This document shows, in pieces, positions 1-64,000 of a stretch of DNA of 64,000 bases. The DNA is from an uncultured Lachnospiraceae bacterium (GTDB lineage Bacteria > Bacillota > Clostridia > Lachnospirales > Lachnospiraceae), in assembly GCA_902768735.1 (NCBI GenBank), contig CACXMK010000003.1:46870-110869 (forward strand), read 5' to 3'. The notes beneath the pieces were generated by a model. That model did no database searches, was not told the DNA's origin, and worked only from the letters and a program-made list of their open reading frames with translations. Both the position numbers and the translations under genes were made by a program. How positions within the stretch are numbered: the first letter of the stretch is position 1; every line of letters starts with the position of its first letter.

Positions 1-256
1 TACCTGCCTTCTCCTTGTTTTCCTCACTTTCGCTGTTCTTAGCGTTTTCGCTGTTCTCTATGCCTTTGCTGTTTTCTTCGTTTTCGCTATTCTCTTCGCT
101 TATGCTATTCTCTTTGTTTTCCCTGTTCTCTTTGGTGTAATAATAATGAACCTCAGGATCGCTGTACGAGCGGTGGAGCATCCACATTGCCGGTACGCCG
201 ATGATGAGCGCCAGTATCAGTAATACATAAAGAAAATGTATCAGTTTCTTGATCAT
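1..256 (-). CDS. Membrane-anchored protein, partial (C-terminus outside window)
   Basis: The visible 85 residues start at an ATG 5 bp past the rfbC stop, with an AGGTAGGA ribosome site that overlaps that stop, so the two genes are probably co-transcribed. An N-terminal hydrophobic helix (about residues 4-24, after MIKK) is an uncleaved anchor or signal. It is followed by a Glu/Asn/Ser/Lys-rich low-complexity stretch with repeated ENSE/ENK units, coded by a degenerate AAC-AGC-GAA repeat. The rest of the gene lies beyond base 1, so no family can be named. Position at the end of a polysaccharide cluster suggests an envelope role (inference), for example an SGNH or DHHW-type surface protein whose domain follows the linker. 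Confidence 0.6.
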   Translation of the reverse strand, partial: MIKKLIHFLYVLLILALIIGVPAMWMLHRSYSDPEVHYYYTKENRENKENSISEENSENEENSKGIENSENAKNSESEENKEKAG

Positions 257-261
257 TCGTC

Positions 262-876
262 CTACCTTGGCGGAGCGTCTCCGGCCATGCCGGAGAGCGT
301 CTTCCACAATTTGTCCTTCTCGCTCAGAATGAGCGGAGAACCGTCTCCCATACTATATCCGTCCGGACATGCGCTTCCGGGATACTCTCCCCGGATCCCG
401 GGCCATAAGATCCCGATCTCCGGATCATTCCACGCAATGCCGCCTTCGTCGTCCGGTCTGTAGAAATCCGTCACCTTGTAACAGAATTCCGCTTTCTCAC
501 TAAGGACCAGGAATCCGTGGGCAAAACCTTCCGAGATATACATCTGCCTTCCGTTTTCTTCCGAAAGGATATCCCCGAACCACTGTCCGTATGTCGCGCT
601 TCCTTTTCTGAGATCGACAGCTACGTCAAATACCTCACCGCGGATCACCCTGACAAGTTTACCCTGCGGATGGCTGATCTGATAATGAAGGCCCCTCAGT
701 ACGCCTTTCAGGGACATGCTCTGGTTATCCTGCACGAATTGCATGGTAAGACCGGCTTCCATCATATCTCTCTGGTTATATGTCTCCACAAAATATCCGC
801 GTTTGTCGCCGTGTATGGTCGGTTCGATGATGTACAGACCATCGATCGGCGCTTTTGTCACTTTAATCTGTCCCAT
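262..876 (-). CDS. rfbC: dTDP-4-dehydrorhamnose 3,5-epimerase
   Basis: Cytoplasmic cupin enzyme of dTDP-L-rhamnose synthesis; it epimerises C3 and C5 of dTDP-4-keto-6-deoxyglucose. The 204-residue protein has the family landmarks: GDKRGYFVETY near residue 25, the RGLHYQ motif (about 61-66) carrying the catalytic His, GEVFDVAVDLR (about 80-90), and EGFAHGFLVLSE (about 115-126). Length is a little above the usual 180-190 because of a short C-terminal extension. The ATG follows AAAGGGCGG. It sits 15 bp after the sugar-transferase gene and just before a membrane protein, so rhamnose probably goes into the glycan built by this cluster. The other rhamnose genes (rfbA, rfbB, rfbD) are not in the window. 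Confidence 0.95.
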   Translation of the reverse strand: MGQIKVTKAPIDGLYIIEPTIHGDKRGYFVETYNQRDMMEAGLTMQFVQDNQSMSLKGVLRGLHYQISHPQGKLVRVIRGEVFDVAVDLRKGSATYGQWFGDILSEENGRQMYISEGFAHGFLVLSEKAEFCYKVTDFYRPDDEGGIAWNDPEIGILWPGIRGEYPGSACPDGYSMGDGSPLILSEKDKLWKTLSGMAGDAPPR

Positions 877-891
877 AGCCGCCCTTTTAGA

Positions 892-2349
892 TCACTCTGC
901 TCCTTCATGTCTGAGTACAACGCCGACCGTCTTAAGAAGGATCTTGAAATCCAGCCATATACTCCAGTTCTGAATGTACTCACGGTCAAGACGAACGACT
1001 TCCTCAAAGTCCGTGATATCGCTTCGCCCGCTGATCTGCCACAAACCGGTGATCCCAGGCTTAATGCTCATTCTCACTCTGTGATGCAGATCATATTTCT
1101 CCCACTCGTCGAGCGTCGGGGGTCTTGTGCCGACGAGGGACATATCGCCCTTAAGGACATTGAAAAACTGCGGAAACTCGTCGAGGGAAGTCCGTCTGAT
1201 GAAATTTCCGATTCCCGCCGGCTTTCCGTTCTTGTCCTTTTTCTCTGAACCGATGATCCTGGGATCGTCGTCCATCTTGAACATCATACCGTCGCTGATC
1301 TTGTTCTGTTCCATAAGCGCCTTCTTGCGTTCTTCCGCATCCATGTACATGCTGCGGAACTTGTACATGTAGAACTGCTTTCCGTTCTGTCCGATCCTCT
1401 TTTGCTTAAAGAAGATGGGACCGGGGGACTGAATATAGATCGCCGGCGCTATGAAGATAAAGATAATACCGGTCAGGATACACCCGACGATACCTCCGGC
1501 GATATCCATGATCCTCTTGTAAATGATCTGTTTGTTCGAAACGATCTTGAGGCTGTTCGTCAGCACTCTGTAACTGCCGACCTTGGAAACCTCCTGCATG
1601 CTGTCGTCGTGAGCATTGAGCGCTTCCAGGCAGTAGTGCACGGTGATTCCCATGTCCATGATCGCGTCGATCATATCTCTGGGATACGGCATGCTGTCCG
1701 GCTGGTAGACAAGGACTTCATCGACCCAGTTCATCTTGATCTCATTGATGATATCCGTCTCCGTTCCCATTGCCGGAATTCCGCCGATCTCCTCGTCATC
1801 CGAACACTCCCTGTCCATCAGGTATACGCCGGTAATGCGGTATGCCTGAAAGCTGAAGTCGATCAGGTTCTTTAAGACTTCTGCCGCAAGAGCCGAAGAA
1901 GTCATGACCATAAGGGATCTTCTTCCCTCCCTGACCATCGCGGAATGGAAGATCCTCTTTTTGTTCAGCAGCCTTATAAAGTAGGAGCCGAACAGGTACA
2001 TGACAGCCATGATTCCCATATGCATACGGGAGATCAGATAGATCTGGTGGACCATGAAGAGGATCAGGATATCGACCAGCATAAAGCTGACTTCGAACCG
2101 GAACGTCGCGATAAACTCCTCCGCCGGCGTTCTTCGGATGATGTTCTTATAGCTGTCATTGAACAGTACCACCAGAAGCTGGCACATTGTAAGCAGAACA
2201 GCCTGATACCTGTAGATATAAGTGGAGTATGGATTCTCCATGCCGATCCAGAGCCAGTAGCTCAGGACAAAACAGATCTGCAGCATCACAACATCCAGGA
2301 CGATAAAGTCGAGGTGTTTGAGCCAGCCTCTCATTTCTTTTTTATGCAT
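892..2349 (-). CDS. Undecaprenyl-phosphate sugar phosphotransferase (WbaP/CpsE type)
   Basis: Starts surface-polysaccharide repeat units by moving a sugar-1-phosphate from UDP-sugar to undecaprenyl phosphate at the inner face of the membrane. The 485 residues follow the WbaP plan: about four N-terminal membrane helices (roughly 13-128), a central cytoplasmic CoA-binding-like region, a further hydrophobic segment near 285-310, then the C-terminal catalytic domain. Catalytic marks include FFKQKRIGQNGK, YKFRSM, RRTSLDEFPQFFNVLKGDMS (the Asp-Glu pair) and VGTRPP, ending with PGITGLWQISGR. The ATG follows AAGGAG. Gene order with a family 2 glycosyltransferase upstream and RfbC downstream supports a capsule or exopolysaccharide locus. 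The sugar (glucose, galactose or other) cannot be read from sequence. Confidence 0.92.
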   Translation of the reverse strand: MHKKEMRGWLKHLDFIVLDVVMLQICFVLSYWLWIGMENPYSTYIYRYQAVLLTMCQLLVVLFNDSYKNIIRRTPAEEFIATFRFEVSFMLVDILILFMVHQIYLISRMHMGIMAVMYLFGSYFIRLLNKKRIFHSAMVREGRRSLMVMTSSALAAEVLKNLIDFSFQAYRITGVYLMDRECSDDEEIGGIPAMGTETDIINEIKMNWVDEVLVYQPDSMPYPRDMIDAIMDMGITVHYCLEALNAHDDSMQEVSKVGSYRVLTNSLKIVSNKQIIYKRIMDIAGGIVGCILTGIIFIFIAPAIYIQSPGPIFFKQKRIGQNGKQFYMYKFRSMYMDAEERKKALMEQNKISDGMMFKMDDDPRIIGSEKKDKNGKPAGIGNFIRRTSLDEFPQFFNVLKGDMSLVGTRPPTLDEWEKYDLHHRVRMSIKPGITGLWQISGRSDITDFEEVVRLDREYIQNWSIWLDFKILLKTVGVVLRHEGAE

Positions 2350-2405
2350 AAAACACTCCTTGCCGTTATTTTACCATTGCAACGGCAATCAATCTTATCT
2401 GCTTG

Positions 2406-3443
2406 TCAGTTAAATCCAAAGATGCCTCTCGCGATCCTGTAAGCTGTGAGTACAATCGCTCTTCCGCCTTTTCCGGGGAGATGGATGGCTGTGCCGAACG
2501 GGCCGGTCCTCATTTTCCTGTAGAGCCCCTTGTCCTTCTCGTGAAGGTATTCCCACACTTCATCCTTGATTGCCAGCTTGTCTTCTTCGCCGGAGCGGAT
2601 CGCCAGCACGGAAGTGATCGTCGTGATGATCTCCAGATAGTTGTACATATATTTGTACAGCTGGCTTTTCTTTTCGATGAGTCCGGATCTGACGCCCTCT
2701 GAAAAATAATCGATCATGATCCTGTTGACCCTCGCCTGCTGGTCAAGCCGCCTGGTCATCACTTCCTCGTTGACAGACTGGTCGTTCCTTCCGATGAAGT
2801 AATAGTAAAAATTGACGTCGAGATAATACATGTTCTTCACATGTGGCATGGGGGTGAATACATAGATGTTGTCCACATAGAAACAGTGCTCCGGAAGCTG
2901 CATACCGCAGTCCTTAAGGAGCTTTGTCCTGTAGATCACGGAATGCATGAGGATATACTCGCCCTTCTTGAACCGGTGTGTCTCATCCCAGGAAAAGATC
3001 CTGCCTGTCGGGAGCGTCTTACGGTATTCCATTACCTTGTGATGGGAAGCCCCCTCTTTGTCGTAGACAAAGTTGCTGATGAGAAGATCGATCTTCTCCC
3101 CTTCTTCCTTATCTTTATTCTTTCTTATAGTATCAAGAATGCTCATGTAGGCGCTGGGCTTTACCTTATCATCGCTGTCCACCACTTTAAAGAACATCCC
3201 GTGCGCGTTCGCAAGGCCGGTGTTGACCGCACCGCCGTGTCCCTTATTGGGCTGGTGGATCGCCCTTACGATCCCCGGATACTTCTTTTCAAGCTGATCA
3301 GCGATCTCAGGCGTTTTGTCGGAAGAACCGTCGTTGACGACAAGAACTTCCACTTCCTCTCCGCCGATCACCAGAGATTCCACACATTTTTCCATATACG
3401 CCGCTGAATTATAACAGGGCACTGCTATTGTAAGTAATTTCAT
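2406..3443 (-). CDS. Glycosyltransferase family 2
   Basis: GT-A fold enzyme that probably adds a sugar to a lipid-linked polysaccharide intermediate. The N-terminus has the family 2 start AVPCYNSAAYMEKCV, then VVNDGSSDKT (nucleotide binding) and VVDSDD (DxD-type metal site, about 90). The C-terminal third is helical and lacks membrane spans. Length 345 fits. The ATG is preceded by a GGTGA ribosome site 8 bases upstream. It is first of the visible polysaccharide genes and lies 56 bp before the phosphotransferase. Donor and acceptor are unknown. Confidence 0.9.
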   Translation of the reverse strand: MKLLTIAVPCYNSAAYMEKCVESLVIGGEEVEVLVVNDGSSDKTPEIADQLEKKYPGIVRAIHQPNKGHGGAVNTGLANAHGMFFKVVDSDDKVKPSAYMSILDTIRKNKDKEEGEKIDLLISNFVYDKEGASHHKVMEYRKTLPTGRIFSWDETHRFKKGEYILMHSVIYRTKLLKDCGMQLPEHCFYVDNIYVFTPMPHVKNMYYLDVNFYYYFIGRNDQSVNEEVMTRRLDQQARVNRIMIDYFSEGVRSGLIEKKSQLYKYMYNYLEIITTITSVLAIRSGEEDKLAIKDEVWEYLHEKDKGLYRKMRTGPFGTAIHLPGKGGRAIVLTAYRIARGIFGFN

Positions 3444-3562
3444 AATTCTGTCACCATGTTAAAGCGCGATGCGCAATTGATATCATTATACTGTAGATAC
3501 TGGTTTTATATTATACCATACCTCGCGGATTATACCAATTAATACCGAAAAATAAAAGATGT

Positions 3563-4684
3563 TCAGAGCATGTCCAGGTATGCTCCGAATGCGGATGGAA
3601 TACTGTATCGGGTGAGGATCTCTTCCCTGTCTGCCATAAGATACGGGATATCTTTCTCTGTAAACGGGTCGGCGATCACCTCGTAGCCGCGCATCTTCCA
3701 TATCTTGTGGGTAAAGACATGTTCGGCATCGATGGTCCTGAGGATCCTGATCGGTTCGACGAAGTGGTCTCTTAGCCATTTGACAGCCGATTCATCATCC
3801 AGCTCCCCCTTCGCGTTAGGGAACTCATAGAGTCCCGCAAGGAGCCCTCCGGCAGGTCGCTTCACGACAGCAGTCCTCTCTCCGCAGCGGATCAGAAATA
3901 CTGTCAGATACTCTGTCTTTCTTTCTTTCGGACCCGGTCTTACAGGAAGGGAAGACTCCATTCCGGACATTTCCCGGTGGGCACGGCAGTGTTTTGCCAA
4001 AGGACAGCCCTCGCAGTCCGGCTTCGCATTCGGGAGGCAGACGACGGCGCCCAGATCCATCAGTGCCTGGTTGAAATCGCCGCATGGATTTTCAGAGCTC
4101 TCAGCCGCAGCAGCTTCCGGCATCCGCTCCCTGTAAAACGATGTCGCCGCCCGCAAAGCATCCGGTGTTCTAATATTACCTTCAAATCTTGTCAGGCGCG
4201 CGAAGATGCGCAGTAAGTTTCCGTCCACTGCAGGAGATGCTTCGCCGAACGCGATGGACGCGATCGCGGCTGCCGTGTACGGGCCGATCCCCGGAAGTTT
4301 TATGAGCGCAGAGGAAGTCCCCGGCATCTCTCCGCCGTATTCCTCAGTGATAATACGCGCAGCTCTGTGCAGGTTCCTCGCGCGGCTGTAATAGCCAAGT
4401 CCTTCCCAGAGTTTGAGATATACGTCCTCGGGAGCCTCCGCGAGCGAACGGATATCAGGGAGTCTTCCGACAAATCGAAGATAGTGGTCCCTGACCGCTT
4501 CCACCCGGGTCTGCTGCAGCATGATCTCAGAGAGCCAGACATGATAAGGCGAAGGATCCTCCCTCCACGGCAGGATCCTTCTGCTTTTTTTGTACCATTC
4601 CAGCAGGATATCCGAAAAGCCTTCTTTTATAACAAAGTCATTCACAATACTGTCACTTATAATAACGTCGTTTCCGCCGCTCAT
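3563..4684 (-). CDS. mutY: A/G-specific adenine DNA glycosylase
   Basis: Removes adenine mispaired with 8-oxoguanine or guanine. Seen: RRILPWRED near the N-terminus, EIMLQQTRVEAV, the helix-hairpin-helix LPGIGPYTAAAIASIAFG with the catalytic Asp in PAVDGNLLR, an iron-sulfur loop of four Cys (CLPNAKPDCEGCPLAKHC, C-X7-C-X2-C-X5-C), and a C-terminal NUDIX-like domain with HVFTHKIW that reads 8-oxoG. The longest frame begins with a TTG at 4711, but ATG at 4684 sits 6 bases after AAGGA and one base past the holA stop, so it is preferred (373 residues). Translational coupling with holA is likely. Confidence 0.93.
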   Translation of the reverse strand: MSGGNDVIISDSIVNDFVIKEGFSDILLEWYKKSRRILPWREDPSPYHVWLSEIMLQQTRVEAVRDHYLRFVGRLPDIRSLAEAPEDVYLKLWEGLGYYSRARNLHRAARIITEEYGGEMPGTSSALIKLPGIGPYTAAAIASIAFGEASPAVDGNLLRIFARLTRFEGNIRTPDALRAATSFYRERMPEAAAAESSENPCGDFNQALMDLGAVVCLPNAKPDCEGCPLAKHCRAHREMSGMESSLPVRPGPKERKTEYLTVFLIRCGERTAVVKRPAGGLLAGLYEFPNAKGELDDESAVKWLRDHFVEPIRILRTIDAEHVFTHKIWKMRGYEVIADPFTEKDIPYLMADREEILTRYSIPSAFGAYLDML

Positions 4685-4685
4685 C

Positions 4686-5777
4686 TTACGTCCTTCCGGA
4701 ATGTCTGACAATGATCATTTCCGTGGCGATCCCGGCTTCGATCTTCCCGCTCTTGGAATCATGATCGGCTTCGATACACTCCTCGAGCGCTTCCAGCAGC
4801 TCCTCGGACGTATACATCCTCAGTGCCGGTTTGTATTTCTTTGTGATCACAAACGGAGGAAGCCCGACCTGCTTCGCGATCTCGCTGTCCGGAAGTCTTC
4901 CGCTAAGCTCCCGGATCTTGATCAGCTGTTCGAACTGCCTCCTCATAAGGCTGAGAATAACCTGCGGAGCGGTCCTTAGGGAACACAGTTCCATATAGAT
5001 CCCCAGCGCCTTTTTCCTGTCCCTGAGCGCGATGGCCTCGATCATATCAAAGATCCTGTCCCTGATCCGGGGACTGCAGACGTCCCTGACCGACTGTTCT
5101 GTGATCTCGCGGCTTCCCATCGCGTAACAGCAGAGTTTCTCCGCTTCGCCGGCGATGTTTTGCATATCCTCCCCTGTGTAGGATAAAAACAGCGCCAGGG
5201 TTTTCCCGCTGATACTATATCCCGACCTTCTGAAAATGCCGCCAGTCCAGGCTCTCAGATCAGCTTCGTCAGGCGTCTCGCATTCCAGGATCCGGCCGAG
5301 TTCCTCTTTCTGGCTTTTTAAGATAGCCTTATAGAGCCTTCCTCTCTTGTCAACGCTCTCTTCAACAAAAACGACTGCGGCCGTATCAGGGATCCGGGGT
5401 ACGAAGTCAGCGATCTTCTCTGCCTCTTCCGCGAGCGAAGCGGACGACTTGCTGCCGGTCACGGTCTTCGTCGCGGTTTTGGGATTCAAGAGCCCCGTGT
5501 TCTCGAGGATCACCACTCTGCGGTCCGCGAAAAACGGGAGCGTCTGCGCCATATCGATCACTTCAAGAGCGGTGACATCTGCCCCCGAAAAACGGGCGAG
5601 GTTCATTTCATCCCCGTCTCCCATAAGTGCCTTCACTACCTTATCCCTGTTCCTGAGCCGCAGGTACGCCTGCTCGCCGCACAGAAGATAGATCCGCCTG
5701 AGATCTCCTCTCGCAAGTTCTTCATTTAACTGTCTTTGGTTCGCGGTAAAATCACCGCCCGACTTTTTGGCAGCCAT
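4686..5777 (-). CDS. holA: DNA polymerase III delta subunit
   Basis: Clamp-loader subunit that opens the beta clamp. The 363-residue protein has the HolA plan: an N-terminal RecA-like fold beginning RRIYLLCGEQAYL, with VVILENTGLL, then VVFVEESVDKRGRLYK, and a C-terminal helical collar (RIRDRIFDMIEAIALRD, LSLMRRQFEQL). An in-frame TTG exists at 5807, but the ATG at 5777 follows a GGGGGAA site and is chosen. It is one base from mutY. A Ser/Thr/Lys insert near residues 90-110 (KTATKTVTGSKSS) is longer than usual. The pairing comEC-holA is common in Firmicutes, as here. Confidence 0.92.
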   Translation of the reverse strand: MAAKKSGGDFTANQRQLNEELARGDLRRIYLLCGEQAYLRLRNRDKVVKALMGDGDEMNLARFSGADVTALEVIDMAQTLPFFADRRVVILENTGLLNPKTATKTVTGSKSSASLAEEAEKIADFVPRIPDTAAVVFVEESVDKRGRLYKAILKSQKEELGRILECETPDEADLRAWTGGIFRRSGYSISGKTLALFLSYTGEDMQNIAGEAEKLCCYAMGSREITEQSVRDVCSPRIRDRIFDMIEAIALRDRKKALGIYMELCSLRTAPQVILSLMRRQFEQLIKIRELSGRLPDSEIAKQVGLPPFVITKKYKPALRMYTSEELLEALEECIEADHDSKSGKIEAGIATEMIIVRHSGRT

Positions 5778-5868
5778 GCTTCCCCCGTTAATGGTGTTTT
5801 GACGCAAATATCCTAAATGCGGCTATCTTTTCACTCAACCTTCATTGAATGACATCCGCTGTCATTTG

Positions 5869-8124
5869 TCAATAAAATGTATGTACTAAGTAGCTGTTCT
5901 CCCCGTCGGTCAAAACACTGATCTGCCCCATAAGACGGGTATCGTAGATCCGCATTCCGGCTTTGCGCAGTCTTAAGAGAGTTTCGGGCGCCGGATGTCC
6001 GTAAGGGTTGTCGACACCGCAGGAGATCAACGCGGCAGAAGCGCTCACTTTCTCAAGAAATGCTTCGGAAGTGCCTCCACTGCTCCCGTGATGGGCAACT
6101 TTGAGGATATCGGCACTGATATGTCCTTCCCCGAGATCCGCGAGCATCTCCTGCTCCCCCTCACCTTCCAGATCTCCTGTCAGGACGGCTGAAAACTGTC
6201 CGTATCGCAGAAGGAGCACAACAGAGTATGCGTTGGCATCTTTATAGGAGGCCTCCTTTTCCGGGTGCATGCAGCCAAGCGAAAGCTTTCCCCTGTCATA
6301 GACCATCCCTCTGGAGAGATAGACGAGCGGTATCCCTTTTTTTGTCGCGGTCTCCTCGATCTGCCTGTAAAAAACGCCTTTGCTATCTACCTTTACGGAA
6401 GGCAGTGCGACCGCTCCGACCTCGATACTGCCGGCTTCCCCGTGCTGGTCGAGAAGCTCTAAAAGACCGTTACAATGGTCCATGTCATCGTGTGTGAGGA
6501 CGTAGCAGTCAATCCTGGAAACGCCGTGGTACTTCAGGAACGGTATCTCCACGTTTCTACCGATCCCCTGTCTGGAGGAACTTCCTCCGTCGATAAGGAT
6601 ACAGCTGTCCCCGCCTTCGTCATGGGTCAGAATACAGAGTCCGTCGCCTTGTCCCACGTTCCACATATACAGGGAAAACGGAGGCCTGTAGCGGACCGTA
6701 AGAAGCAAAATAACTGCGGCTGTCACGGCAAAGAACTGAAAGACTGTTTTTTTCCGTTTTTTGACGCCGCTGTATCCTGCCGCTGTTGCGGCAGCGAGGA
6801 TCAGTAAATACAAAATGACCAGCCATGGAGCCGGTTTTCCTGCGATGATCGTGTGAAACGGGAGTTTTTCCGAAGTCAGACACAGCCAGTCGTACAGCCC
6901 AAGAATGATGCCGGGGATCAGGCTTATGAGCCTTGAAACAGAAAAAAGCGCGGCTGCCGGTCCCGGCAGGCTGACAGAAACAGCTGTTGCCATAAGACAA
7001 GGCAGAAGCGACAGCATTCCTCCCGCGATGAGAAAAGGCGCGAAAGCGATCACGATCATGTTCAGAAAAACGGAGTAAAAAGGAAACGTATAGTAAAAAC
7101 CGAGTTGTACGGGCAGCGTACAGACAGGGATCAGCAGCGGTGCCGTTCTTTTAGGAAATGCAGGTGATACAGCCCCTATTGCGATCACTGCCGCAAAAGA
7201 AAAGAGAAATCCACTGTGATACAGATAAGCCGGCTGTTCTAAAAGGAGCAGGACCGCTGCCACGGCAAGAGCCGTCATGCTGTCATAGGTCCTTCCCATC
7301 GCTTTCGCCGCCGCCCGGAACCCGAACATGATAAGAGCCCTGAAACAGGAAGTGTGAAGTCCGGTCAGAAAGCCGTAGAGTATTAGAAGGATCACAGATA
7401 CCGCGCACGAGAACGGCAGCGGAAGTCCGGCTTTTTTGAAAAGCAGAAAGAGTCCCGAGCCTATCAGGGAGAGGTGTACGCCGGAAATACAAAGAATATG
7501 CAGAATTCCCGACGACTGATACTGTTCTTTGTTCTGCTCCTCCATAAGCCCCGTCTGACCAAAAAGCATTGCCTTCATCGTCTGGGCGTCTTTCTCTTTG
7601 TAGATCAGGTCCAATGATGCCGAGAGGTTTTTCCGGGCCTCATACAGCCGCGCCATCAGGGGATCCTTTGTCTGCGTATAAGAGAGGATCCGCGCGTCCC
7701 GGACGGAAAACAGATACCCCCGGATCTGGGTGTAATATAGAAAAGCGTCAAACTCCCCGTCATTTGACGGTTTTCTATACAGCCTGGCTTTCCCCCTGAC
7801 CCTTACTGTCGTCCCTTCCTTCGCATAGTTTTCCTGAAGGGCCGGATCGTCCCCTAAAACGCATAGTATTTTATCACCTCTAAGGACATCAGGCTCGATC
7901 TGTGAAGGGATCCCTGATTCGATCCCGATATTCCTGAGTGTTACCTGAAGCGAAAGGGTATTCGAACTTGTCCGCACATACTCCTTCCACTCCACAGTTC
8001 CCACTACCGTCACGATCCTTCCATCCGCTCTGCTGTCGACCCTTTCTTTGGGCGGACAGAGCAAAACAGCCGCCCAAACAGCGGCGGCAAACAGAAGCGC
8101 AAACAGACACACAGGTCTTCGCAA
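5869..8124 (-). CDS. comEC: ComEC/Rec2-family DNA-uptake channel protein
   Basis: Polytopic membrane protein of natural transformation that carries one DNA strand across the membrane. The 751 residues show two N-terminal membrane helices, a DUF4131-type OB-like domain, the competence core with many membrane helices (GILHILCISGVHLSLIGSGL and GFLFSFAAVIAIGA are typical), and a C-terminal metallo-beta-lactamase fold (about 480-751) with NVGQGDG, LIDGGSSS, THDDMDH (the HxDxDH metal motif), LTGDLEGEGE and KVAHHGSSGGTSE. The protein appears full length. The start is TTG, placed 7 bases after GGAGG; no in-frame ATG lies nearby. Transformation is rarely shown in Clostridia, so present activity is unknown. 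Confidence 0.93.
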   Translation of the reverse strand: MRRPVCLFALLFAAAVWAAVLLCPPKERVDSRADGRIVTVVGTVEWKEYVRTSSNTLSLQVTLRNIGIESGIPSQIEPDVLRGDKILCVLGDDPALQENYAKEGTTVRVRGKARLYRKPSNDGEFDAFLYYTQIRGYLFSVRDARILSYTQTKDPLMARLYEARKNLSASLDLIYKEKDAQTMKAMLFGQTGLMEEQNKEQYQSSGILHILCISGVHLSLIGSGLFLLFKKAGLPLPFSCAVSVILLILYGFLTGLHTSCFRALIMFGFRAAAKAMGRTYDSMTALAVAAVLLLLEQPAYLYHSGFLFSFAAVIAIGAVSPAFPKRTAPLLIPVCTLPVQLGFYYTFPFYSVFLNMIVIAFAPFLIAGGMLSLLPCLMATAVSVSLPGPAAALFSVSRLISLIPGIILGLYDWLCLTSEKLPFHTIIAGKPAPWLVILYLLILAAATAAGYSGVKKRKKTVFQFFAVTAAVILLLTVRYRPPFSLYMWNVGQGDGLCILTHDEGGDSCILIDGGSSSRQGIGRNVEIPFLKYHGVSRIDCYVLTHDDMDHCNGLLELLDQHGEAGSIEVGAVALPSVKVDSKGVFYRQIEETATKKGIPLVYLSRGMVYDRGKLSLGCMHPEKEASYKDANAYSVVLLLRYGQFSAVLTGDLEGEGEQEMLADLGEGHISADILKVAHHGSSGGTSEAFLEKVSASAALISCGVDNPYGHPAPETLLRLRKAGMRIYDTRLMGQISVLTDGENSYLVHTFY

Positions 8125-8213
8125 TCGACTCCCTCCATTCCATAAACAAGCATATGCTGATCAGTGTTTTGATCCATGTCTGGTATTACTGTCACAGTTC
8201 CCTGTTTAACAAA

Positions 8214-8238
8214 TGAAAAAACCGGGGATCTCCCTGCC
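8214..8238 (-). terminator. Possible second terminator hairpin upstream of comEC
   Basis: Read on the minus strand, CCGG-CAG-GG-AGAT-CC-CCGG forms a short bulged hairpin followed directly by six T. It lies about 70 bases past the clear terminator at 8311-8364 and before comEC. It could back up that terminator or end a short transcript. Weak stem, so low confidence. Confidence 0.3.
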
Positions 8239-8310
8239 GGAACCGGCGCCGGGACGGGCCGAACGGCCCTGATATGTTTACTGTAAAACAGAAAAAGAGA
8301 AATGACAACC

Positions 8311-8364
8311 AAAAAAATTCGCGCAATAAGAGGATTTCCAAAAAGGATCCCCCTATTGCGCGAA
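8311..8364 (-). terminator. Intrinsic terminator after the GerMN gene
   Basis: Perfect 11-bp inverted repeat TTCGCGCAATA / TATTGCGCGAA (8318-8328 and 8354-8364) with partial pairing inside, followed on the minus strand by seven T. It ends the regulator-kinase-GerMN operon. Confidence 0.85.
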
Positions 8365-8390
8365 GGGATTTGTGCAATTATGGTCCGGTG

Positions 8391-9332
8391 TCAGCCGCCG
8401 TCATTGTCTGCGCTCTCCGGAACTCCTTCTATGATGTCCGGATTCATACGGAAACTGCCTGTCAGCGAGATGGTCTCCATGAACACCGTATCCTGCTGCC
8501 CGTCCACTGAAATCTGAACAGCGTCAATATTCGGAAGCTCGCACAAGGAATTTACGATCGAATAGATCACGGCCTGCGGTGTCACCTCCTGCCGGCCGTT
8601 CGCGAAATCCCCGCTCAGATTCACATAACAGATCCCGTCTCTGGTCGTAATGTTGATCACCTTGGTATCTTTGTTGACGGTCGGATAGGCAAAACTCGCA
8701 TTTGGTCCCTGGATGACCTGTTCGATCACGATGCGTTCAAGCGGCATATTGCTGTTGTAGACGACCGTTCGGAACGCGTCGACCAGACGTTTTCCCGACT
8801 GATCGGCAAAATACAGATGAAGCCTCACTCTCTCGTAATTGCGCATTTCCGTATAGGAGTTATAGATGAACTGGTCGGGTTCCATGATCCCCGGCTGCTC
8901 TCCGTCCGCATCGTGCAGGGATTCTCCATCTACGAGAAAACAAACGCCATCGATTTCCGAAAAGCTGCAAAGCGTGTTGACTATAGCGGTTCTAGTCAGG
9001 ACCTCATCGATCGCATCCATGTCATAGTACGACGATGAGAAATTCAGGGTGATGACCGATCCCTTCGTCTCGCTCGTGAGCAGCCTGAACGGAGACATCG
9101 GAGCTATGAGCGTCATTTCCTTCGGCTGAATACATAGCTTGGCGATCAGTTCTTCGATGATTCCCTCCCGGTCATTGGCTTCCGGCATATAATTCTGCTC
9201 CCGGATCTCACGGTCTACCTTTCCGAGGTAAAAGACCCTGATCCCGCTCTTGTCCATTCCGTCTTTGCCGCAGGAGCTCAAAAAAAGACACAATATGAAG
9301 ATGAGAAAACAGATTCCTTTTCTTCTTTTCAA
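8391..9332 (-). CDS. GerMN-domain lipoprotein
   Basis: Exported lipoprotein with two GerMN (sporulation/germination) domains, a family found in GerM and in LpqB-like partners of MtrB-type kinases. Residues 1-22 form a signal with lipobox LSSC. First GerMN domain about 45-160 (ITLNFSSSYYDMDAIDEVLT), second about 185-300 (RIVIEQVIQGP, NLSGDFA, AVIYSIVNSL). A GTG at 9338 overlaps the kinase stop by 4 bp, but AAGGAG lies too close to it; the TTG at 9332, 5 bases after AAGGAG, is preferred. Last gene of the regulator-kinase operon, so it may act outside the membrane with that kinase (inference). Confidence 0.85.
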   Translation of the reverse strand: MKRRKGICFLIFILCLFLSSCGKDGMDKSGIRVFYLGKVDREIREQNYMPEANDREGIIEELIAKLCIQPKEMTLIAPMSPFRLLTSETKGSVITLNFSSSYYDMDAIDEVLTRTAIVNTLCSFSEIDGVCFLVDGESLHDADGEQPGIMEPDQFIYNSYTEMRNYERVRLHLYFADQSGKRLVDAFRTVVYNSNMPLERIVIEQVIQGPNASFAYPTVNKDTKVINITTRDGICYVNLSGDFANGRQEVTPQAVIYSIVNSLCELPNIDAVQISVDGQQDTVFMETISLTGSFRMNPDIIEGVPESADNDGG

Positions 9333-9334
9333 TC

Positions 9335-11263
9335 TCACTCCTTCGCGCTTTGGCTTGCGGCTGTCTTTGACGAAGATTTTGTACTCGAGGATTTTGTATT
9401 CGAGGGCTTTGTATTCGAGGATTTTGTATTCGGGGATTTTTTCTTTTTTGCAGTGCTGTTTGCAGCTTGCGCCCCCGTGGATGCCTTCTTCGCAGCATCT
9501 TTCGAAGCGCCGGTTCCCGTCGATGACTTCTTTGCGGTGCCTTTCGAAGCGACTGTTCCCGTTGATGATTTCTTTGCGCTGTCTTTTGAAGCACTGCTTC
9601 CTGACGTCGCCTTTTTCTGTGTGCCTGAAGATTCAGAAGACTTCTCCGGCATATTCATCGCGGCATCAGCCATGAGGGCGGCCTGGGCAGCTCTCCTGAC
9701 TTTCCTTCTCTGTGCAGCTTCCCGCTTCATCTTCTCCCGCTGACGTCTGCGTTCCGCGGGACGCGAGGTATAGGTGAGGGGAAGTGTCACCGTGAACTGC
9801 GTGCCCATTCCCAGTTTACTCTTGACATCGATCGCTCCATGATGCTGGAGCACGATGCTCTTAGTGATCGAAAGCCCTAGTCCTGTGCCTCCGACTTCTC
9901 TGGAGCGGGACTTGTCGACCCGGTAGAATCTCTCGTAGATCTTTTCCAGAGATTCCTTCGGAATGCCGACGCCGGTATCATCGACCCGGATGGAGAAGTT
10001 GTAGAGATCCGAATCGATCGTCACCTTCACCTTGCCGTGATCTTTATTGTATTTCACAGCGTTTTCCACGAGGTTCGTGACGACCATCGTCATCTTGACT
10101 TCGTCGATCTCCGCATATACTTCTCTCATGCTGACCATTGTCAGCTCAATGTCTCTCTTTTGTGCGATCGGACGGACTCTTCGAAGTACAAGCTCAACCA
10201 TTTCGTTGACGTGTGTCTCTTTGAGGTTAAGTCCCGAATCCTTGCGGTCCATCCGGACAAGTGTGAGCAGTTCCGTGATGATCTTGTTCTCGCGGTCTAC
10301 TTCGTTCTTAATGTCGACCATGAACTCACGGTACATCTCGACCGGAACATCCGGGTTCTGGACCAGGGAATCCGCCAGGACCTTCATGGAAGTCATAGGC
10401 GTCTTCAGTTCATGGGAAACGTTCGAGACGAATTCCTGTCTCGATTCATCGAGGGCGTTCATCCTTGAGAGCACCTGATTAAAAGCATCGGCGATATGTT
10501 CCGTCTCTAAAAACGCCGGTGCTTTGATGGGATCTGTAGAGTATCCCGCTCTAACTGCTGATATCTCCTCCGAAAGCTTCTCAAACGGTCTCATCAGAAC
10601 AGTGGATAGGACTAATGAAAGCAGAAGCACCGCCAGAATCAGAATCACTTCGAGGAGCAGTGCCTTCCGGCTGAGGATCCCCAGTGTATTTCTGATCGAG
10701 ACGGTGGAAACGCTTGCGAGAAGGACGCCTTTTACGATCTCCTCATCGGAAACCGCTGCCGAGGATCCCTCATTATCGGACCTGCTGTCAGTGTAGACGG
10801 TCTCGATGATCGGTGTCACGATCTCGATAAATCCGTCCCGCCGGTCATAATTAGAAGTACTCCCGGTGTTACCCTTGCGCAGACAGTTTACCACGTCAGA
10901 AGAGACGATCGTCTTTCCGTCAGACATGGAATAGGTATCCTTCATGACTTTCAGGTGATCACTGATCACCAGAATGCGTCCGTCATATAATGCTGAGAAT
11001 TCTGCGAGCTCTGCGCCGATCAGCTCGGAAGACTGATCGGTCAGGTAGTCGTAGCTGATCAGATGGTTGGCCAGCGCGCGCAAATGCGTTTCCACTTCCT
11101 CTGTTCTGACTTCGACCGCCCTTGTTTCATAATTGTTCAGGATCCCATAATGGAGGATGACACATGGTATGAGTCCCACCACGAAAATAATTATGAAGAG
11201 CCTCATCCTCAGACTTTTGACCACTGAGAATTTCCGGATCAGCTCTTTGGGCTTATCTGTCAT
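9335..11263 (-). CDS. Sensor histidine kinase, WalK-like, with basic repeat tail
   Basis: Membrane histidine kinase that probably phosphorylates the regulator encoded just upstream. Residues 21-42 and 201-224 are membrane helices around an extracellular sensor (43-200). Then come HAMP (about 225-275), the HisKA helix with phospho-His 284 in SHELKTPMTS, and a HATPase domain with N box NLVENAVKYN, DDTGVGIP, ERFYRVD and GGTGLGLS, ending near 497. The rest (501-642) is unusual: a basic helix rich in Arg and Lys to about 530, then 100 residues of Lys/Ser/Thr/Ala repeats (AKKSSTGT, ASKD, SNTK) resembling histone H1. It overlaps the regulator stop by 11 bp. Signal sensed unknown; cell-wall homeostasis is plausible. 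Confidence 0.92.
   Translation of the reverse strand: MTDKPKELIRKFSVVKSLRMRLFIIIFVVGLIPCVILHYGILNNYETRAVEVRTEEVETHLRALANHLISYDYLTDQSSELIGAELAEFSALYDGRILVISDHLKVMKDTYSMSDGKTIVSSDVVNCLRKGNTGSTSNYDRRDGFIEIVTPIIETVYTDSRSDNEGSSAAVSDEEIVKGVLLASVSTVSIRNTLGILSRKALLLEVILILAVLLLSLVLSTVLMRPFEKLSEEISAVRAGYSTDPIKAPAFLETEHIADAFNQVLSRMNALDESRQEFVSNVSHELKTPMTSMKVLADSLVQNPDVPVEMYREFMVDIKNEVDRENKIITELLTLVRMDRKDSGLNLKETHVNEMVELVLRRVRPIAQKRDIELTMVSMREVYAEIDEVKMTMVVTNLVENAVKYNKDHGKVKVTIDSDLYNFSIRVDDTGVGIPKESLEKIYERFYRVDKSRSREVGGTGLGLSITKSIVLQHHGAIDVKSKLGMGTQFTVTLPLTYTSRPAERRRQREKMKREAAQRRKVRRAAQAALMADAAMNMPEKSSESSGTQKKATSGSSASKDSAKKSSTGTVASKGTAKKSSTGTGASKDAAKKASTGAQAANSTAKKKKSPNTKSSNTKPSNTKSSSTKSSSKTAASQSAKE
9371..9440 (-). 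repeat. 15-bp tandem repeat in the kinase tail
   Basis: Four full copies plus a partial one of a 15-base unit (plus strand CGAGGATTTTGTATT with few changes) encode repeated S-N-T-K-S/P units at the kinase C-terminus. A longer, weaker repeat at about 9480-9620 codes the ASKDxAKKSSTG units. Confidence 0.8.
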
Positions 11264-11957
11264 TTTGCCTGAAATAGTAGCCTACGCCCCATTTCGTCTG
11301 CACATAGACAGGTTCGGAAGCGTTGGGCTCTACTTTCTCGCGGAGTCTTCTGATGTGAACATCCACTGTTCTCACATCACCCGGATAATCCTTTCCCCAG
11401 ACAGTCTGGAGAAGCATGGAACGGCTGTATACCTTGCCGGGGTGCGTGGCAAGCAGCTCGAGGAGCTCAAATTCTTTGCTTGTCAGGTTGATCTCTTTGC
11501 CGGATACAGTGACTCTTCTGTTGTCAAAATCCATCCTGAGATCGCCGTTTTCGAGGATTCTGTCGTCCTCGTCGTCGGTTTCCTTGCGGTTTCCCGCGAC
11601 TCTGCGGATGATCGCCTTGATCCTTGCCTTAACTTCAAGGATGTTGAACGGCTTTGTGATGTAATCGTCTGCGCCGTAATCAAGACCGAGGATCTTGTCC
11701 ATATCCTCGCCCTTTGCAGTGAGCATGATGACCGGGACTGCCGAAAACTCTCTGATCTGCTGGAGGACTTCCAACCCGGAGAGCTTGGGAAGCATCACGT
11801 CAAGAAGGATAATATCATACTGATTTTCACCCGCCTTCTGAAGCGCTTCTTCTCCGTCATAAGCGGTATCTACTTCATATCCGTCCTGCAGAAGACTGAA
11901 ACGTATTCCCTTTACGATCATCTTCTCATCATCTACTACAAGAACCTTCGTAGCCAT
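11253..11957 (-). CDS. OmpR/PhoB-family response regulator, WalR-like
   Basis: Two-component regulator, 234 residues. Receiver domain at 1-120: acidic pair Asp9-Asp10, phospho-Asp53 in LLDVMLP, Thr80 in MLTAKG and Lys102 in YITKPF. Winged-helix DNA-binding domain at about 135-232 with LTSKEFELLELLATHPGKV and VDVHIRRLREK. The ATG follows GGAG by 6 bases. First of a tight operon with the kinase (11-bp overlap) and the GerMN lipoprotein. Receiver and DNA-binding domains look like the WalR/PhoP branch, but the exact orthologue cannot be decided here. Confidence 0.93.
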   Translation of the reverse strand: MATKVLVVDDEKMIVKGIRFSLLQDGYEVDTAYDGEEALQKAGENQYDIILLDVMLPKLSGLEVLQQIREFSAVPVIMLTAKGEDMDKILGLDYGADDYITKPFNILEVKARIKAIIRRVAGNRKETDDEDDRILENGDLRMDFDNRRVTVSGKEINLTSKEFELLELLATHPGKVYSRSMLLQTVWGKDYPGDVRTVDVHIRRLREKVEPNASEPVYVQTKWGVGYYFRQNDR

Positions 11958-12036
11958 TCATTACTCCTCTCTTTACTGCCTCATTTCGTTATTTACTCCC
12001 GCCGGCGCGGGATCTGTTCCGCACCGCAGGCAATGA

Positions 12037-12693
12037 TCATTCCACTGTGATATAGTCTCTGAGTCCCTCGTAAATACCGCTCCCGATCCCGCTAACGTTC
12101 TTGATCTCCTCGCAGGATCCGAATTCCCCGTGGTTCTCCCTGTAGGAGATGATCCTTTCCGCCTTGTTCTCCCCGATCCCGGGGATCTGCATGAGCTCCG
12201 TTTTGGAAGCTGTATTGATGTTAATGAGCCCGCTTTCCGTCTGTTCGGTCTTATCTTGCGAAGCTTCCTCCTCAGACCGCATCCTGACAGCTTCTTCCCG
12301 TGTCGGAATAGCAACGCGCTCGGCGTCATGCACATGTTCCGCCTGATTGACGTATCTCGTATCAGCGTCTTCGCTGTAACCTCCCGCCGCGCGTACGGCG
12401 TCGATCACTCTCGCTCCCTCGGGAAGGTAGTAAACACCTTCATTCACCACAGCTCCGCAGACAAAAACACAGATCTGATTCTCGGCGGGGTCCTCCCCGC
12501 TTTTCATCGTTTCCCCGCCATCTGCGCCGTCAGCATCGCTCTTCACCGTATTATCTTCACCATATACGGTCTGCACGAAAGTCTCTTTCTTTTTCCTTCC
12601 GCATCCCGCGCAGAAGTACAAAAGAAACAGAAACATCACAAATATTACAATTCCTCTTTTTGTTATGAAAGAAAATGAGATATGAAATTGCAT
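12037..12693 (-). CDS. ComEA-like SLBB and helix-hairpin-helix protein
   Basis: Membrane-tethered DNA-binding protein of the ComEA family. Residues 11-31 are hydrophobic and end CAGC, so Cys31 could be lipidated, although -3 is Cys rather than the usual Leu; a simple anchor is the alternative. An SLBB domain follows (about 71-125: VFVCGAVVNEGVYYLPEGAR), then a charged linker and two helix-hairpin-helix units (about 155-218: ININTASKTELMQIPGIGE and NVSGIGSGIYEGLRDYI). In transformable bacteria it binds incoming DNA and hands it to ComEC, whose gene lies 4 kb away. The ribosome site AAGGGG can pair into a hairpin (12698-12719). Confidence 0.87.
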   Translation of the reverse strand: MQFHISFSFITKRGIVIFVMFLFLLYFCAGCGRKKKETFVQTVYGEDNTVKSDADGADGGETMKSGEDPAENQICVFVCGAVVNEGVYYLPEGARVIDAVRAAGGYSEDADTRYVNQAEHVHDAERVAIPTREEAVRMRSEEEASQDKTEQTESGLININTASKTELMQIPGIGENKAERIISYRENHGEFGSCEEIKNVSGIGSGIYEGLRDYITVE

Positions 12694-12697
12694 AGTT

Positions 12698-12719
12698 GTC
12701 CCCTTGTTGATAAAGGGAC
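12698..12719 (-). promoter_or_regulatory. Hairpin that can hide the comEA-like ribosome site
   Basis: On the minus strand GTCCCTT pairs with AAGGGGAC (one bulged G) around a 7-base loop. The second arm is the ribosome-binding site 4 to 10 bases before the ATG at 12693. This may lower or condition translation. Seen in sequence; function inferred. Confidence 0.35.
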
Positions 12720-12832
12720 CCGCTGTGCGACAACATTATTGTAATCATTCATGTAATAATTTACAAGAAAAAATCCCCTTTTCCTATACTTTATTTTGTA
12801 AGTGTGTCTGCAAATAATACTAAATATAGTAA

Positions 12833-12894
12833 CAAAAGGAAAAAGACCTCCGCCGGAGAACTGCGGCCTGTGCCGCATATCCTCCTTGGAGGTC
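12833..12894 (-). terminator. Terminator after argD
   Basis: Outer stem GACCTCC (12845-12851) with GGAGGTC (12888-12894), an inner hairpin GCGGC-CTGT-GCCGC (12863-12876), then on the minus strand T5-CC-T4. It ends the argJ-argB-argD transcript. Confidence 0.7.
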
Positions 12895-12969
12895 AATAAA
12901 TCGTAAAATCAACCGGCCTGCGCCGATCCGCTCACTGTAATAAAAGTAAGAATTCTTTACTTCCGGGAC

Positions 12970-14181
12970 TTACACTGCTGCCGCGATGACCGGCTCCAAA
13001 ATCGCGATCATTTCGTCAATCTCCTTTTCGGTGACAACAAGCGGCGGAAGGACACGGATAATGTCTGCTCCCGCATTGATCAGGATGAGGCCCCTCTCCA
13101 TCGCATCCGCGATCACGCCTTTTACAGGCCCCCTGCAGACAAGGCCCTGCATAAATCCGCGTCCGCGTCTCTCAATGCAGAAATCATATTTTGCGACCAG
13201 TTCGTCCAGCTTCTGTTCCAGATACGGCGCCGTCTTCTGTACATGGTCGGTGATGGCAAGCTCCTCGTACTGATCCAGAACGGCATTGATCGCTGCGCAG
13301 GCAAAAGGATTTCCGCCGTAAGTGGTGCCGTGATCTCCTGCCGTCAGGGAATTGTCCGCTACTTTCTGCGTCATCATGAACGCACCGACCGGAACGCCGC
13401 ATCCGAGCGCCTTGGCGGAGGTCATGATATCCGGCTTAATACCGAACTTCTGCCACGCGTACATGTAACCGGTCCGCCCCATTCCGCACTGGACCTCATC
13501 GAAGATCAGGAGAATATCCTTCTCACAGCAGAGGTTCTTCACTCTCCACAGGAAATCTTCCTCAGCGGGAACGATACCGCCCTCTCCCTGGACGACTTCC
13601 ATGATGATCGCACAAGTCTTGTCCGTTACTGCCTTGGCGACGCTCTCAAAGTCGTTCATCTTAGCGAAGCGCGCCTCGCAGGGCATCGCGCCGAAAGCTT
13701 CCCTGTAATGCTTGTTTCCGGTCACGGACAGCGCGCCGTAGGTGCGCCCGTGGAAGGAATGCTCGAGCGCAACGACCTGGTGGTCTGAAGCGCCGTCTTT
13801 GTTATAGGCGTACTTGATCGCTGCCTTCAGCGCGCCTTCGACTGCCTCCGCGCCGGAGTTCGCAAAGAAGACCCTGTCCATCCCGCTGATCTCTTTTAAT
13901 CTGTGCGCCGCTTTGATCGCGGGCTCGTTATAAAAATAGTTGGAGGTGTGGAGGATCTTTCCGATCTGCTCCCGCAGCGCGTTCTCGTAATACGCGTTGC
14001 TGTATCCGAGGGCGAAAACACCGATGCCGGACATAAAGTCCAGATACTTCTTTCCTTCCGCGTCATACAGATACACGTCCTGGCCGTGGTCGAGCACGAT
14101 CTGATACCGGTTATAGGTATGCAGAAGATCCTGCTCCGCCTGTTCGATCATCGCCGCCATTTTCCCAGTGTTTTGACTCAT
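12970..14181 (-). CDS. argD: Acetylornithine aminotransferase
   Basis: PLP-dependent class III aminotransferase that turns N-acetylglutamate semialdehyde into N-acetylornithine. Length 403 is normal. Seen: FMSGIGVFALGYSN, FANSGAEAVEGALKAA, SFHGRTYGALSVTG, the PLP Asp in LLIFDEVQCGMGRTG, the Schiff-base Lys in MTSAKALGCGVPVGAF, and TTYGGNPFACAA. The ATG follows AGGGAG. It lies 16 bp after argB and is the last gene before a terminator. Confidence 0.96.
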   Translation of the reverse strand: MSQNTGKMAAMIEQAEQDLLHTYNRYQIVLDHGQDVYLYDAEGKKYLDFMSGIGVFALGYSNAYYENALREQIGKILHTSNYFYNEPAIKAAHRLKEISGMDRVFFANSGAEAVEGALKAAIKYAYNKDGASDHQVVALEHSFHGRTYGALSVTGNKHYREAFGAMPCEARFAKMNDFESVAKAVTDKTCAIIMEVVQGEGGIVPAEEDFLWRVKNLCCEKDILLIFDEVQCGMGRTGYMYAWQKFGIKPDIMTSAKALGCGVPVGAFMMTQKVADNSLTAGDHGTTYGGNPFACAAINAVLDQYEELAITDHVQKTAPYLEQKLDELVAKYDFCIERRGRGFMQGLVCRGPVKGVIADAMERGLILINAGADIIRVLPPLVVTEKEIDEMIAILEPVIAAAV

Positions 14182-14197
14182 TTTCTTCTCCCTCTTT

Positions 14198-15100
14198 TTA
14201 GTGCATATCCGTATCCGACTGCAGGTGGAACATCGTCCCGATGCCCTTCTCGGTAAAGAACTCGAGGAGCATGCTGTGCGGGATCCTGCCGTCCAGGATA
14301 TGGACCCGGTGAACGCCGCCGCGCACGGCCTGCGTGCAGTTGGTGAGCTTGGGAAGCATTCCGCCTCCGATGACTCCGTCTTCGATCAGTTTCTCAGCTT
14401 CCGCGATCGTGATGCGGGCGATGAAGGAATCGGGATCATTGATATCCCTGTAAAGTCCTGCGATATCCGTCAGATAAACAAGTTTGTCCGCCTTGACCGC
14501 TTTCGCGATCGCGCTGGCCGCTTCGTCCGCGTTGATGTTGTAAGTATCGAAATTTTCGTCCATTCCGATGGGCGCGACGATTGGAAGATAGTCGTTGTCC
14601 AGAAGATCATAGAGGATCTTGGGCCTCACCTTGCAGACCTCTCCTACGAAACCGATGTCCTGTCCGTCTGAGTACTTTTTGTTCACGGTAAGAAGCCTTC
14701 CGTCTTTGCCGCTGATACCGACCGCCTTGACTCCGAGCTCTTCGACCATTCGGACCAGGTCCTTGTTGACCCTTCCGAGTACCATCTCAGCGATCTCCAT
14801 TGTCTCCGCGTCCGTCACGCGAAGGCCGTTTATGAACTGCGCCTCCTTGCCGCTCTTCTTGACCCAGCTGCTGATCGCCTTGCCGCCGCCGTGCACGATG
14901 ATCGGCTTGAACCCAACAAGCTTGAGAAGTGTGACGTCTTTAATGACGTCCCTCTGCAGGTCCTCGTTGTTCATGGCGCTCCCGCCGTACTTGATCACGA
15001 CGATCTTGCGGTTGAATTTCTGTATATAAGGAAGCGCTTCGACCAGCACGGACGCTTTGCGCTGCGCTTCACTCTGTTCACGACTCAGATGTGTTTCCAT
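14198..15100 (-). CDS. argB: Acetylglutamate kinase
   Basis: Amino-acid kinase family enzyme that phosphorylates N-acetylglutamate, the usual feedback point of the cyclic arginine route. Seen: [12 protein letters not shown] (phosphate loop), [12 protein letters not shown], the substrate loop with [27 protein letters not shown] and [10 protein letters not shown]. An N-terminal helix of about 25 residues before the kinase core is the feature linked to arginine-sensitive hexameric enzymes, so arginine inhibition is likely (inference). The ATG lies 10 bases after AAGGAG, which overlaps the argJ end; 97 bases-scale gaps are absent, so translation is probably coupled. Confidence 0.96.
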
Positions 15101-15115
15101 GTTTTTAATTCTCCT

Positions 15116-16342
15116 TTAGCTTCTGTAGTCCGCGTTGATCTTCACGTAATCGTAGGTGAGGTCGCAGCCCCATGCCGTGGCCTCTGCTTCGCCCATGTGC
15201 ATGTCTGCCGTGATCACAACTTTTTCACCGGAGAGCAGCTGTGTTGCTTTCTCCTCGCTGTAGTCCGCCGCGCTGCCTTTTGTAAAGATAAGGATCCTAT
15301 CCTCTCCCTCGCCAAAATACAGATCGCAGTTTTCGGGATCAAACTGTGCTCCGGAGTAACCGAGCGCGCAGAGGATGCGTCCCCAGTTGGCGTCTCTTCC
15401 ATAAACAGCTGCTTTTGTGAGACTCGAAGTGATCACGCTCTTTGCAAGGATCCTCGCGTTTGCGAGGGTGTCCGCGTGAATGACTGTCGTCTCAATGAGT
15501 TTCGTTGCGCCTTCTCCGTCCCCCGCCATCTTCATCGCGAGCTCCCTGCAGACAGCGTTCAGTGCCGCGTAGAAACTCTTGTAGTCTTCGCTTTCCGCGT
15601 CAGCAACGGGAGTGTTTCCTGCAAGACCGTTGGCAAAAACGAGCAAAGTGTCATTTGTGGATGTATCGCCGTCAACAGAGATCATATTGAAGGTCTCCTG
15701 AACGATCTCTCCGAGCGCTTTCTGAAGGAGTGTCTTCTCAATAGCCGCGTCCGTTGTCACATAGCCGAGCATAGTGCACATATTGGGATGGATCATGCCG
15801 GATCCCTTTGCCATGCCTCCGATGACCGCTTTCTTTCCGCCGATTTCAAATTCGTACGCAGTTTCTTTGTGGACGGTGTCTGTCGTCATGATCGCCTTGG
15901 CCGCTTTTGTCCCGGCCTCTTTTCCGGGCTGTTTTGACTCCGCCAGCATGCGGACGCCGGCTTTGATCCTGTCGATGGGCAGCTGAAAGCCGATGACGCC
16001 GGTAGAACCGACGTAGACGGAATCCTCACTGATGCCGAGGCAGACCGCCGCTTCCTGCGCAGTCTGCTTGCAATACTCCATGCCTTCCTGTCCTGTACAT
16101 GCGTTAGCGATCCCGGAATTGACGATCACCGCGTGTGCCGGCGCTCCGCTGTACACAAGATCCCTGTCCCAGATGACCGGCGCTGCCTTTACAACGTTCG
16201 TGGTAAAAGTTCCGGCAGACACGCATGGCGCCTTGCTGTAGACCAGGGCCATATCCGTTCTTCCCTTATATTTGATCTGTGCTGCGGCTGACGCCGCCTC
16301 AAACCCCTGAGCCGCTGTAATACCGCCTTCTATCTTCTTCAT
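15116..16342 (-). CDS. argJ: Glutamate N-acetyltransferase / amino-acid acetyltransferase
   Basis: Moves acetyl from N-acetylornithine to glutamate (the recycling step) and in many bacteria also uses acetyl-CoA. The 408-residue precursor cleaves itself before a Thr in the conserved KGSGMIHPNMCTMLGYVTTD region: the Thr in MLGYVTTDA matches the usual cleavage site. Other marks are SKAPCVSAGTFTTNVVKAAP, NSGIANACTG, VDGDTSTNDT and GRDANWGRILCALGYSG. The ATG follows GGAGGAAG. It precedes argB and follows a GNAT gene by 28 bp. argC, usually first in argCJBD operons, is not here. Confidence 0.96.
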   Translation of the reverse strand: MKKIEGGITAAQGFEAASAAAQIKYKGRTDMALVYSKAPCVSAGTFTTNVVKAAPVIWDRDLVYSGAPAHAVIVNSGIANACTGQEGMEYCKQTAQEAAVCLGISEDSVYVGSTGVIGFQLPIDRIKAGVRMLAESKQPGKEAGTKAAKAIMTTDTVHKETAYEFEIGGKKAVIGGMAKGSGMIHPNMCTMLGYVTTDAAIEKTLLQKALGEIVQETFNMISVDGDTSTNDTLLVFANGLAGNTPVADAESEDYKSFYAALNAVCRELAMKMAGDGEGATKLIETTVIHADTLANARILAKSVITSSLTKAAVYGRDANWGRILCALGYSGAQFDPENCDLYFGEGEDRILIFTKGSAADYSEEKATQLLSGEKVVITADMHMGEAEATAWGCDLTYDYVKINADYRS

Positions 16343-16370
16343 ACTCTTCCTCCGTTCTGCCGGTCATTCC

Positions 16371-16850
16371 TTAGTCCTCGGCATCGTTCTCTATAAATCT
16401 TGTGATGTTCGCGTCGTTGAGCGCGAATTCATAATAGTTGCAGTCCGGTCTGTACCGCCATCCGATCTGCTTCCAGAAAGCGTTTCCCGCGTCATTTTTC
16501 GTAAATGCGATCAGCGCGATCTTGTTGATCTGAAGCTGCCTGAGAACGTTCATACAGTACACTACCATTTCCGTCCCGATCCCGCGTCTTCTGTAAGATT
16601 TCGCGACACAGACATGGTAGAAACTCGCCTGCCTGCCGTCGTGGCCGCAGAGGATCGATCCGACGATCTTGTCTCCCACGCATGCGACAACACTTGTTGT
16701 GGGATTTCTCTTTAAAAATCTCTCGACATCCTCCCTGGAATCATCAATTGCTCTGATCCCGAACCCCCTGATGCTCAGCCATAGCTTGTGGACGCTGTCA
16801 TAGTCCTCTGGCACCATCTGGCGGAGGTAATAATCCTGTTCATTGTACAT
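16371..16850 (-). CDS. GNAT-family N-acetyltransferase
   Basis: Acetyl-CoA-dependent acetyltransferase of 159 residues. The acetyl-CoA loop is YRRRGIGTEM (about 104-113) after HVCVAKS, and the C-terminal GNAT strand is NDAGNAFWKQIGW. The ATG has AAAGGA upstream. It is first of the argJ-argB-argD transcript and lies behind the shared argG control region. That place would suit an N-acetylglutamate synthase-like role, but the protein is short and argJ already supplies acetylglutamate, so the substrate is left open. Confidence 0.85.
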   Translation of the reverse strand: MYNEQDYYLRQMVPEDYDSVHKLWLSIRGFGIRAIDDSREDVERFLKRNPTTSVVACVGDKIVGSILCGHDGRQASFYHVCVAKSYRRRGIGTEMVVYCMNVLRQLQINKIALIAFTKNDAGNAFWKQIGWRYRPDCNYYEFALNDANITRFIENDAED

Positions 16851-17002
16851 AGTTTTCCTTTATCTTCCTACCTGTGAAAAGCGTGCAGTCTGATAATAAC
16901 ACACTTTTTATATAAATAAAGTACAAAATACCCCGGCTTACAGAAATGCGCATTCATCATATGCACTTTTTATGCATTATATTCCGATTATATTCACTTT
17001 GC

Positions 17003-17020
17003 AATGAATATTTTGCATTT
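17003..17020. promoter_or_regulatory. ARG-box-like operator between arg operons
   Basis: AATGAATATTTTGCATTT closely matches the Bacillus-type ARG box bound by AhrC/ArgR. Similar half sites (TATTCA, TGCAT) flank it from about 16940 to 17040 in an AT-rich stretch. Arginine repression of argG and of the GNAT-argJBD transcript is inferred. The 267-base gap holds no gene. Confidence 0.55.
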
Positions 17021-17047
17021 TTTATTAAATTATATTCATTCTTCCTA

Positions 17048-17076
17048 TTGCAATTCTTATTCCACTGTTGTATAGT
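17048..17076 (+). promoter_or_regulatory. Promoter of argG
   Basis: TTGCAA, 17-base spacer, TATAGT, about 40 bases before the argG start. Good fit to a sigma-A promoter, and close downstream of the ARG-box-like site. Confidence 0.65.
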
Positions 17077-17117
17077 ACACAATTGTAACAGAGAAAAACC
17101 TTACGGAGGAACCACTA

Positions 17118-18350
17118 ATGTCTGAGAATAAAGAAAAAGTAATCCTTGCCTACAGCGGCGGTCTTGATACAACAGCGATCATTCCCTGGCTCAAAGAAAA
17201 TTATAACTTCGAAGTCATCTGCGTCTGCATCGACTGCGGTCAGGAGGAAGAGCTCAATCATCTCGATGAAAGGGCCAAATATTGCGGCGCTTCCAAGCTC
17301 TATATCCTCGATGTGAACGACGAGTTTGCGGAAGACTTCATCGTTCCCTGCGTACAGGCGCACGCCGTCTATGAGAACAAATACCTTCTCGGTACATCAA
17401 TGGCACGTCCCCTGATCGCCAAGAAGCTCGTCGAGATCGCGCGCAAGGAAGGCGCAACAACGATCTGCCACGGCGCGACCGGCAAGGGCAACGACCAGAT
17501 CCGCTTCGAGCTCGGCATCAAGGCGCTGGCGCCTGATCTTAAGATCATCGCTCCCTGGCGCAGCGACAAGTGGAAAATGGATTCCCGCCAGTCTGAGATC
17601 GAGTTCTGCAAGCAGCACGGTATCGATCTTCCCTTCTCCGCTGACAGCAGCTACAGCCGCGACCGCAACCTCTGGCACATCAGCCACGAAGGTCTCGAAC
17701 TCGAGGATCCCTCCCAGATGCCCAATTACGACCATCTCCTGGTCCTTAGCGTCACTCCCATGAAGGCTCCCGACAAGATCACCTACGTGAGCATGACTTT
17801 TGAGGCGGGCGTCCCCAAATCCCTCAATGGCAAGGAGATGAAGGTTGCTGATATCATCCGCGCTCTGAATAAGCTCGGCGGCGAGAACGGCATCGGCATC
17901 ATCGACATCGTCGAGAACCGCGTAGTTGGCATGAAGTCCCGCGGCGTCTACGAGACCCCCGGCGGAACGATCCTTATGGAAGCTCATCAGCAGCTCGAGG
18001 AGCTCGTTCTCGACCGCAAGACCTACGAGGTCAAGGACGAGATCGGCCACAAGTTCGCGAGCCTTGTCTATGAAGGCAAGTGGTTCTCTCCTCTTCGCGA
18101 GGCGGAGCAGGCATTCATCGAGTCCACACAGAAGTATGTCACCGGCGAAGTGAAGTTCGGTCTCTACAAAGGAAACATCATCAAGGCCGGCACAACTTCT
18201 CCTTACAGCCTCTACAACGAGAGCCTGGCATCCTTCACGACCGGCGATCTTTACGATCACCACGACGCGGAAGGTTTCATCAACCTCTTCGGTCTTCCCG
18301 AGAAGGTCCGCGCGATGAAGATGCAGGAAGTGGAAAAGGCAAACAAATAA
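17118..18350 (+). CDS. argG: Argininosuccinate synthase
   Basis: Joins citrulline and aspartate with ATP to make argininosuccinate. Length 410 is standard. Seen: the N-type ATP pyrophosphatase loop AYSGGLDTTA at residues 10-19, STSMARPLIAK-like GTSMARPLIAKK, GATGKGNDQIRFE, and DSSYSRDRNLWHIS. The ATG follows CGGAGG. It is a single-gene unit with its own promoter and terminator, divergent from argJBD. argH and argF are not in the window. Codon use is rich in C-ending codons (for example CTC, ATC, GAG), which suggests high expression. Confidence 0.97.
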   Translation: MSENKEKVILAYSGGLDTTAIIPWLKENYNFEVICVCIDCGQEEELNHLDERAKYCGASKLYILDVNDEFAEDFIVPCVQAHAVYENKYLLGTSMARPLIAKKLVEIARKEGATTICHGATGKGNDQIRFELGIKALAPDLKIIAPWRSDKWKMDSRQSEIEFCKQHGIDLPFSADSSYSRDRNLWHISHEGLELEDPSQMPNYDHLLVLSVTPMKAPDKITYVSMTFEAGVPKSLNGKEMKVADIIRALNKLGGENGIGIIDIVENRVVGMKSRGVYETPGGTILMEAHQQLEELVLDRKTYEVKDEIGHKFASLVYEGKWFSPLREAEQAFIESTQKYVTGEVKFGLYKGNIIKAGTTSPYSLYNESLASFTTGDLYDHHDAEGFINLFGLPEKVRAMKMQEVEKANK

Positions 18351-18362
18351 TCTCAAATCATA

Positions 18363-18397
18363 AAAACGAGCGGGCCGTAAAGCCTGCTCGTTTTTTA
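18363..18397 (+). terminator. Terminator of argG
   Basis: AACGAGCGGGC pairs with GCCTGCTCGTT around a 6-base loop, followed by TTTTTTATT. Strong intrinsic terminator 12 bases after the stop. Confidence 0.9.
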
Positions 18398-18412
18398 TTC
18401 TCAGTATAATTA

Positions 18413-19285
18413 TCAGTAATCTTCAAGAAAAGAATGCTTCTCGCCGTGGATCTTATAGCCAAGCACTTTGTTCAACACTACATTTTCCGTGCTTCTGAAC
18501 AGGTTCTTCTCCACCTGCGGATTGGTCTTTTTGAGCTCGGCGATCAGTTTTTTGATCTCAAACCGCTTTGAAGTCAGGGCGTCGCTTTCAGCGGACAGCC
18601 GCTCGTTCTCTTCAGTAAACCGGCAGGCGCACTGCAAAAAGCGCAGGTGGTTATAATCCCGCCAGGCTTTGATGTGCTCCTCCCGTATCAGATACATGGG
18701 GCGGATCAGCTCCATTCCCTCGAAATTCGTGCTGCGGAGCTTCGGCATCATCGCCTGGTACTGACCGGAATAGAGCATCCCCATCAGGATCGTCTCAATG
18801 ACGTCGTCATAATGGTGGCCGAGCGCTATTTTGTTACAGCCCAGGTCCTGCGCCTGCCTGTACAGGTATCCCCTGCGCATTCTCGCGCAGAGATAGCAGG
18901 GGGACTTTTCGATCCGGTAGACGGAATCGAAAATGGGAGTCTCAAAGATCCTGACCGGAATGCCGAGGATTCTGCAGTTCTCCTCGATGAGAGCGCGGTT
19001 CACAGGAAGATATCCCGGGTCCATTGAGATAAAAGAGAGGGAAAAAGGGAACTTGTTGTGACGCTTGATCTCCTGAAAGAGCTTCGCCATCAGCATTGAG
19101 TCCTTCCCGCCGGAAATACAGACGGCGATGTGATCTCCCTCCTCGATGAGGCCGTACTGCACTACGGCTTTCTCAAATTTCCCTTCCAGGTCGTGCTTGA
19201 ACTTTTTGCGTATGCTTTTTTCAATATCCTCCAGGCTGTTCGCGGGCTGGTCCGCGTACAGGGAAGGTATGCCGGGATCTGTCAT
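18413..19285 (-). CDS. TtcA-family tRNA 2-thiolation ATPase
   Basis: PP-loop ATPase of the TtcA/TilS-like group, which thiolates cytidine 32 of tRNA using an iron-sulfur cluster. Seen: SGGKDS at about 58-63, the paired Cys in PCYLCARMRRGYLY, ALGHHYDDVIETILM, and a third Cys in the CACRF segment. The C-terminal region (about 225-290) is helical and longer than in E. coli TtcA. The ATG lies 5 bases after GAGGT. It is the last gene before the converging argG terminator and follows pyrI by 38 bp. Specific tRNA target is inferred from the family only. Confidence 0.85.
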   Translation of the reverse strand: MTDPGIPSLYADQPANSLEDIEKSIRKKFKHDLEGKFEKAVVQYGLIEEGDHIAVCISGGKDSMLMAKLFQEIKRHNKFPFSLSFISMDPGYLPVNRALIEENCRILGIPVRIFETPIFDSVYRIEKSPCYLCARMRRGYLYRQAQDLGCNKIALGHHYDDVIETILMGMLYSGQYQAMMPKLRSTNFEGMELIRPMYLIREEHIKAWRDYNHLRFLQCACRFTEENERLSAESDALTSKRFEIKKLIAELKKTNPQVEKNLFRSTENVVLNKVLGYKIHGEKHSFLEDY

Positions 19286-19323
19286 TCATTACCTCGCACT
19301 ACACTCTTCTCCTTAAGAAGATC

Positions 19324-19773
19324 TTATAAGAACATCTTTGCCGTTTCACCGTAGGAATGCTTTTCTTCGCAGTACCTGCAGCGGTAAATGCCGCGCTTTG
19401 CATCTGCCAGATAGAAAATATGCGGCAGCTCCTGTTCTACAGAGGAGATGCAGCGGGGATTGTGGCACTTGAGAACGCCCTTGATCTCCGCCGGCAGCGT
19501 CATTTTCTTCTTCTCTACGATCTTTCCGCCCTTGATCACGTTTACAGTGGCCTGCGGAGAGACGAACGCGACGGCGTCAAGATTGATAAGATCAGGATCA
19601 CATTCGACCTTGAGGATATCCTTGCGTCCCATGTCGTTGCTCCGGGCGTTCTTGATGATCGCCACCGGATAGTCTTCCCTGTCAAGATGGAGATAATGGT
19701 AGATCAGCATTGCCTTTCCGGCTTCAATATGGTCAAGCACGATCCCTTCTACGATCTTTCCTACATTTAACAT
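19324..19773 (-). CDS. pyrI: Aspartate carbamoyltransferase regulatory chain
   Basis: Binds CTP/ATP and tunes PyrB. 149 residues with the N-terminal allosteric domain (VGKIVEGIVLDHIEAGKA, NARSNDMGRKDILKVE) and a C-terminal zinc domain with four Cys (CHNPRC and CRYC about 30 residues apart). The ATG lies 6 bases after GGAGG. It follows pyrB by 46 bp. Having pyrI implies a class B holoenzyme with allosteric control. Confidence 0.95.
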   Translation of the reverse strand: MLNVGKIVEGIVLDHIEAGKAMLIYHYLHLDREDYPVAIIKNARSNDMGRKDILKVECDPDLINLDAVAFVSPQATVNVIKGGKIVEKKKMTLPAEIKGVLKCHNPRCISSVEQELPHIFYLADAKRGIYRCRYCEEKHSYGETAKMFL

Positions 19774-19819
19774 TCGAAACCTCCTTCTAAATCATTCCAT
19801 ACAGATCAGGCTGACCGGG

Positions 19820-20737
19820 TCAGTCCACACGGATGCCGAGCAGCGTCAGGATCAGGGCCATACGGACGTATACGCCGTATTGGACCTGTTTGAAGTAAGC
19901 CGCCCTCGGATCTTTGTCGACTTCCACGGAGATCTCGTTGACACGCGGCAGGGGATGAAGGACATACATGTCTTTCTTTGCGCTGCGCATGAGCTTTTCG
20001 GTCAAAACATAGAAGTCCTTCAGTCTGATATAATCCTCTTCGTTGAAGAAGCGCTCTCTCTGTACACGAGTCATGTAGAGAAGGTCGAGTTTTGTGATCA
20101 CATCTTCGAGCTTGATGCACTCCTCATACGTATATCCCTTCTCATCGAGGAGATCGATGATGTAGTCGGGAACCTTAAGTTCAGGCGGGGAGATAAAGAC
20201 AAAGTGGACCCCTTCGTATCTCGCCATAGTCTTTACGAGCGAATGAACGGTCCTGCCGAACTTAAGGTCTCCGCAGATACCGATCGTGAAGTTTGAAAGA
20301 CGTCCTTTGAGCTGACGGATGGTCATCATATCCAGAAGTGTCTGGGTGGGATGCTCATGCCCGCCGTCACCGGCGTTGATGACAGGAATGTCGGAAAACT
20401 GGGAGGCGACAAGTGCGGCGCCTTCCTTATTGTGCCGGATCGCGGCGATATCCGCAAAGCAGGAAACGACGCGGATCGTATCGGCAACGCTCTCACCCTT
20501 GGCGGCTGAGGACTGGGAAGCACCTGCAAAACCGAGTGCCTTTCCGCCGAGGTTCATCATGGCAGCCTCAAAGCTCAGACGGGTTCTCGTGCTGGGCTCA
20601 TAGAACAGTGTCGCGATCTTTTTCCCGTCGCACGCGTGCGCGTATTTCTCAGGGTTTTTCTCGATGTCGGCAGCCAGATCGAAAAGATCGTCCAGCTCCT
20701 TTAAGGTAAAATCCGATGGTGTGATACAGTGTCGCAT
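19820..20737 (-). CDS. pyrB: Aspartate carbamoyltransferase catalytic chain
   Basis: Condenses carbamoyl phosphate and aspartate, the first committed pyrimidine step. 305 residues with the carbamoyl-phosphate loop STRTRLSFE (about 52-60), [16 protein letters not shown], the 80s loop residues SSAAKGES, and HPLPRVNEI. The ATG follows AAGGAG by 4 bases. Operon partner of pyrI. Its carbamoyl phosphate could come from the CarB encoded at 49 kb. Confidence 0.96.
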
Positions 20738-20762
20738 AATACTCCTTTCTATGATGGTTTTA

Positions 20763-21266
20763 TTATGTCAGTGTCTCGTAACCGATCTCGCGGGAAGAAA
20801 GGAACTTCTGCATCGCTTCGTCCCAGATTCTGTCCGCGTTCCTGTCGAGCGTGAAGTCCTTGAGAGCAATCCCTGTGACCAGCGTGACTTCAGATCCGTC
20901 ATAGCGGATGTTGAGGACCATCGCCCCCGTACTCTTTATAAGCTGCGGATAGCCTGCATCTGTCAGAAGCCGCTCCATGTGGTCCGGCCGCAGATGCAGG
21001 ACGATGGAAAGGGAAGCCGGCGCTTTTTTGCCTCGGATCAGCTCCCGCATGTGTCCACGCACATCCCCCCACGCGATAAGCGGATAGGGATGCTCTTCCT
21101 CTTCCCACTCCTTAGTGGAATAGAAATTCCTGTTGATCGTTCCGTCGAGCACCCAGCTAACCTGCATACTAAGAGAAGCCTCTTCCAGCAAAAAAGAGTC
21201 AAATGACCCGCCGGAGAGAAGCTTCGTCATGAAATTTCCTGTCTCGGTGATCCTGAATGCCTTCAT
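20763..21266 (-). CDS. Small uncharacterised protein (DUF5721-like)
   Basis: A 167-residue soluble protein of unknown role. It starts with a GAGGAG ribosome site and ends 25 bp before pyrB. It has no membrane helix or signal. Central segments [17 protein letters not shown] and [10 protein letters not shown] suggest alternating beta strands, then a C-terminal helix with [14 protein letters not shown]. It resembles a family I recall as DUF5721 in Lachnospiraceae, seen next to pyrimidine genes, but I cannot confirm this by search. A house-keeping role tied to pyrB is only a guess. Confidence 0.7.
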
Positions 21267-21308
21267 AAGCTCCTCACGTTGTTGATGATCGTTCCACAGT
21301 AACGCCTG

Positions 21309-21602
21309 TTACAGGAATATGATTTTAGAAGTCGCGATATGCAGCGCGAGCCATGCTCCGATCTGAAGGATCAGGATCAGCGGAAGGCCGTAACGGAAAA
21401 GGACCTTGCGCTTCTTGTGTCGGAATATGATCATACCGGCAATGCATCCGATACTTCCGCCCAACAGGGCAATAATAAGGAGCACAGATTCCGGGATACG
21501 GAATCGGCGCTCCATTGCGCGTATCTTATCAATGACCATGGTGGAAAGGCCGATGAGGTTCATGATGAGAAAATAGAGTAAAAGCATGGTCCTTGTATTC
21601 AT
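21309..21602 (-). CDS. DUF1294 membrane protein
   Basis: A 97-residue membrane protein. Three or four hydrophobic helices and the family motif DKIRAMERRFRIPES followed by LLGGSIGCIAGMIIFRHK mark DUF1294. The frame is open from 21749, but ATG at 21602 sits 6 bases after AAAGGAG and removes an odd N-terminus that would overlap the next gene, so the short form is chosen. Function of the family is unknown. Confidence 0.82.
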   Translation of the reverse strand: MNTRTMLLLYFLIMNLIGLSTMVIDKIRAMERRFRIPESVLLIIALLGGSIGCIAGMIIFRHKKRKVLFRYGLPLILILQIGAWLALHIATSKIIFL

Positions 21603-21711
21603 GAACGTCTCCTTTCCGAAATTCCTGTTGACTATTGTATAAGTTTCGGAGAGGACATGCAATAAAAAAAGTATAAACAAAAAGACAAACAATTTGCGAA
21701 TGTGAACAGCC

Positions 21712-22704
21712 TCAGAAATTCTCCCAGTCCTCGTACTCCGTTCCGACACCCTTTGCGTCAGGATCTGCTTCTTTCACGTTTATGGTGATCGTCGAGCGGT
21801 AATTCTTCCTGAGCCCGATCTCCTGCTGTCCGTTATCAAACGTCATTGTTTCATACTGGCCTTCCGGACGCTGGCCAAAGGATTCCTTCTCACCATACCA
21901 GTTCTTACCTATACCGTCTTTGATGATATATGTGCCGGCAGGCAGGCTTGCAGTAGCCTGGCCGGAACCGCCGATAAAAAGAGTTCTCGCCAGAGTGCCT
22001 TTTGCCGTGTAGATCTTCACCAGCATTGCAGTTTTGGAATCCGTATTAAACTTTATACAAAGCTCAGTGTTGCTTCCCTTTACTGCCGGATTCGAATACA
22101 ATTGGCCGGTCTTCGGCCATGATTGCACACAGTTCTTCGCGCGCGACTCCCAGTCTCCGTGTTTACTGGACGAAAAAGCTTTCTTTGCGCTGTAGAATTT
22201 CTTCTGTAACACAAGCGCGCCGCCACGCAAATAGTCATACTCTCCGCCCATAGGACCTGATAACAGATCATAAGCAGCGTCTTCGTCTTCCATGATCAAA
22301 AGTCCCGGCAGCAACTTAGCATATCCGTCGGCATCGAGTGTGTCTGTTTTCTTCAGGCCGAACGCCTTCTGAACGGCATTAAGCGCGCCTAAGGTCTTAG
22401 GGCCGACTGCGCCATCTGCGGCAATGTCCTGCCCCAAGGCGATCAGGGTTTGTTGTACTCCCTTTGCGACATTCCCCCTGCTGCCGTTTTTGATCACTTC
22501 ACCCGCCTTAAGAGCTTTGTAGACGGTGCGATAGGTATCGTTATCGAGCGCATCCAGCATTTCTTCGACAGGAACCTTTGCGGAGCTCTCCTTAACCGCT
22601 CCTGAGGCATACGTCCTCATTACTGTCCCCGGGAGGGGATTACAAAGTCCCGCCGCAAGGCAGATCGCAAGCAATAATACAGTTTTGGAAATGCATTTAC
22701 ACAT
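21712..22704 (-). CDS. Secreted peptidoglycan-binding-domain protein
   Basis: Exported 330-residue protein. The ATG at 22704 lies 8 bases after GAGGAGG and opens a signal peptide (about 1-30: CISKTVLLLAICLAAG). A PG_binding_1 domain follows (about 75-130: GSRGNVAKGVQQTLIALGQ, DGAVGPKTLGALNAVQ). The C-terminal 170 residues are beta rich with SLPAGTYIIKDGIGKNWYG and an invariant-looking GQRPEGQYETM; no catalytic domain is recognised. It may bind the wall and present or modify it. The frame extends upstream to 22761 but without a ribosome site. Confidence 0.78.
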   Translation of the reverse strand: MCKCISKTVLLLAICLAAGLCNPLPGTVMRTYASGAVKESSAKVPVEEMLDALDNDTYRTVYKALKAGEVIKNGSRGNVAKGVQQTLIALGQDIAADGAVGPKTLGALNAVQKAFGLKKTDTLDADGYAKLLPGLLIMEDEDAAYDLLSGPMGGEYDYLRGGALVLQKKFYSAKKAFSSSKHGDWESRAKNCVQSWPKTGQLYSNPAVKGSNTELCIKFNTDSKTAMLVKIYTAKGTLARTLFIGGSGQATASLPAGTYIIKDGIGKNWYGEKESFGQRPEGQYETMTFDNGQQEIGLRKNYRSTITINVKEADPDAKGVGTEYEDWENF

Positions 22705-22782
22705 GTCGGTAACCTCCTCATTGTTTGTCCTTGTCTTTATTATATCATCATTATTTCGCACACTCGTATGATTCCAAGAAAA

Positions 22783-22808
22783 AAAAGAGAGCCATTAAGC
22801 TCTCTTTT
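22783..22808. terminator. Bidirectional terminator
   Basis: AAAAGAGAGC and GCTCTCTTTT form a 10-bp stem with a 6-base loop, with a T run on the minus strand (plus-strand A run at 22779-22786). It ends the antiporter transcript before the next gene's promoter. Confidence 0.8.
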
Positions 22809-22865
22809 ACCTCTGTGAAACCAATCGTGATATTTTAATTTTCTCTCTCACGCTCTCCGGATTTC

Positions 22866-24176
22866 TCACTCCCTCCAGATGGAAAGCACTACAAACACAG
22901 CGAGAACAAACGGATAGATCAAAAACGGTATCAGTGAAACGCTTGTCACCCCTGCGATGCCCGCTGCCACAAGGAGCTGCGCTCCGTAAGGAATAATGCC
23001 CTGCGCGATGCAGGAGCAGGTGTCGAGAAGGGACGCCGTCTGGCGCGGATCCACGCCGTATTCTGTTGTGATATCTTTCGCGATCGGCGCTGCGATGACG
23101 ATCGCCACGGTGTTATTAGCTGTCGCAATGTCCATGAAGACCGTTAGGAACGCGATCCCGAACATGCCGCCGCGCTTGCTGTCTGCTTTTTTGCGGATAA
23201 ACGCGAGGATCGCTTCAAATCCGCCGTTTTCTTTCATGAGCGATGCGATGGATGCCACCAGCATCGTGACGATCATTGTCTCAAACATGCCGTTGATGCC
23301 GCTCCCCATGGAGGAAAGCGCCGACGAATAAGTAAGGGAACTCGTTGCGAGTCCGACAAAAACAAACAGGAGGATTCCGACCATCAGCACTAAGAATACG
23401 TTGATACCCAGGATCGACAGTCCAAGAACGATAAAGTACGGAAGTGCCTGCCAGATATTGTACTCAAAAGTTCCGATCGCCGCTCCCTTGCTGACAAAGG
23501 CAAAAATGACAACGATCACAAAGGTAATACATGCCGCCGGCAGCGCCACCTTGATATTCGTTCGGAATTTATCCTTCATCGCGACGCCCTGCGTCTTTGT
23601 CGCCGCGATCGTTGTGTCCGAGATGAACGAAAGGTTATCCCCGAACATCGCGCCGCCGACAACAATGCCGACGCAGAATGGCAGCGACATTCCTCCGTTC
23701 CGCGATACCGCACATGCGATGGGTGCCAAAACAGAGATCGTTCCTACGCTCGTTCCCATCGCCATGGAGATCAGGCACGCGATCAGGAACAGCCCCGGCA
23801 AAGCAAACCGTCCGGGAATAACACTTAAAAGCAGGTTTGCCGTACTCGACGCACCGCCCGCCTCCGAAGCGATACCGCTGAAGGCGCCTGCCATTAAAAA
23901 AATAAACAGCATGATCACGATATTATCGTCACCGATCCCTTCCGCGCAGACATGGATCTTCTCATCAAAAGAAAGCTCCCTGTTCTGAAAAAATGCGACG
24001 ATCAGCGCGATCGAAAATGCAAGAACGACAGAGACGACATAAAAGCCCATCTGTCCCTCCGAAGGATGTACGTATTCAAAGTAAAGTCCGTTGCCGAGAT
24101 AGACGACAAGGAATAGCAAGATCGGAAGAAGCGCCCGCGGATTCGCTGCCGGCGTTTTTAGGTCTGCATTGTTCAT
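22866..24176 (-). CDS. Na+/H+ antiporter, NhaC family
   Basis: Polytopic transporter, 436 residues, about 11 membrane helices. Family marks: GTSVGTISVLAPIACAVS, GGAMFGDNLSFISDTTIAAT (the conserved GDNLS..SDTT signature), the mid-protein FETMIVTMLVASIASLMKE, and DTCSCIAQGIIPYGAQLL. It exchanges sodium for protons across the cytoplasmic membrane; the substrate could also include another organic anion or amino acid, since NhaC relatives vary. The ATG follows AGGTGA. It has its own promoter and terminator. A sodium circuit fits the Na+-type ATP synthase at 61 kb. Confidence 0.88.
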   Translation of the reverse strand: MNNADLKTPAANPRALLPILLFLVVYLGNGLYFEYVHPSEGQMGFYVVSVVLAFSIALIVAFFQNRELSFDEKIHVCAEGIGDDNIVIMLFIFLMAGAFSGIASEAGGASSTANLLLSVIPGRFALPGLFLIACLISMAMGTSVGTISVLAPIACAVSRNGGMSLPFCVGIVVGGAMFGDNLSFISDTTIAATKTQGVAMKDKFRTNIKVALPAACITFVIVVIFAFVSKGAAIGTFEYNIWQALPYFIVLGLSILGINVFLVLMVGILLFVFVGLATSSLTYSSALSSMGSGINGMFETMIVTMLVASIASLMKENGGFEAILAFIRKKADSKRGGMFGIAFLTVFMDIATANNTVAIVIAAPIAKDITTEYGVDPRQTASLLDTCSCIAQGIIPYGAQLLVAAGIAGVTSVSLIPFLIYPFVLAVFVVLSIWRE

Positions 24177-24193
24177 TTTAGTTCACCTCATGT

Positions 24194-24222
24194 GTTTTAT
24201 TTTTAGATATTACAATTGTCAA
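24194..24222 (-). promoter_or_regulatory. Promoter of the NhaC gene
   Basis: On the minus strand TTGACA, 17 bases, TAAAAC, ending 18 bases before the start codon. A dyad ATCAGAT / ATCTGAT (24225-24243) lies just upstream of the -35 and could be an operator or a weak terminator for the HD gene. Confidence 0.65.
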
Positions 24223-24242
24223 TGATCAGATCCCGTATCTGA

Positions 24243-24824
24243 TTATATCTCGTTTTCGATCTTCTCACGCGACCAGTCATCGACAGCCGTCCGCAGTTCA
24301 GTCATATACCCTGAAAACTTCATATTCTCCTGACCGTATGTAAATTGCAGGTCATATTCCAGAGGAAGCCAGGTGTCAATATTGGATTCATTGTGGGAAA
24401 TGATCGCCTCGATCTTATCCAGCGCTTTATAGAGCCTGGCCTCTTTCGTTTCAAGGGCCTCCATTTCGTCAAGAAGACACATCCATTCTGTGCGCTGCGG
24501 CTCAGGGAAAGAATCCACCCATCTGTGGAAAAGTTCGTCTTCCGTTGTCGCATCCGAATCCGTTTTTTCAAACGTCGGAATATCGCCTGTAAAGGATTCC
24601 CCGAGATCATGGATCAGACACATCCGGATGACTTTGTTCATATCAAGGTCCCGGTATTCCGGTATGCCGGTCATCAGCATGGCCATCAGTGCGATCCGCC
24701 AGCTGTGATCCGCTACGCTTTCTTTGCGATCTGCTTCCGTATAGCAGTGCCTCATCGTTGTCTTAAGGCGGGCTGCCTGAGACAGTATTTTCAACAATTC
24801 TTCAGGACTCATAATGCTGCTCAT
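24243..24824 (-). CDS. HD-domain nucleotidase (YfbR-like)
   Basis: Metal-dependent phosphohydrolase of the HD superfamily, 193 residues. Metal residues seen: His40 in VADHSW, His72-Asp73 in LIHDLGE and Asp136 in KALDKIEA. These and the spacing are typical of 5'-deoxynucleotidases such as YfbR. It probably strips phosphate from deoxynucleoside monophosphates. It lies 48 bp after maf, another nucleotide-cleaning enzyme, and downstream of the TIR-LRR genes. Confidence 0.85.
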   Translation of the reverse strand: MSSIMSPEELLKILSQAARLKTTMRHCYTEADRKESVADHSWRIALMAMLMTGIPEYRDLDMNKVIRMCLIHDLGESFTGDIPTFEKTDSDATTEDELFHRWVDSFPEPQRTEWMCLLDEMEALETKEARLYKALDKIEAIISHNESNIDTWLPLEYDLQFTYGQENMKFSGYMTELRTAVDDWSREKIENEI

Positions 24825-24872
24825 TTTACTTAACCTCTTTCATTCTAACCTTAAGGCTGTAGATCGATCGTA

Positions 24873-25478
24873 TCAGTACTCACTGAGCATTTCCCTAAGC
24901 TCGTGAACGAGCCTTGCGATCGGGAGCCCTACGACATTGTAATAGCAGCCGCGGATCCCTCTGATATAAATGCCAAAGCTCCCCTGGATCCCATAAGCTC
25001 CCGCCTTGTCATACGGTTCTGGCGTGGAGATGTATTCCTCCACTTCTTCCTCCGTCATCGGATAGACATCCACATCCGTGCACTCGTGAAATGTTCTGGT
25101 GCAGATATTCCCATTGTCATCTCTGATGATCAGCGTTACACCCGTGTAGACCTGATGGACATTTCCCTGGAGCCGTGTGATCATCTCCCTCGCCTGCTCA
25201 TGGTCGGCAGGCTTTCCGAGGATCTGGTGATCTGCTGCAACAACAGTGTCCGCTCCGATCACTGCCAAAAAATCGTCGGCTTTTTCTTCTTTTCCGCTCA
25301 AGATCCTGTCAGCCACTTCCCGCGCCTTCTGTAAGGACAGTTCCTCCACAACTTCTGCCGGGTGTGTGCTTGTAATAACTTCCTCTCCCCGGGAAGGGAT
25401 CACGACAAACGAAAGTCCCGCCTGATGTAAAAGCTCGCTCCGTCTTGGCGATGCCGATGCTAAAATAATCTGTTTCAT
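24873..25478 (-). CDS. maf: Maf-family nucleoside triphosphate pyrophosphatase
   Basis: Hydrolyses dTTP/UTP or modified nucleotides to monophosphates and is linked to septum control. 201 residues with the Maf start LASASPRRSELL, then the catalytic VIGADTVVAAD, LGKPAD, YDKAGAYGIQG (substrate site). The ATG follows GGAGAG. It starts 14 bp after the large TIR-LRR gene with no terminator between, so the array may read through into it. Confidence 0.95.
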   Translation of the reverse strand: MKQIILASASPRRSELLHQAGLSFVVIPSRGEEVITSTHPAEVVEELSLQKAREVADRILSGKEEKADDFLAVIGADTVVAADHQILGKPADHEQAREMITRLQGNVHQVYTGVTLIIRDDNGNICTRTFHECTDVDVYPMTEEEVEEYISTPEPYDKAGAYGIQGSFGIYIRGIRGCYYNVVGLPIARLVHELREMLSEY

Positions 25479-25492
25479 ACTATCTCTCCATT

Positions 25493-28400
25493 CTACCAGC
25501 GCTGTTCGATCTCCAGGTAGAAGCGCACGTCCTGCCCTTCCAGACTTTCAATGGCTTTCTCCATGTTGGAAGTAACCTTTACAAATTCGAGTCCTTCCAG
25601 GGAAAGAAGCGGTGTCAGATCCGTGATCCCGTTGTTATCCTGCAGATGCAGCTCCCTGAGTCCTTGATGTCCTTCCACAAATTCCGCAAATAACGCGTTC
25701 AGATCCTCCGCACTGCTCTCCTTTGTAAAAGCATTGCCGGCTAAGAACCAGCGGATCTCCTTACCTTCCAGAAAAGAAAGGAATCTTTCCGCATCGGTGT
25801 TATGGATCTCCAGGCTGTTATAAACCGGGATGGATGCCAGCGGTGAAAAGTCTTCGATCATGTTTCCATCCAGACGCAGGGAAAAACCGCCATCTCCGGC
25901 AGCTTCCGAAAAATCACATTCTGTCAGAGGTGATAAATCACTCACTTTAGTTCCCATGATATCCAGTTCCCGAAGGATCGTCAGGTTCTGTACTCCCTGA
26001 ATGCTATCCGCATTGCTTCCTCTGAGCGAGAGCCGCTGCAGATCCTGCAAAGTAAAAACAGAGGAAAAATCCGTCAGTTCATAACACCGCACAATATTCA
26101 AAGAAGCAAGTTCCCTGAAATTCTGGATCCCTTCAAGGCTCTCCAGCGGCTGAAGATATAGTTCCAGAGACTGCAGTCCTGTAAGCTTTTCCAAAAAACG
26201 GATGTCTGTCACAGGTCCGGGCTCAATCGTTGTCTCTTCGTTCGTGTTGTGGTCGTAAACAACAATCTTCGGCGAGCCGCTGCCGTTGTCCCATCTCTCC
26301 CGGATCTCACAGCTTTCACTGTCTATGACCATGTCGCCCGCTATAGCGATCCGTTTCACATGGCGCAGCATTGCATCCGGCAGTGTCTCCAGTTCGTCCA
26401 GCGAAAGAAGCGAGAATCCTGACCGGTCGAGTTCCCAGCCGCCCTGAGGATACTCTATCTGATACTTTACGAAGTTTCCTGCTTTCACAAGGTCTAACGC
26501 CTGTTCCTCCAGTTCAGGAGAAACTGTGATGGTAAGGCCTTTAAAGCGCTCCAAAGGTTTAAGGTTGTTCACTTCCAGCCCGACAAGTTTAAAGCTGCAT
26601 TCGTTGGAGTTGTCCATTCCTTCCAAAAAGCTAAGGTCCTTTACCTCTTCCACACTGTCAAGGTTGAGTTCCGATGTGCGGACATCCGCCATGGAAGGCA
26701 GCGTAAACCCTCCTGTGATCTCCAGTTTACTCAGCCTCATTCCGCTCAGTGCATCAAAGTCCGAAAGACGCGGGCAGTTGTAGATCGTGAGGACCCCTCT
26801 GTTATTTCCTATAACGGACTGATTCTGAAGGCCTTCCAAAGAACGCAGCACCATGCAGTTCTGTAACGTCAGATAAGGCGCCTTCCAGTCTTCCGGCATC
26901 GTTGAGAGGTCGGTGATGCCGCACCGCTCCAAAATGAGCTGCATGGACAGTTTCGGAAGCATCGACAGCTCCACCCGGTCAAGCCGTCTCAGCGTCAGAT
27001 AATCAACCTCGATGTTTTCCATGCAGGAAGCGATCCGGTCAAAATCCTGTGCATTATCAGGATCCAATGTAAGGGAAGTATACTTCCTAAAAGCGCCGAG
27101 CCCGGAATAGTCGCCTACACTGCCGACAAAACTGAACCTTGAGATCTCATCGCGTCCATCAGCGCACTCCTTCAAAAAATCAAGATCCGAAAGGTCGGCG
27201 CCGGAAAGATTGATATCGATCAGTTTTTTAAGACCACCTACGAAAGAAACATCCCGCAGCCGTCTCCTGTCTCCCGACATGATCGTAAGCCTCTCAAGAG
27301 CGCTGCATTTCCCGATCGTGCTGTAATCCTGCACAGAAGAGCAGTTATCGATCGTCAGTTCCCTGAGCGATGAAAGGGATCCAATAACGGAGATGTCCTC
27401 CAGATTCTCCAACCTCCTCAGTTCGAGTTCTTCAATGCTGTTTTTACCCTCCAAAAATGCCAGGGACCGGACCGGTACCGCGGTCAGGCTCACCTCTTCT
27501 AGTTTTTCGCATTTACTGAGACCGGACAGATCCACATATCCCTCTCTGCCACTTGCATTCAGAGTTAACTTTTTCAGCGTTGCGGGAGAAAAATAACTGA
27601 AATCCAAAGGTCTCGTCCCTGTAGTATCCAGAGTGACCTGCTGTAAATTCGTACACTTTCCCAGAACAGAGTAGTCCGTGTCACAGCGAAGCTGGATCCT
27701 CTGAATACCGGTATTCGTGATCCATGAGATTTCTCCGAGATCGCAATCCATGGCGGACATAGCAATCAGTTTGTTCAGTCCGCTCAGATCCGGCGCATCC
27801 GCCACATCAACTTCCGCCATTTGAAGGTCTTCCAAATTGGGCATGAGGGAGAGAAAACGGAGGTCATAGGATGTCCTTGTTACTTCGCTCCCGTCCTCGT
27901 TCCAGTACCAGCGTCTGTCCGCAGGATTCCCTTCTCCCGATTCGTTCGCCAGCTCATAAAGCATTTGCCCCCAGCTGAAGCTTATAGTCGCTGATGTCAA
28001 TCGGTCCGCATTTGTATAGTATTTAAAGTGTTCTCCGATGATCACAACACAGCTGATCTCTGCCAGTTCTTTCTCTGTAAGACCGGCCGGCAGCGGATAT
28101 GGGATCTCAGGCTCCTGCAAGACTTCCTCTGCCGCTGTTTCCTCTGCGTTGTTCGTGCTGCCCTGCATTCCTTTTGCAAAAAGAAACACAAAGATTGCAA
28201 GCAGAACAACTCCTCCTGCTGCGAGAAGGATCGGGAGACGGCTCTTTTTTGCCGGAAGGGCTTCAATGATCCTGTCTGCGACAAGTCCCGGCTCTCTTCC
28301 GACTGCGGAAAGAATATTGCGGGCGTAGATCGCGTTCCTTAAATCCTCCGGCATTTTTTCTTTGTCGATCTGAAGAGGCAGAACACTCTCTCCGTTAAAG

Positions 28401-28597
28401 GCAGTTGCACTCAGAAGAGCATCCTTCAGGGAGCTGTCCTCGTAAAAGTTCTTCGAGAGCACAGCAAGAAGTGTATCCCCTTTCTCAGGGGTACCCTCGA
28501 TTGCAGTGATGCCTTTCTCTCTGAGAGCATCTATGATAGGGGATACGTTATCCTTATCAGCTTTGGCAAGAAGGAGTCTGACAGTCCGGCCATTCAT
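25493..28597 (-). CDS. TIR-like, transmembrane, leucine-rich-repeat protein (degenerate TIR)
   Basis: A 1034-residue receptor-like protein. Residues 1-115 form a degenerate TIR-like or SEFIR-like fold: VRLLLAKADKDNVSPIIDAL, LLAVLSKNFYED, and LPLQIDKEKMP match TIR strands A, C and D, but the WYDEG segment is lost and the TIR glutamate is replaced (near Ala60; Asp59 is adjacent). KKSR then a helix at 121-141 predicts the N-terminus inside and the rest outside. Residues 195-1030 carry many irregular 21-24-residue leucine-rich repeats of internalin type (LSGLNKL, LEELELRRLENLEDISVIG, LTGLQSLELYLQPLESLEG). The ATG follows AGGAGG. Function unknown; likely surface ligand sensing (inference). Confidence 0.72.
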   Translation of the reverse strand: MNGRTVRLLLAKADKDNVSPIIDALREKGITAIEGTPEKGDTLLAVLSKNFYEDSSLKDALLSATAFNGESVLPLQIDKEKMPEDLRNAIYARNILSAVGREPGLVADRIIEALPAKKSRLPILLAAGGVVLLAIFVFLFAKGMQGSTNNAEETAAEEVLQEPEIPYPLPAGLTEKELAEISCVVIIGEHFKYYTNADRLTSATISFSWGQMLYELANESGEGNPADRRWYWNEDGSEVTRTSYDLRFLSLMPNLEDLQMAEVDVADAPDLSGLNKLIAMSAMDCDLGEISWITNTGIQRIQLRCDTDYSVLGKCTNLQQVTLDTTGTRPLDFSYFSPATLKKLTLNASGREGYVDLSGLSKCEKLEEVSLTAVPVRSLAFLEGKNSIEELELRRLENLEDISVIGSLSSLRELTIDNCSSVQDYSTIGKCSALERLTIMSGDRRRLRDVSFVGGLKKLIDINLSGADLSDLDFLKECADGRDEISRFSFVGSVGDYSGLGAFRKYTSLTLDPDNAQDFDRIASCMENIEVDYLTLRRLDRVELSMLPKLSMQLILERCGITDLSTMPEDWKAPYLTLQNCMVLRSLEGLQNQSVIGNNRGVLTIYNCPRLSDFDALSGMRLSKLEITGGFTLPSMADVRTSELNLDSVEEVKDLSFLEGMDNSNECSFKLVGLEVNNLKPLERFKGLTITVSPELEEQALDLVKAGNFVKYQIEYPQGGWELDRSGFSLLSLDELETLPDAMLRHVKRIAIAGDMVIDSESCEIRERWDNGSGSPKIVVYDHNTNEETTIEPGPVTDIRFLEKLTGLQSLELYLQPLESLEGIQNFRELASLNIVRCYELTDFSSVFTLQDLQRLSLRGSNADSIQGVQNLTILRELDIMGTKVSDLSPLTECDFSEAAGDGGFSLRLDGNMIEDFSPLASIPVYNSLEIHNTDAERFLSFLEGKEIRWFLAGNAFTKESSAEDLNALFAEFVEGHQGLRELHLQDNNGITDLTPLLSLEGLEFVKVTSNMEKAIESLEGQDVRFYLEIEQRW

Positions 28598-28644
28598 AGG
28601 TTTTCCTCCTATTTTGTCTATGCAGCTATATGATCATACTCTAT

Positions 28645-29820
28645 TCACGGAACGAGGACAACCGAAAAACCGGCATCCGCGCCCCAGAAAAGCGGCAGCA
28701 TATTTCGGCTGACAGTCACCGTCTGTAAGCGCGGCAGGCCGCTCAGAGCCGTCAGATCACTCACCTGTGTATGTTCCAGTCGCAGGATCTCCAGGCTGGG
28801 GAGATCTTCGAGCGCAGCAATACTCTCCACAGTGCTTCCCGCAAGACTGAGATCCTGCATGAGTACATGGGAACGAAGATCGCTAAGGTCCGCAAGCGGC
28901 TGACAGAGAAGCCCGAGTTTCTCGATCCTCACTGCGTATGGGAACAGTGACAGATCAGATACCTGTCCCCGGATCACCGGCGCACCGTTGACTCTGCAGA
29001 CGCCGTCTTCATCGAATGTGACTTTTTCAAGGCTTTTCAGCACCATATTTCCGCAGATATACAGCTGATCCAGCTCCGCCAGATCGCCTCTTATGATCTC
29101 ATCCTCTTTCATGTTAAGAGCGCTGCGTATCGCTTTCTCCTGATCAGCGTCAGGAAAAGATATGGCAAATAATCTCTCCGCTTCGCCCAGATCCACAACA
29201 TCGGGGACTGGCTCCTCCGGCTCCTTGTCAGTTTCCTCTGCCACAGATACTGATTCCTGTAGTTCCTCTTGCGGGAAGGGATTCCACAGGCCGCTTCTCA
29301 GCGCGCCAAGCGCGCCTGCGGAGACGGCAAAAAAGAGAAGTGATGCGACAAGACCGAGAGCCCCTTTGGGAAGGGATTCCGTAAAGGAGCGGTGAAATCG
29401 GCGCGAAACAAATCCGGACCGAAGGATCGCTTCCGCCCTTGCCGCAGCGTTATCGATCAGCGGGATCTCCTGTTTGCCCTGCAGGATCTCTTTCCAACGA
29501 TCATCCGGTTCCGCATCTTCAAGCCATACCACAAGAACAGGTTTCTTCATCCGGCAAGCGGTGCGCATCTCACTGTAGCAGTTCGGCGATTCCATAGCGC
29601 GTGCAGACAGAAAAAAGATCACTCTCTCGCAGTCCTGCATATGCCGCGCGATATTTGCCGGCCAGTCGCTTCCTGCCGGGATTCCCTCGTCATACCAGAG
29701 GCGCCAGTCTCTTTCGTGAAGGATACGGATCGTACTGACTACTTCTTCCGACTGAAGGTGGGCATAACTGATGAAGAGAAACGGGCGTGTACCCTCATAG
29801 GGTTTAAAAAAACGGCTCAT
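28645..29820 (-). CDS. TIR-domain, transmembrane, leucine-rich-repeat protein (intact TIR)
   Basis: A 391-residue protein with an intact-looking bacterial TIR domain (7-135): PYEG, FLFISYAH, LWYDEGI at 41-47, and SPNCYSEM with the conserved Glu84, the residue that acts in TIR NAD-cleaving enzymes. RRFHR then a helix at 153-174 anchors it with the TIR inside. A Glu/Pro-rich linker is followed by leucine-rich repeats (about 250-375: LEKVTFDEDG, LSLFPYAVRIEKLGL, LAGSTVESIAALEDLPSLE, LTALSGLPRLQTV). The ATG overlaps the previous stop by 4 bp and sits after GGAGG. It may cleave NAD+ or signal through TIR contacts; neither is shown. Confidence 0.8.
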   Translation of the reverse strand: MSRFFKPYEGTRPFLFISYAHLQSEEVVSTIRILHERDWRLWYDEGIPAGSDWPANIARHMQDCERVIFFLSARAMESPNCYSEMRTACRMKKPVLVVWLEDAEPDDRWKEILQGKQEIPLIDNAAARAEAILRSGFVSRRFHRSFTESLPKGALGLVASLLFFAVSAGALGALRSGLWNPFPQEELQESVSVAEETDKEPEEPVPDVVDLGEAERLFAISFPDADQEKAIRSALNMKEDEIIRGDLAELDQLYICGNMVLKSLEKVTFDEDGVCRVNGAPVIRGQVSDLSLFPYAVRIEKLGLLCQPLADLSDLRSHVLMQDLSLAGSTVESIAALEDLPSLEILRLEHTQVSDLTALSGLPRLQTVTVSRNMLPLFWGADAGFSVVLVP

Positions 29821-30653
29821 GTTCCCCCTCCCACAAGTTCAATGGTATACTCCCCTTCCGGGAGCGGTTCCTCCCCTAACAGCGCTTTCTGCGGAATCCG
29901 GATCTTTTGCAGCGACGGTAAAAGAGAGAGATCCTCCCAGTTCTCCGGCATACCGGACAAGGTTATAGCGGTGATCCCGAAAATTGTTTCTTCCGTAATG
30001 GGACCTTTACCGACTTCTTCCTTCACTGCCGAATAAAGAACAGGATCGCTGAATGTAACCTGCTCTATCGCCTCTGTTTCTGCGGGAGCGGCATTCCGGG
30101 CTCCGAGAAAGAAAAGAATCGTCATAACTATAGCAAGAATACAAAACAGCAGGGTCAGTTTACCGAAAATGCTTTTCCCGCCAGATTCGTCACTGATCTT
30201 TACAGGCTCTCCGAGCAGTTCCTGAGAAAACCCTTCCGCGTGAATGATCGCATCCACCAGCTGTTCCTCTCCTCTTAGATTGTACAGGGGGATGTGTGGT
30301 ATATTCTCTTTAAGGCCCATAGCCAGTCTCCGGTCTTTTCCATCCGGATCGAGGCAGAGAATGGGCGCATCGTCATTTTGGTTTACAAGAACATTGCTCT
30401 TGGTATTATGGTCGCCGCAGGCCTCATCTGTCAGATAAAGGAGCGTTAGCGCAGCGCCTCTGTAGCGGGCCTGGCGTCTCACCACCTCCTCCGGGCTGTC
30501 AGCGCGCCCCTGGTTGTACCAAACTCTGCATCCGCGCTCCAGTAGAGGGCGCAGGATTTCCCACACTTTCCCTCTGTCAGCCTCCGCAAAAGCCAGATAA
30601 ATATAGGACTCTTCCCCCTCATAGGGCGGATATTTTCTATAACAGTCGTACAC
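29817..30653 (-). CDS. TIR-like, transmembrane, short LRR protein (degenerate TIR)
   Basis: First gene of the array, 278 residues, GTG start 7 bases after GGAG. Residues 10-145 match the TIR of the next gene: both begin with PYEG, and RVWYNQG (43-49) replaces LWYDEG; the TIR glutamate aligns with Asn87, so catalysis is unlikely. A helix at about 163-184 (LLFCILAIVMTILFFLG) anchors the protein. The tail holds one or two leucine-rich-repeat units (ITAITLSGMPENWEDLSLLPSLQKIRIP). The short, inactive form may be a partner or regulator of the active protein (inference). Confidence 0.68.
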   Translation of the reverse strand: MYDCYRKYPPYEGEESYIYLAFAEADRGKVWEILRPLLERGCRVWYNQGRADSPEEVVRRQARYRGAALTLLYLTDEACGDHNTKSNVLVNQNDDAPILCLDPDGKDRRLAMGLKENIPHIPLYNLRGEEQLVDAIIHAEGFSQELLGEPVKISDESGGKSIFGKLTLLFCILAIVMTILFFLGARNAAPAETEAIEQVTFSDPVLYSAVKEEVGKGPITEETIFGITAITLSGMPENWEDLSLLPSLQKIRIPQKALLGEEPLPEGEYTIELVGGGT

Positions 30654-30687
30654 AGCTATACTCCGATCTTGTCAGCGTTATTTGAAT

Positions 30688-30717
30688 ATCATAACTCAGC
30701 TCTTGTCATATCGTCAA
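30688..30717 (-). promoter_or_regulatory. Promoter of the TIR-LRR operon
   Basis: Minus strand TTGACG, 18 bases, TATGAT, about 35 bases before the GTG start. It lies between the lipoprotein terminator and the array, so the array is an independent unit. Confidence 0.6.
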
Positions 30718-30723
30718 TTTCGC

Positions 30724-30752
30724 AAAAAAAGAGCGCCGCTTATAGAAGCGGC
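30724..30752 (-). terminator. Terminator of the lipoprotein gene
   Basis: GCCGCTT / AAGCGGC stem (30735-30752) with a 4-base loop, followed on the minus strand by GCTCTTTTTTT. Confidence 0.85.
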
Positions 30753-30774
30753 ACCCCTTTTCCCCGAATGAGAC

Positions 30775-31749
30775 TTATTCAATCTCCACATACGTATACT
30801 CGATGATATCTTCCCTATCCTGATCAATGCCCTTGGTGAAGCGGTGAACAGCCGTCGGATTATTGTTCTCATCTACTTCTTCAATTTCACCGTTGCAATC
30901 AAACGCAAGACCTGTATCTCCGCTATAAGACTCATACCCGATCACAGTTGTACCTTCGTATTTATAAACCATTTTCGTAGCATAGCTCTCTTCGTCGTCT
31001 GTTTTGGGATGGTCTTCACTATAATAAAAACTTACTGTCGCATACATTATTCCATCGGAAATAAATCCTTCCTCATAAGAAGAAATGCTGCCGTCGCTGT
31101 TGTAAAAATCGCATGTATACTGATCATCCGTATAGGAGTATTCTTTGTATTCGCCCGTGGGATTCTTATCTGCATCTAAAGAAACCTGCTTAAGGACGCG
31201 GCCAACTTCATCCAGTTCATTTTCATAATAGTTTTCGGTAACCTTATCATCTGAAGATTTGTTAGTGTTCTTATAATGAACCAGATTTCCATATTCATCA
31301 TATTCGTACTCGATCTCTACACTATAAGTTCCACTTCCATTCGACGATATTTCTAATACTCTGTTTCCTTTTTCATCATAATCATACTCATTTTGGCTAA
31401 AAACCACTTTCTCTCCGTCTACCAGGTCATAGACCATCATTGTTTTTACACGGACTTTTTTCTCTTTAGCCGGAGTATCCGTCGGCTCAACAGCAGCATC
31501 TGCCTGCGCTTCCGTCACCTGTCCCTCTGCAGCATCCATTTTTTCAGCCGATATATCCGTGGTCTCTGCAGCTGTGTCTGCCTGTGCTTCCTGCACCTGT
31601 TCCTCTGCAGCATCTTTTTCTTCAGTGGACTCAGTCTGCTGTGCCTCCCCTGTAGTTGCTGCGCCTGTACTTCCGGATCCTCCGCATCCTGTCAGTAACA
31701 GAAATACCATGGATGTCGCCAGCATCATGCCAACCAGTCTCTTTTTCAT
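30775..31749 (-). CDS. Secreted lipoprotein with YD-like repeats
   Basis: A 324-residue lipoprotein. The chosen ATG at 31749 lies 6 bases after AGGAGG; the signal ends with the lipobox LTGC. A Glu/Ala/Thr/Asp-rich linker holds an imperfect tandem copy (DAAEEQVQEAQADTAAETTD and DAAEGQVTEAQADAAVEPTD). The C-terminal 230 residues have tyrosine-aspartate rich strands spaced like RHS/YD units (YDYDEKGNRVLEI, YEYDEYGNLVHY, GRVLKQVSLD, YVEIE). No enzyme motif is seen. It is upstream of the TIR-LRR genes but has its own terminator. Confidence 0.75.
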   Translation of the reverse strand: MKKRLVGMMLATSMVFLLLTGCGGSGSTGAATTGEAQQTESTEEKDAAEEQVQEAQADTAAETTDISAEKMDAAEGQVTEAQADAAVEPTDTPAKEKKVRVKTMMVYDLVDGEKVVFSQNEYDYDEKGNRVLEISSNGSGTYSVEIEYEYDEYGNLVHYKNTNKSSDDKVTENYYENELDEVGRVLKQVSLDADKNPTGEYKEYSYTDDQYTCDFYNSDGSISSYEEGFISDGIMYATVSFYYSEDHPKTDDEESYATKMVYKYEGTTVIGYESYSGDTGLAFDCNGEIEEVDENNNPTAVHRFTKGIDQDREDIIEYTYVEIE

Positions 31750-31855
31750 TGTATTCCTCCTTGTCATATGTTTATAGAAACAATGCCATAATAGTAATTA
31801 TACGCTCATGCCACTGGTTTTAAAGGCAAAAGGTCGTACACCATATAGCCCTGGG

Positions 31856-31912
31856 CAAAAAAAGGAAAGGAGCAGCCGCGCTAAGATCATTACTTATCGC
31901 GGCTGCTCCTTT
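31856..31912 (-). terminator. Terminator of the small heat-shock gene
   Basis: A 15-bp perfect stem AAAGGAGCAGCCGCG / CGCGGCTGCTCCTTT (31866-31880 and 31898-31912), then CCTTTTTTT on the minus strand. Confidence 0.9.
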
Positions 31913-31985
31913 ACTAACTTAACAATATTCAGTTGCTATCGAAAAGCTACTTCTATCTTTTCACTCCTTATTTGATCACTCCATT

Positions 31986-32432
31986 TTACTGGATCTCGAT
32001 CTTCTTGGCTTCCTTCTCGGGAAGGGAATCTCTCTTCGGGAATTTGACTTCAAGTACGCCGTCGTTATAAGCTGCGTGGATATCCTCGTGAAGGACATTT
32101 GCTACGCGGAAGCTTCTGCTGTATGACTGCGTGTGTCTCTCCCTGCGAATGTATCTGGTATTCTTGTCCTCTTCCTTCTTCTCCTCGTTGTGGGAAGCGC
32201 TGATCGTAAGGATGTTGTCCTTAAGGTCGACATGGATGTCTTCTTTCTTAAAGCCGGGCAGCTCTGCCTGCAGGATATAGTTGCCGTCCTTTTCGATCAC
32301 ATCGGTATTGAAACCTGCAAAGGACTTCTCAAGTCCGCCGTCATCTAAAAATGCAGGGAAGAACGTTCCAAAATCTTCAAATGGATCTCTCCAGAAGTTG
32401 CTGTTTCTTGTAAAGATTGCGGGTGTGAACAT
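31986..32432 (-). CDS. Small heat-shock protein (Hsp20)
   Basis: ATP-independent holdase chaperone, 148 residues. The alpha-crystallin domain spans about 43-135: DVIEKDGNYILQAELPGFKK, IHVDLKDNILTISASH, YSRSFRVAN, the conserved AAYNDGVLEVKFPK, then a C-terminal K-I-E-I-Q extension resembling the I-x-I anchor. The ATG follows AAAGGAGG. It is a single-gene unit with a strong promoter. Confidence 0.94.
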   Translation of the reverse strand: MFTPAIFTRNSNFWRDPFEDFGTFFPAFLDDGGLEKSFAGFNTDVIEKDGNYILQAELPGFKKEDIHVDLKDNILTISASHNEEKKEEDKNTRYIRRERHTQSYSRSFRVANVLHEDIHAAYNDGVLEVKFPKRDSLPEKEAKKIEIQ

Positions 32433-32543
32433 ATCTATACCTCCTTTATCAGGTGAATTTACGCATTCGTTTTTCTTGACCCGGGAACTCTGATTCCGGC
32501 TCTCTGCCGTTTGTCTGTTCCTTTTGTTCTCTTTCTGATATAT

Positions 32544-32572
32544 GTTATACTATATATATAACAATTAGTCAA
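32544..32572 (-). promoter_or_regulatory. Promoter of the Hsp20 gene with a dyad
   Basis: Minus strand TTGACT, 17 bases, TATAAC. The -10 region carries a GTTATA...TATAAC dyad (32544-32562) that could be a repressor site. No CIRCE or CtsR consensus is seen. Confidence 0.7.
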
Positions 32573-32609
32573 CACCTTTTTTCAATTTTTTTCAAGATAT
32601 TCTCCGGGC

Positions 32610-32653
32610 AAAAAAAAGCAGGCTCTACGCTCAACGAAAAGCGTATTGCCTGC
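32610..32653 (-). terminator. Terminator of the M13 peptidase gene
   Basis: GCAGGC / GCCTGC outer stem (32618-32623, 32648-32653) and TACGCT / AGCGTA inside, then eight T on the minus strand. Confidence 0.85.
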
Positions 32654-32698
32654 CCTGTGTTATGCAGGTATGATCTTTGCCTGCATTATATGCCTGTA

Positions 32699-34963
32699 TT
32701 ACCAGACTTCCAGTCGATCCTGCGGCGCGAGATACATTGCGTCCCACATCGTCACATTATAGGTGTCGTAAAACTCCTGAAACTGCTGTACAACGACGTT
32801 TACCCTCAGGTAAGGGAGCGGATGTGTGTCCTGGGACAGTGAATAGTACTCGCTTCGAAGTGTTGTGATCGTTCTCCAGGTCTCTGCGAAATTTCTGAAG
32901 AACTTATCGTAATCAAACTCTTCTTCCTTTGCCGCTATCCTGAGAAGGATCTTCATCGCGACGAGGTCAGCGATCGCTTCCCCCTCGATCTGGGAGCCCA
33001 CGCAATAGGTATCCTGGAACGGCTCGATCTGATCGTAATACGCCGACAGCTTGTCCGCTCTTTTTGCAAAAGCAGCCTGATCCTCCTCTGTCCACCAGTT
33101 CCTGAAATTACCCTTTTCGTCGAACTGGCAGCCCGTCGTGTCAAAAGCGTGCGAGATTTCATGGGCGATCGTATCGCCGACGTTTGCAAACAGCTCTTCC
33201 CTGCTCATCCCGGGATTATACAGTTCGCCGCCGAGGATACCTCCGCAGATCGTGATCGCGTTCTGGGAAGGGTCGTAAAAAGCGTTGACCTGCTGCACTC
33301 TGGACGTCCAAATGTCACGGTCGACCTTCTGGTTAACTCTGGAGCGCATCCTCTGCACCCAGTAAGCGCCAACTTCGTCCTGTGCGGTAAAGAGATTTCC
33401 GCCCTCTTCAGAGCCGGCAAAATCCAGACCGCTGTCATCTTCCCATTTATCCGGTTTGGCGATCCTAAGCTGCAGGTGATCCAGTTTGTTGATCGCCTCT
33501 TTGCGTGTGGCTTCAGAGAGGAATGTCTCTTCGGAGAGCATGTTGCGGTACTCCGCCATGATCTCCCGGACGATCCCGGTCACTTCCTCTTTTGTCTCGT
33601 CCGTCACATAACGATCTGCATAAAGGTGCCCGATCTGCATCGGAAGGAAAGTATTGACCGCATCGCTTGCGGATTTCTCATCCGATTTTGTACCTACAGC
33701 ACCGCTGATGCCGTTGATCACTTTGTAGTAGATATCATAGCATCCCCTGTCAAGCAGAGTCGCGTAGTCCTGTGCCGTGTAGCAGATCAGATAGTCTTTG
33801 AGATTCTCGACATTAGACTCGTCATAAAGAACATCCATCGCCGCGAGCCAGTCCGGCTGTGTCAGGATATACGAGTCCGAGCCGTCTCCGCCGTACGCGG
33901 CGATCATCGCGCGGATCGGGAAATCTCCTGCTTCCGCTTCTAACTGCTCCATGGTCCTCGGATTGTTCTCTTTAACTATCGCGTTCCTGTCGCTCGCTTC
34001 CTCTGTTGTCATGATATACTTGGCGATGTCCTGTTCAAACGCAAAACACCCTTTTAAGATATCGGTTGCTTCACTGTCAGTAAATCCCAGCTCCACAAGA
34101 ATATGCCGGATCACTTCATCGTAATAGGGCTCCGCCATAGCGTCGGCTTCCGTCATCATTCCGTAATACATGGAATCCCCGAAGATCAGGTCGATCGGCA
34201 TGACATAGACAGCGTAGTAATCAGCGTTGTTCCAATCGACACCCACATCGCAGGTCAGAAGTTCGGTCGCCGATATCGCTGTCTCCGGTCTGCTCAGATA
34301 GGCCGTAAGGTCGTCCAGTGTCTGAACTTTGAAAAGAGGATCCAGCAGCTTTTTCAAAGGCTCAATGCCGAGCGCGTTCCTGTCATCCCAGTTGAGCCAC
34401 ATATTGTAGTATTTCTGTACGAGCTCCTGGTCGTGGATGAGCGCCTCGTCCGTCTCTTTCTCCGGATTCTGCAAAACATCAAGCAGCTGGGAGTCCACTT
34501 CGATCGCCCACTCAGTGATCGGATCATAGCTTGAATAGCCGTCAGGTATCTTTGTGCTGAGCATCCAGTCCCTGTTGACATGCAGATAGAAATCATCCTG
34601 CGGCGATGTTTCTGATGTGAGACGCGCCCATTCCTGGACGTCGGAATCGATCCATGTCGCGGGATCAACTCCTGCGATCCCCGTCCCCGTTCCGATTTCC
34701 TCAGCTTCCTCTCCGGGACCTCTCGGCTCCTCGCCCGATCCGCTGCCCGGTTCGTCTTTCGGCTCTTCCGCGGGTTCTTCTCCGGGTTCTCCCTGATCAC
34801 CGGCATTTCCATCATCCGTTGTCTGTGAGGTCACCGCCTCCCCTGAAGTGCTGCCTGCCGTGCTTCCCTCTCCCGCGCCCGGTTTGACCGAACAAGCCGC
34901 AAGGGAAAAAGCCATGATCAGTGCGAGTAATAACGCTGTGCTCTTTTTCGCCAAATTCTTCAT
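32699..34963 (-). CDS. M13-family zinc metallopeptidase lipoprotein
   Basis: Neprilysin/PepO-type peptidase that cuts small peptides outside the cell, 754 residues. ATG at 34963 lies 6 bases after GGAGG; the frame begins upstream at 35041. The signal ends with lipobox LAAC (Cys24), followed by a Gly/Glu/Pro-rich linker to about 95. M13 marks: N-terminal PQDDFYLHVNRDWML, NAFYDPSQNAITICGGIL, zinc motif HEISH in DTIAHEISHAFD, EGEAIADL for the third zinc ligand, and a C-terminal VW ending. Peptide or protein scavenging, or release of wall peptides, is likely. Family members in Clostridia are often surface lipoproteins. Confidence 0.93.
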   Translation of the reverse strand: MKNLAKKSTALLLALIMAFSLAACSVKPGAGEGSTAGSTSGEAVTSQTTDDGNAGDQGEPGEEPAEEPKDEPGSGSGEEPRGPGEEAEEIGTGTGIAGVDPATWIDSDVQEWARLTSETSPQDDFYLHVNRDWMLSTKIPDGYSSYDPITEWAIEVDSQLLDVLQNPEKETDEALIHDQELVQKYYNMWLNWDDRNALGIEPLKKLLDPLFKVQTLDDLTAYLSRPETAISATELLTCDVGVDWNNADYYAVYVMPIDLIFGDSMYYGMMTEADAMAEPYYDEVIRHILVELGFTDSEATDILKGCFAFEQDIAKYIMTTEEASDRNAIVKENNPRTMEQLEAEAGDFPIRAMIAAYGGDGSDSYILTQPDWLAAMDVLYDESNVENLKDYLICYTAQDYATLLDRGCYDIYYKVINGISGAVGTKSDEKSASDAVNTFLPMQIGHLYADRYVTDETKEEVTGIVREIMAEYRNMLSEETFLSEATRKEAINKLDHLQLRIAKPDKWEDDSGLDFAGSEEGGNLFTAQDEVGAYWVQRMRSRVNQKVDRDIWTSRVQQVNAFYDPSQNAITICGGILGGELYNPGMSREELFANVGDTIAHEISHAFDTTGCQFDEKGNFRNWWTEEDQAAFAKRADKLSAYYDQIEPFQDTYCVGSQIEGEAIADLVAMKILLRIAAKEEEFDYDKFFRNFAETWRTITTLRSEYYSLSQDTHPLPYLRVNVVVQQFQEFYDTYNVTMWDAMYLAPQDRLEVW

Positions 34964-35053
34964 ATCTGCCTCCGTCCTATAGTAATACCGCAAGGATATC
35001 ATCTCCACCTTACGTTTCTGCTGCCGCATTATCCCTTCCATCCCTTCCGGTAA

Positions 35054-37003
35054 TCATGCCGTTAGGGCGTCGCTCTTTCCGGTATACAGCTGATAATAGC
35101 GGCCTTTCTGTGCCAGGAGCTCCTCGTGGTTGCCGCGCTCTACAATGCGCCCGTTTTCAAGGACCAGGATCGTGTCACTGTTTTTGATCGTTGAAAGTCT
35201 GTGTGCGATGACAAAGGTCGTCCTGCCATTCATCAGCTTGTCCATGCCATCCTGAACGATCTTCTCAGTTCTCGTGTCGATGGAACTGGTCGCCTCGTCC
35301 AAAATGAGGACCGGGGGATCCGCAATTGCCGCCCTGGCGATCGCAAGGAGCTGTCTCTGTCCCTGGGAAAGATTGGAGCCGTCCCCCTTGAGCATCGTAT
35401 CATACCCCTGAGGAAGCCTCTTGATAAAGCTATGGGCATTTGCAAGTTTAGCCGCTGCAATGATCTCCTCCTCCGTGGCGTCCAGTTTGCCATAGCGGAT
35501 GTTCTCCCGCACTGTACCGGTGAACAGATGGGTATCCTGAAGCACCATTCCGAGCGACCGACGCAGGTCCGGTTTTTTGATCTTGTTGATGTTTATATTG
35601 TCATAGCGGATCTTGCCGTCCTGAATATCGTAAAAACGGGTGAGAAGGTTCGTAATGGTCGTCTTGCCGGCGCCGGTGGAGCCGACGAGCGCAACTTTTT
35701 CGCCCGGCTTTGCGTGGATCACGATATCGTGAAGGACCATCTTGTCATCCCTGTAACCGAAATCCACGTTGTTAAATGTAACGTCGCCTTCCATTCTCTG
35801 ATACGTTATACTGTGGTCGGACTGTTTGTGATAATGCCTCCACGCCCAGTGCCCGGTATGCTTCTCCGTCTCCAATACGTTGCCGTTCTCGTCGTACTCG
35901 CAATTAACGAGCGTGACATAGCCCTCATCCTTCTCCGGTTCTTCATCGAGAAGCCTGAAGACCCTTTCCGCACCTGCAAGCGCCATGATAATACTGTTAA
36001 ACTGCATGCTGACCTGGTTGATCGGCATACTGAAACTCTTATTCAGCGTCAGGAAACTTGCCAGCGCGCCGACAGTGAATCCCGCATAGGAATTGAGCGC
36101 GAGAATTGCACCGACGATCGCCGCGACGACATAGTTCGCGTTACCCATCTGCGCGTTGACCGGTCCGATCATGTTGGCGAACGCGTTCGCCTTGAACGCG
36201 CTCCGGCAGAGCTCTTCATTGAGCTCATCGAACGTCTTGACGCATTCCTCCTCATGACAGAACACTTTAACGACCTTCTGCCCGGTCATCGTCTCTTCAA
36301 TGAACCCGTTCAGCTTACCGATGTTCCTTTGCTGTGCGACAAAGTTTCTCCCGGAATTCTGGGTCACCTTCATTGTAAGGAACAGCATGAGCGCTACCAT
36401 AACGAGCGTTACCAGCGTCAGCGGAATGCTCAGGATCAGCATCATACTCAGAATGCTTACAATGGTGATCGCGCTGTTGAACATCTGCGGCACGCTCTGG
36501 CTGATCATCTGGCGCAGCGTATCGATATCGTTCGTATAGACGGACATAATGTCCCCGCGGGTATGCGTGTCAAAATACTTAATGGGAAGACTCTCCATAT
36601 GATCAAACAGATCTTCCCTGAGTCGCTTTAACGTCCCCTGGTTGACGTGCACCATCGTGACCTGCTGGGTGAATGCTGCCGCGATCCCGATCCCGTAGAA
36701 CAGAACCACTCTGGACATGGCCGCTAAGAGCGGTGCATAATCAGGATCCGGCTGTCCGATCATCGGCGTGATATAGGAATCGATCAGCGTCCTTGTGAAC
36801 ATTGTCCCCTGTATATTGGCAAAAACAGAGAGTATAATGCACACGAAAACAAGGAGCATTTGTGCACCGTAGTTTTGAAAAACATATCTCATGATCCTCT
36901 TAAAAAGGAGTCCGGGATTATCCACTTTCGGACGCGGTCTGCCGGCCATCCGTCTGCTGCCTCCGCCGCCTTTTATTTCCCTGGTTCTCTCTTCTTCCGC
37001 CAT
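35054..37003 (-). CDS. ABC exporter half, consensus ATPase (TM288-like)
   Basis: Fused membrane and ATPase half-transporter, 649 residues. The ATG at 37003 is 8 bases after GGAGG (the TTG at 37018 overlaps that site). Six membrane helices are followed by the nucleotide-binding domain: Walker A VGSTGAGKTTITN, signature LSQGQRQ (LSQGQ rather than LSGGQ), Walker B VLILDEATSSID with the catalytic Glu, and VIAHRLST. It contains a linker insertion near residues 370-400. The neighbour gene encodes the other half, and the pair probably exports drugs, lipids or peptides. Confidence 0.93.
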   Translation of the reverse strand: MAEEERTREIKGGGGSRRMAGRPRPKVDNPGLLFKRIMRYVFQNYGAQMLLVFVCIILSVFANIQGTMFTRTLIDSYITPMIGQPDPDYAPLLAAMSRVVLFYGIGIAAAFTQQVTMVHVNQGTLKRLREDLFDHMESLPIKYFDTHTRGDIMSVYTNDIDTLRQMISQSVPQMFNSAITIVSILSMMLILSIPLTLVTLVMVALMLFLTMKVTQNSGRNFVAQQRNIGKLNGFIEETMTGQKVVKVFCHEEECVKTFDELNEELCRSAFKANAFANMIGPVNAQMGNANYVVAAIVGAILALNSYAGFTVGALASFLTLNKSFSMPINQVSMQFNSIIMALAGAERVFRLLDEEPEKDEGYVTLVNCEYDENGNVLETEKHTGHWAWRHYHKQSDHSITYQRMEGDVTFNNVDFGYRDDKMVLHDIVIHAKPGEKVALVGSTGAGKTTITNLLTRFYDIQDGKIRYDNININKIKKPDLRRSLGMVLQDTHLFTGTVRENIRYGKLDATEEEIIAAAKLANAHSFIKRLPQGYDTMLKGDGSNLSQGQRQLLAIARAAIADPPVLILDEATSSIDTRTEKIVQDGMDKLMNGRTTFVIAHRLSTIKNSDTILVLENGRIVERGNHEELLAQKGRYYQLYTGKSDALTA

Positions 37004-37057
37004 TTCATTATCCTCCAAAGATCTTTACCTGAAAAGCGTGCTTCGTTTTACCGGCAT

Positions 37058-38806
37058 TTACTCTTTTTTGTCAAAATCCGCATCTCCGCCGGCACCGACC
37101 TGGGACTCGTACACTTCTTTATAGATCTCGTTGTTCATAAGGAGCTCCTCGTGTGTTCCGAACCCGTTCACCCTTCCTTCGTCCATAACGATGATCCTGT
37201 CGCAGTCCTTCACACTGGAGATCCTCTGCGCGATGATCAGCTTCGTTGTTCCGGGGATCTCCTCCCGGAACGCCTTGCGGATCTTTGCATCCGTAGCGGT
37301 ATCCACAGCACTGGTGCTGTCATCGAGGATCAGGATCTTCGGCTTCTTTAGCAGCGCCCTCGCGATACACAGTCTCTGCTTCTGACCGCCCGATACGTTC
37401 GTGCCGCCCTGTTCGATCCAGGTGTTGTAGCCCTCAGGCATTTTCTCGATGAACTCGTCGGCGCACGCCATCCGGCAGGCCCTTTTGCACTCTTCTTCCG
37501 TAGCATCCTTATCACCCCAGCGCAGATTGTCCAGGATCGTCCCGCTGAACAGTACGTTCTTCTGAAGGACGACAGCAACCTGGTTTCTGAGAGCTTCCAG
37601 GTCATAGTCCCGCACATCGTTGCCGCCAACAAGAATGCGCCCTTGCGTTACGTCATAAAGACGGCTGATGAGATTTACCAGCGATGATTTCGCGCTTCCG
37701 GTACCTCCAATGATTCCGATACTCTCACCGGAACGGATGGACAGGTCAATGTCCTTGAGGACCGGATCGCCCGACCCGGGTCGGTAAGAGAAGTCTACAT
37801 CTTTAAATACTATACTTCCGTCCGGGACTTCCATGATAGGGTTCTCGGGATTTGTAAGATCGCTTCGCTCATTGATCACTTCCACAATACGTTTTGCACT
37901 CGCTTCAGACATCGTGATCATAACAAAAACCATGGAGAGCATCATAAGGCTCATGAGGATGTTCATGCAGTAAGCCAGAAGGCTCATGAGTTCGCCGGTC
38001 CCAAGCTCTTTGGAAATGATCAGATGTGCGCCAAACCAGCTGATCAGAAGAATGCATGCGTAGACAACTGACATCATGACAGGCATGACGCCCGCAATGT
38101 TCATTTCCGCTTTAACGAACATCTCGTATATATTCTGCGCCGCTGTGTGGAAGCGGTTTTTCTCGTAATCTTCCCTTACATATGCCTTTACGACACGGAT
38201 CGCCGATACGTTTTCCTGAACGCTTGCGTTGAGGTCGTCATATCTTCGGAATACCTGCTGGAAGTATTTGGTCGCGCGGCGCATCACAAAGGACATTACT
38301 ATCGCAAGGAAGATCACGGCGATCAGATAGATACTTGCCAGTTTAGGGCTTATGATAAAAGACATCGCCATGGCAATGATCATAGAAAACGGCGCCCGCA
38401 TTGCCATTCTCAGGATCATCTGGTATGCATTCTGGATATTCATCACATCTGTCGTCAGCCTTGTGACAAGGCTCGAGGATGAGAACTTGTCAATGCTTGC
38501 GAAAGAGAAGGTCTGAATATTGTCGTACATGGCTTTTCTGAGGTTCTTTGCAAAGCCGGTCGCTGCTTTCGCCCCGAATACGCCGCCGAGGATGCCAAAG
38601 ATCAGTCCGAGTATTGCAACGGCCACCATGATCATCCCCGTCCTGACAATATAATCCATATCCGATCCGCCAATTCCAATGTCCACGATCCTTCCCATAA
38701 GCACGGGAATGATCATTTCGCAGATAACCTCCCCGATCATGCAGATCGGTGTCAGGATGGAAGGCAGTTTGTACTCTTTGATTTGTGCTAACAATGTCTT
38801 TAACAT
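37058..38806 (-). CDS. ABC exporter half, degenerate ATPase (TM287-like)
   Basis: Half-transporter of 582 residues with six membrane helices and a C-terminal ATPase. Walker A is GGTGSAKS, the signature NVSGGQKQR, and Walker B ILDDSTSAVD has Asp in place of the catalytic Glu. This Asp together with the LSQGQ signature of the partner is the asymmetric-site pattern of TM287/TM288-type heterodimers. The ATG follows GAGGAAC and the gene ends 55 bp before its partner. Substrate unknown. Confidence 0.93.
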   Translation of the reverse strand: MLKTLLAQIKEYKLPSILTPICMIGEVICEMIIPVLMGRIVDIGIGGSDMDYIVRTGMIMVAVAILGLIFGILGGVFGAKAATGFAKNLRKAMYDNIQTFSFASIDKFSSSSLVTRLTTDVMNIQNAYQMILRMAMRAPFSMIIAMAMSFIISPKLASIYLIAVIFLAIVMSFVMRRATKYFQQVFRRYDDLNASVQENVSAIRVVKAYVREDYEKNRFHTAAQNIYEMFVKAEMNIAGVMPVMMSVVYACILLISWFGAHLIISKELGTGELMSLLAYCMNILMSLMMLSMVFVMITMSEASAKRIVEVINERSDLTNPENPIMEVPDGSIVFKDVDFSYRPGSGDPVLKDIDLSIRSGESIGIIGGTGSAKSSLVNLISRLYDVTQGRILVGGNDVRDYDLEALRNQVAVVLQKNVLFSGTILDNLRWGDKDATEEECKRACRMACADEFIEKMPEGYNTWIEQGGTNVSGGQKQRLCIARALLKKPKILILDDSTSAVDTATDAKIRKAFREEIPGTTKLIIAQRISSVKDCDRIIVMDEGRVNGFGTHEELLMNNEIYKEVYESQVGAGGDADFDKKE

Positions 38807-38820
38807 AACAGTTCCTCGCG

Positions 38821-41394
38821 TTATTCGATTGACTTGAGTGATTCGATCATATCGATCTTTCTGATCGTAAAGAACGAAAAGAAATTGACGGAAAGCGAAA
38901 ACAGGAATGTCAGTGCCGCTGCCAGAATATAACTGTGCCGATGGACGCTTCTTCCGAACATCAGGTAATCCACTTCAATCGTGGTGATCAGCCAGCTGTG
39001 GAGCCACTTCCCCATAAACATTCCGACAAAAACGCCGATCAGCGTCAAAAATCCGTTTTCCCTGTAGACGTACGAAGCTGTCTCGCCGTCGTAAAACCCC
39101 AGGACTTTTAGCGTCGCCAGTTCCCTGATCCTCTCTGTCACATTAATGTTCGTGAGGTTGAACAGGACGAGAAATGCAAGGAGCGCAGCGCATGCGATGA
39201 GGATCACGATGATCATGTTGATGCTTCGGATGCTGTTTTCGAACCTTGTCCGCAACTTATCGATCCTGCTGTAGGAAACGACGCCTTCTGTTGAGATCAG
39301 CCGGGAAGCGGCTTTCTCTTCCTGTGCCCCTTCTGCGAGCCTCACAAGTACGGTGTTGTAAAGCGGCCACTCTCCCATGATCTGTTTCCAGCTATTTCTG
39401 GTCATGTAGGCATAGTGGTAGACGTAATTCTCCGTGATCTCACCGATGACGGCTTTAAATTCCTCTTCGTCCGCGTTGACCAGTGTGACCTCGTCGCCGA
39501 TCCCCACGTTCAGGATCTCGGCCATCTTTTCGTCGATGACGATCCCGTCCGGCGCTTTATTAAACGGTCTTTCGAACAGTTCCCTGTACTTTTGTCTGAC
39601 GCCTCCCCCATGCTTTCTGTGACGCAGGTTTGCAAATCCGTCAAGGCTTCCCAGATCATCAATACAGGTCACAGTAACATTATCGGCTTTGCCGTCTTTC
39701 GTCTTGAAATTGAGATAGACCTGATAGCATTCCACGCTGTCCTCGATCTCGTCCATCTGCGCCATCACTTCTCTCAGGTTTACTTTTTGTGCGACATTTA
39801 TGTCCTCCGAGATACTTACCGCCGCGTCATAGCATGTCACTTCATCGAACTGCCATGCCAAAATATCATAGATCGATTCTTTGAGTCCCAATCCGGCGAC
39901 GACGAGCGCGGTACAACCACCGATCCCCGCCACGGTCATCCAAAACCGCCTTTTATAGCGAAACAGGTTCCTGACACTGACTTTCTGCAGAAACGAAAGC
40001 CTTTTCCAGATGATCGGGATCCGCTCGATCAGGACTCTCTTTCCGGGCTTGGGCGCCCTGGGCCTCATAAGAGACGCGGCGGAAGCGTTCATTGCAGACC
40101 AGGAAGCGGCTGCAGCGGAGCCCGCTGTTGCAAGAACCGCCATGCCCACGGAATACGCGAGGATCTTTGGTATAACCAGAAACTGAAATGGCGGGAGCAG
40201 GTATTGCATTCCCCATTCATAGTATATGATGAAAGGAAGAAACAAAATACCGAAGATCCACCCGCTGAAACCGCCAAAAAGACTTGCCGCCAGCGCGTAA
40301 CCGATATACTTGAGGCCAACACCTGCCGTCGAGAAGCCGAGCGCCTTCATACAACCTATCTGTGTCCGGTGGTCTTCCACCATTCTCGTCATCGTGGTGA
40401 GCGAGCTCAGCGCGGCAACCAGGAAAAAAATCATCGGAAACACGTCCGCAAGCTTGCTCATCCGCTCCGAGTCCATAGAGAACTCCTCGTAGTTTTCAAG
40501 CGTGCTCCTTCCAAGAATATACCACTTTCCTCCTTCGATCTGAATTGAATCCAGCCCGGCCCCAAAGATCTGCGCCGCCATATCGGTGATCGTCGTGTCG
40601 CGGATCAGTTCCTCGTGCCGAATAGCTGCCCTCTCTTTTCCCAGCGTTTTCAGCTCATCTGACAACCGCTCGACCTGCTTTTTATAATCCGGATCCGAAT
40701 AGCAGTCCATAGGATCCAGCTCATCCATAGTCATGTAAAGTGCGCTATAGTAATCCCCTGTGAAGGCATCTTCCGGTATCGAGACCCATGCTGTTAAATT
40801 ACCGCTTCCAATACTGGATGCACCTCTTTCCTTGGAGATGTACATGGGACTGAGTGCCGTTCCCACCACCACAAAAGTGTGCTCTTTGAGAACACTCGAT
40901 TCCGTCGTAAACTTGTCCGCGTCTTTGGTATCAAGTGTGACCGGATCGCCGATCCCAATTCCGAGCTTATCCAAAAGAGCCTGTTCCGTAACGCATTCCC
41001 CGCTGTTTTCAGGGAGCCTTCCGTTCACAAGCTTGAGCATGTTGACTCTCTTTGGCAGGGAAAACACTGTGACTGTCTCTTCTTTTGCAAGCGCGTCAAA
41101 AGATTTCCTGCCTTCGATCTCAGTGATCGCCGGAAGTTCAGAACTTCCCTGCCATGTTCTGATAGCGTCAATATCTGAATCAGTTAGTCCCAGCGTAGAG
41201 ACGATGCGCAGGTCCATCAGGTTCTGCTCATCGTAATAGACATCCAAAGAGTGCTTCATATCCGGCGATGTGGTCCTCAGTCCGGCTAAAAAGCTCACCG
41301 CTAGAAAATTCATTATGAGCAGGGAGAAAAACTTCTTTTTCGTGTGAAGGATCTCTCTGACCGCATCGGTCAAAAGCCTGTTCCGTACTGCCAT
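38821..41394 (-). CDS. FtsX-like ABC permease
   Basis: Permease of 857 residues with one N-terminal helix, a large extracytoplasmic region, and two FtsX-type blocks of membrane helices (about 320-440 and 720-850). Marks include FFLVAALSSLTTMTRMVEDHRTQIG and YRENGFLTLIGVFVGMFMG. It pairs with the ATPase gene upstream (92 bp gap) and lies next to the two-gene exporter. In Firmicutes such pairs often confer resistance to antimicrobial peptides or take part in lipid or bacteriocin handling; the exact role is unknown. Confidence 0.9.
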   Translation of the reverse strand: MAVRNRLLTDAVREILHTKKKFFSLLIMNFLAVSFLAGLRTTSPDMKHSLDVYYDEQNLMDLRIVSTLGLTDSDIDAIRTWQGSSELPAITEIEGRKSFDALAKEETVTVFSLPKRVNMLKLVNGRLPENSGECVTEQALLDKLGIGIGDPVTLDTKDADKFTTESSVLKEHTFVVVGTALSPMYISKERGASSIGSGNLTAWVSIPEDAFTGDYYSALYMTMDELDPMDCYSDPDYKKQVERLSDELKTLGKERAAIRHEELIRDTTITDMAAQIFGAGLDSIQIEGGKWYILGRSTLENYEEFSMDSERMSKLADVFPMIFFLVAALSSLTTMTRMVEDHRTQIGCMKALGFSTAGVGLKYIGYALAASLFGGFSGWIFGILFLPFIIYYEWGMQYLLPPFQFLVIPKILAYSVGMAVLATAGSAAAASWSAMNASAASLMRPRAPKPGKRVLIERIPIIWKRLSFLQKVSVRNLFRYKRRFWMTVAGIGGCTALVVAGLGLKESIYDILAWQFDEVTCYDAAVSISEDINVAQKVNLREVMAQMDEIEDSVECYQVYLNFKTKDGKADNVTVTCIDDLGSLDGFANLRHRKHGGGVRQKYRELFERPFNKAPDGIVIDEKMAEILNVGIGDEVTLVNADEEEFKAVIGEITENYVYHYAYMTRNSWKQIMGEWPLYNTVLVRLAEGAQEEKAASRLISTEGVVSYSRIDKLRTRFENSIRSINMIIVILIACAALLAFLVLFNLTNINVTERIRELATLKVLGFYDGETASYVYRENGFLTLIGVFVGMFMGKWLHSWLITTIEVDYLMFGRSVHRHSYILAAALTFLFSLSVNFFSFFTIRKIDMIESLKSIE

Positions 41395-41486
41395 TGTGTT
41401 ATCACTTTCTGCTCATTCTGCACCAGGCAGTCACATTTAGTCAAACGGTCATCTATCAGCCCTAAAGCCATCCTCCGGTTATCAGG

Positions 41487-42194
41487 TCACCACTCGATCT
41501 GCTCTACCGGTACCGGTTCCCTGTTGATCTCCAGCTTGTCAACTTTTCCGTTTCGGATGTGGATCACCTTGTCTGCCATGGGGGTCAGCGCCAGGTTATG
41601 TGTGATGACGATCACGGTCATCCCTCTCTCTCTGCACGTTTTCTGTAAAAGCCCAAGGATCTGCTTTCCTGTAACATAATCGAGAGCTCCGGTAGGTTCG
41701 TCGCACAGAAGAAGCTTCGGGTTTTTGGCAAGTGCGCGCGCGATCGCCACTCTCTGCTGTTCTCCGCCGGACAACTGGGAGGGAAAGTTGTTCATTCTTT
41801 CCTTAAGACCTACCTCAACCATTGTCTCTGCAGCATCCAGTGGATTTTTACAGATCTGGGACGCGAGTTCCACGTTTTCAAGCGCCGTAAGGTTTTGGAC
41901 AAGGTTATAGAACTGAAATACGAATCCGATATCATATCTTCTGTATTCTGTCAGCTGCCTGGAAGTACTCTTGCTGACCTCTCTTCCATCAACAATGATC
42001 CGGCCGGACGTACACTGATCCATCCCGCCCAGCATGTTTAAGATCGTTGTCTTTCCTGCTCCGCTGGGACCGACGATCACGGTAAACTCACCTTTATCAA
42101 TGGTGAAATCGGCGCCGTTTACCGCTCTTATCTCCACTTCTCCCATGCGGTAGATCTTTTGTACATTCTCGAACAGAATAAAAGGTTCATTCAT
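41487..42194 (-). CDS. ABC ATPase of a MacB/LolD-type system
   Basis: ATPase of 235 residues. Walker [15 protein letters not shown] loop region, signature [17 protein letters not shown], Walker [13 protein letters not shown] and [10 protein letters not shown]. This is the LolD/MacB/BceA group that drives FtsX permeases. The ATG has only a weak AAAGAAAG site. It is first of the permease pair and lies 72 bp past the penicillin-binding gene, behind a terminator hairpin. Confidence 0.93.
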
Positions 42195-42206
42195 CTTTCT
42201 TTTTTT

Positions 42207-42244
42207 AAAAAGTGCCAGAGCTTTATCACAGTCCTGGCACTTTT
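42207..42244 (-). terminator. Terminator of the penicillin-binding protein gene
   Basis: AAAAGTGCCAG / CTGGCACTTTT stem with a 15-base loop. On the minus strand the stem ends in a T run just before the ATPase gene. Confidence 0.75.
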
Positions 42245-42266
42245 CCTCCGTTTATAATTCCGGCAG

Positions 42267-44843
42267 TTATCCGTTAGCACCGGCATCGCCGTTATCGCCG
42301 CCGTTATCGCCGCCGCCGTTGTCGCCGCCGTTATCCCCGCCGCCGTTGTCGCCGCCGTTATCGCCGCCGCCGTTGTCACCGCCGTTATCTCCGCCGCCGT
42401 TGTCGCCGCCGTTATCCCCGCCGCCGTTGTCGCCGCCGTTATCTCCGCCGCCGTTGTCGCCGCCGTTATCTCCGCCGCCGTTGTCGCCGCCGTTATCCCC
42501 GCCGCCGTTGTCGCCGCCGTTATCTCCGCCGCCGTTGTCACCGCCGTTATCTCCGCCGCCGTTGTCGCCGCCGTTATCTCCGCCGCCATTGTCGCCGCCG
42601 TTATCTCCGCCGCCGATATCCTGACCGGAGCCGCCTCCGGAATCTCCACCATTATCAGGCTCCTCAGGTTTCGTAGGAGCAAGTGTAGGCGTCGGGACTA
42701 CAGGTGCCTGTGTAGGCGTAGGTGTAAGAGACGGTGTCAGCGTAGGAGTCGGTGTTTTTGAAGGCTCATGGTGATCCCAATCATCGTCGTCCCACTCCTG
42801 GTCCCTGAGGGCTCTTTCTTCCTTCGCCCGGTCGTAGTCCTTGAATGCAACCGGTTCAAGTTCCTCGTGGATCAGGTTCATGAAACTTTTCCAGATCCTT
42901 CCCGGCCATGCTGCACCCTGAAGGCCGCGAACGCTCTGCGGAGTGTCATATCCAACCCAGACTGCTGTCGTATAGTAATGGGTGAATCCACAGAACCATC
43001 CGTCCTTGGCGTCATCTGTCGTACCGGTCTTGCCGGCGCAGGGCATGCTGTTGTTGAGCCTTAAGCCGCGGCCTGTGCCCCAGCCTTCCTCCATAACCCC
43101 CTGCAGAACGCTGACCATTTCTCTTGCCGCGTTCTTGTCATAGACTTTAGAGGAGACTCCCTCGTAACTGTAGACCGTCGATCCCTTGTAATCCACGATC
43201 TTTTTAATGCAGGTAGGGATCCGGTATTTACCGTCATTCTGGAGCGTGCAGTAACCCGCTGCCATTTCCACAGGCTCAACGCCGTAAGTAAAACCGCCAA
43301 GGCTGGTCGCGAGAGTGTAGTCTGAATCCACGATCTCGGAAAAATGCATCGCCTTGAGCTTGGACAGACCATATTTGGGCGTAATGTCCTCATAGACCTG
43401 CCATGCAACGGTATTGAGCGATCTCTGTACGGCTTCGCTCAGTTCGATCTGGCCCATGTAACCGCCATCAAAGTTCTTTGGTCCGTCTTCAATCTCCTGG
43501 TCTTCCACAAGTGTGCCGGGATAGTATCCTCTTTCAAAACCGGGCGTATAGACGACCAGCGGCTTGATGGAGCTTCCTGGCTGCCTGTGGCTCTGATAGG
43601 CACGGTTCAGCGTAAGACCCGCATCGATCTCCTGGGACCGTCCGCCGACCATTGCGACGACCTGCCCCGTACTGTTATCAATACACACAGCCGCACCCTG
43701 CATCTTGTACTTGCCGTCGTCCGCTGTGTCAGTAAAGTCCTCCAGTTCCTCGTCCACACAGGTCTGCAGTTCTTCCTGCATCTCCATGTCGAAAGAGGTA
43801 TAGATCTTATAGCCCCCCTTGAGCAGTTTCGCAAGGCACGCGTCATACAGTTCATTGTATACCTTGTCGTATGCGGCGCGCTCATCGTCGCTGGCGAAAT
43901 CGTATCGAAGAGAAAAATCCGGGTCTTCGGTCTGCATGAGAACTTCCGTGGCGCACTTATAGGTATACGTCAACACATATGTATTCTCGTTCAGGTTCGA
44001 CTTTTTATTCCCGCTAAGGTCGAGCACGATATTCTCATTCGTAGCGTGGTCGTACTCCCCCTGTGAGATCACGCCGTCTTTGAGCATGTTTGCAAGGATC
44101 AGGTCCCGCCTCACTACCGTATGATCGGGATGGACAAGCGGATCATAGTATGTCGGGCTGTTGGGGATCGCGCACAGGTAAGCGACCTGCGACAGGTCGA
44201 GCTTGTCGGGCGTCTTGTTAAAGTACCCTTCCGAAGCGGAGGCAATCCCGTAATAGCCGTTCATGAAATATATATTGTTGAGATAAAACTCAAGTATCTG
44301 GTCCTTGTTATACTTCTTTTCAAGATCCCATGCGATAAAGATCTCCTCGATCTTTCTCTCCCAGGTCCTTCCGTTGTTGAGGAATATTCCTCTCGCAAGC
44401 TGCATCGTGATCGTGCTTCCGCCCTGCGTGATCTGCCTGCGCATGACCAGCTCTTTAGCGGCACGAAGGATCGCTTTGTAATCGACGCCATTGTGCTTGT
44501 AAAAACTCTTGTCTTCAATGCTGACGATCGCCTGCTTGAAAAGATCGGGGATCTTTGAATACGTAAGGTAGTTGGAATCCTTATCCGGCAGGGTCTCCGA
44601 AACGAGATTGCCGTCAGCGTCATAGATCTCTCCGGTCTGGGAAGGCACAAATGTCTCTTTCGTAGACTCCGAAACGAACATGTCCGCTTCGTCCTTCATC
44701 GCCTTGACCCTGTCATAATAACCGCCAAAATAGAAAATGCACAGGACCGCGAGCATTCCCGTTAAGATCAGCAGCAACAGCGCTTTTAAAAAGATAAGAA
44801 ACGGATTTCTTTTCTTTTTTCTATTGCGTTCATTCTTAGCCAT
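42267..44843 (-). CDS. Class A penicillin-binding protein with Gly-Asp-Asn tail
   Basis: Bifunctional transglycosylase and transpeptidase of peptidoglycan, 858 residues. One N-terminal helix (about 12-34) anchors it. The glycosyltransferase 51 domain shows EDKSFYKHNGVDY and QGGSTITMQLARG. The transpeptidase has GSSIKP (SxxK), SLN (SxN) and AGKTGTTDD (KTG). After a Pro/Thr linker (PTPTLTPSLTPTPTQ) the tail contains about 12 copies of GGGDNGGDN. The ATG follows CGGAGG. The tail is longer than in related proteins and could bind wall or metals; its role is unknown. Confidence 0.95.
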   Translation of the reverse strand: MAKNERNRKKKRNPFLIFLKALLLLILTGMLAVLCIFYFGGYYDRVKAMKDEADMFVSESTKETFVPSQTGEIYDADGNLVSETLPDKDSNYLTYSKIPDLFKQAIVSIEDKSFYKHNGVDYKAILRAAKELVMRRQITQGGSTITMQLARGIFLNNGRTWERKIEEIFIAWDLEKKYNKDQILEFYLNNIYFMNGYYGIASASEGYFNKTPDKLDLSQVAYLCAIPNSPTYYDPLVHPDHTVVRRDLILANMLKDGVISQGEYDHATNENIVLDLSGNKKSNLNENTYVLTYTYKCATEVLMQTEDPDFSLRYDFASDDERAAYDKVYNELYDACLAKLLKGGYKIYTSFDMEMQEELQTCVDEELEDFTDTADDGKYKMQGAAVCIDNSTGQVVAMVGGRSQEIDAGLTLNRAYQSHRQPGSSIKPLVVYTPGFERGYYPGTLVEDQEIEDGPKNFDGGYMGQIELSEAVQRSLNTVAWQVYEDITPKYGLSKLKAMHFSEIVDSDYTLATSLGGFTYGVEPVEMAAGYCTLQNDGKYRIPTCIKKIVDYKGSTVYSYEGVSSKVYDKNAAREMVSVLQGVMEEGWGTGRGLRLNNSMPCAGKTGTTDDAKDGWFCGFTHYYTTAVWVGYDTPQSVRGLQGAAWPGRIWKSFMNLIHEELEPVAFKDYDRAKEERALRDQEWDDDDWDHHEPSKTPTPTLTPSLTPTPTQAPVVPTPTLAPTKPEEPDNGGDSGGGSGQDIGGGDNGGDNGGGDNGGDNGGGDNGGDNGGGDNGGDNGGGDNGGDNGGGDNGGDNGGGDNGGDNGGGDNGGDNGGGDNGGDNGGGDNGGDNGGGDNGGDNGGGDNGGDNGDAGANG
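42286..42618 (-). repeat. 27-bp tandem repeat coding GGGDNGGDN
   Basis: About 12 copies of a 27-base GC-rich unit (plus strand CCGCCGTTATC and CCGCCGCCGTTGTC halves) with few silent changes. Such tracts change length by slipped replication. It is coding and has no spacers, so it is not a CRISPR array. Confidence 0.9.
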
Positions 44844-44949
44844 CGCTTCCTCCGGTATAAATAGAATAATACAAAGTTATCATAGCACCCTTCAGGATAA
44901 TATTCCAAACAATATTCTCGTAAAAACCGGAGGAAGGGGCCGGCATTCA

Positions 44950-46503
44950 TCAGGCGCCTGTCTTTTCATCCGCTTTCTCTTTTTTAGGGATCCTTCCGTA
45001 TAACTTTGCCAGCTGATAGATGCTCCTGCTCAGATCCGGTGACAGGAAATGGGGCTGCAGCCTCCACTTCCAGTTTTCACCGAGTGTTCCGGGGTGGTTG
45101 ATCCTTGCTTCTTTTCCCTTTACAAGATAGTCCTGCAGCGGGATCACACACAGATCCGCCACGGAGCGGTAGGCTTCCCGGATCATATCCCATACGAAAG
45201 TACCGTAATCCGTATTCTCGGAATGGATATATCTTCTTGCAAGATCTCTGTCGTGGTCACTGATCTCCTCGATCCATGCCCTGGTCGTCGTATTGTCGTG
45301 CGTACCGGTATAAACGACACAGTTTTTGATATGGTTATAAGGCAGGTAATAGCTGTACTCCGTCCAGTCGAACGCGTATTGCAGGACCTTCATTCCCGGA
45401 TAACCGGCATCTTCCAGAAGCTTCTCCGTAACCGGAGTGAGCGTTCCGAGGTCCTCAGCAATGATCGGAATGTCGCCGAGATCCTTTTTTAAGTGGTTAA
45501 AGAAATCCATGCCGGGTCCCTTCATGATCTCGCCGTTCTCAGCTGTCTTATCACCGTACGGGACTGCGTAATACTCGGCAAATCCATTGAAATGGTCTAT
45601 GCGCAGGACGTCGTAGAACTCCATATTGCGCTTGATCCTATTGATCCACCATTTGTAGCCGCTCCTCTTGAGCGCCTTCCAGTCGTACAGGGGATTGCCC
45701 CAAAGCTGACCGGTCTTCGAGAAAGCGTCCGGCGCGCAGCCTGCTACGTCGATCGGATCCCCGTTCTTATCAAAACGGAAGATCTCCTTGTGCGCCCAGG
45801 AAGCAGCGCTGTCCATTGCCACATAGAACGGGATATCACCGATGATGCTGATTCCCTTTTCCCTTGCGTAGTTGTGGAGCTTTTCCCAGTGTCTTGAGAA
45901 TTCGTACTGCTGGAAGTAGTAAAACCCCATCTCGTCCGCGAGTTCCTGTTCCGCCTTTGAGAGCGCGGCATGATGGCGCGTCTTGAGTCCTTCCTCCCAG
46001 GACTGCCAGCTCTTTCCCTGCTCTCTCTGCTTTATGGACATATACAGCGCATAGTCTTTGAGCCAGTACGCTTCCTTTTTAAGGAATGCCTTGTATTCGT
46101 CCGCCTGCTGCGAAGCGCCGTTGTGAAGCTTTCCGCCGATGCTGTCCTTGAATCTCTCATACGCCTTTCTGAGAAGCGGATAGCGGTTCTCGTACATCGC
46201 GCCGTAATCCACCTTTTCCGGATCCGAGCCGAACCATACGGACTCACACTCTCCCCATGTGAGCAGTCCGTCGCCGATCAGCTGCTCAAGATCGATAAAA
46301 TAGGGATTTCCCGCAAAAGAGGAGACGGATTGATAGGGGCTGTCCCCGTATCCCGTCTGGCAGAAAGGAAGCACCTGCCACATACTCTGGCCGGATTCCT
46401 TTAAAAAGTCGATGAACGCGTAAGCTTCTCTGTCAAAGCACCCGATCCCGAAACGGGAGGGCAGGGAAAAAACCGGCATCAGAATACCGCACTGTCTCTT
46501 CAT
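44950..46503 (-). CDS. malQ: 4-alpha-glucanotransferase
   Basis: Disproportionates maltodextrins (GH77), 517 residues. Seen: GILMPVFSLPSRFGIG, GDSPYQSVSSFAGNP, the nucleophile Asp in VLRIDHFNGF, the acid/base Glu in IIAEDLGTL, and YTGTHDNTTTRAW. The ATG lies 10 bases after AAAGGA. It is a single gene here, with no other glycogen or maltose gene near it. Confidence 0.96.
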   Translation of the reverse strand: MKRQCGILMPVFSLPSRFGIGCFDREAYAFIDFLKESGQSMWQVLPFCQTGYGDSPYQSVSSFAGNPYFIDLEQLIGDGLLTWGECESVWFGSDPEKVDYGAMYENRYPLLRKAYERFKDSIGGKLHNGASQQADEYKAFLKKEAYWLKDYALYMSIKQREQGKSWQSWEEGLKTRHHAALSKAEQELADEMGFYYFQQYEFSRHWEKLHNYAREKGISIIGDIPFYVAMDSAASWAHKEIFRFDKNGDPIDVAGCAPDAFSKTGQLWGNPLYDWKALKRSGYKWWINRIKRNMEFYDVLRIDHFNGFAEYYAVPYGDKTAENGEIMKGPGMDFFNHLKKDLGDIPIIAEDLGTLTPVTEKLLEDAGYPGMKVLQYAFDWTEYSYYLPYNHIKNCVVYTGTHDNTTTRAWIEEISDHDRDLARRYIHSENTDYGTFVWDMIREAYRSVADLCVIPLQDYLVKGKEARINHPGTLGENWKWRLQPHFLSPDLSRSIYQLAKLYGRIPKKEKADEKTGA

Positions 46504-46583
46504 AAAACTGTTATCCTTTCTATTTTCAAAAAGTTTGTTTGCTGCAAATCCGTTGACCTTAAGTCTGTTCCTTGCAAGCGGAA

Positions 46584-46612
46584 GGAGGATTACCCTTTAC
46601 GAATAATCCTCC
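46584..46612. other. Hairpin between malQ and rubrerythrin genes
   Basis: GGAGGATTA / TAATCCTCC (9-bp stem, 11-base loop) with no T run. It may end or stabilise the rubrerythrin transcript. The 262-base gap shows no gene. Confidence 0.4.
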
Positions 46613-46765
46613 ACCGTAGTAAACGACCTATAGTGCTGAACTGTTCCTTGTTCTTATTTTCAGGTTTTCCTGCCGTCTGTCAGAAAACTGTCAAAAAACA
46701 GGCAATAGGAAAAGCCGCTTTTCTAAATGTATAGCTATGTATAGCTGTGAACAGCTCTCCACCGA

Positions 46766-47326
46766 TCAATAGTTCTCTGCATGAATCTCGAAGTAAGCCT
46801 GAGGATGATCGCAGACAGGACATACATCGGGAGCGCTCGGTCCGACAACGATATGGCCGCAGTTTCCGCATTCCCATACGCGGTCTCCATCCTTGGAGAA
46901 TACAAGCCCGCCTTCGATATTCGCGATCAGCTTGCGATATCTTGCTTCATGCTCTTTCTCGATCTCAGCGACCATCTCAAAGAGGTTCGCGATCTCTGTG
47001 AAGCCTTCTTCTCTTGCATCCTTTGCGAATCCGGGATACATCTCAGTCCACTCGTAGTTCTCTCCGTCCGCTGCGATCTCAAGGTTGTCCTTCGTTTCGT
47101 GCACGCCCTCAAGGATCTTGTACCAGATCTTGGCATGTTCTTTCTCATTGGCTGCTGTCTGCTCGAAGATCTTCGCGATCTGTACATAACCGTCTTTCTT
47201 CGCCTTAGCAGCAAAGTAGGTGTACTTGTTGCGAGCCTGAGACTCGCCTGCAAAAGCTTCCATGAGATTGTCAAACGTCTTTGTTCCAATCAGGTTCTTG
47301 CCCAGTTTTGCATAAATATCTGACAT
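46766..47326 (-). CDS. rbr: Rubrerythrin
   Basis: Peroxide-scavenging non-heme iron protein of anaerobes, 186 residues. The ferritin-like domain has diiron ligands in [20 protein letters not shown] and [10 protein letters not shown]. The C-terminal rubredoxin-like site is ECGNCGHI and PVCDHPQ with CxxC pairs. The ATG follows ATGGAGG. A weak Fur/PerR-like site lies upstream at 47351-47365. Single-gene unit. Confidence 0.96.
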
Positions 47327-47350
47327 CTTCGTTCCTCCATAAAGATATGT

Positions 47351-47365
47351 TTGATAATGATAGTG
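47351..47365. promoter_or_regulatory. Possible Fur/PerR-like operator
   Basis: TTGATAATGATAGTG matches the left half of a Fur or PerR box (TGATAATNATTATCA) but the right half is poor. It is 25 bases before the rubrerythrin start, where peroxide control would be expected. Confidence 0.25.
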
Positions 47366-47433
47366 TTACCTTGCATCTTAGTCATAGTGTAGCACAATTC
47401 TCATTTCAGATATAGTATTTTTGTGAGATTTGT

Positions 47434-48048
47434 TTACTGCGTTCTCCAAAGCTGGGCAAGAGTACATCCAAGGACCGCACCTATCAGACAGCCTGTCGTA
47501 TTGCTGATGATATCGTCCACCTGAAAATATCCCAGATGCCAGCGGAGCTGCGCGTATTCCGTTGCGCAGCTGCACAGAAATCCGACAAGCGTACAGGCCG
47601 GAATACTGTACCGCATTGGCCTTATCAGAAACGGCAGAAGGTACCCCATTGGAATGTAAAGAAGAATGTTGAGGAACACCTCTCTTGCCGCCGTAAAGCT
47701 GCCTATATGAATATGCCGAAGCGTTTCATCGACTCCCTTCGGCAGCATCCTCAAAGTCTCTTTCAGTCCGTAATCGAGATAAAAGGCCTGTCTGTAACTG
47801 CCAAAAGCCGGCAGCGCCGTAAATGTTCCCGGCTGTCTGTTCAGGATCGTAAAACTCAGGTTCCCGATAAGATAAATAGCAAAAACAATCAGGGCCGTCC
47901 CTCTCACAAGCGGCTTCCATCTGAGCATACACAAAAACACCGGCAGCATTACAACCGTCGCGAGGACGATCATGGCTATTGCCCTGTCCTCCTCAGAAAA
48001 CAGGATCCCGGCAAAATACTCCGCTTTTGAGATCCATTCATACATCAT
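47434..48048 (-). CDS. VanZ-family membrane protein
   Basis: A 204-residue membrane protein with about five helices. VanZ marks: NLSFTILNRQPG, NILLYIPMGYLLPFL, and CATEYAQLRWHLGYFQVDDIISNTTGC near the C-terminus. The ATG at 48048, 8 bases after AAAGGA, is chosen over the TTG at 48066. VanZ relatives are linked to teicoplanin resistance, but most genomic copies, including this lone one, have no proven role. Confidence 0.87.
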   Translation of the reverse strand: MMYEWISKAEYFAGILFSEEDRAIAMIVLATVVMLPVFLCMLRWKPLVRGTALIVFAIYLIGNLSFTILNRQPGTFTALPAFGSYRQAFYLDYGLKETLRMLPKGVDETLRHIHIGSFTAAREVFLNILLYIPMGYLLPFLIRPMRYSIPACTLVGFLCSCATEYAQLRWHLGYFQVDDIISNTTGCLIGAVLGCTLAQLWRTQ

Positions 48049-48222
48049 ATCGCACATCCTTTCCAAGTCTTTTCCGGATTCAGACTTATTCCGGTTTTTC
48101 CCTACTTAAAGTCTTGCATAAAAAATGCCTGCAAGTCAAACCGGCTTACAGGCAAAAATATGACAGATATCTTACGTTTTTCTGACTTTTAAAATGATAT
48201 GGAACCATACCCTCATTATGGC

Positions 48223-48867
48223 CTACTCCCTGTTCTGCTCAAAACGCATCCAGCCATACAGGACGCCTACGGACCCCAGCATCAGGATGCCCCAGAAATT
48301 CGGATCCGAAAGATCGGCTGTTTTCGCAGATCTGGTCTTCTGCGTCGTTGTGCTGGTCCTCGCCGGCATGGATTTCGAAATCTTTGTGGTTACGACCGTA
48401 GCGACGATCGTTCCTTCTCCATGTTTTCCCTGTTCCTCAGCTTTTTTTGCGTCGATCTCCTCTTGTCCGCTCCTTCCGACAGGCAGCGGATCATGTATAT
48501 TGATGATCCTGTAGCCCTCGACGTCGGATCCAATGATCGTTTCCGTGTATCCCTCCACTCTCTCTTCAACGACCGAGTAGGACTGTCTCTCTCCGTCCTG
48601 ATAGACAGCCATTTCATGAAAGGACCCGCTCCAGCCGTTTTCTTCGCTGAGCGTGAGCATTCTTCCAGCCTCTTTTCCGTTCGCGTAAAGTGTCACGACG
48701 ACACGGTCAGGCCTTGTTCCATCCCTGTTCTCCTCGTCATCCCACTCGCAGCTGACCTCAACATTGATCTGCGTCTGTGTCTGCGCCGCGCTGGCACTCT
48801 GTCCCGCTATCATAATCAGGAACAGTACCGCCGGCAGAAATCTTATGATCCTGTGTATGGCACTCAT
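48223..48867 (-). CDS. Small surface protein with Cna_B-type domain
   Basis: A 214-residue exported protein. Signal peptide 1-27 ends ASA. Residues 33-110 form a Cna_B-like (SpaA) beta-sandwich (VEVSCEWDDEENRDGTRP, VVVTLYANGKEAGRML, SYSVVEERVEGYTE). After a Lys/Glu/Thr linker comes KTADLSDP followed by a membrane helix and RFEQNRE. That end resembles a degraded sortase signal, so the protein may stay in the membrane rather than being wall-linked. No sortase gene is in the window. The ATG lies 7 bases after GAGGGAG. Confidence 0.78.
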   Translation of the reverse strand: MSAIHRIIRFLPAVLFLIMIAGQSASAAQTQTQINVEVSCEWDDEENRDGTRPDRVVVTLYANGKEAGRMLTLSEENGWSGSFHEMAVYQDGERQSYSVVEERVEGYTETIIGSDVEGYRIINIHDPLPVGRSGQEEIDAKKAEEQGKHGEGTIVATVVTTKISKSMPARTSTTTQKTRSAKTADLSDPNFWGILMLGSVGVLYGWMRFEQNRE

Positions 48868-49121
48868 TTCTTAACTCCCTCAAATGATAAAAATGCAAGT
48901 AACAAAAAAGCAAGTTCTAAAAGTCAACTGATAAATACACTATACTTATGATACATATTTTACTATTTTATTACGTTTTTGTAAATATTATTATCAATAA
49001 TAATGCGTATAATTAATATATTTTTACAAATATTAAGCAAATTAACAGTGGAAATTCTGACAACATTCCATTACAATTTATAAGGTTTAGGTTTAGCAAA
49101 AACGAAGGAAAGAGAGGACTT

Positions 49122-52334
<3,213 letters not shown>

Positions 52335-52373
52335 TCGCGGCATGCCTTACAGTGAAATAAACAAATAAGTATC

Positions 52374-52405
52374 GGAGCTGATCCTTGGTCACGAGGATCA
52401 GCTCC
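52374..52405. other. Hairpin downstream of carB
   Basis: Perfect 12-bp stem GGAGCTGATCCT / AGGATCAGCTCC with an 8-base loop, no T run. It may end carB weakly or regulate the next promoter, which it overlaps. Confidence 0.5.
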
Positions 52406-52413
52406 GGTATTAT
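52385..52413 (+). promoter_or_regulatory. Possible promoter of the MBOAT gene
   Basis: TTGGTC, 17 bases, TATTAT, 39 bases before the start. It lies within the hairpin arm, so promoter and hairpin may interfere. Confidence 0.4.
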
Positions 52414-52452
52414 ACTTTAAACATTGAACGATCAAAAACCGGAGTTATACGA

Positions 52453-53907
52453 ATGCTCTTTTCTTCCATCAGATATTTGGTTTTTTTGACCATCACTGTT
52501 CTTTTATATTATTTGATCCCCCACCGTTTTCGCTTGATCCTTTTGTTAGCATCAAGTTTTTATTTTTATGCTTCATGGAATCCCCGCTCTATTATCTGGC
52601 TCCTGATCATTACAGCAGCTTCTTTTATTGCAGGCTTTCTTCTGTCGCGCACGGAAGATGGCAGGAAAAGAAAAATGATCACCGTGATCAGTGCCGGGGG
52701 CATTATATCAATTCTGTTGGTTTTTAAATACCTCAGCTTTTTCCTGAAGCAGTTTTTCAGTGTTGCGGATATTATGGGGATCACTTCTTTGTCCGCATTA
52801 AAAAGCAGTGCTGACAGTTTGTCGTTTGCGGCTCCCATTGGTATTTCGTTTTATACATTCATGGCATTAAGCTATGTTTTTGATGTTTCAAGAAGAAAGA
52901 TCACGCCGAGCGGCAATATCGGGCATTATACTTTTTCGATCGCATTTTTCCCCCATCTTTTGGAGGGTCCTATCGATCGTCCCGGTGATCTTCTGCAGCA
53001 GATTGCCCAAAAGCATAATTTTGATTATGACAGCTTTTGCCACGGACTCGCCCTTTTTCTTTTCGGCGCCTTTAAGAAAGTTGTGATCGCAGACCGCCTG
53101 GCTCTTCTTGTCGACACTGTCTTCAACAATGTAAACGATTATACCGGACAGGCCTTTTGGGTCGCTTCCGTTTTTTATACCTTTCAGATCTACTGTGATT
53201 TTTCCGGTTATACGGACATGGCACTCGGCAGTGCGGAACTGTTGGGGTTCAAACTGACTGAGAACTTTAAAAGGCCTTATCTTGCAACATCGATCTCTGA
53301 TTTTTGGCGCAGATGGCATATCTCCCTGTCAAGATGGTTCAGGGATTATATCTACATTCCACTGGGCGGAAATCGCTGTTCAGAGACAAGATGGGCTATA
53401 AATGTGCTGGTCGTTTTTCTCATCAGCGGACTGTGGCACGGTGCCTCCTGGACTTTTATTTTCTGGGGCCTTTTTCATGGCCTCTGCCAGGTGATCGGAA
53501 AATACAAGAGTAGAATATCATCGCGTATTTTCCATAATGAGACTCTTCCCCTGAAGATTTTCAGGATCCTGGTCACTTTTATGATCGTAAATATTTTGTG
53601 GGTCCTGTTCAGAGCGAATTCCTTCCATGATTTCCTCGTGATCTGCAAGCGCTCCTTTTCTCTTTCACCGGATTTCAGCATTTTCAAGCTCGGCGCCGGT
53701 AAAGGGGACGTCCTGCTGAGCCTTCTTCTTATTGCTTTCGTAATCCTGACAGATGTGATCAGCGAACTCAAAGGAGGTTACCGCTTCCTCCAGGGATTCC
53801 CGGTAATTGTCCGCCGCGGCCTTTATATGATCTGTATCTTTACTATTCTTTTATTCGGGATTTACGGCTCATTGTCCGCCGACTCATTTATTTACTTTAC
53901 TTTTTGA
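52453..53907 (+). CDS. MBOAT O-acyltransferase (AlgI/DltB-like)
   Basis: Membrane-bound O-acyltransferase of 484 residues with about 10-11 helices. Marks: FFPHLLEGPIDRP, FYTFQIYCDFSGYTDMALG, SISDFWRRWHISLSRWFRDY and the catalytic His in ISGLWHGASW. It moves acyl groups from the cytosol side to outer-face polymers. The next gene encodes a matching extracytoplasmic protein, as in alginate or teichoic-acid acylation pairs. The target glycan is unknown. The ATG lies 8 bases after GGAG. Confidence 0.93.
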   Translation: MLFSSIRYLVFLTITVLLYYLIPHRFRLILLLASSFYFYASWNPRSIIWLLIITAASFIAGFLLSRTEDGRKRKMITVISAGGIISILLVFKYLSFFLKQFFSVADIMGITSLSALKSSADSLSFAAPIGISFYTFMALSYVFDVSRRKITPSGNIGHYTFSIAFFPHLLEGPIDRPGDLLQQIAQKHNFDYDSFCHGLALFLFGAFKKVVIADRLALLVDTVFNNVNDYTGQAFWVASVFYTFQIYCDFSGYTDMALGSAELLGFKLTENFKRPYLATSISDFWRRWHISLSRWFRDYIYIPLGGNRCSETRWAINVLVVFLISGLWHGASWTFIFWGLFHGLCQVIGKYKSRISSRIFHNETLPLKIFRILVTFMIVNILWVLFRANSFHDFLVICKRSFSLSPDFSIFKLGAGKGDVLLSLLLIAFVILTDVISELKGGYRFLQGFPVIVRRGLYMICIFTILLFGIYGSLSADSFIYFTF

Positions 53908-53946
53908 CATAAAGCTCATGGCTTAGTGTTTATAAACGGAGGTGCC

Positions 53947-55515
53947 ATGAAAAGACTATTACGGGATGGAATTCTGTTTCTCCTGGCTTTTTTGATCCTG
54001 TTTCATTTTATAGACAGATGGACGTTTGATCCTTCTGACACTTCTTCAACTTGGAAATGGATCCAGGAAGAGCACGACGAACCAATTGATATCCTGATCA
54101 TGGGAAACTCTCATGCTTTTTGCGATATCAATCCCACGATCATAAATCAGTCTATGGACCTGAATACAATGATCTTGGGTTCTAACTCCCAGCCGATGGA
54201 TCAGACCTATGAAAACCTGAGGATTCTCCTTCATTACGTCCATCCGAAAGTGATCCTGCTGGAGGCAAATACTCTGGCGATCACGACGGACACTCTTTAC
54301 GGAGGCGGCAACGAAGGACGTCTGTACTCCAATTTCGACAGCATCGAGAACCCTTTTTACAGATTAAGTGCCATCATCCATACAATTAAAAATTACCAGA
54401 AGTGGCCGGAAGCCTTTTCCCAGCTTCTGCGCCCCACAAATACCTGGACAAGATTTGACGATCATACGGTTGATCCCGATGACACGGAGAGCAGGGTCAA
54501 TTTCCTGCTCGGCTATCACCCAAGGCATAACATCATCAAATACTCTGTTATTGAACCTGCCGAGGTTGAACAGAAGCTCATCGAACAGCGCGATAAAGGA
54601 AATACGCTCAAGAATCCGGGTTCTATTGACGCGCTGCACAAGTTCCTTGATCTTGCTGAGAAGGAAGATATTCCTGTCTATATCGTCAAGACGCCGATCC
54701 TGTATTACAAAAACGAATTGCCGCAGATCGCCAATATTGTTGAAGAGCTGTTAAAAACCGAAACAGCGATCAAAGGATATCGCAATTTCAGTGAACAAAT
54801 GACCCTTATCGGTATAGAACATAATGATTTCAGTGATGAGGGACATCTGAATCGTGACGGCGCCAACAAATTTACTTTGAGCCTTACCGAATGGCTCAGC
54901 GAGGAGCTCGGCATTCCCTATGATCTTACAAAAGTGACCGGCGTCATGGGGGAATCCTACGAGGAACTGCCTGACGGAAAATACAGATACACGGTTAATC
55001 TTATGGATAATACGCTGATCAAGTTCATCACCAAAGATGAAAATGACGCAGTCACTTTTGAAACAGAATACACAGATGTCAACTATATTGATATTCCCCG
55101 CGTATCTTCCAAAAACAAGCTGTTTTACAGGATCTGTTCAAAACAGGGCGTCTCCGGACGTGAGTATCCTTTCGAGCAGATGGAATATCCCTTTATGCAC
55201 GATGAAGGCATCTTATCCGGTTTTACAGTGGATAATTTCACCGTAACGCAGACAGACAATGTTTTTAAGATAGTGAACACTTATGAAGAAAACAAAGTGA
55301 AATACTCGTGGTATGTAAAGAAGGGCAAGAATGTGATCGAGAAAACGCAGTACTCAGAAGACAGCGCTTCTTTTGAGTATACGTTCAAAGATCCCGGAGA
55401 ATATACGGTATTGTGCTACGTAAAACTTGTGAGCGATCCATCTGAGTCCAAATCAGAACAGGCGATCACAGTGACTGTGACAAAAGGCGGTAAGGTGACT
55501 TATACGATTCCCTGA
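53947..55515 (+). CDS. SGNH-like acylation partner with C-terminal beta domain
   Basis: Membrane-anchored protein of 522 residues. The ATG at 53947 is 5 bases after GGAGG. An N-terminal helix (about 7-22) anchors it. Residues 40-320 look like the SGNH/AlgX-J or DUF1574 group: ILIMGNSHAFCDINP, and a D..H pair in FSDEGHLNRDGANKF. The C-terminal part (about 340-522) has beta-rich PKD/Ig-like strands (SWYVKKGKN, FKDPGEYTVLCYVKL). It probably takes acyl groups from the MBOAT protein to a surface polymer (inference). It lies 39 bp after that gene. Confidence 0.78.
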   Translation: MKRLLRDGILFLLAFLILFHFIDRWTFDPSDTSSTWKWIQEEHDEPIDILIMGNSHAFCDINPTIINQSMDLNTMILGSNSQPMDQTYENLRILLHYVHPKVILLEANTLAITTDTLYGGGNEGRLYSNFDSIENPFYRLSAIIHTIKNYQKWPEAFSQLLRPTNTWTRFDDHTVDPDDTESRVNFLLGYHPRHNIIKYSVIEPAEVEQKLIEQRDKGNTLKNPGSIDALHKFLDLAEKEDIPVYIVKTPILYYKNELPQIANIVEELLKTETAIKGYRNFSEQMTLIGIEHNDFSDEGHLNRDGANKFTLSLTEWLSEELGIPYDLTKVTGVMGESYEELPDGKYRYTVNLMDNTLIKFITKDENDAVTFETEYTDVNYIDIPRVSSKNKLFYRICSKQGVSGREYPFEQMEYPFMHDEGILSGFTVDNFTVTQTDNVFKIVNTYEENKVKYSWYVKKGKNVIEKTQYSEDSASFEYTFKDPGEYTVLCYVKLVSDPSESKSEQAITVTVTKGGKVTYTIP

Positions 55516-55553
55516 TCATTCAGAATCTACATGGATGGATCCTGCAACAAGGC

Positions 55554-55593
55554 AAAAAAGTGCCGGACTTCGAAAGAAGTCCGGCACTTTTTT
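55554..55593. terminator. Shared bidirectional terminator
   Basis: AAAAAAGTGCCGGACTTC pairs with GAAGTCCGGCACTTTTTT across a GAAA tetraloop. It ends both the plus-strand acylation pair and the minus-strand ATP synthase operon. Confidence 0.95.
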
Positions 55594-55602
55594 ATGCTCT
55601 TA

Positions 55603-56016
55603 TCAATTATAATGATGATTTGCGCTGTTGATCCTGACAAGCGCTCTGTAGAGTTTCGCTTCGGCACTCACCCTTGCGATCTCCTCCAGGTTGCTTTCCG
55701 CCAGCCTTTCCTCCGCTTTCTTCTTCGCGGCAAGGGCTCTCTCCAAATCGATGTCCTCGCTCCATTCCCATGTCGTCGGAATAACGCGGCAATGGTTGTT
55801 CATCATGGAGAGCATGCCGCCGATACAAGCTGCATGCCGCTCCGTGCCGTCTTCCATGGTCACCGTGCAAGTGCCCATTCCGATCGCGGTCACATAGTTC
55901 ATATGCCTCGCGAGAATAGCAAGATCACCATGTATGGTGCGCAGTTTGATCCGCTGCACCTCTCCGTCATATTCAAGGCCATCCATTGAGACGACCTGTA
56001 ACCGGAAGGTTGCCAT
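55603..56016 (-). CDS. atpC: ATP synthase epsilon subunit
   Basis: Last gene of the operon. 137 residues: the beta-sandwich with FRLQVVSMDGLEYDGEVQRI, GDLAILARHMNYVTAIG and GGMLSMMNNHCRVIPTT, followed by the C-terminal two-helix region (LERALAAKKKAEERLAES). It links the gamma stalk to the c ring and can inhibit hydrolysis. The ATG follows GGGAGG. Confidence 0.95.
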   Translation of the reverse strand: MATFRLQVVSMDGLEYDGEVQRIKLRTIHGDLAILARHMNYVTAIGMGTCTVTMEDGTERHAACIGGMLSMMNNHCRVIPTTWEWSEDIDLERALAAKKKAEERLAESNLEEIARVSAEAKLYRALVRINSANHHYN

Positions 56017-56043
56017 AGCGTCTTCCTCCCTTCCTCTCCGTAA

Positions 56044-57462
<1,419 letters not shown>

Positions 57463-58347
57463 TTACATATTCCCTTCTGCGCCGGCCACGATCTCCGTGA
57501 TCTCCTGTGTGATGCTCGCCTGCCTCGCTCTGTTGTAGAACAGGCTCAGCTTTTCGATCATTTCCCCGGCATTGTCCGTTGCCGCTTCCATCGCAGTACG
57601 TCTCGCCGCCAGTTCACTTGCCACCGATACATTAATACTGGTGTACAGAAGACCCGCCAGGTACTCGGGTACGATCGCGTTAAAAACGGTTTCACTGTCA
57701 GGTTCATAAAGAATCAGATTGCGTACAGGCTTTTTTGCCTCCCCTGTCTCTTCACCTTCCGCTTCCTCCAGCTCGAAATCGGCAAGGGGAAGAAGTGAAG
57801 AGGAACGGGGCGTCTGCGTCATCATCGATACGAAGTCCGTATAGCACAGAAGAACGTGTCCGAATTTTCCTTTGGAATAAGCGTCACAGATAAGCTTGGA
57901 GATGCCGAAGCAATCGGAGACGCTGATCTTCGCGACTTCCGAATACTCTTCGGTCAGGATTTCCACGCCGCGCGAGCGAAAGTAATCCACCGACTTCTTT
58001 CCAATCGGCAATACCATGTAGTCACGGTCTTTCGTCTCGCCCTCCATGAACTTGAACAGGTTGGAATTGTATCCGCCCGCAAGTCCTCTGTCACCCGCGA
58101 TCACAACATAGAGCCACTTGTCATTCTCGACCTGCTTCGTATAAGGGGACTGGAAATCCGTGTTTCCTTTAGCGATATCGATCAGCGTTTCCCTCATGAT
58201 CTGGAAATATGGTTTACTCTGATCTGCCCTATCCTTAGCTTTACGAAGTTTGGAGGCCGCGACTAGCTGCATGGCCTTTGTGATCTGCATAGTGTTCTGG
58301 ACGCTCTTGATCCGGAGTTTTACAGCTTTCATATTGGCAGCTGCCAT
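57463..58347 (-). CDS. atpG: ATP synthase gamma subunit
   Basis: Central rotor stalk, 294 residues. N-terminal helix MKAVKLRIKSVQNTMQITKAMQLVAASKLRKA, RGLAGGYNSNLFK motif, and the C-terminal helix LSLFYNRARQASITQEITEIVAGAEG. An insert with acidic residues (EEAEGEETGEAKK, about 195-210) is longer than in E. coli. The ATG follows GGAGGG. Confidence 0.96.
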   Translation of the reverse strand: MAAANMKAVKLRIKSVQNTMQITKAMQLVAASKLRKAKDRADQSKPYFQIMRETLIDIAKGNTDFQSPYTKQVENDKWLYVVIAGDRGLAGGYNSNLFKFMEGETKDRDYMVLPIGKKSVDYFRSRGVEILTEEYSEVAKISVSDCFGISKLICDAYSKGKFGHVLLCYTDFVSMMTQTPRSSSLLPLADFELEEAEGEETGEAKKPVRNLILYEPDSETVFNAIVPEYLAGLLYTSINVSVASELAARRTAMEAATDNAGEMIEKLSLFYNRARQASITQEITEIVAGAEGNM

Positions 58348-58377
58348 ATCATTTGCCCTCCGTTATCTATGCATCTG

Positions 58378-59898
58378 TTATCTGTTCTTTATAAACTCCT
58401 GCGTGTAAGCAGTCAGAGCCGCTTTCAGTCCGGCCTCTGCTTCCTCGCTGAGAGCACCTGTCTCACGGATCGTCCTCATCGCCGCAGCGCCGTCCGGATC
58501 CTGGTCCAGGCGCTTGAAGAGGCCCTGCTCATACTCTGCAATGTCCTTTACTCCCACATCTGTAAGGATACCCTTGACAACGGCATAAAGGATCGCGACC
58601 TGTTTTTCCACCGGCACCGGTTCCGATTTGCCCTGTTTGAGTACTTCCACGATGCGCTCGCCCTGTGCAAGTCTTGCCTTTGTATCTGCGTCAAGATCTG
58701 AACCGAACTGTGCGAAGCTGGCAAGCTCACGATACTGGGAATAGATCAGCTTCAAAGTTCCCGCGACCTTCTTCATAGCCTTGATCTGCGCGTTACCGCC
58801 GACTCGGGAGACCGAGATGCCGGGGTTGACAGCAGGCATGATACCGGAGTGGAAAAGTTCCGTCTCAAGGAAGATCTGACCATCTGTGATGGAAATGACG
58901 TTCGTAGGGATATAGGCTGAAACGTCGCCTGCCTGCGTCTCGATGATCGGAAGCGCGGTAAGGGATCCGCCGCCGAGTTCATCGGAGAGCTTCGCTGCTC
59001 TCTCAAGAAGCCTTGAATGCAGGTAGAACACGTCTCCGGGATACGCCTCGCGTCCCGGGGGACGGCGGATCAGAAGAGACAGTGCTCGGTAAGCGACCGC
59101 ATGCTTGGAAAGATCATCATAGATGATCAGCACGTGTTTGCCTTTGTTCATGAAATACTCACCCATCGTGCATCCGGAATAGGGCGCGATATACTGGAGC
59201 GGTGAGGGCTCCGAAGCAGTTGCTGCAACGACGATCGAATAGTCCATTGCCCCGCCGTCCTGCAGTTGGGACACGATATTCGTTACTGTTGAGCGCTTCT
59301 GTCCGATCGCGACATAAATACAGATAACATCCTTTCCCTTCTGGTTCAGGATCGTATCGATCGCGATCGTGGTCTTGCCGGTCTGGCGGTCTCCGATGAT
59401 CAGCTCACGCTGGCCTCTCCCAATCGGGATCATGGAGTCGATCGCCTTGATGCCTGTCTGGAGCGGTTCTTTGACCGGCTGTCTCTCGATAATGCCGTGC
59501 GCGGGGGATTCCACCGGGCGGTATTCTGTGGTCTCGATCGGACCTGCGCCATCGATCGGCTGTCCGATGGCATTGACGACACGGCCGATCATCGCTTCTC
59601 CTACCGGAACAGAAACAACGCGGCCGGTCCTCTTGACCGTCTGGCCCTCGCTGATTCCCTTATCTTCGCCGAACAGAACTGCGGAGACGCTGGTCTCCTC
59701 AAGGTTCTGCGCCATACCGAAGGTTCCGTTTTCGAACTCAAGAAGCTCTCCCGCCATGCAGTTCACCAGGCCGCTTACCCTGGAGATACCGTCACCGACG
59801 GTGAGGACCGTACCGGTCTCATTCTGTATGATCGCATTCTGATAATTCTTGATCTGACTGCGGATCACCTGGGATATCTTCTCTGGTTTTAATTCCAT
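58378..59898 (-). CDS. atpA: ATP synthase alpha subunit
   Basis: Non-catalytic F1 nucleotide-binding subunit, 506 residues. Walker [31 protein letters not shown]-like [40 protein letters not shown] and the arginine finger region [18 protein letters not shown]. The ATG lies 7 bases after AAAGG. It is 12 bp from atpH. Confidence 0.97.
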
Positions 59899-59910
59899 TG
59901 GTTTTTTCCT

Positions 59911-60450
59911 TTATAATACTGTTTCACTGACCTTTTTGCGAAGGTCATAGAGCCTGCCCATGACGGTGCCGTCCAGCAGCTTGCCTTCGATCTCAACCCT
60001 GAGACCGCCGAGAACGCTGCTGTCGACTTTCTGCCTGAGAAGTACGGATTTGCCGCTGATCGCTTCCAGCTTGGCTTTGAGGGAATCAGCCTGCGCGTCA
60101 GTAAGCGCGATCGCGCTTGTTACTGTTGCCTCCGCGATGCCGTGATCCTTATAATAGGCGGATCTAAAAGTGCGGAAACACGAGCTGAATCCTCTGAGCA
60201 TACTGTTCTCAAGCAGGATCATTAAGAAATTTAACAGATAAGGATGGAGCTGGTCCTTAAAGGCTTCTTCCAGAAGTCCCAGCCGTTCCCTCCTGGGAAT
60301 GGAAGGTTCAAGGAGAAGCGTGATATAATCGGGGTTTTCCCTGAATATGGAATCAACCGCCCCCATCTCTTTTAAAATCTCTTCCGAAAGGCCCTCCTCC
60401 GCGGCAAGGTCGTACAGGCTCTGCCCGTACAGACTCGTCGCTGTCGTCAT
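59911..60450 (-). CDS. atpH: ATP synthase delta subunit
   Basis: Peripheral stalk subunit that ties F1 to the b subunit, 179 residues. N-terminal helical bundle, then VTSAIALTDAQADSLKAKLE and the C-terminal strand DSSVLGGLRVEIEGKLLDGTVMGRLYDLRK. The ATG overlaps the atpF stop by 4 bp, so translation is coupled. Confidence 0.93.
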   Translation of the reverse strand: MTTATSLYGQSLYDLAAEEGLSEEILKEMGAVDSIFRENPDYITLLLEPSIPRRERLGLLEEAFKDQLHPYLLNFLMILLENSMLRGFSSCFRTFRSAYYKDHGIAEATVTSAIALTDAQADSLKAKLEAISGKSVLLRQKVDSSVLGGLRVEIEGKLLDGTVMGRLYDLRKKVSETVL

Positions 60451-60953
60451 GATGCCTCTCCTACATTTTTGATGAATTCATCAATGAGTCTTCTGTGATC
60501 CGCTTCGTTGATCTCTTTTTCAACAACCTTGCCGGCAATGTCCATTGCCAGTCCGCCGATCTCATCTTTCACTTCATTGATTGCTTTCTTTTTCTCTTGC
60601 GCGATATCCGCCTCCGCTTTTCTGCGGATGCCTGCAGCCTGCTCCTGCGCCTGCTTAACAGTCTCGTCTGCCTTCAGCTGCGCTTCCTTATGGGCACTCT
60701 GCACGATCTGCGCGGCTTCCGCTCTGGCATTCGCAAGCCCCTCTTCGTACTGGACTTTCAGACCATCCGCTTCTTCCTTCGCGGCTCTGGCGTCCCTGAT
60801 CTCCTGGTCCGCCAGCTCTCTTCTCTTCTGGAGCACTTCGTTGATCGGTTTGAAGAGAAAGCGCTTGATCAGATACATCTGAATGAACAGGTTGAGGATC
60901 TGTGCGATGAACGTCCACGGGATGATCGTCACAAGTTCCTGTGTATTACCCAT
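60447..60953 (-). CDS. atpF: ATP synthase b subunit
   Basis: Peripheral stalk subunit with one N-terminal membrane helix (about 8-30: IIPWTFIAQILNLFIQMYL) and a long charged coiled coil (LQKRRELADQEIRDARAAKEEADGLKVQYEEGLANAR in part). 168 residues. The ATG follows AAGGAGG. Confidence 0.94.
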   Translation of the reverse strand: MGNTQELVTIIPWTFIAQILNLFIQMYLIKRFLFKPINEVLQKRRELADQEIRDARAAKEEADGLKVQYEEGLANARAEAAQIVQSAHKEAQLKADETVKQAQEQAAGIRRKAEADIAQEKKKAINEVKDEIGGLAMDIAGKVVEKEINEADHRRLIDEFIKNVGEAS

Positions 60954-61018
60954 TTACTGCCTCCTTGTGGCTGTGCTGCCCTTTTAGAACAGCATTCTGT
61001 CAGTAACAGCCCAGGGAC

Positions 61019-61354
<336 letters not shown>

Positions 61355-61401
61355 TCAAAATAGTGATGTGCTGATGATTACTTTCTGATACTTATCTCCA
61401 T

Positions 61402-62166
61402 TTAACCATTAGCTGCGTTCGCGATATACATGATCGTCAGCATAGTAAAGATAAATGCCTGCATGACGCCCGAGAACCAGTCAAAATAAAATGACGTGAT
61501 AGCCGGTACACCGACACTCAGGATCGGTATATGGCTAAGGAATTCGCCCACAGCTCCTGGAATGAGACCCAAGAGTGCCGAGGAAGCGACAGCCAACGCC
61601 GCGTAAATCAATCCATTGATAACGACACCGGATAAAATATTACCGAAATGACGACATGCCATACTGACAGGCGTCGCAAGTTCTGAAAGAATATTGAATG
61701 GTGTCATCACCGGAATCGGTTCAGTAAAGCCTTTCATGTATCCCAGTATTCCGCCTGCCTTGATCTTTTCCATAGTGATCATGGTAAAGACAACGACAGC
61801 CCATGCCGCTTCGGTAGAGAGATCCGCCGTCGGACTCCGAAAGACACCGGTCAGACTGATCAGATTCGATACGATACTGGTAGCAAAGAGTGCTGACACG
61901 AACGGTATCATTTTGTCGAATTTCGTTCCGCCAGTATTGTTCCTGACAAGATTGTTCGCGGCTTCTACGATCATCTCTGCCGCAGCTTGTCGTTTGGAGA
62001 TCTTCTCCACTTTCAGATTCCTTGTCAGGAAGATACAAAGGCCTGTTACGATCGCCATAACGATCCAGCTTACGACCAATGTCTCCGTGATCATGAAATC
62101 CCCAAGGACCGGGATCCCCGTCGGAATTCTGAAGAATATCCTCGCTCCGGAAATATCAAAATCCAT
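61402..62166 (-). CDS. atpB: ATP synthase a subunit
   Basis: Membrane stator that carries ions to the c ring, 254 residues. The essential Arg lies in ATPVSMACRHFGNILSG, and the C-terminal helix holds the conserved FDWFSGVMQAFIFTMLTIMYI. About five or six helices. It follows the AtpI-like gene by 2 bp. Order a-c-b-delta-alpha-gamma-beta-epsilon is the standard one. Confidence 0.95.
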   Translation of the reverse strand: MDFDISGARIFFRIPTGIPVLGDFMITETLVVSWIVMAIVTGLCIFLTRNLKVEKISKRQAAAEMIVEAANNLVRNNTGGTKFDKMIPFVSALFATSIVSNLISLTGVFRSPTADLSTEAAWAVVVFTMITMEKIKAGGILGYMKGFTEPIPVMTPFNILSELATPVSMACRHFGNILSGVVINGLIYAALAVASSALLGLIPGAVGEFLSHIPILSVGVPAITSFYFDWFSGVMQAFIFTMLTIMYIANAANG

Positions 62167-62168
62167 CT

Positions 62169-62612
62169 CTACACATCCACCTCCTTCCTTTCATCATTAG
62201 CCCCGTTTGGTTTGATCCCGCTAAGGATCCCCCTGCCTTTGATCAGAAGGCTCGGCCAGAGAAGGGGCAGCATTCCGGCCACAGGGTTTATGAATCCAAG
62301 AACCATTGTCAGGACACACCAGATCAGCTGCAGAAATGTCCTGTACCTGTAGCTGACCTGCATTGAACGGTATGCCTGGTCATAGTTCGTGATTCCGGCT
62401 ACCTTCTGCACGGTAAGGGCCATGAGAAAAAAGTTTCCCACTGCTACCGCGCAGCCCCCGACTGCACCGATGATAACCGATGCCCCCATCGGTACCTTAT
62501 CGGGAAACACCTTGTGCAGACAGAAGAATACTATTACCATCAAAACGCTCAGGATCAGTGATCCCAGAGCCACAAACGTCGTTTCGTCCTTGACCGCTTT
62601 CTGCAGTTTCAA
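62169..62612 (-). CDS. ATP synthase subunit I (AtpI-like)
   Basis: Membrane protein of 147 residues with about four helices, ahead of atpB as in Na+- and H+-type operons. It helps ring assembly or Mg2+ uptake in relatives. The start is TTG at 62612 after AAAGGG, as no nearby in-frame ATG exists. Weakly conserved; identity rests on position and helix pattern (LILSVLMVIVFFCLHKVFP, GCAVAVGNFFLMALTV). Confidence 0.75.
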   Translation of the reverse strand: MKLQKAVKDETTFVALGSLILSVLMVIVFFCLHKVFPDKVPMGASVIIGAVGGCAVAVGNFFLMALTVQKVAGITNYDQAYRSMQVSYRYRTFLQLIWCVLTMVLGFINPVAGMLPLLWPSLLIKGRGILSGIKPNGANDERKEVDV

Positions 62613-62697
62613 ATCGCAACCCTTTCCACTAATATATTACATATCCGGATATTACCGGGAAACGTCACTGATCATCGGCTCCTAATACCGTCCGTGT

Positions 62698-62964
62698 TCA
62701 GCTGTGCCTGTTAAAAGCAGGCGCTTCGTCTTCTCCCTCTTTCCTCGCCTTGTTCACGACGTTGATCCAGAGTTTATAAGCGGTCATAAAGGAACCGCCC
62801 AAGCCGAGAATAAAGCCCGGAAAGTAGACCCAAAGCCCGAGTCCGAGCCTGGAAGTAAGAAGATAGCAGCCTAAAAGACAAAGAAGAAGCGGCATCAGGA
62901 GAGACAGCCCGAGCTGCCCGAGCATGACCAATCTCCTTGAAATCGTCATCCAGTCTTTCATCAT
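62698..62964 (-). CDS. AtpZ/AtpI-like operon leader protein
   Basis: Small membrane protein of 88 residues with two helices (LGQLGLSLLMPLLLCLLGCYLL and VYFPGFILGLGGSFMTAYKL), as in AtpZ or the first ORF of Clostridial atp operons. ATG ATG follows AGGAGG; the first ATG at 62964 is used. It is first in the transcript from the promoter at 62988-63016. Confidence 0.75.
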   Translation of the reverse strand: MMKDWMTISRRLVMLGQLGLSLLMPLLLCLLGCYLLTSRLGLGLWVYFPGFILGLGGSFMTAYKLWINVVNKARKEGEDEAPAFNRHS

Positions 62965-62987
62965 AATCCTCCTAACACACTATTATA

Positions 62988-63016
62988 ATTTTACACTTAA
63001 TTACAGTTTCTGACAA
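62988..63016 (-). promoter_or_regulatory. Promoter of the ATP synthase operon
   Basis: Minus strand TTGTCA, 17 bases, TAAAAT, about 24 bases before the start. Good sigma-A match and the only clear promoter in the operon. Confidence 0.75.
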
Positions 63017-63073
63017 TGCGGATTTGGGTTTACTTTCCTTGCTGACCGGAAGAAATACAGAAGAAAAAGGAAG

Positions 63074-63100
63074 AGCCCCGGCCTTTTCCGGACCGGGGCT
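63074..63100 (-). terminator. Terminator of the MerR-family gene
   Basis: AGCCCCGG / CCGGGGCT stem with an 11-base loop, and T-rich sequence after it on the minus strand (TCTTCCTTTTTCTTC). Confidence 0.7.
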
Positions 63101-63119
63101 AAAACCACCTGATAATCTT

Positions 63120-63935
63120 CTATTTTTTCTTCACCGGATAGCAGATCTCCGTCACAAACTCATCCGGATTCTGCGTCTCATGCGGGCTAACGTGGTAAAT
63201 GTTGAACATTGGCTCAGCAGGCTCATAGCCGTTCGCTTCCATCCATGCGATCACAGCAGCATAGACATCCGTGATTTGGGTGTAGCTTCCCTGGTAGGTG
63301 CAGCTTGCGACAGTCACCTCCGGAAGCGTGCGGAACTTCACATGCTCCGTATCGGGATAGTTTCCCCTGACGGTCTTCCATGCCATCATATCCACCTTTT
63401 CTTCCTTGTATTCGCCATCGAGATAGGTAACTGCGCAAAGGCAGGGATCATCCTCCACAAGGTTCATCCGGCAGGTCTCTTCTGCCAGCTTGCCCCAGAT
63501 CATGCCCTCGTCTTCATAGCGGGGAATGATCATCCGGATGGTCGCAGCATAGCGTTCCGGGATTGTCTTGAGGGTAACGTTATAAGTCATATTTTCTTCC
63601 TTTCTCAGTCTTTTTCTGGCTGCGTCCAGAAGCGTCAGCTTATATGCTGTATCCTTTGATAAGGCCTCCAATTCTTCCTGCCTGACAGAGAAGAACTGTT
63701 CCAGTTTCTCCCGATCATCATAAACTTCAAGGATCCTGACGATATCCGCAAGAGAAAACCCCATATCCTTCAGGGCGGCAATGCGTCCCGCTATAGGAAG
63801 CTGATCCTCTCTGTAATACCGGTAATCCGTGAAGTGGTCGATTTCAGCCGGTTTCAAAAGCCCGATCTCATCATAGTGGCGGAGCATTCTGACGCTGACT
63901 TTGGACAGTTTTGAAAATTCTCCGATCTTCAGCAT
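63120..63935 (-). CDS. MerR-family regulator with GyrI-like effector domain
   Basis: DNA-binding regulator of 271 residues. The N-terminal MerR winged helix has FSKLSKVSVRMLRHYDEIGLLKPA (read in parts) and a dimer helix to about 115. The C-terminal half (about 120-268) is a GyrI/AraC-type effector-binding domain (ERYAATIRMIIPRYEDEG, LPEVTVASCTYQG, MEANGYEPAEPMF). Such proteins sense drugs or small hydrophobic molecules, as BmrR or TipA do. The ATG follows CAGGAGG. Its target may be outside the window; none lies beside it. Confidence 0.9.
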   Translation of the reverse strand: MLKIGEFSKLSKVSVRMLRHYDEIGLLKPAEIDHFTDYRYYREDQLPIAGRIAALKDMGFSLADIVRILEVYDDREKLEQFFSVRQEELEALSKDTAYKLTLLDAARKRLRKEENMTYNVTLKTIPERYAATIRMIIPRYEDEGMIWGKLAEETCRMNLVEDDPCLCAVTYLDGEYKEEKVDMMAWKTVRGNYPDTEHVKFRTLPEVTVASCTYQGSYTQITDVYAAVIAWMEANGYEPAEPMFNIYHVSPHETQNPDEFVTEICYPVKKK

Positions 63936-64000
63936 GGCGGTACCTCCTGTTGCTGTTTTTTGAGCTCACGTCAAGCTTAATGCCTGCCACAGTGTGAGAG

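Follow-up and report, generated by a model that had tools for sequence, protein, structure and literature searches.

The window, by which we mean the whole 64,000-nucleotide stretch of DNA analysed, contains on its minus strand, between positions 25493 and 30653, three genes (A, B, and C) whose products appear to combine a TIR or TIR-like domain with a membrane helix and leucine-rich repeats (LRRs). This raises the question of whether the three proteins form one surface receptor and, if so, how such a receptor would signal. An earlier note had described the genes as adjacent and co-oriented, and a check of the open reading frames in the window found them neighbouring, on one strand, and intact:

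30653-29817, minus strand: gene A, 278 aa, GTG start; PYEG prefix, apparent pseudo-TIR at about 8-140, predicted helix at 166-184, short LRR-cap-like outer part
29820-28645, minus strand: gene B, 391 aa; canonical TIR with catalytic-type Glu84, predicted helix at about 156-174, E/P-rich linker, few-repeat LRR ectodomain
28597-25493, minus strand: gene C, 1034 aa; reduced TIR-like domain without alpha-B (1-116), predicted helix at 123-141, very long internalin-like LRR ectodomain

The window copies of A and B share a 4-base overlap. A scan of genome contigs with a B profile recovered 73 loci; a single B sequence used as query found no relative. A and B were encoded on one strand in 66 of the 73 loci and were accompanied by C in 63 of the 66, which bears out the conserved neighbourhood that the earlier note's interpretation called for. 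In the three loci without C (L138, L154, and L160), the block stops at the end of the locus or 172 bases short of it. The 4-base overlap was found in 56 of 64 scored A/B junctions, and the A-B-C order was kept in 63/66 loci though B identity drops to about 40%. Seven loci are left out of the 66-locus set, namely L161 and L162-L167, the latter being other TIR proteins. In L161, a TIR is joined to LRRs without a membrane helix and a gene of the HD-RyR-like family described below adjoins it; the arrangement looks like a deletion remnant. Whole-gene dN/dS values in nine comparisons ranged from 0.06 to 0.21, which indicates purifying selection. Taken with the same-strand linkage of A and B, these values place the array beyond chance, and an annotation artefact is likewise ruled out by the conservation of the block in 66 loci and by purifying selection.

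Upstream of gene A, the following features were identified:

30752-30735, minus strand: terminator-like hairpin with a T-run, 3' of the upstream lipoprotein-like gene (read by eye; absent from the scan list)
30717-30688, minus strand: promoter-like TTGACG-18-TATGAT ahead of gene A (site scan; weak)
30688..30752, minus strand: hairpin plus promoter-like region

Judged from these elements, a transcription unit may start between the lipoprotein-like gene and A. The promoter-like site is considered weak because six sites were found in the scan versus 4.0 (sd 1.9) in shuffled sequences.

Of the TIR domains for which the earlier note had proposed HMM searches, Pfam recovered only that of B above the curated cut-off. 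TIR_2 matched B at 2.3e-15 (57.6 bits against a cut-off of 28), and on this profile evidence the presence of a TIR domain in B is certain. The same profile matched A below the cut-off (E 0.19, 12.7 bits against 28), and no TIR match to C was obtained from Pfam at E up to 1. A TIR-like fold in both flanking proteins, on which the note's reading depended, was nevertheless found by profile-profile comparison and structural models. For A, hhalign against B gave 98.2% and, in a second run, 99.1% over 131 columns. The AlphaFold model of A (pLDDT 78.4, pTM 0.52) had as its best Foldseek matches the MilB hydrolase (1.0e-3) and a B. cereus TIR (1.1e-3), with none below 1e-3. Hence, by profile-profile and fold comparison and not by Pfam, the predicted fold of A is TIR-like. 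The hhalign values also support common ancestry of A and B, as expected if the two arose by duplication and then diverged; the PYEG prefix that had been noticed in two of the proteins belongs to this pair and not to C.

For gene C, the following segment served as query for searches and for modelling of the reduced TIR:

28180..28597, minus strand: N-terminal TIR-like segment and membrane helix of C

A profile of 10 C rows gave no TIR support in hhalign (0.1% and 7.4%). With a profile of 79 rows (80 of 83 sequences were kept, and 79 entered the alignment), probabilities rose to 96.4% against A and 91.5% against B; in 100 shuffles the maxima were 1.8% and 9.0%, respectively. The model of the N-terminal 140 aa (pLDDT 80.5, pTM 0.70) returned TIR domains as its first 11 Foldseek matches, followed by receiver domains of related fold. 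Chicken TLR15 was among the closest solved structures for the model of C as well as for the B profile. The view that C has no TIR, to which the blank Pfam and shallow-profile searches pointed, was overturned by the agreement of the deeper profiles with the model, and by profile-profile and fold comparison the predicted fold of the C N-terminus is TIR-like.

The order TIR, helix, LRR, which the note had attributed to all three proteins, holds in each; A, however, has hardly any repeats, and its outer part is inferred from the alignment with B to be cap-like and to contain roughly one repeat. In Pfam, LRR_4 matched B at 7.1e-8 and C at 1.7e-15, and LRR_EndoS matched C at 1.2e-14. The LRRs of B match internalin LRRs and those of C are internalin-like, with scores against NCBIfam internalin profiles falling far below their cut-offs. 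A strict LRR pattern counted eight units in the window C, an undercount that was not relied on. A single hydrophobic segment was present in 59/59 A, 60/62 B, and 38/40 C rows (a 40-row set underlies the C helix and charge counts), and the best hydrophobic 19-mers of the window copies are the helices given above, another run having put that of B at 150-168. Basic residues, said by the note to precede each helix, were in excess (K+R) on its N-terminal side in 55 of 61 B rows (4 ties) and 36 of 39 C rows (1 tie). The signal was weakest for A, as only 39 of 59 rows showed it and 13 were ties. A topology with TIR inside and LRR outside is predicted from this charge bias only.

The three TIR-like domains differ in their catalytic-type residues. 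In the B alignment (62 rows, i.e., 61 of the 66 locus B proteins and that of the window), Glu84, the DEGIPAG loop, and the N80-C81 pair were invariant in 62/62 rows. The B profile aligned with the solved structures of the Cat1 TIR and TLR15, and a Glu of Cat1, a CRISPR-associated TIR, aligned with Glu84 (E 0.0036); B has the conserved Glu in alpha-C that is a feature of NAD-cleaving TIRs. At the column aligned with Glu84, Glu occurred in none of the 59 A rows (58 of 66 locus A proteins and that of the window) and in 5 of 79 C rows. The adjoining column of C is acidic in 49/79 rows (D 31, E 18), so that a one-residue shift of the alignment would weaken the case for Glu loss in C. From these counts, A and C look like pseudo-TIRs without a conserved catalytic-type Glu, C being short of alpha-B as well; B alone of the three chains looks catalytic, its NADase activity being inferred without an assay. 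This amends the receptor originally proposed, and the pattern is as expected of an enzyme with pseudo-enzyme partners. The conserved Glu is no proof of NADase activity, since the available portion of one report indicates that the frequency of the catalytic-type Glu in TIRs does not always track reported activity (PMC7075850).

C was found in tandem in 12 loci, while A and B remained single. When tandem copies longer than 700 aa were compared within loci, median identity was 73% in the cytoplasmic N-terminus versus 42% in the ectodomain, and the N-terminus was the more similar part in 15/15 pairs from 11 loci. Between loci, the two parts were 39% and 38% identical, the N-terminus being higher in 246 of 400 pairs. 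A gap of at least 15 points was observed in 14/15 within-locus pairs versus 34/400 between-locus pairs. Such divergence would be expected if the C copies were recognition chains that share an A/B core. The multi-subunit receptor suggested in the note gains support from the strict linkage of the genes, the A/B overlap, and tandem C chains with shared inner and divergent outer domains; the complex itself remains a prediction.

The block was carried by dozens of related gut bacteria in several Clostridia families, and many of the 73 records bear ruminant-gut sample names. In an even sample of 392 from the order, B was present only in the window's own genome, and on this sample wide spread in the order was rejected. 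The B tree required two changes of the genus label, grouped one genus member, L128, with a row from Oscillospiraceae (98/86), and recovered the genus as one clade in 0/200 bootstrap trees. Simple vertical descent was rejected on this tree, which makes some horizontal transfer likely, as inferred from sequence. The B profile found no relative in viral contigs, B found none in plasmids, and phage records yielded one partial TIR match to B (35% of B, 34.6% identity); on these searches a phage or plasmid origin was rejected.

Within flanks of up to 10 kb, an HD-RyR-like gene was present in 39 of the 66 loci, a SLOG-SLATT-like gene in 33, both in 30, and either in 42; same-strand copies no more than 100 bases away occurred in 29 and 14 loci, respectively. 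In the available text of the sources, RyR-domain phage proteins are described as binding or degrading cyclic ADP-ribose signals (PMC13232231), SLATT as a predicted membrane effector regulated by ADP-ribose derivatives (PMC9503650), and SLOG as the signal-sensing domain of SIR2-SLOG ThsA in Thoeris (PMC11204291). The domain assignments are weak. Every Pfam and NCBIfam match of these partners was below curated cut-offs, RyR was matched in 3 of 12 HD-RyR-like members (best 0.034) and was outscored by the unrelated ParB_C (best 0.009), and PDB profile searches with the two families yielded no convincing match. The HD-RyR-like protein, of ~670 aa, shares with the phage RyDEP/RyR-domain proteins (PMC13232231, as far as its available text goes) the weak RyR match and His, Trp, His, and Asp columns, invariant in 12 rows, whose RyDEP equivalence was judged by eye; it differs in being bacterial, in having an HD-like domain, and in lying near a receptor operon. 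No SIR2 or macro domain was found among the neighbour proteins scanned. Neither type of gene adjoins the window's block, and no partner gene lay beside the block in 8/9 same-genus loci. The window's genome (85.5% complete) has no SLOG-SLATT-like match, and its HD-RyR-like gene adjoins a different TIR gene. Of 62 genomes of the genus, 11 had B, 15 an HD-RyR-like gene, and 4 a SLOG-SLATT-like gene; B occurred together with HD-RyR-like in 5 (chance expectation about 2.7; among the five, one is a broken fragment and another is partial) and with SLOG-SLATT-like in 1. These counts do not clearly support co-occurrence of partner genes with B inside the genus.

The earlier note was aware of no previously described system composed of these genes, and no paper on the set was found in the open-licence literature searched, nor did any of the defence-system models match the block. 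Like animal Toll-like receptors, the proteins have a single predicted membrane helix, with TIR inside and LRR outside as predicted from charge bias only. Unlike them, the order is reversed to TIR-helix-LRR in all three chains, the chains are distinct and encoded in one operon without a signal peptide visible by eye, B keeps an NADase-type Glu, and the LRRs are of the bacterial internalin type. Listeria internalins share this LRR class; the block proteins differ in their N-terminal TIR and internal helix and have no LPxTG wall anchor, none being found in A, B, or C. The block resembles Thoeris in that a TIR gene lies near a gene with a SLOG-like domain in 33/66 loci (the SLOG matches being sub-threshold), but its TIRs sit on membrane-anchored LRR proteins and the SLOG-like neighbour has a SLATT-like membrane part and no SIR2 match. 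A ThsB-type TIR was matched only below the cut-off (15.7 bits against 21.2 for PF08937; PADLOC ThsB E 0.017), and the PADLOC ThsA model had no match among the proteins scanned. TIR-SLATT gene pairs of Firmicute phages (PMC9503650) similarly combine a TIR with a nearby membrane effector of SLATT type; neither an LRR ectodomain nor an array of three TIRs is mentioned in the available part of that paper.

We consider there to be an even chance that A, B, and C form one surface receptor, TIR inside and LRR outside, in which B makes an NAD-derived signal. This reading is built on observed gene order and linkage, domain homologies, a Glu that B keeps and that A and C have lost, purifying selection, the way tandem C copies diverge, and the neighbours present elsewhere; the topology, the complex, NADase activity, which signal is made, how an effector acts, the ligand, and the role are inferred. 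C, with its long ectodomain, would be the ligand-recognition chain, B the signalling enzyme, and A its partner, with a pseudo-TIR completing or holding the B site. Binding of ligand to C (and B) would gather the TIR domains, upon which B would cleave NAD+ to an ADP-ribose-type signal, or may merely deplete NAD+. In loci that have partner genes, the signal may be sensed by the SLOG-SLATT-like protein, which would then open the membrane, and may be bound or degraded by the HD-RyR-like protein. Cell-surface signalling in defence or conflict is the most likely role, an inference made without phenotype data. More tentatively, the whole may be a heteromeric Toll-like-receptor analogue, with a fixed A/B core and a locus-specific repertoire of C chains (C, C', C'') that would convert an extracellular ligand into an ADP-ribose-type messenger executed by the SLOG-SLATT-like protein and tuned by the HD-RyR-like protein; we regard this as possible.

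Animal TLR adaptors use TIRs as protein-interaction modules, and the block could likewise be a non-enzymatic assembly receptor whose TIRs pass a signal to a cytosolic partner, the Glu of B being structural. Two of the three TIRs have no conserved Glu, no candidate signal-reading gene adjoins the block in the window's genome, and the imperfect relation of Glu frequency to activity, so far as the available text of that report goes (PMC7075850), fits this idea too. Against it stand the invariance of Glu84, DEGIPAG, and N80-C81 in B, set beside the absence of a conserved Glu from A and C, and the neighbours that resemble nucleotide-signal families in 42/66 loci; we think it unlikely. The LRRs might instead bind host, plant fibre, or other surfaces, so that the TIRs report attachment or nutrients and glycans, not danger. 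The internalin matches and the ruminant-gut sample names are compatible with this, as are other TIR-membrane proteins of the same genome with C-type lectin, DUF285/BspA-like, Sel1, or propeller-like modules. Divergent tandem C chains with similar cytoplasmic parts fit immune-type signalling better, SLOG-SLATT-like and HD-RyR-like genes are often near, and LPxTG anchors are missing, which leaves adhesion or nutrient sensing an improbable explanation.

Lastly, A, B, and C could be separate receptors, each with an input of its own, that form a duplication cluster; the homology of A and B and the single-chain TIR-membrane proteins of the window's genome would allow it. We doubt this strongly, given that the A-B-C order outlasts the fall in B identity, that only C, not A or B, has multiplied, and that A and C would be left without a conserved catalytic Glu of their own.

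To our knowledge, known bacterial TIR defence systems sense infection intracellularly. If A, B, and C do form a surface receptor, bacteria would have reached the plan of the Toll receptor with the chain order reversed, and the block would offer a simple system for learning how an LRR outside the cell switches on a TIR inside it. Ligand diversification would find a natural test case in the tandem C chains, and the neighbours found elsewhere, RyR-like and SLOG-like, hint at which signal to seek.

The three co-oriented genes that an earlier note had read in this stretch, named here A, B and C, were recovered as intact ORFs on the minus strand:

30653-29817, minus strand: gene A, intact ORF, first in transcription order
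29820-28645, minus strand: gene B, intact ORF, second, overlapping A by 4 bases
28597-25493, minus strand: gene C, intact ORF, third, 47 bases from B

Located 5′ of A are a hairpin resembling a terminator, identified by eye, and a weak promoter-like site; a gene resembling maf begins 14 bases downstream of C. One hydrophobic segment was found in each of the window copies of A, B and C, which bears out the single membrane helix per protein that had been proposed. Elsewhere in the window (42267-44843), an ORF that by eye resembles a penicillin-binding protein terminates in a long tail of Gly/Asp/Asn repeats.

The neighborhood survey that the earlier note had called for showed the three-gene block to be conserved. 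A search of the named-genome collection with the B profile yielded 73 loci, largely in MAGs labeled Lachnospiraceae, Oscillospiraceae/Ruminococcaceae or other Clostridia, many of whose sample names refer to the ruminant gut. A and B were on the same strand in 66 of these, and C was present in 63 of the 66; the three loci without C end at, or at most 172 bases from, the edge of available sequence. Of 64 junctions scored, 56 had an A/B overlap of 4 bases. Whole-gene dN/dS was 0.06-0.21 in nine comparisons of A, B and C, the three involving the window having a dS of 1.6-1.9, near saturation. To judge from sequence, the A-B-C block is a unit, and purifying selection acts on all three genes. Within the genus, B occurred in 11 of 62 genomes, and in an even sample of the order (392 genomes) the block was found only in the window's genome. 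In the B tree, one genus member groups with an Oscillospiraceae sequence, so horizontal transfer has probably contributed to the patchy distribution. At one locus (L161, 2467-3630), a TIR with no membrane helix behind it is fused directly to C-type LRRs and adjoins an HD-RyR-like gene; this is probably what a deletion left of the block. The B profile also matched TIR proteins (L163, L165) in the MAG of a Sigynarchaeota archaeon.

B combines an unambiguous TIR domain with an LRR ectodomain of internalin-type repeats, and the ectodomain of C is a long LRR. The claim that all three proteins carry TIR or TIR-like domains, for which an HMM check had been suggested, held by profile for B alone; no TIR match above cut-off was obtained for A or C in profile searches, and these two were supported only by family comparison and models. 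Comparison of the A and B families gave 98.2%, and 99.1% with 59 (A) and 62 (B) rows (aligned family members, the window's copy included). For the C N-terminus, a ten-row profile showed no support; 40 rows raised the values to 93.6% (A) and 78.5% (B), and 79 rows to 96.4% and 91.5%, respectively. In controls of 100 column shuffles, the maximum was 1.9-2.0% for the 40-row C profile and 1.8% (A) and 9.0% (B) for the 79-row profile. AlphaFold models had a pLDDT of 80.5 for the C N-terminus and 78.4 for A (pTM 0.52). In Foldseek searches with the C model, the top 11 matches were TIR domains with receiver domains of related fold close behind, so the fold search by itself would not decide C as a TIR; for the A model, the MilB hydrolase and a Bacillus cereus TIR ranked first at ~1e-3, and no match fell below 1e-3. 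The predicted membership of A and C among the TIRs is settled by the family comparison, and the AlphaFold models agree. The 13 residues of B that span helix αB have no counterpart in the aligned C sequence.

An excess of K+R on the N-terminal flank of the helix was seen in 55 of 61 B proteins (4 ties), 36 of 39 C proteins (1 tie) and 39 of 59 A proteins (13 ties). This bias favors TIR inside and LRR outside, as previously predicted from basic residues before each helix, least strongly for A, and the topology remains a prediction.

In one subclass of TIRs, NADase activity reportedly depends critically on an αC-helix glutamate (PMC7075850). The αC glutamate of B, Glu84, was kept in 62/62 rows, and a Glu occupied the aligned column in 0/59 A rows and 5/79 C rows (rows being the proteins that passed a start filter, 61 of 66 for B and 58 of 66 for A, plus the window's). 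The case for loss is stronger in A than in C, because the preceding column in C is acidic in 49/79 rows (D 31, E 18). The B profile aligned Glu84 with a Glu of the NAD-cleaving, CRISPR-associated TIR protein Cat1 (E 0.0036) and also matched chicken TLR15 (E 0.027). B is the chain that could be an enzyme; this activity is inferred and untested.

More than one C ORF was present in 15 of the 66 loci. Three of these (L098, L099 and L125) were rejected as tandem C, their ORFs being fragments of a single frame-split C, and 12 loci had tandem C genes. In L099, C is split at a G-run inside the membrane-helix codons (~11567-11573; six G vs. five in the similar L097), by either assembly error or phase variation. 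Copies longer than 700 aa gave 15 within-locus pairs from 11 loci, not all independent. The cytoplasmic part was more alike than the ectodomain in 15/15 (median 73% vs. 42%), with two pairs at 99-100% vs. 39-41%. Among 400 random between-locus pairs, the medians were 39% (N-terminus) and 38% (ectodomain), with the N-terminus more alike in 246; the difference reached 15 points or more in 34 of these 400, compared with 14 of the 15 within-locus pairs. Such a pattern would be expected if diversified recognition chains shared one A/B core. It would also arise by gene conversion at the 5′ end, an idea compatible with the first.

The window's genome had 12 TIR_2 matches at E up to 1, consisting of A, B, nine others above cut-off and one sub-threshold, flavoprotein-like ORF. 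In seven of the nine (at loci L069, L070, L071, L072, L073, L075 and L076), a membrane helix comes next after the TIR and leads into C-type lectin, DUF285/BspA-like LRR, Sel1 or propeller-like modules. The TIR-helix-sensor architecture is on this basis a general theme of the genome, and its conservation was traced only for the three-chain LRR block.

Clustering of flanking ORFs gave two recurrent families (36 and 25 loci), X and Y; by profile search within the available flanks (up to 10 kb), X was present at 39 of the 66 loci, Y at 33, both at 30 and either at 42. On the same strand and within 100 bases of the block, X was found at 29 loci and Y at 14. X (~670 aa) matched Pfam HD in 5/12 members (best 4.9e-4), RyR in 3/12 (0.034) and ParB_C, probably irrelevantly, in 5/12 (0.009). 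Phage proteins with RyR domains are reported to bind or degrade cyclic ADP-ribose signals (PMC13232231). In X, His586, Trp589, His627 and Asp655 were invariant in 12 rows, equated with published residues by eye, and an EHxRW...GW pattern occurred in 31 of 38 longer proteins. Y (~530 aa) matched the SLOG family YAcAr in 10/13 members (best 3.8e-4), DUF4231 in 12/13 (7.2e-5) and SLATT_3 in 10/13 (3.8e-4). As every one of these matches fell short of the curated cut-offs and nothing convincing came from PDB profile searches, X and Y are called HD-RyR-like and SLOG-SLATT-like. SLATT is a predicted membrane effector regulated by ADP-ribose derivatives and is found with TIR genes in phages (PMC9503650).

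At five loci (L104, L106, L107, L111 and L121), a recurrent gene for a ~575-aa protein, by eye resembling a protein kinase fused to LRRs, lies 5′ of X or A-B-C, with a small recurrent gene (~172 aa) upstream in four; L203 has a similar gene order without the block in the 10 kb available. At L192 (6656-9837; genome G037), an HD-RyR-like gene precedes a SLATT-like gene that lacks the SLOG portion; no TIR gene was found in the 18 kb available, so the pair may work with other triggers.

A profile search found no Y in the window's genome, and the X gene there is on a different contig (G000:C9:11501-13552 and following; L077 2478-6869), directly 5′ of a TIR-like+TIR+TPR gene. This pair also occurs in three other same-genus genomes (L195, L196 and L198). 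Both partners were absent nearby in 8 of 9 same-genus loci. Of the 11 genus genomes with B, five also have X (~2.7 expected), X being a broken fragment in G003 and partial in G013, and one has Y; no clear association of B with either was found across the 62 genomes. With Y absent, X distant and partners mostly missing in the genus, the output of the window's receptor is unknown; direct NAD loss and a shared distant partner both remain open.

Toll-like receptors and Thoeris are the closest kin by parts; the defining features tested for each are not all met by A-B-C. The earlier note knew of no published system made up of these genes, and none was found in PADLOC or the literature searched. Its observation is confirmed and the main points of its interpretation are supported. 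We place the block among bacterial TIR signaling systems, a known kind.
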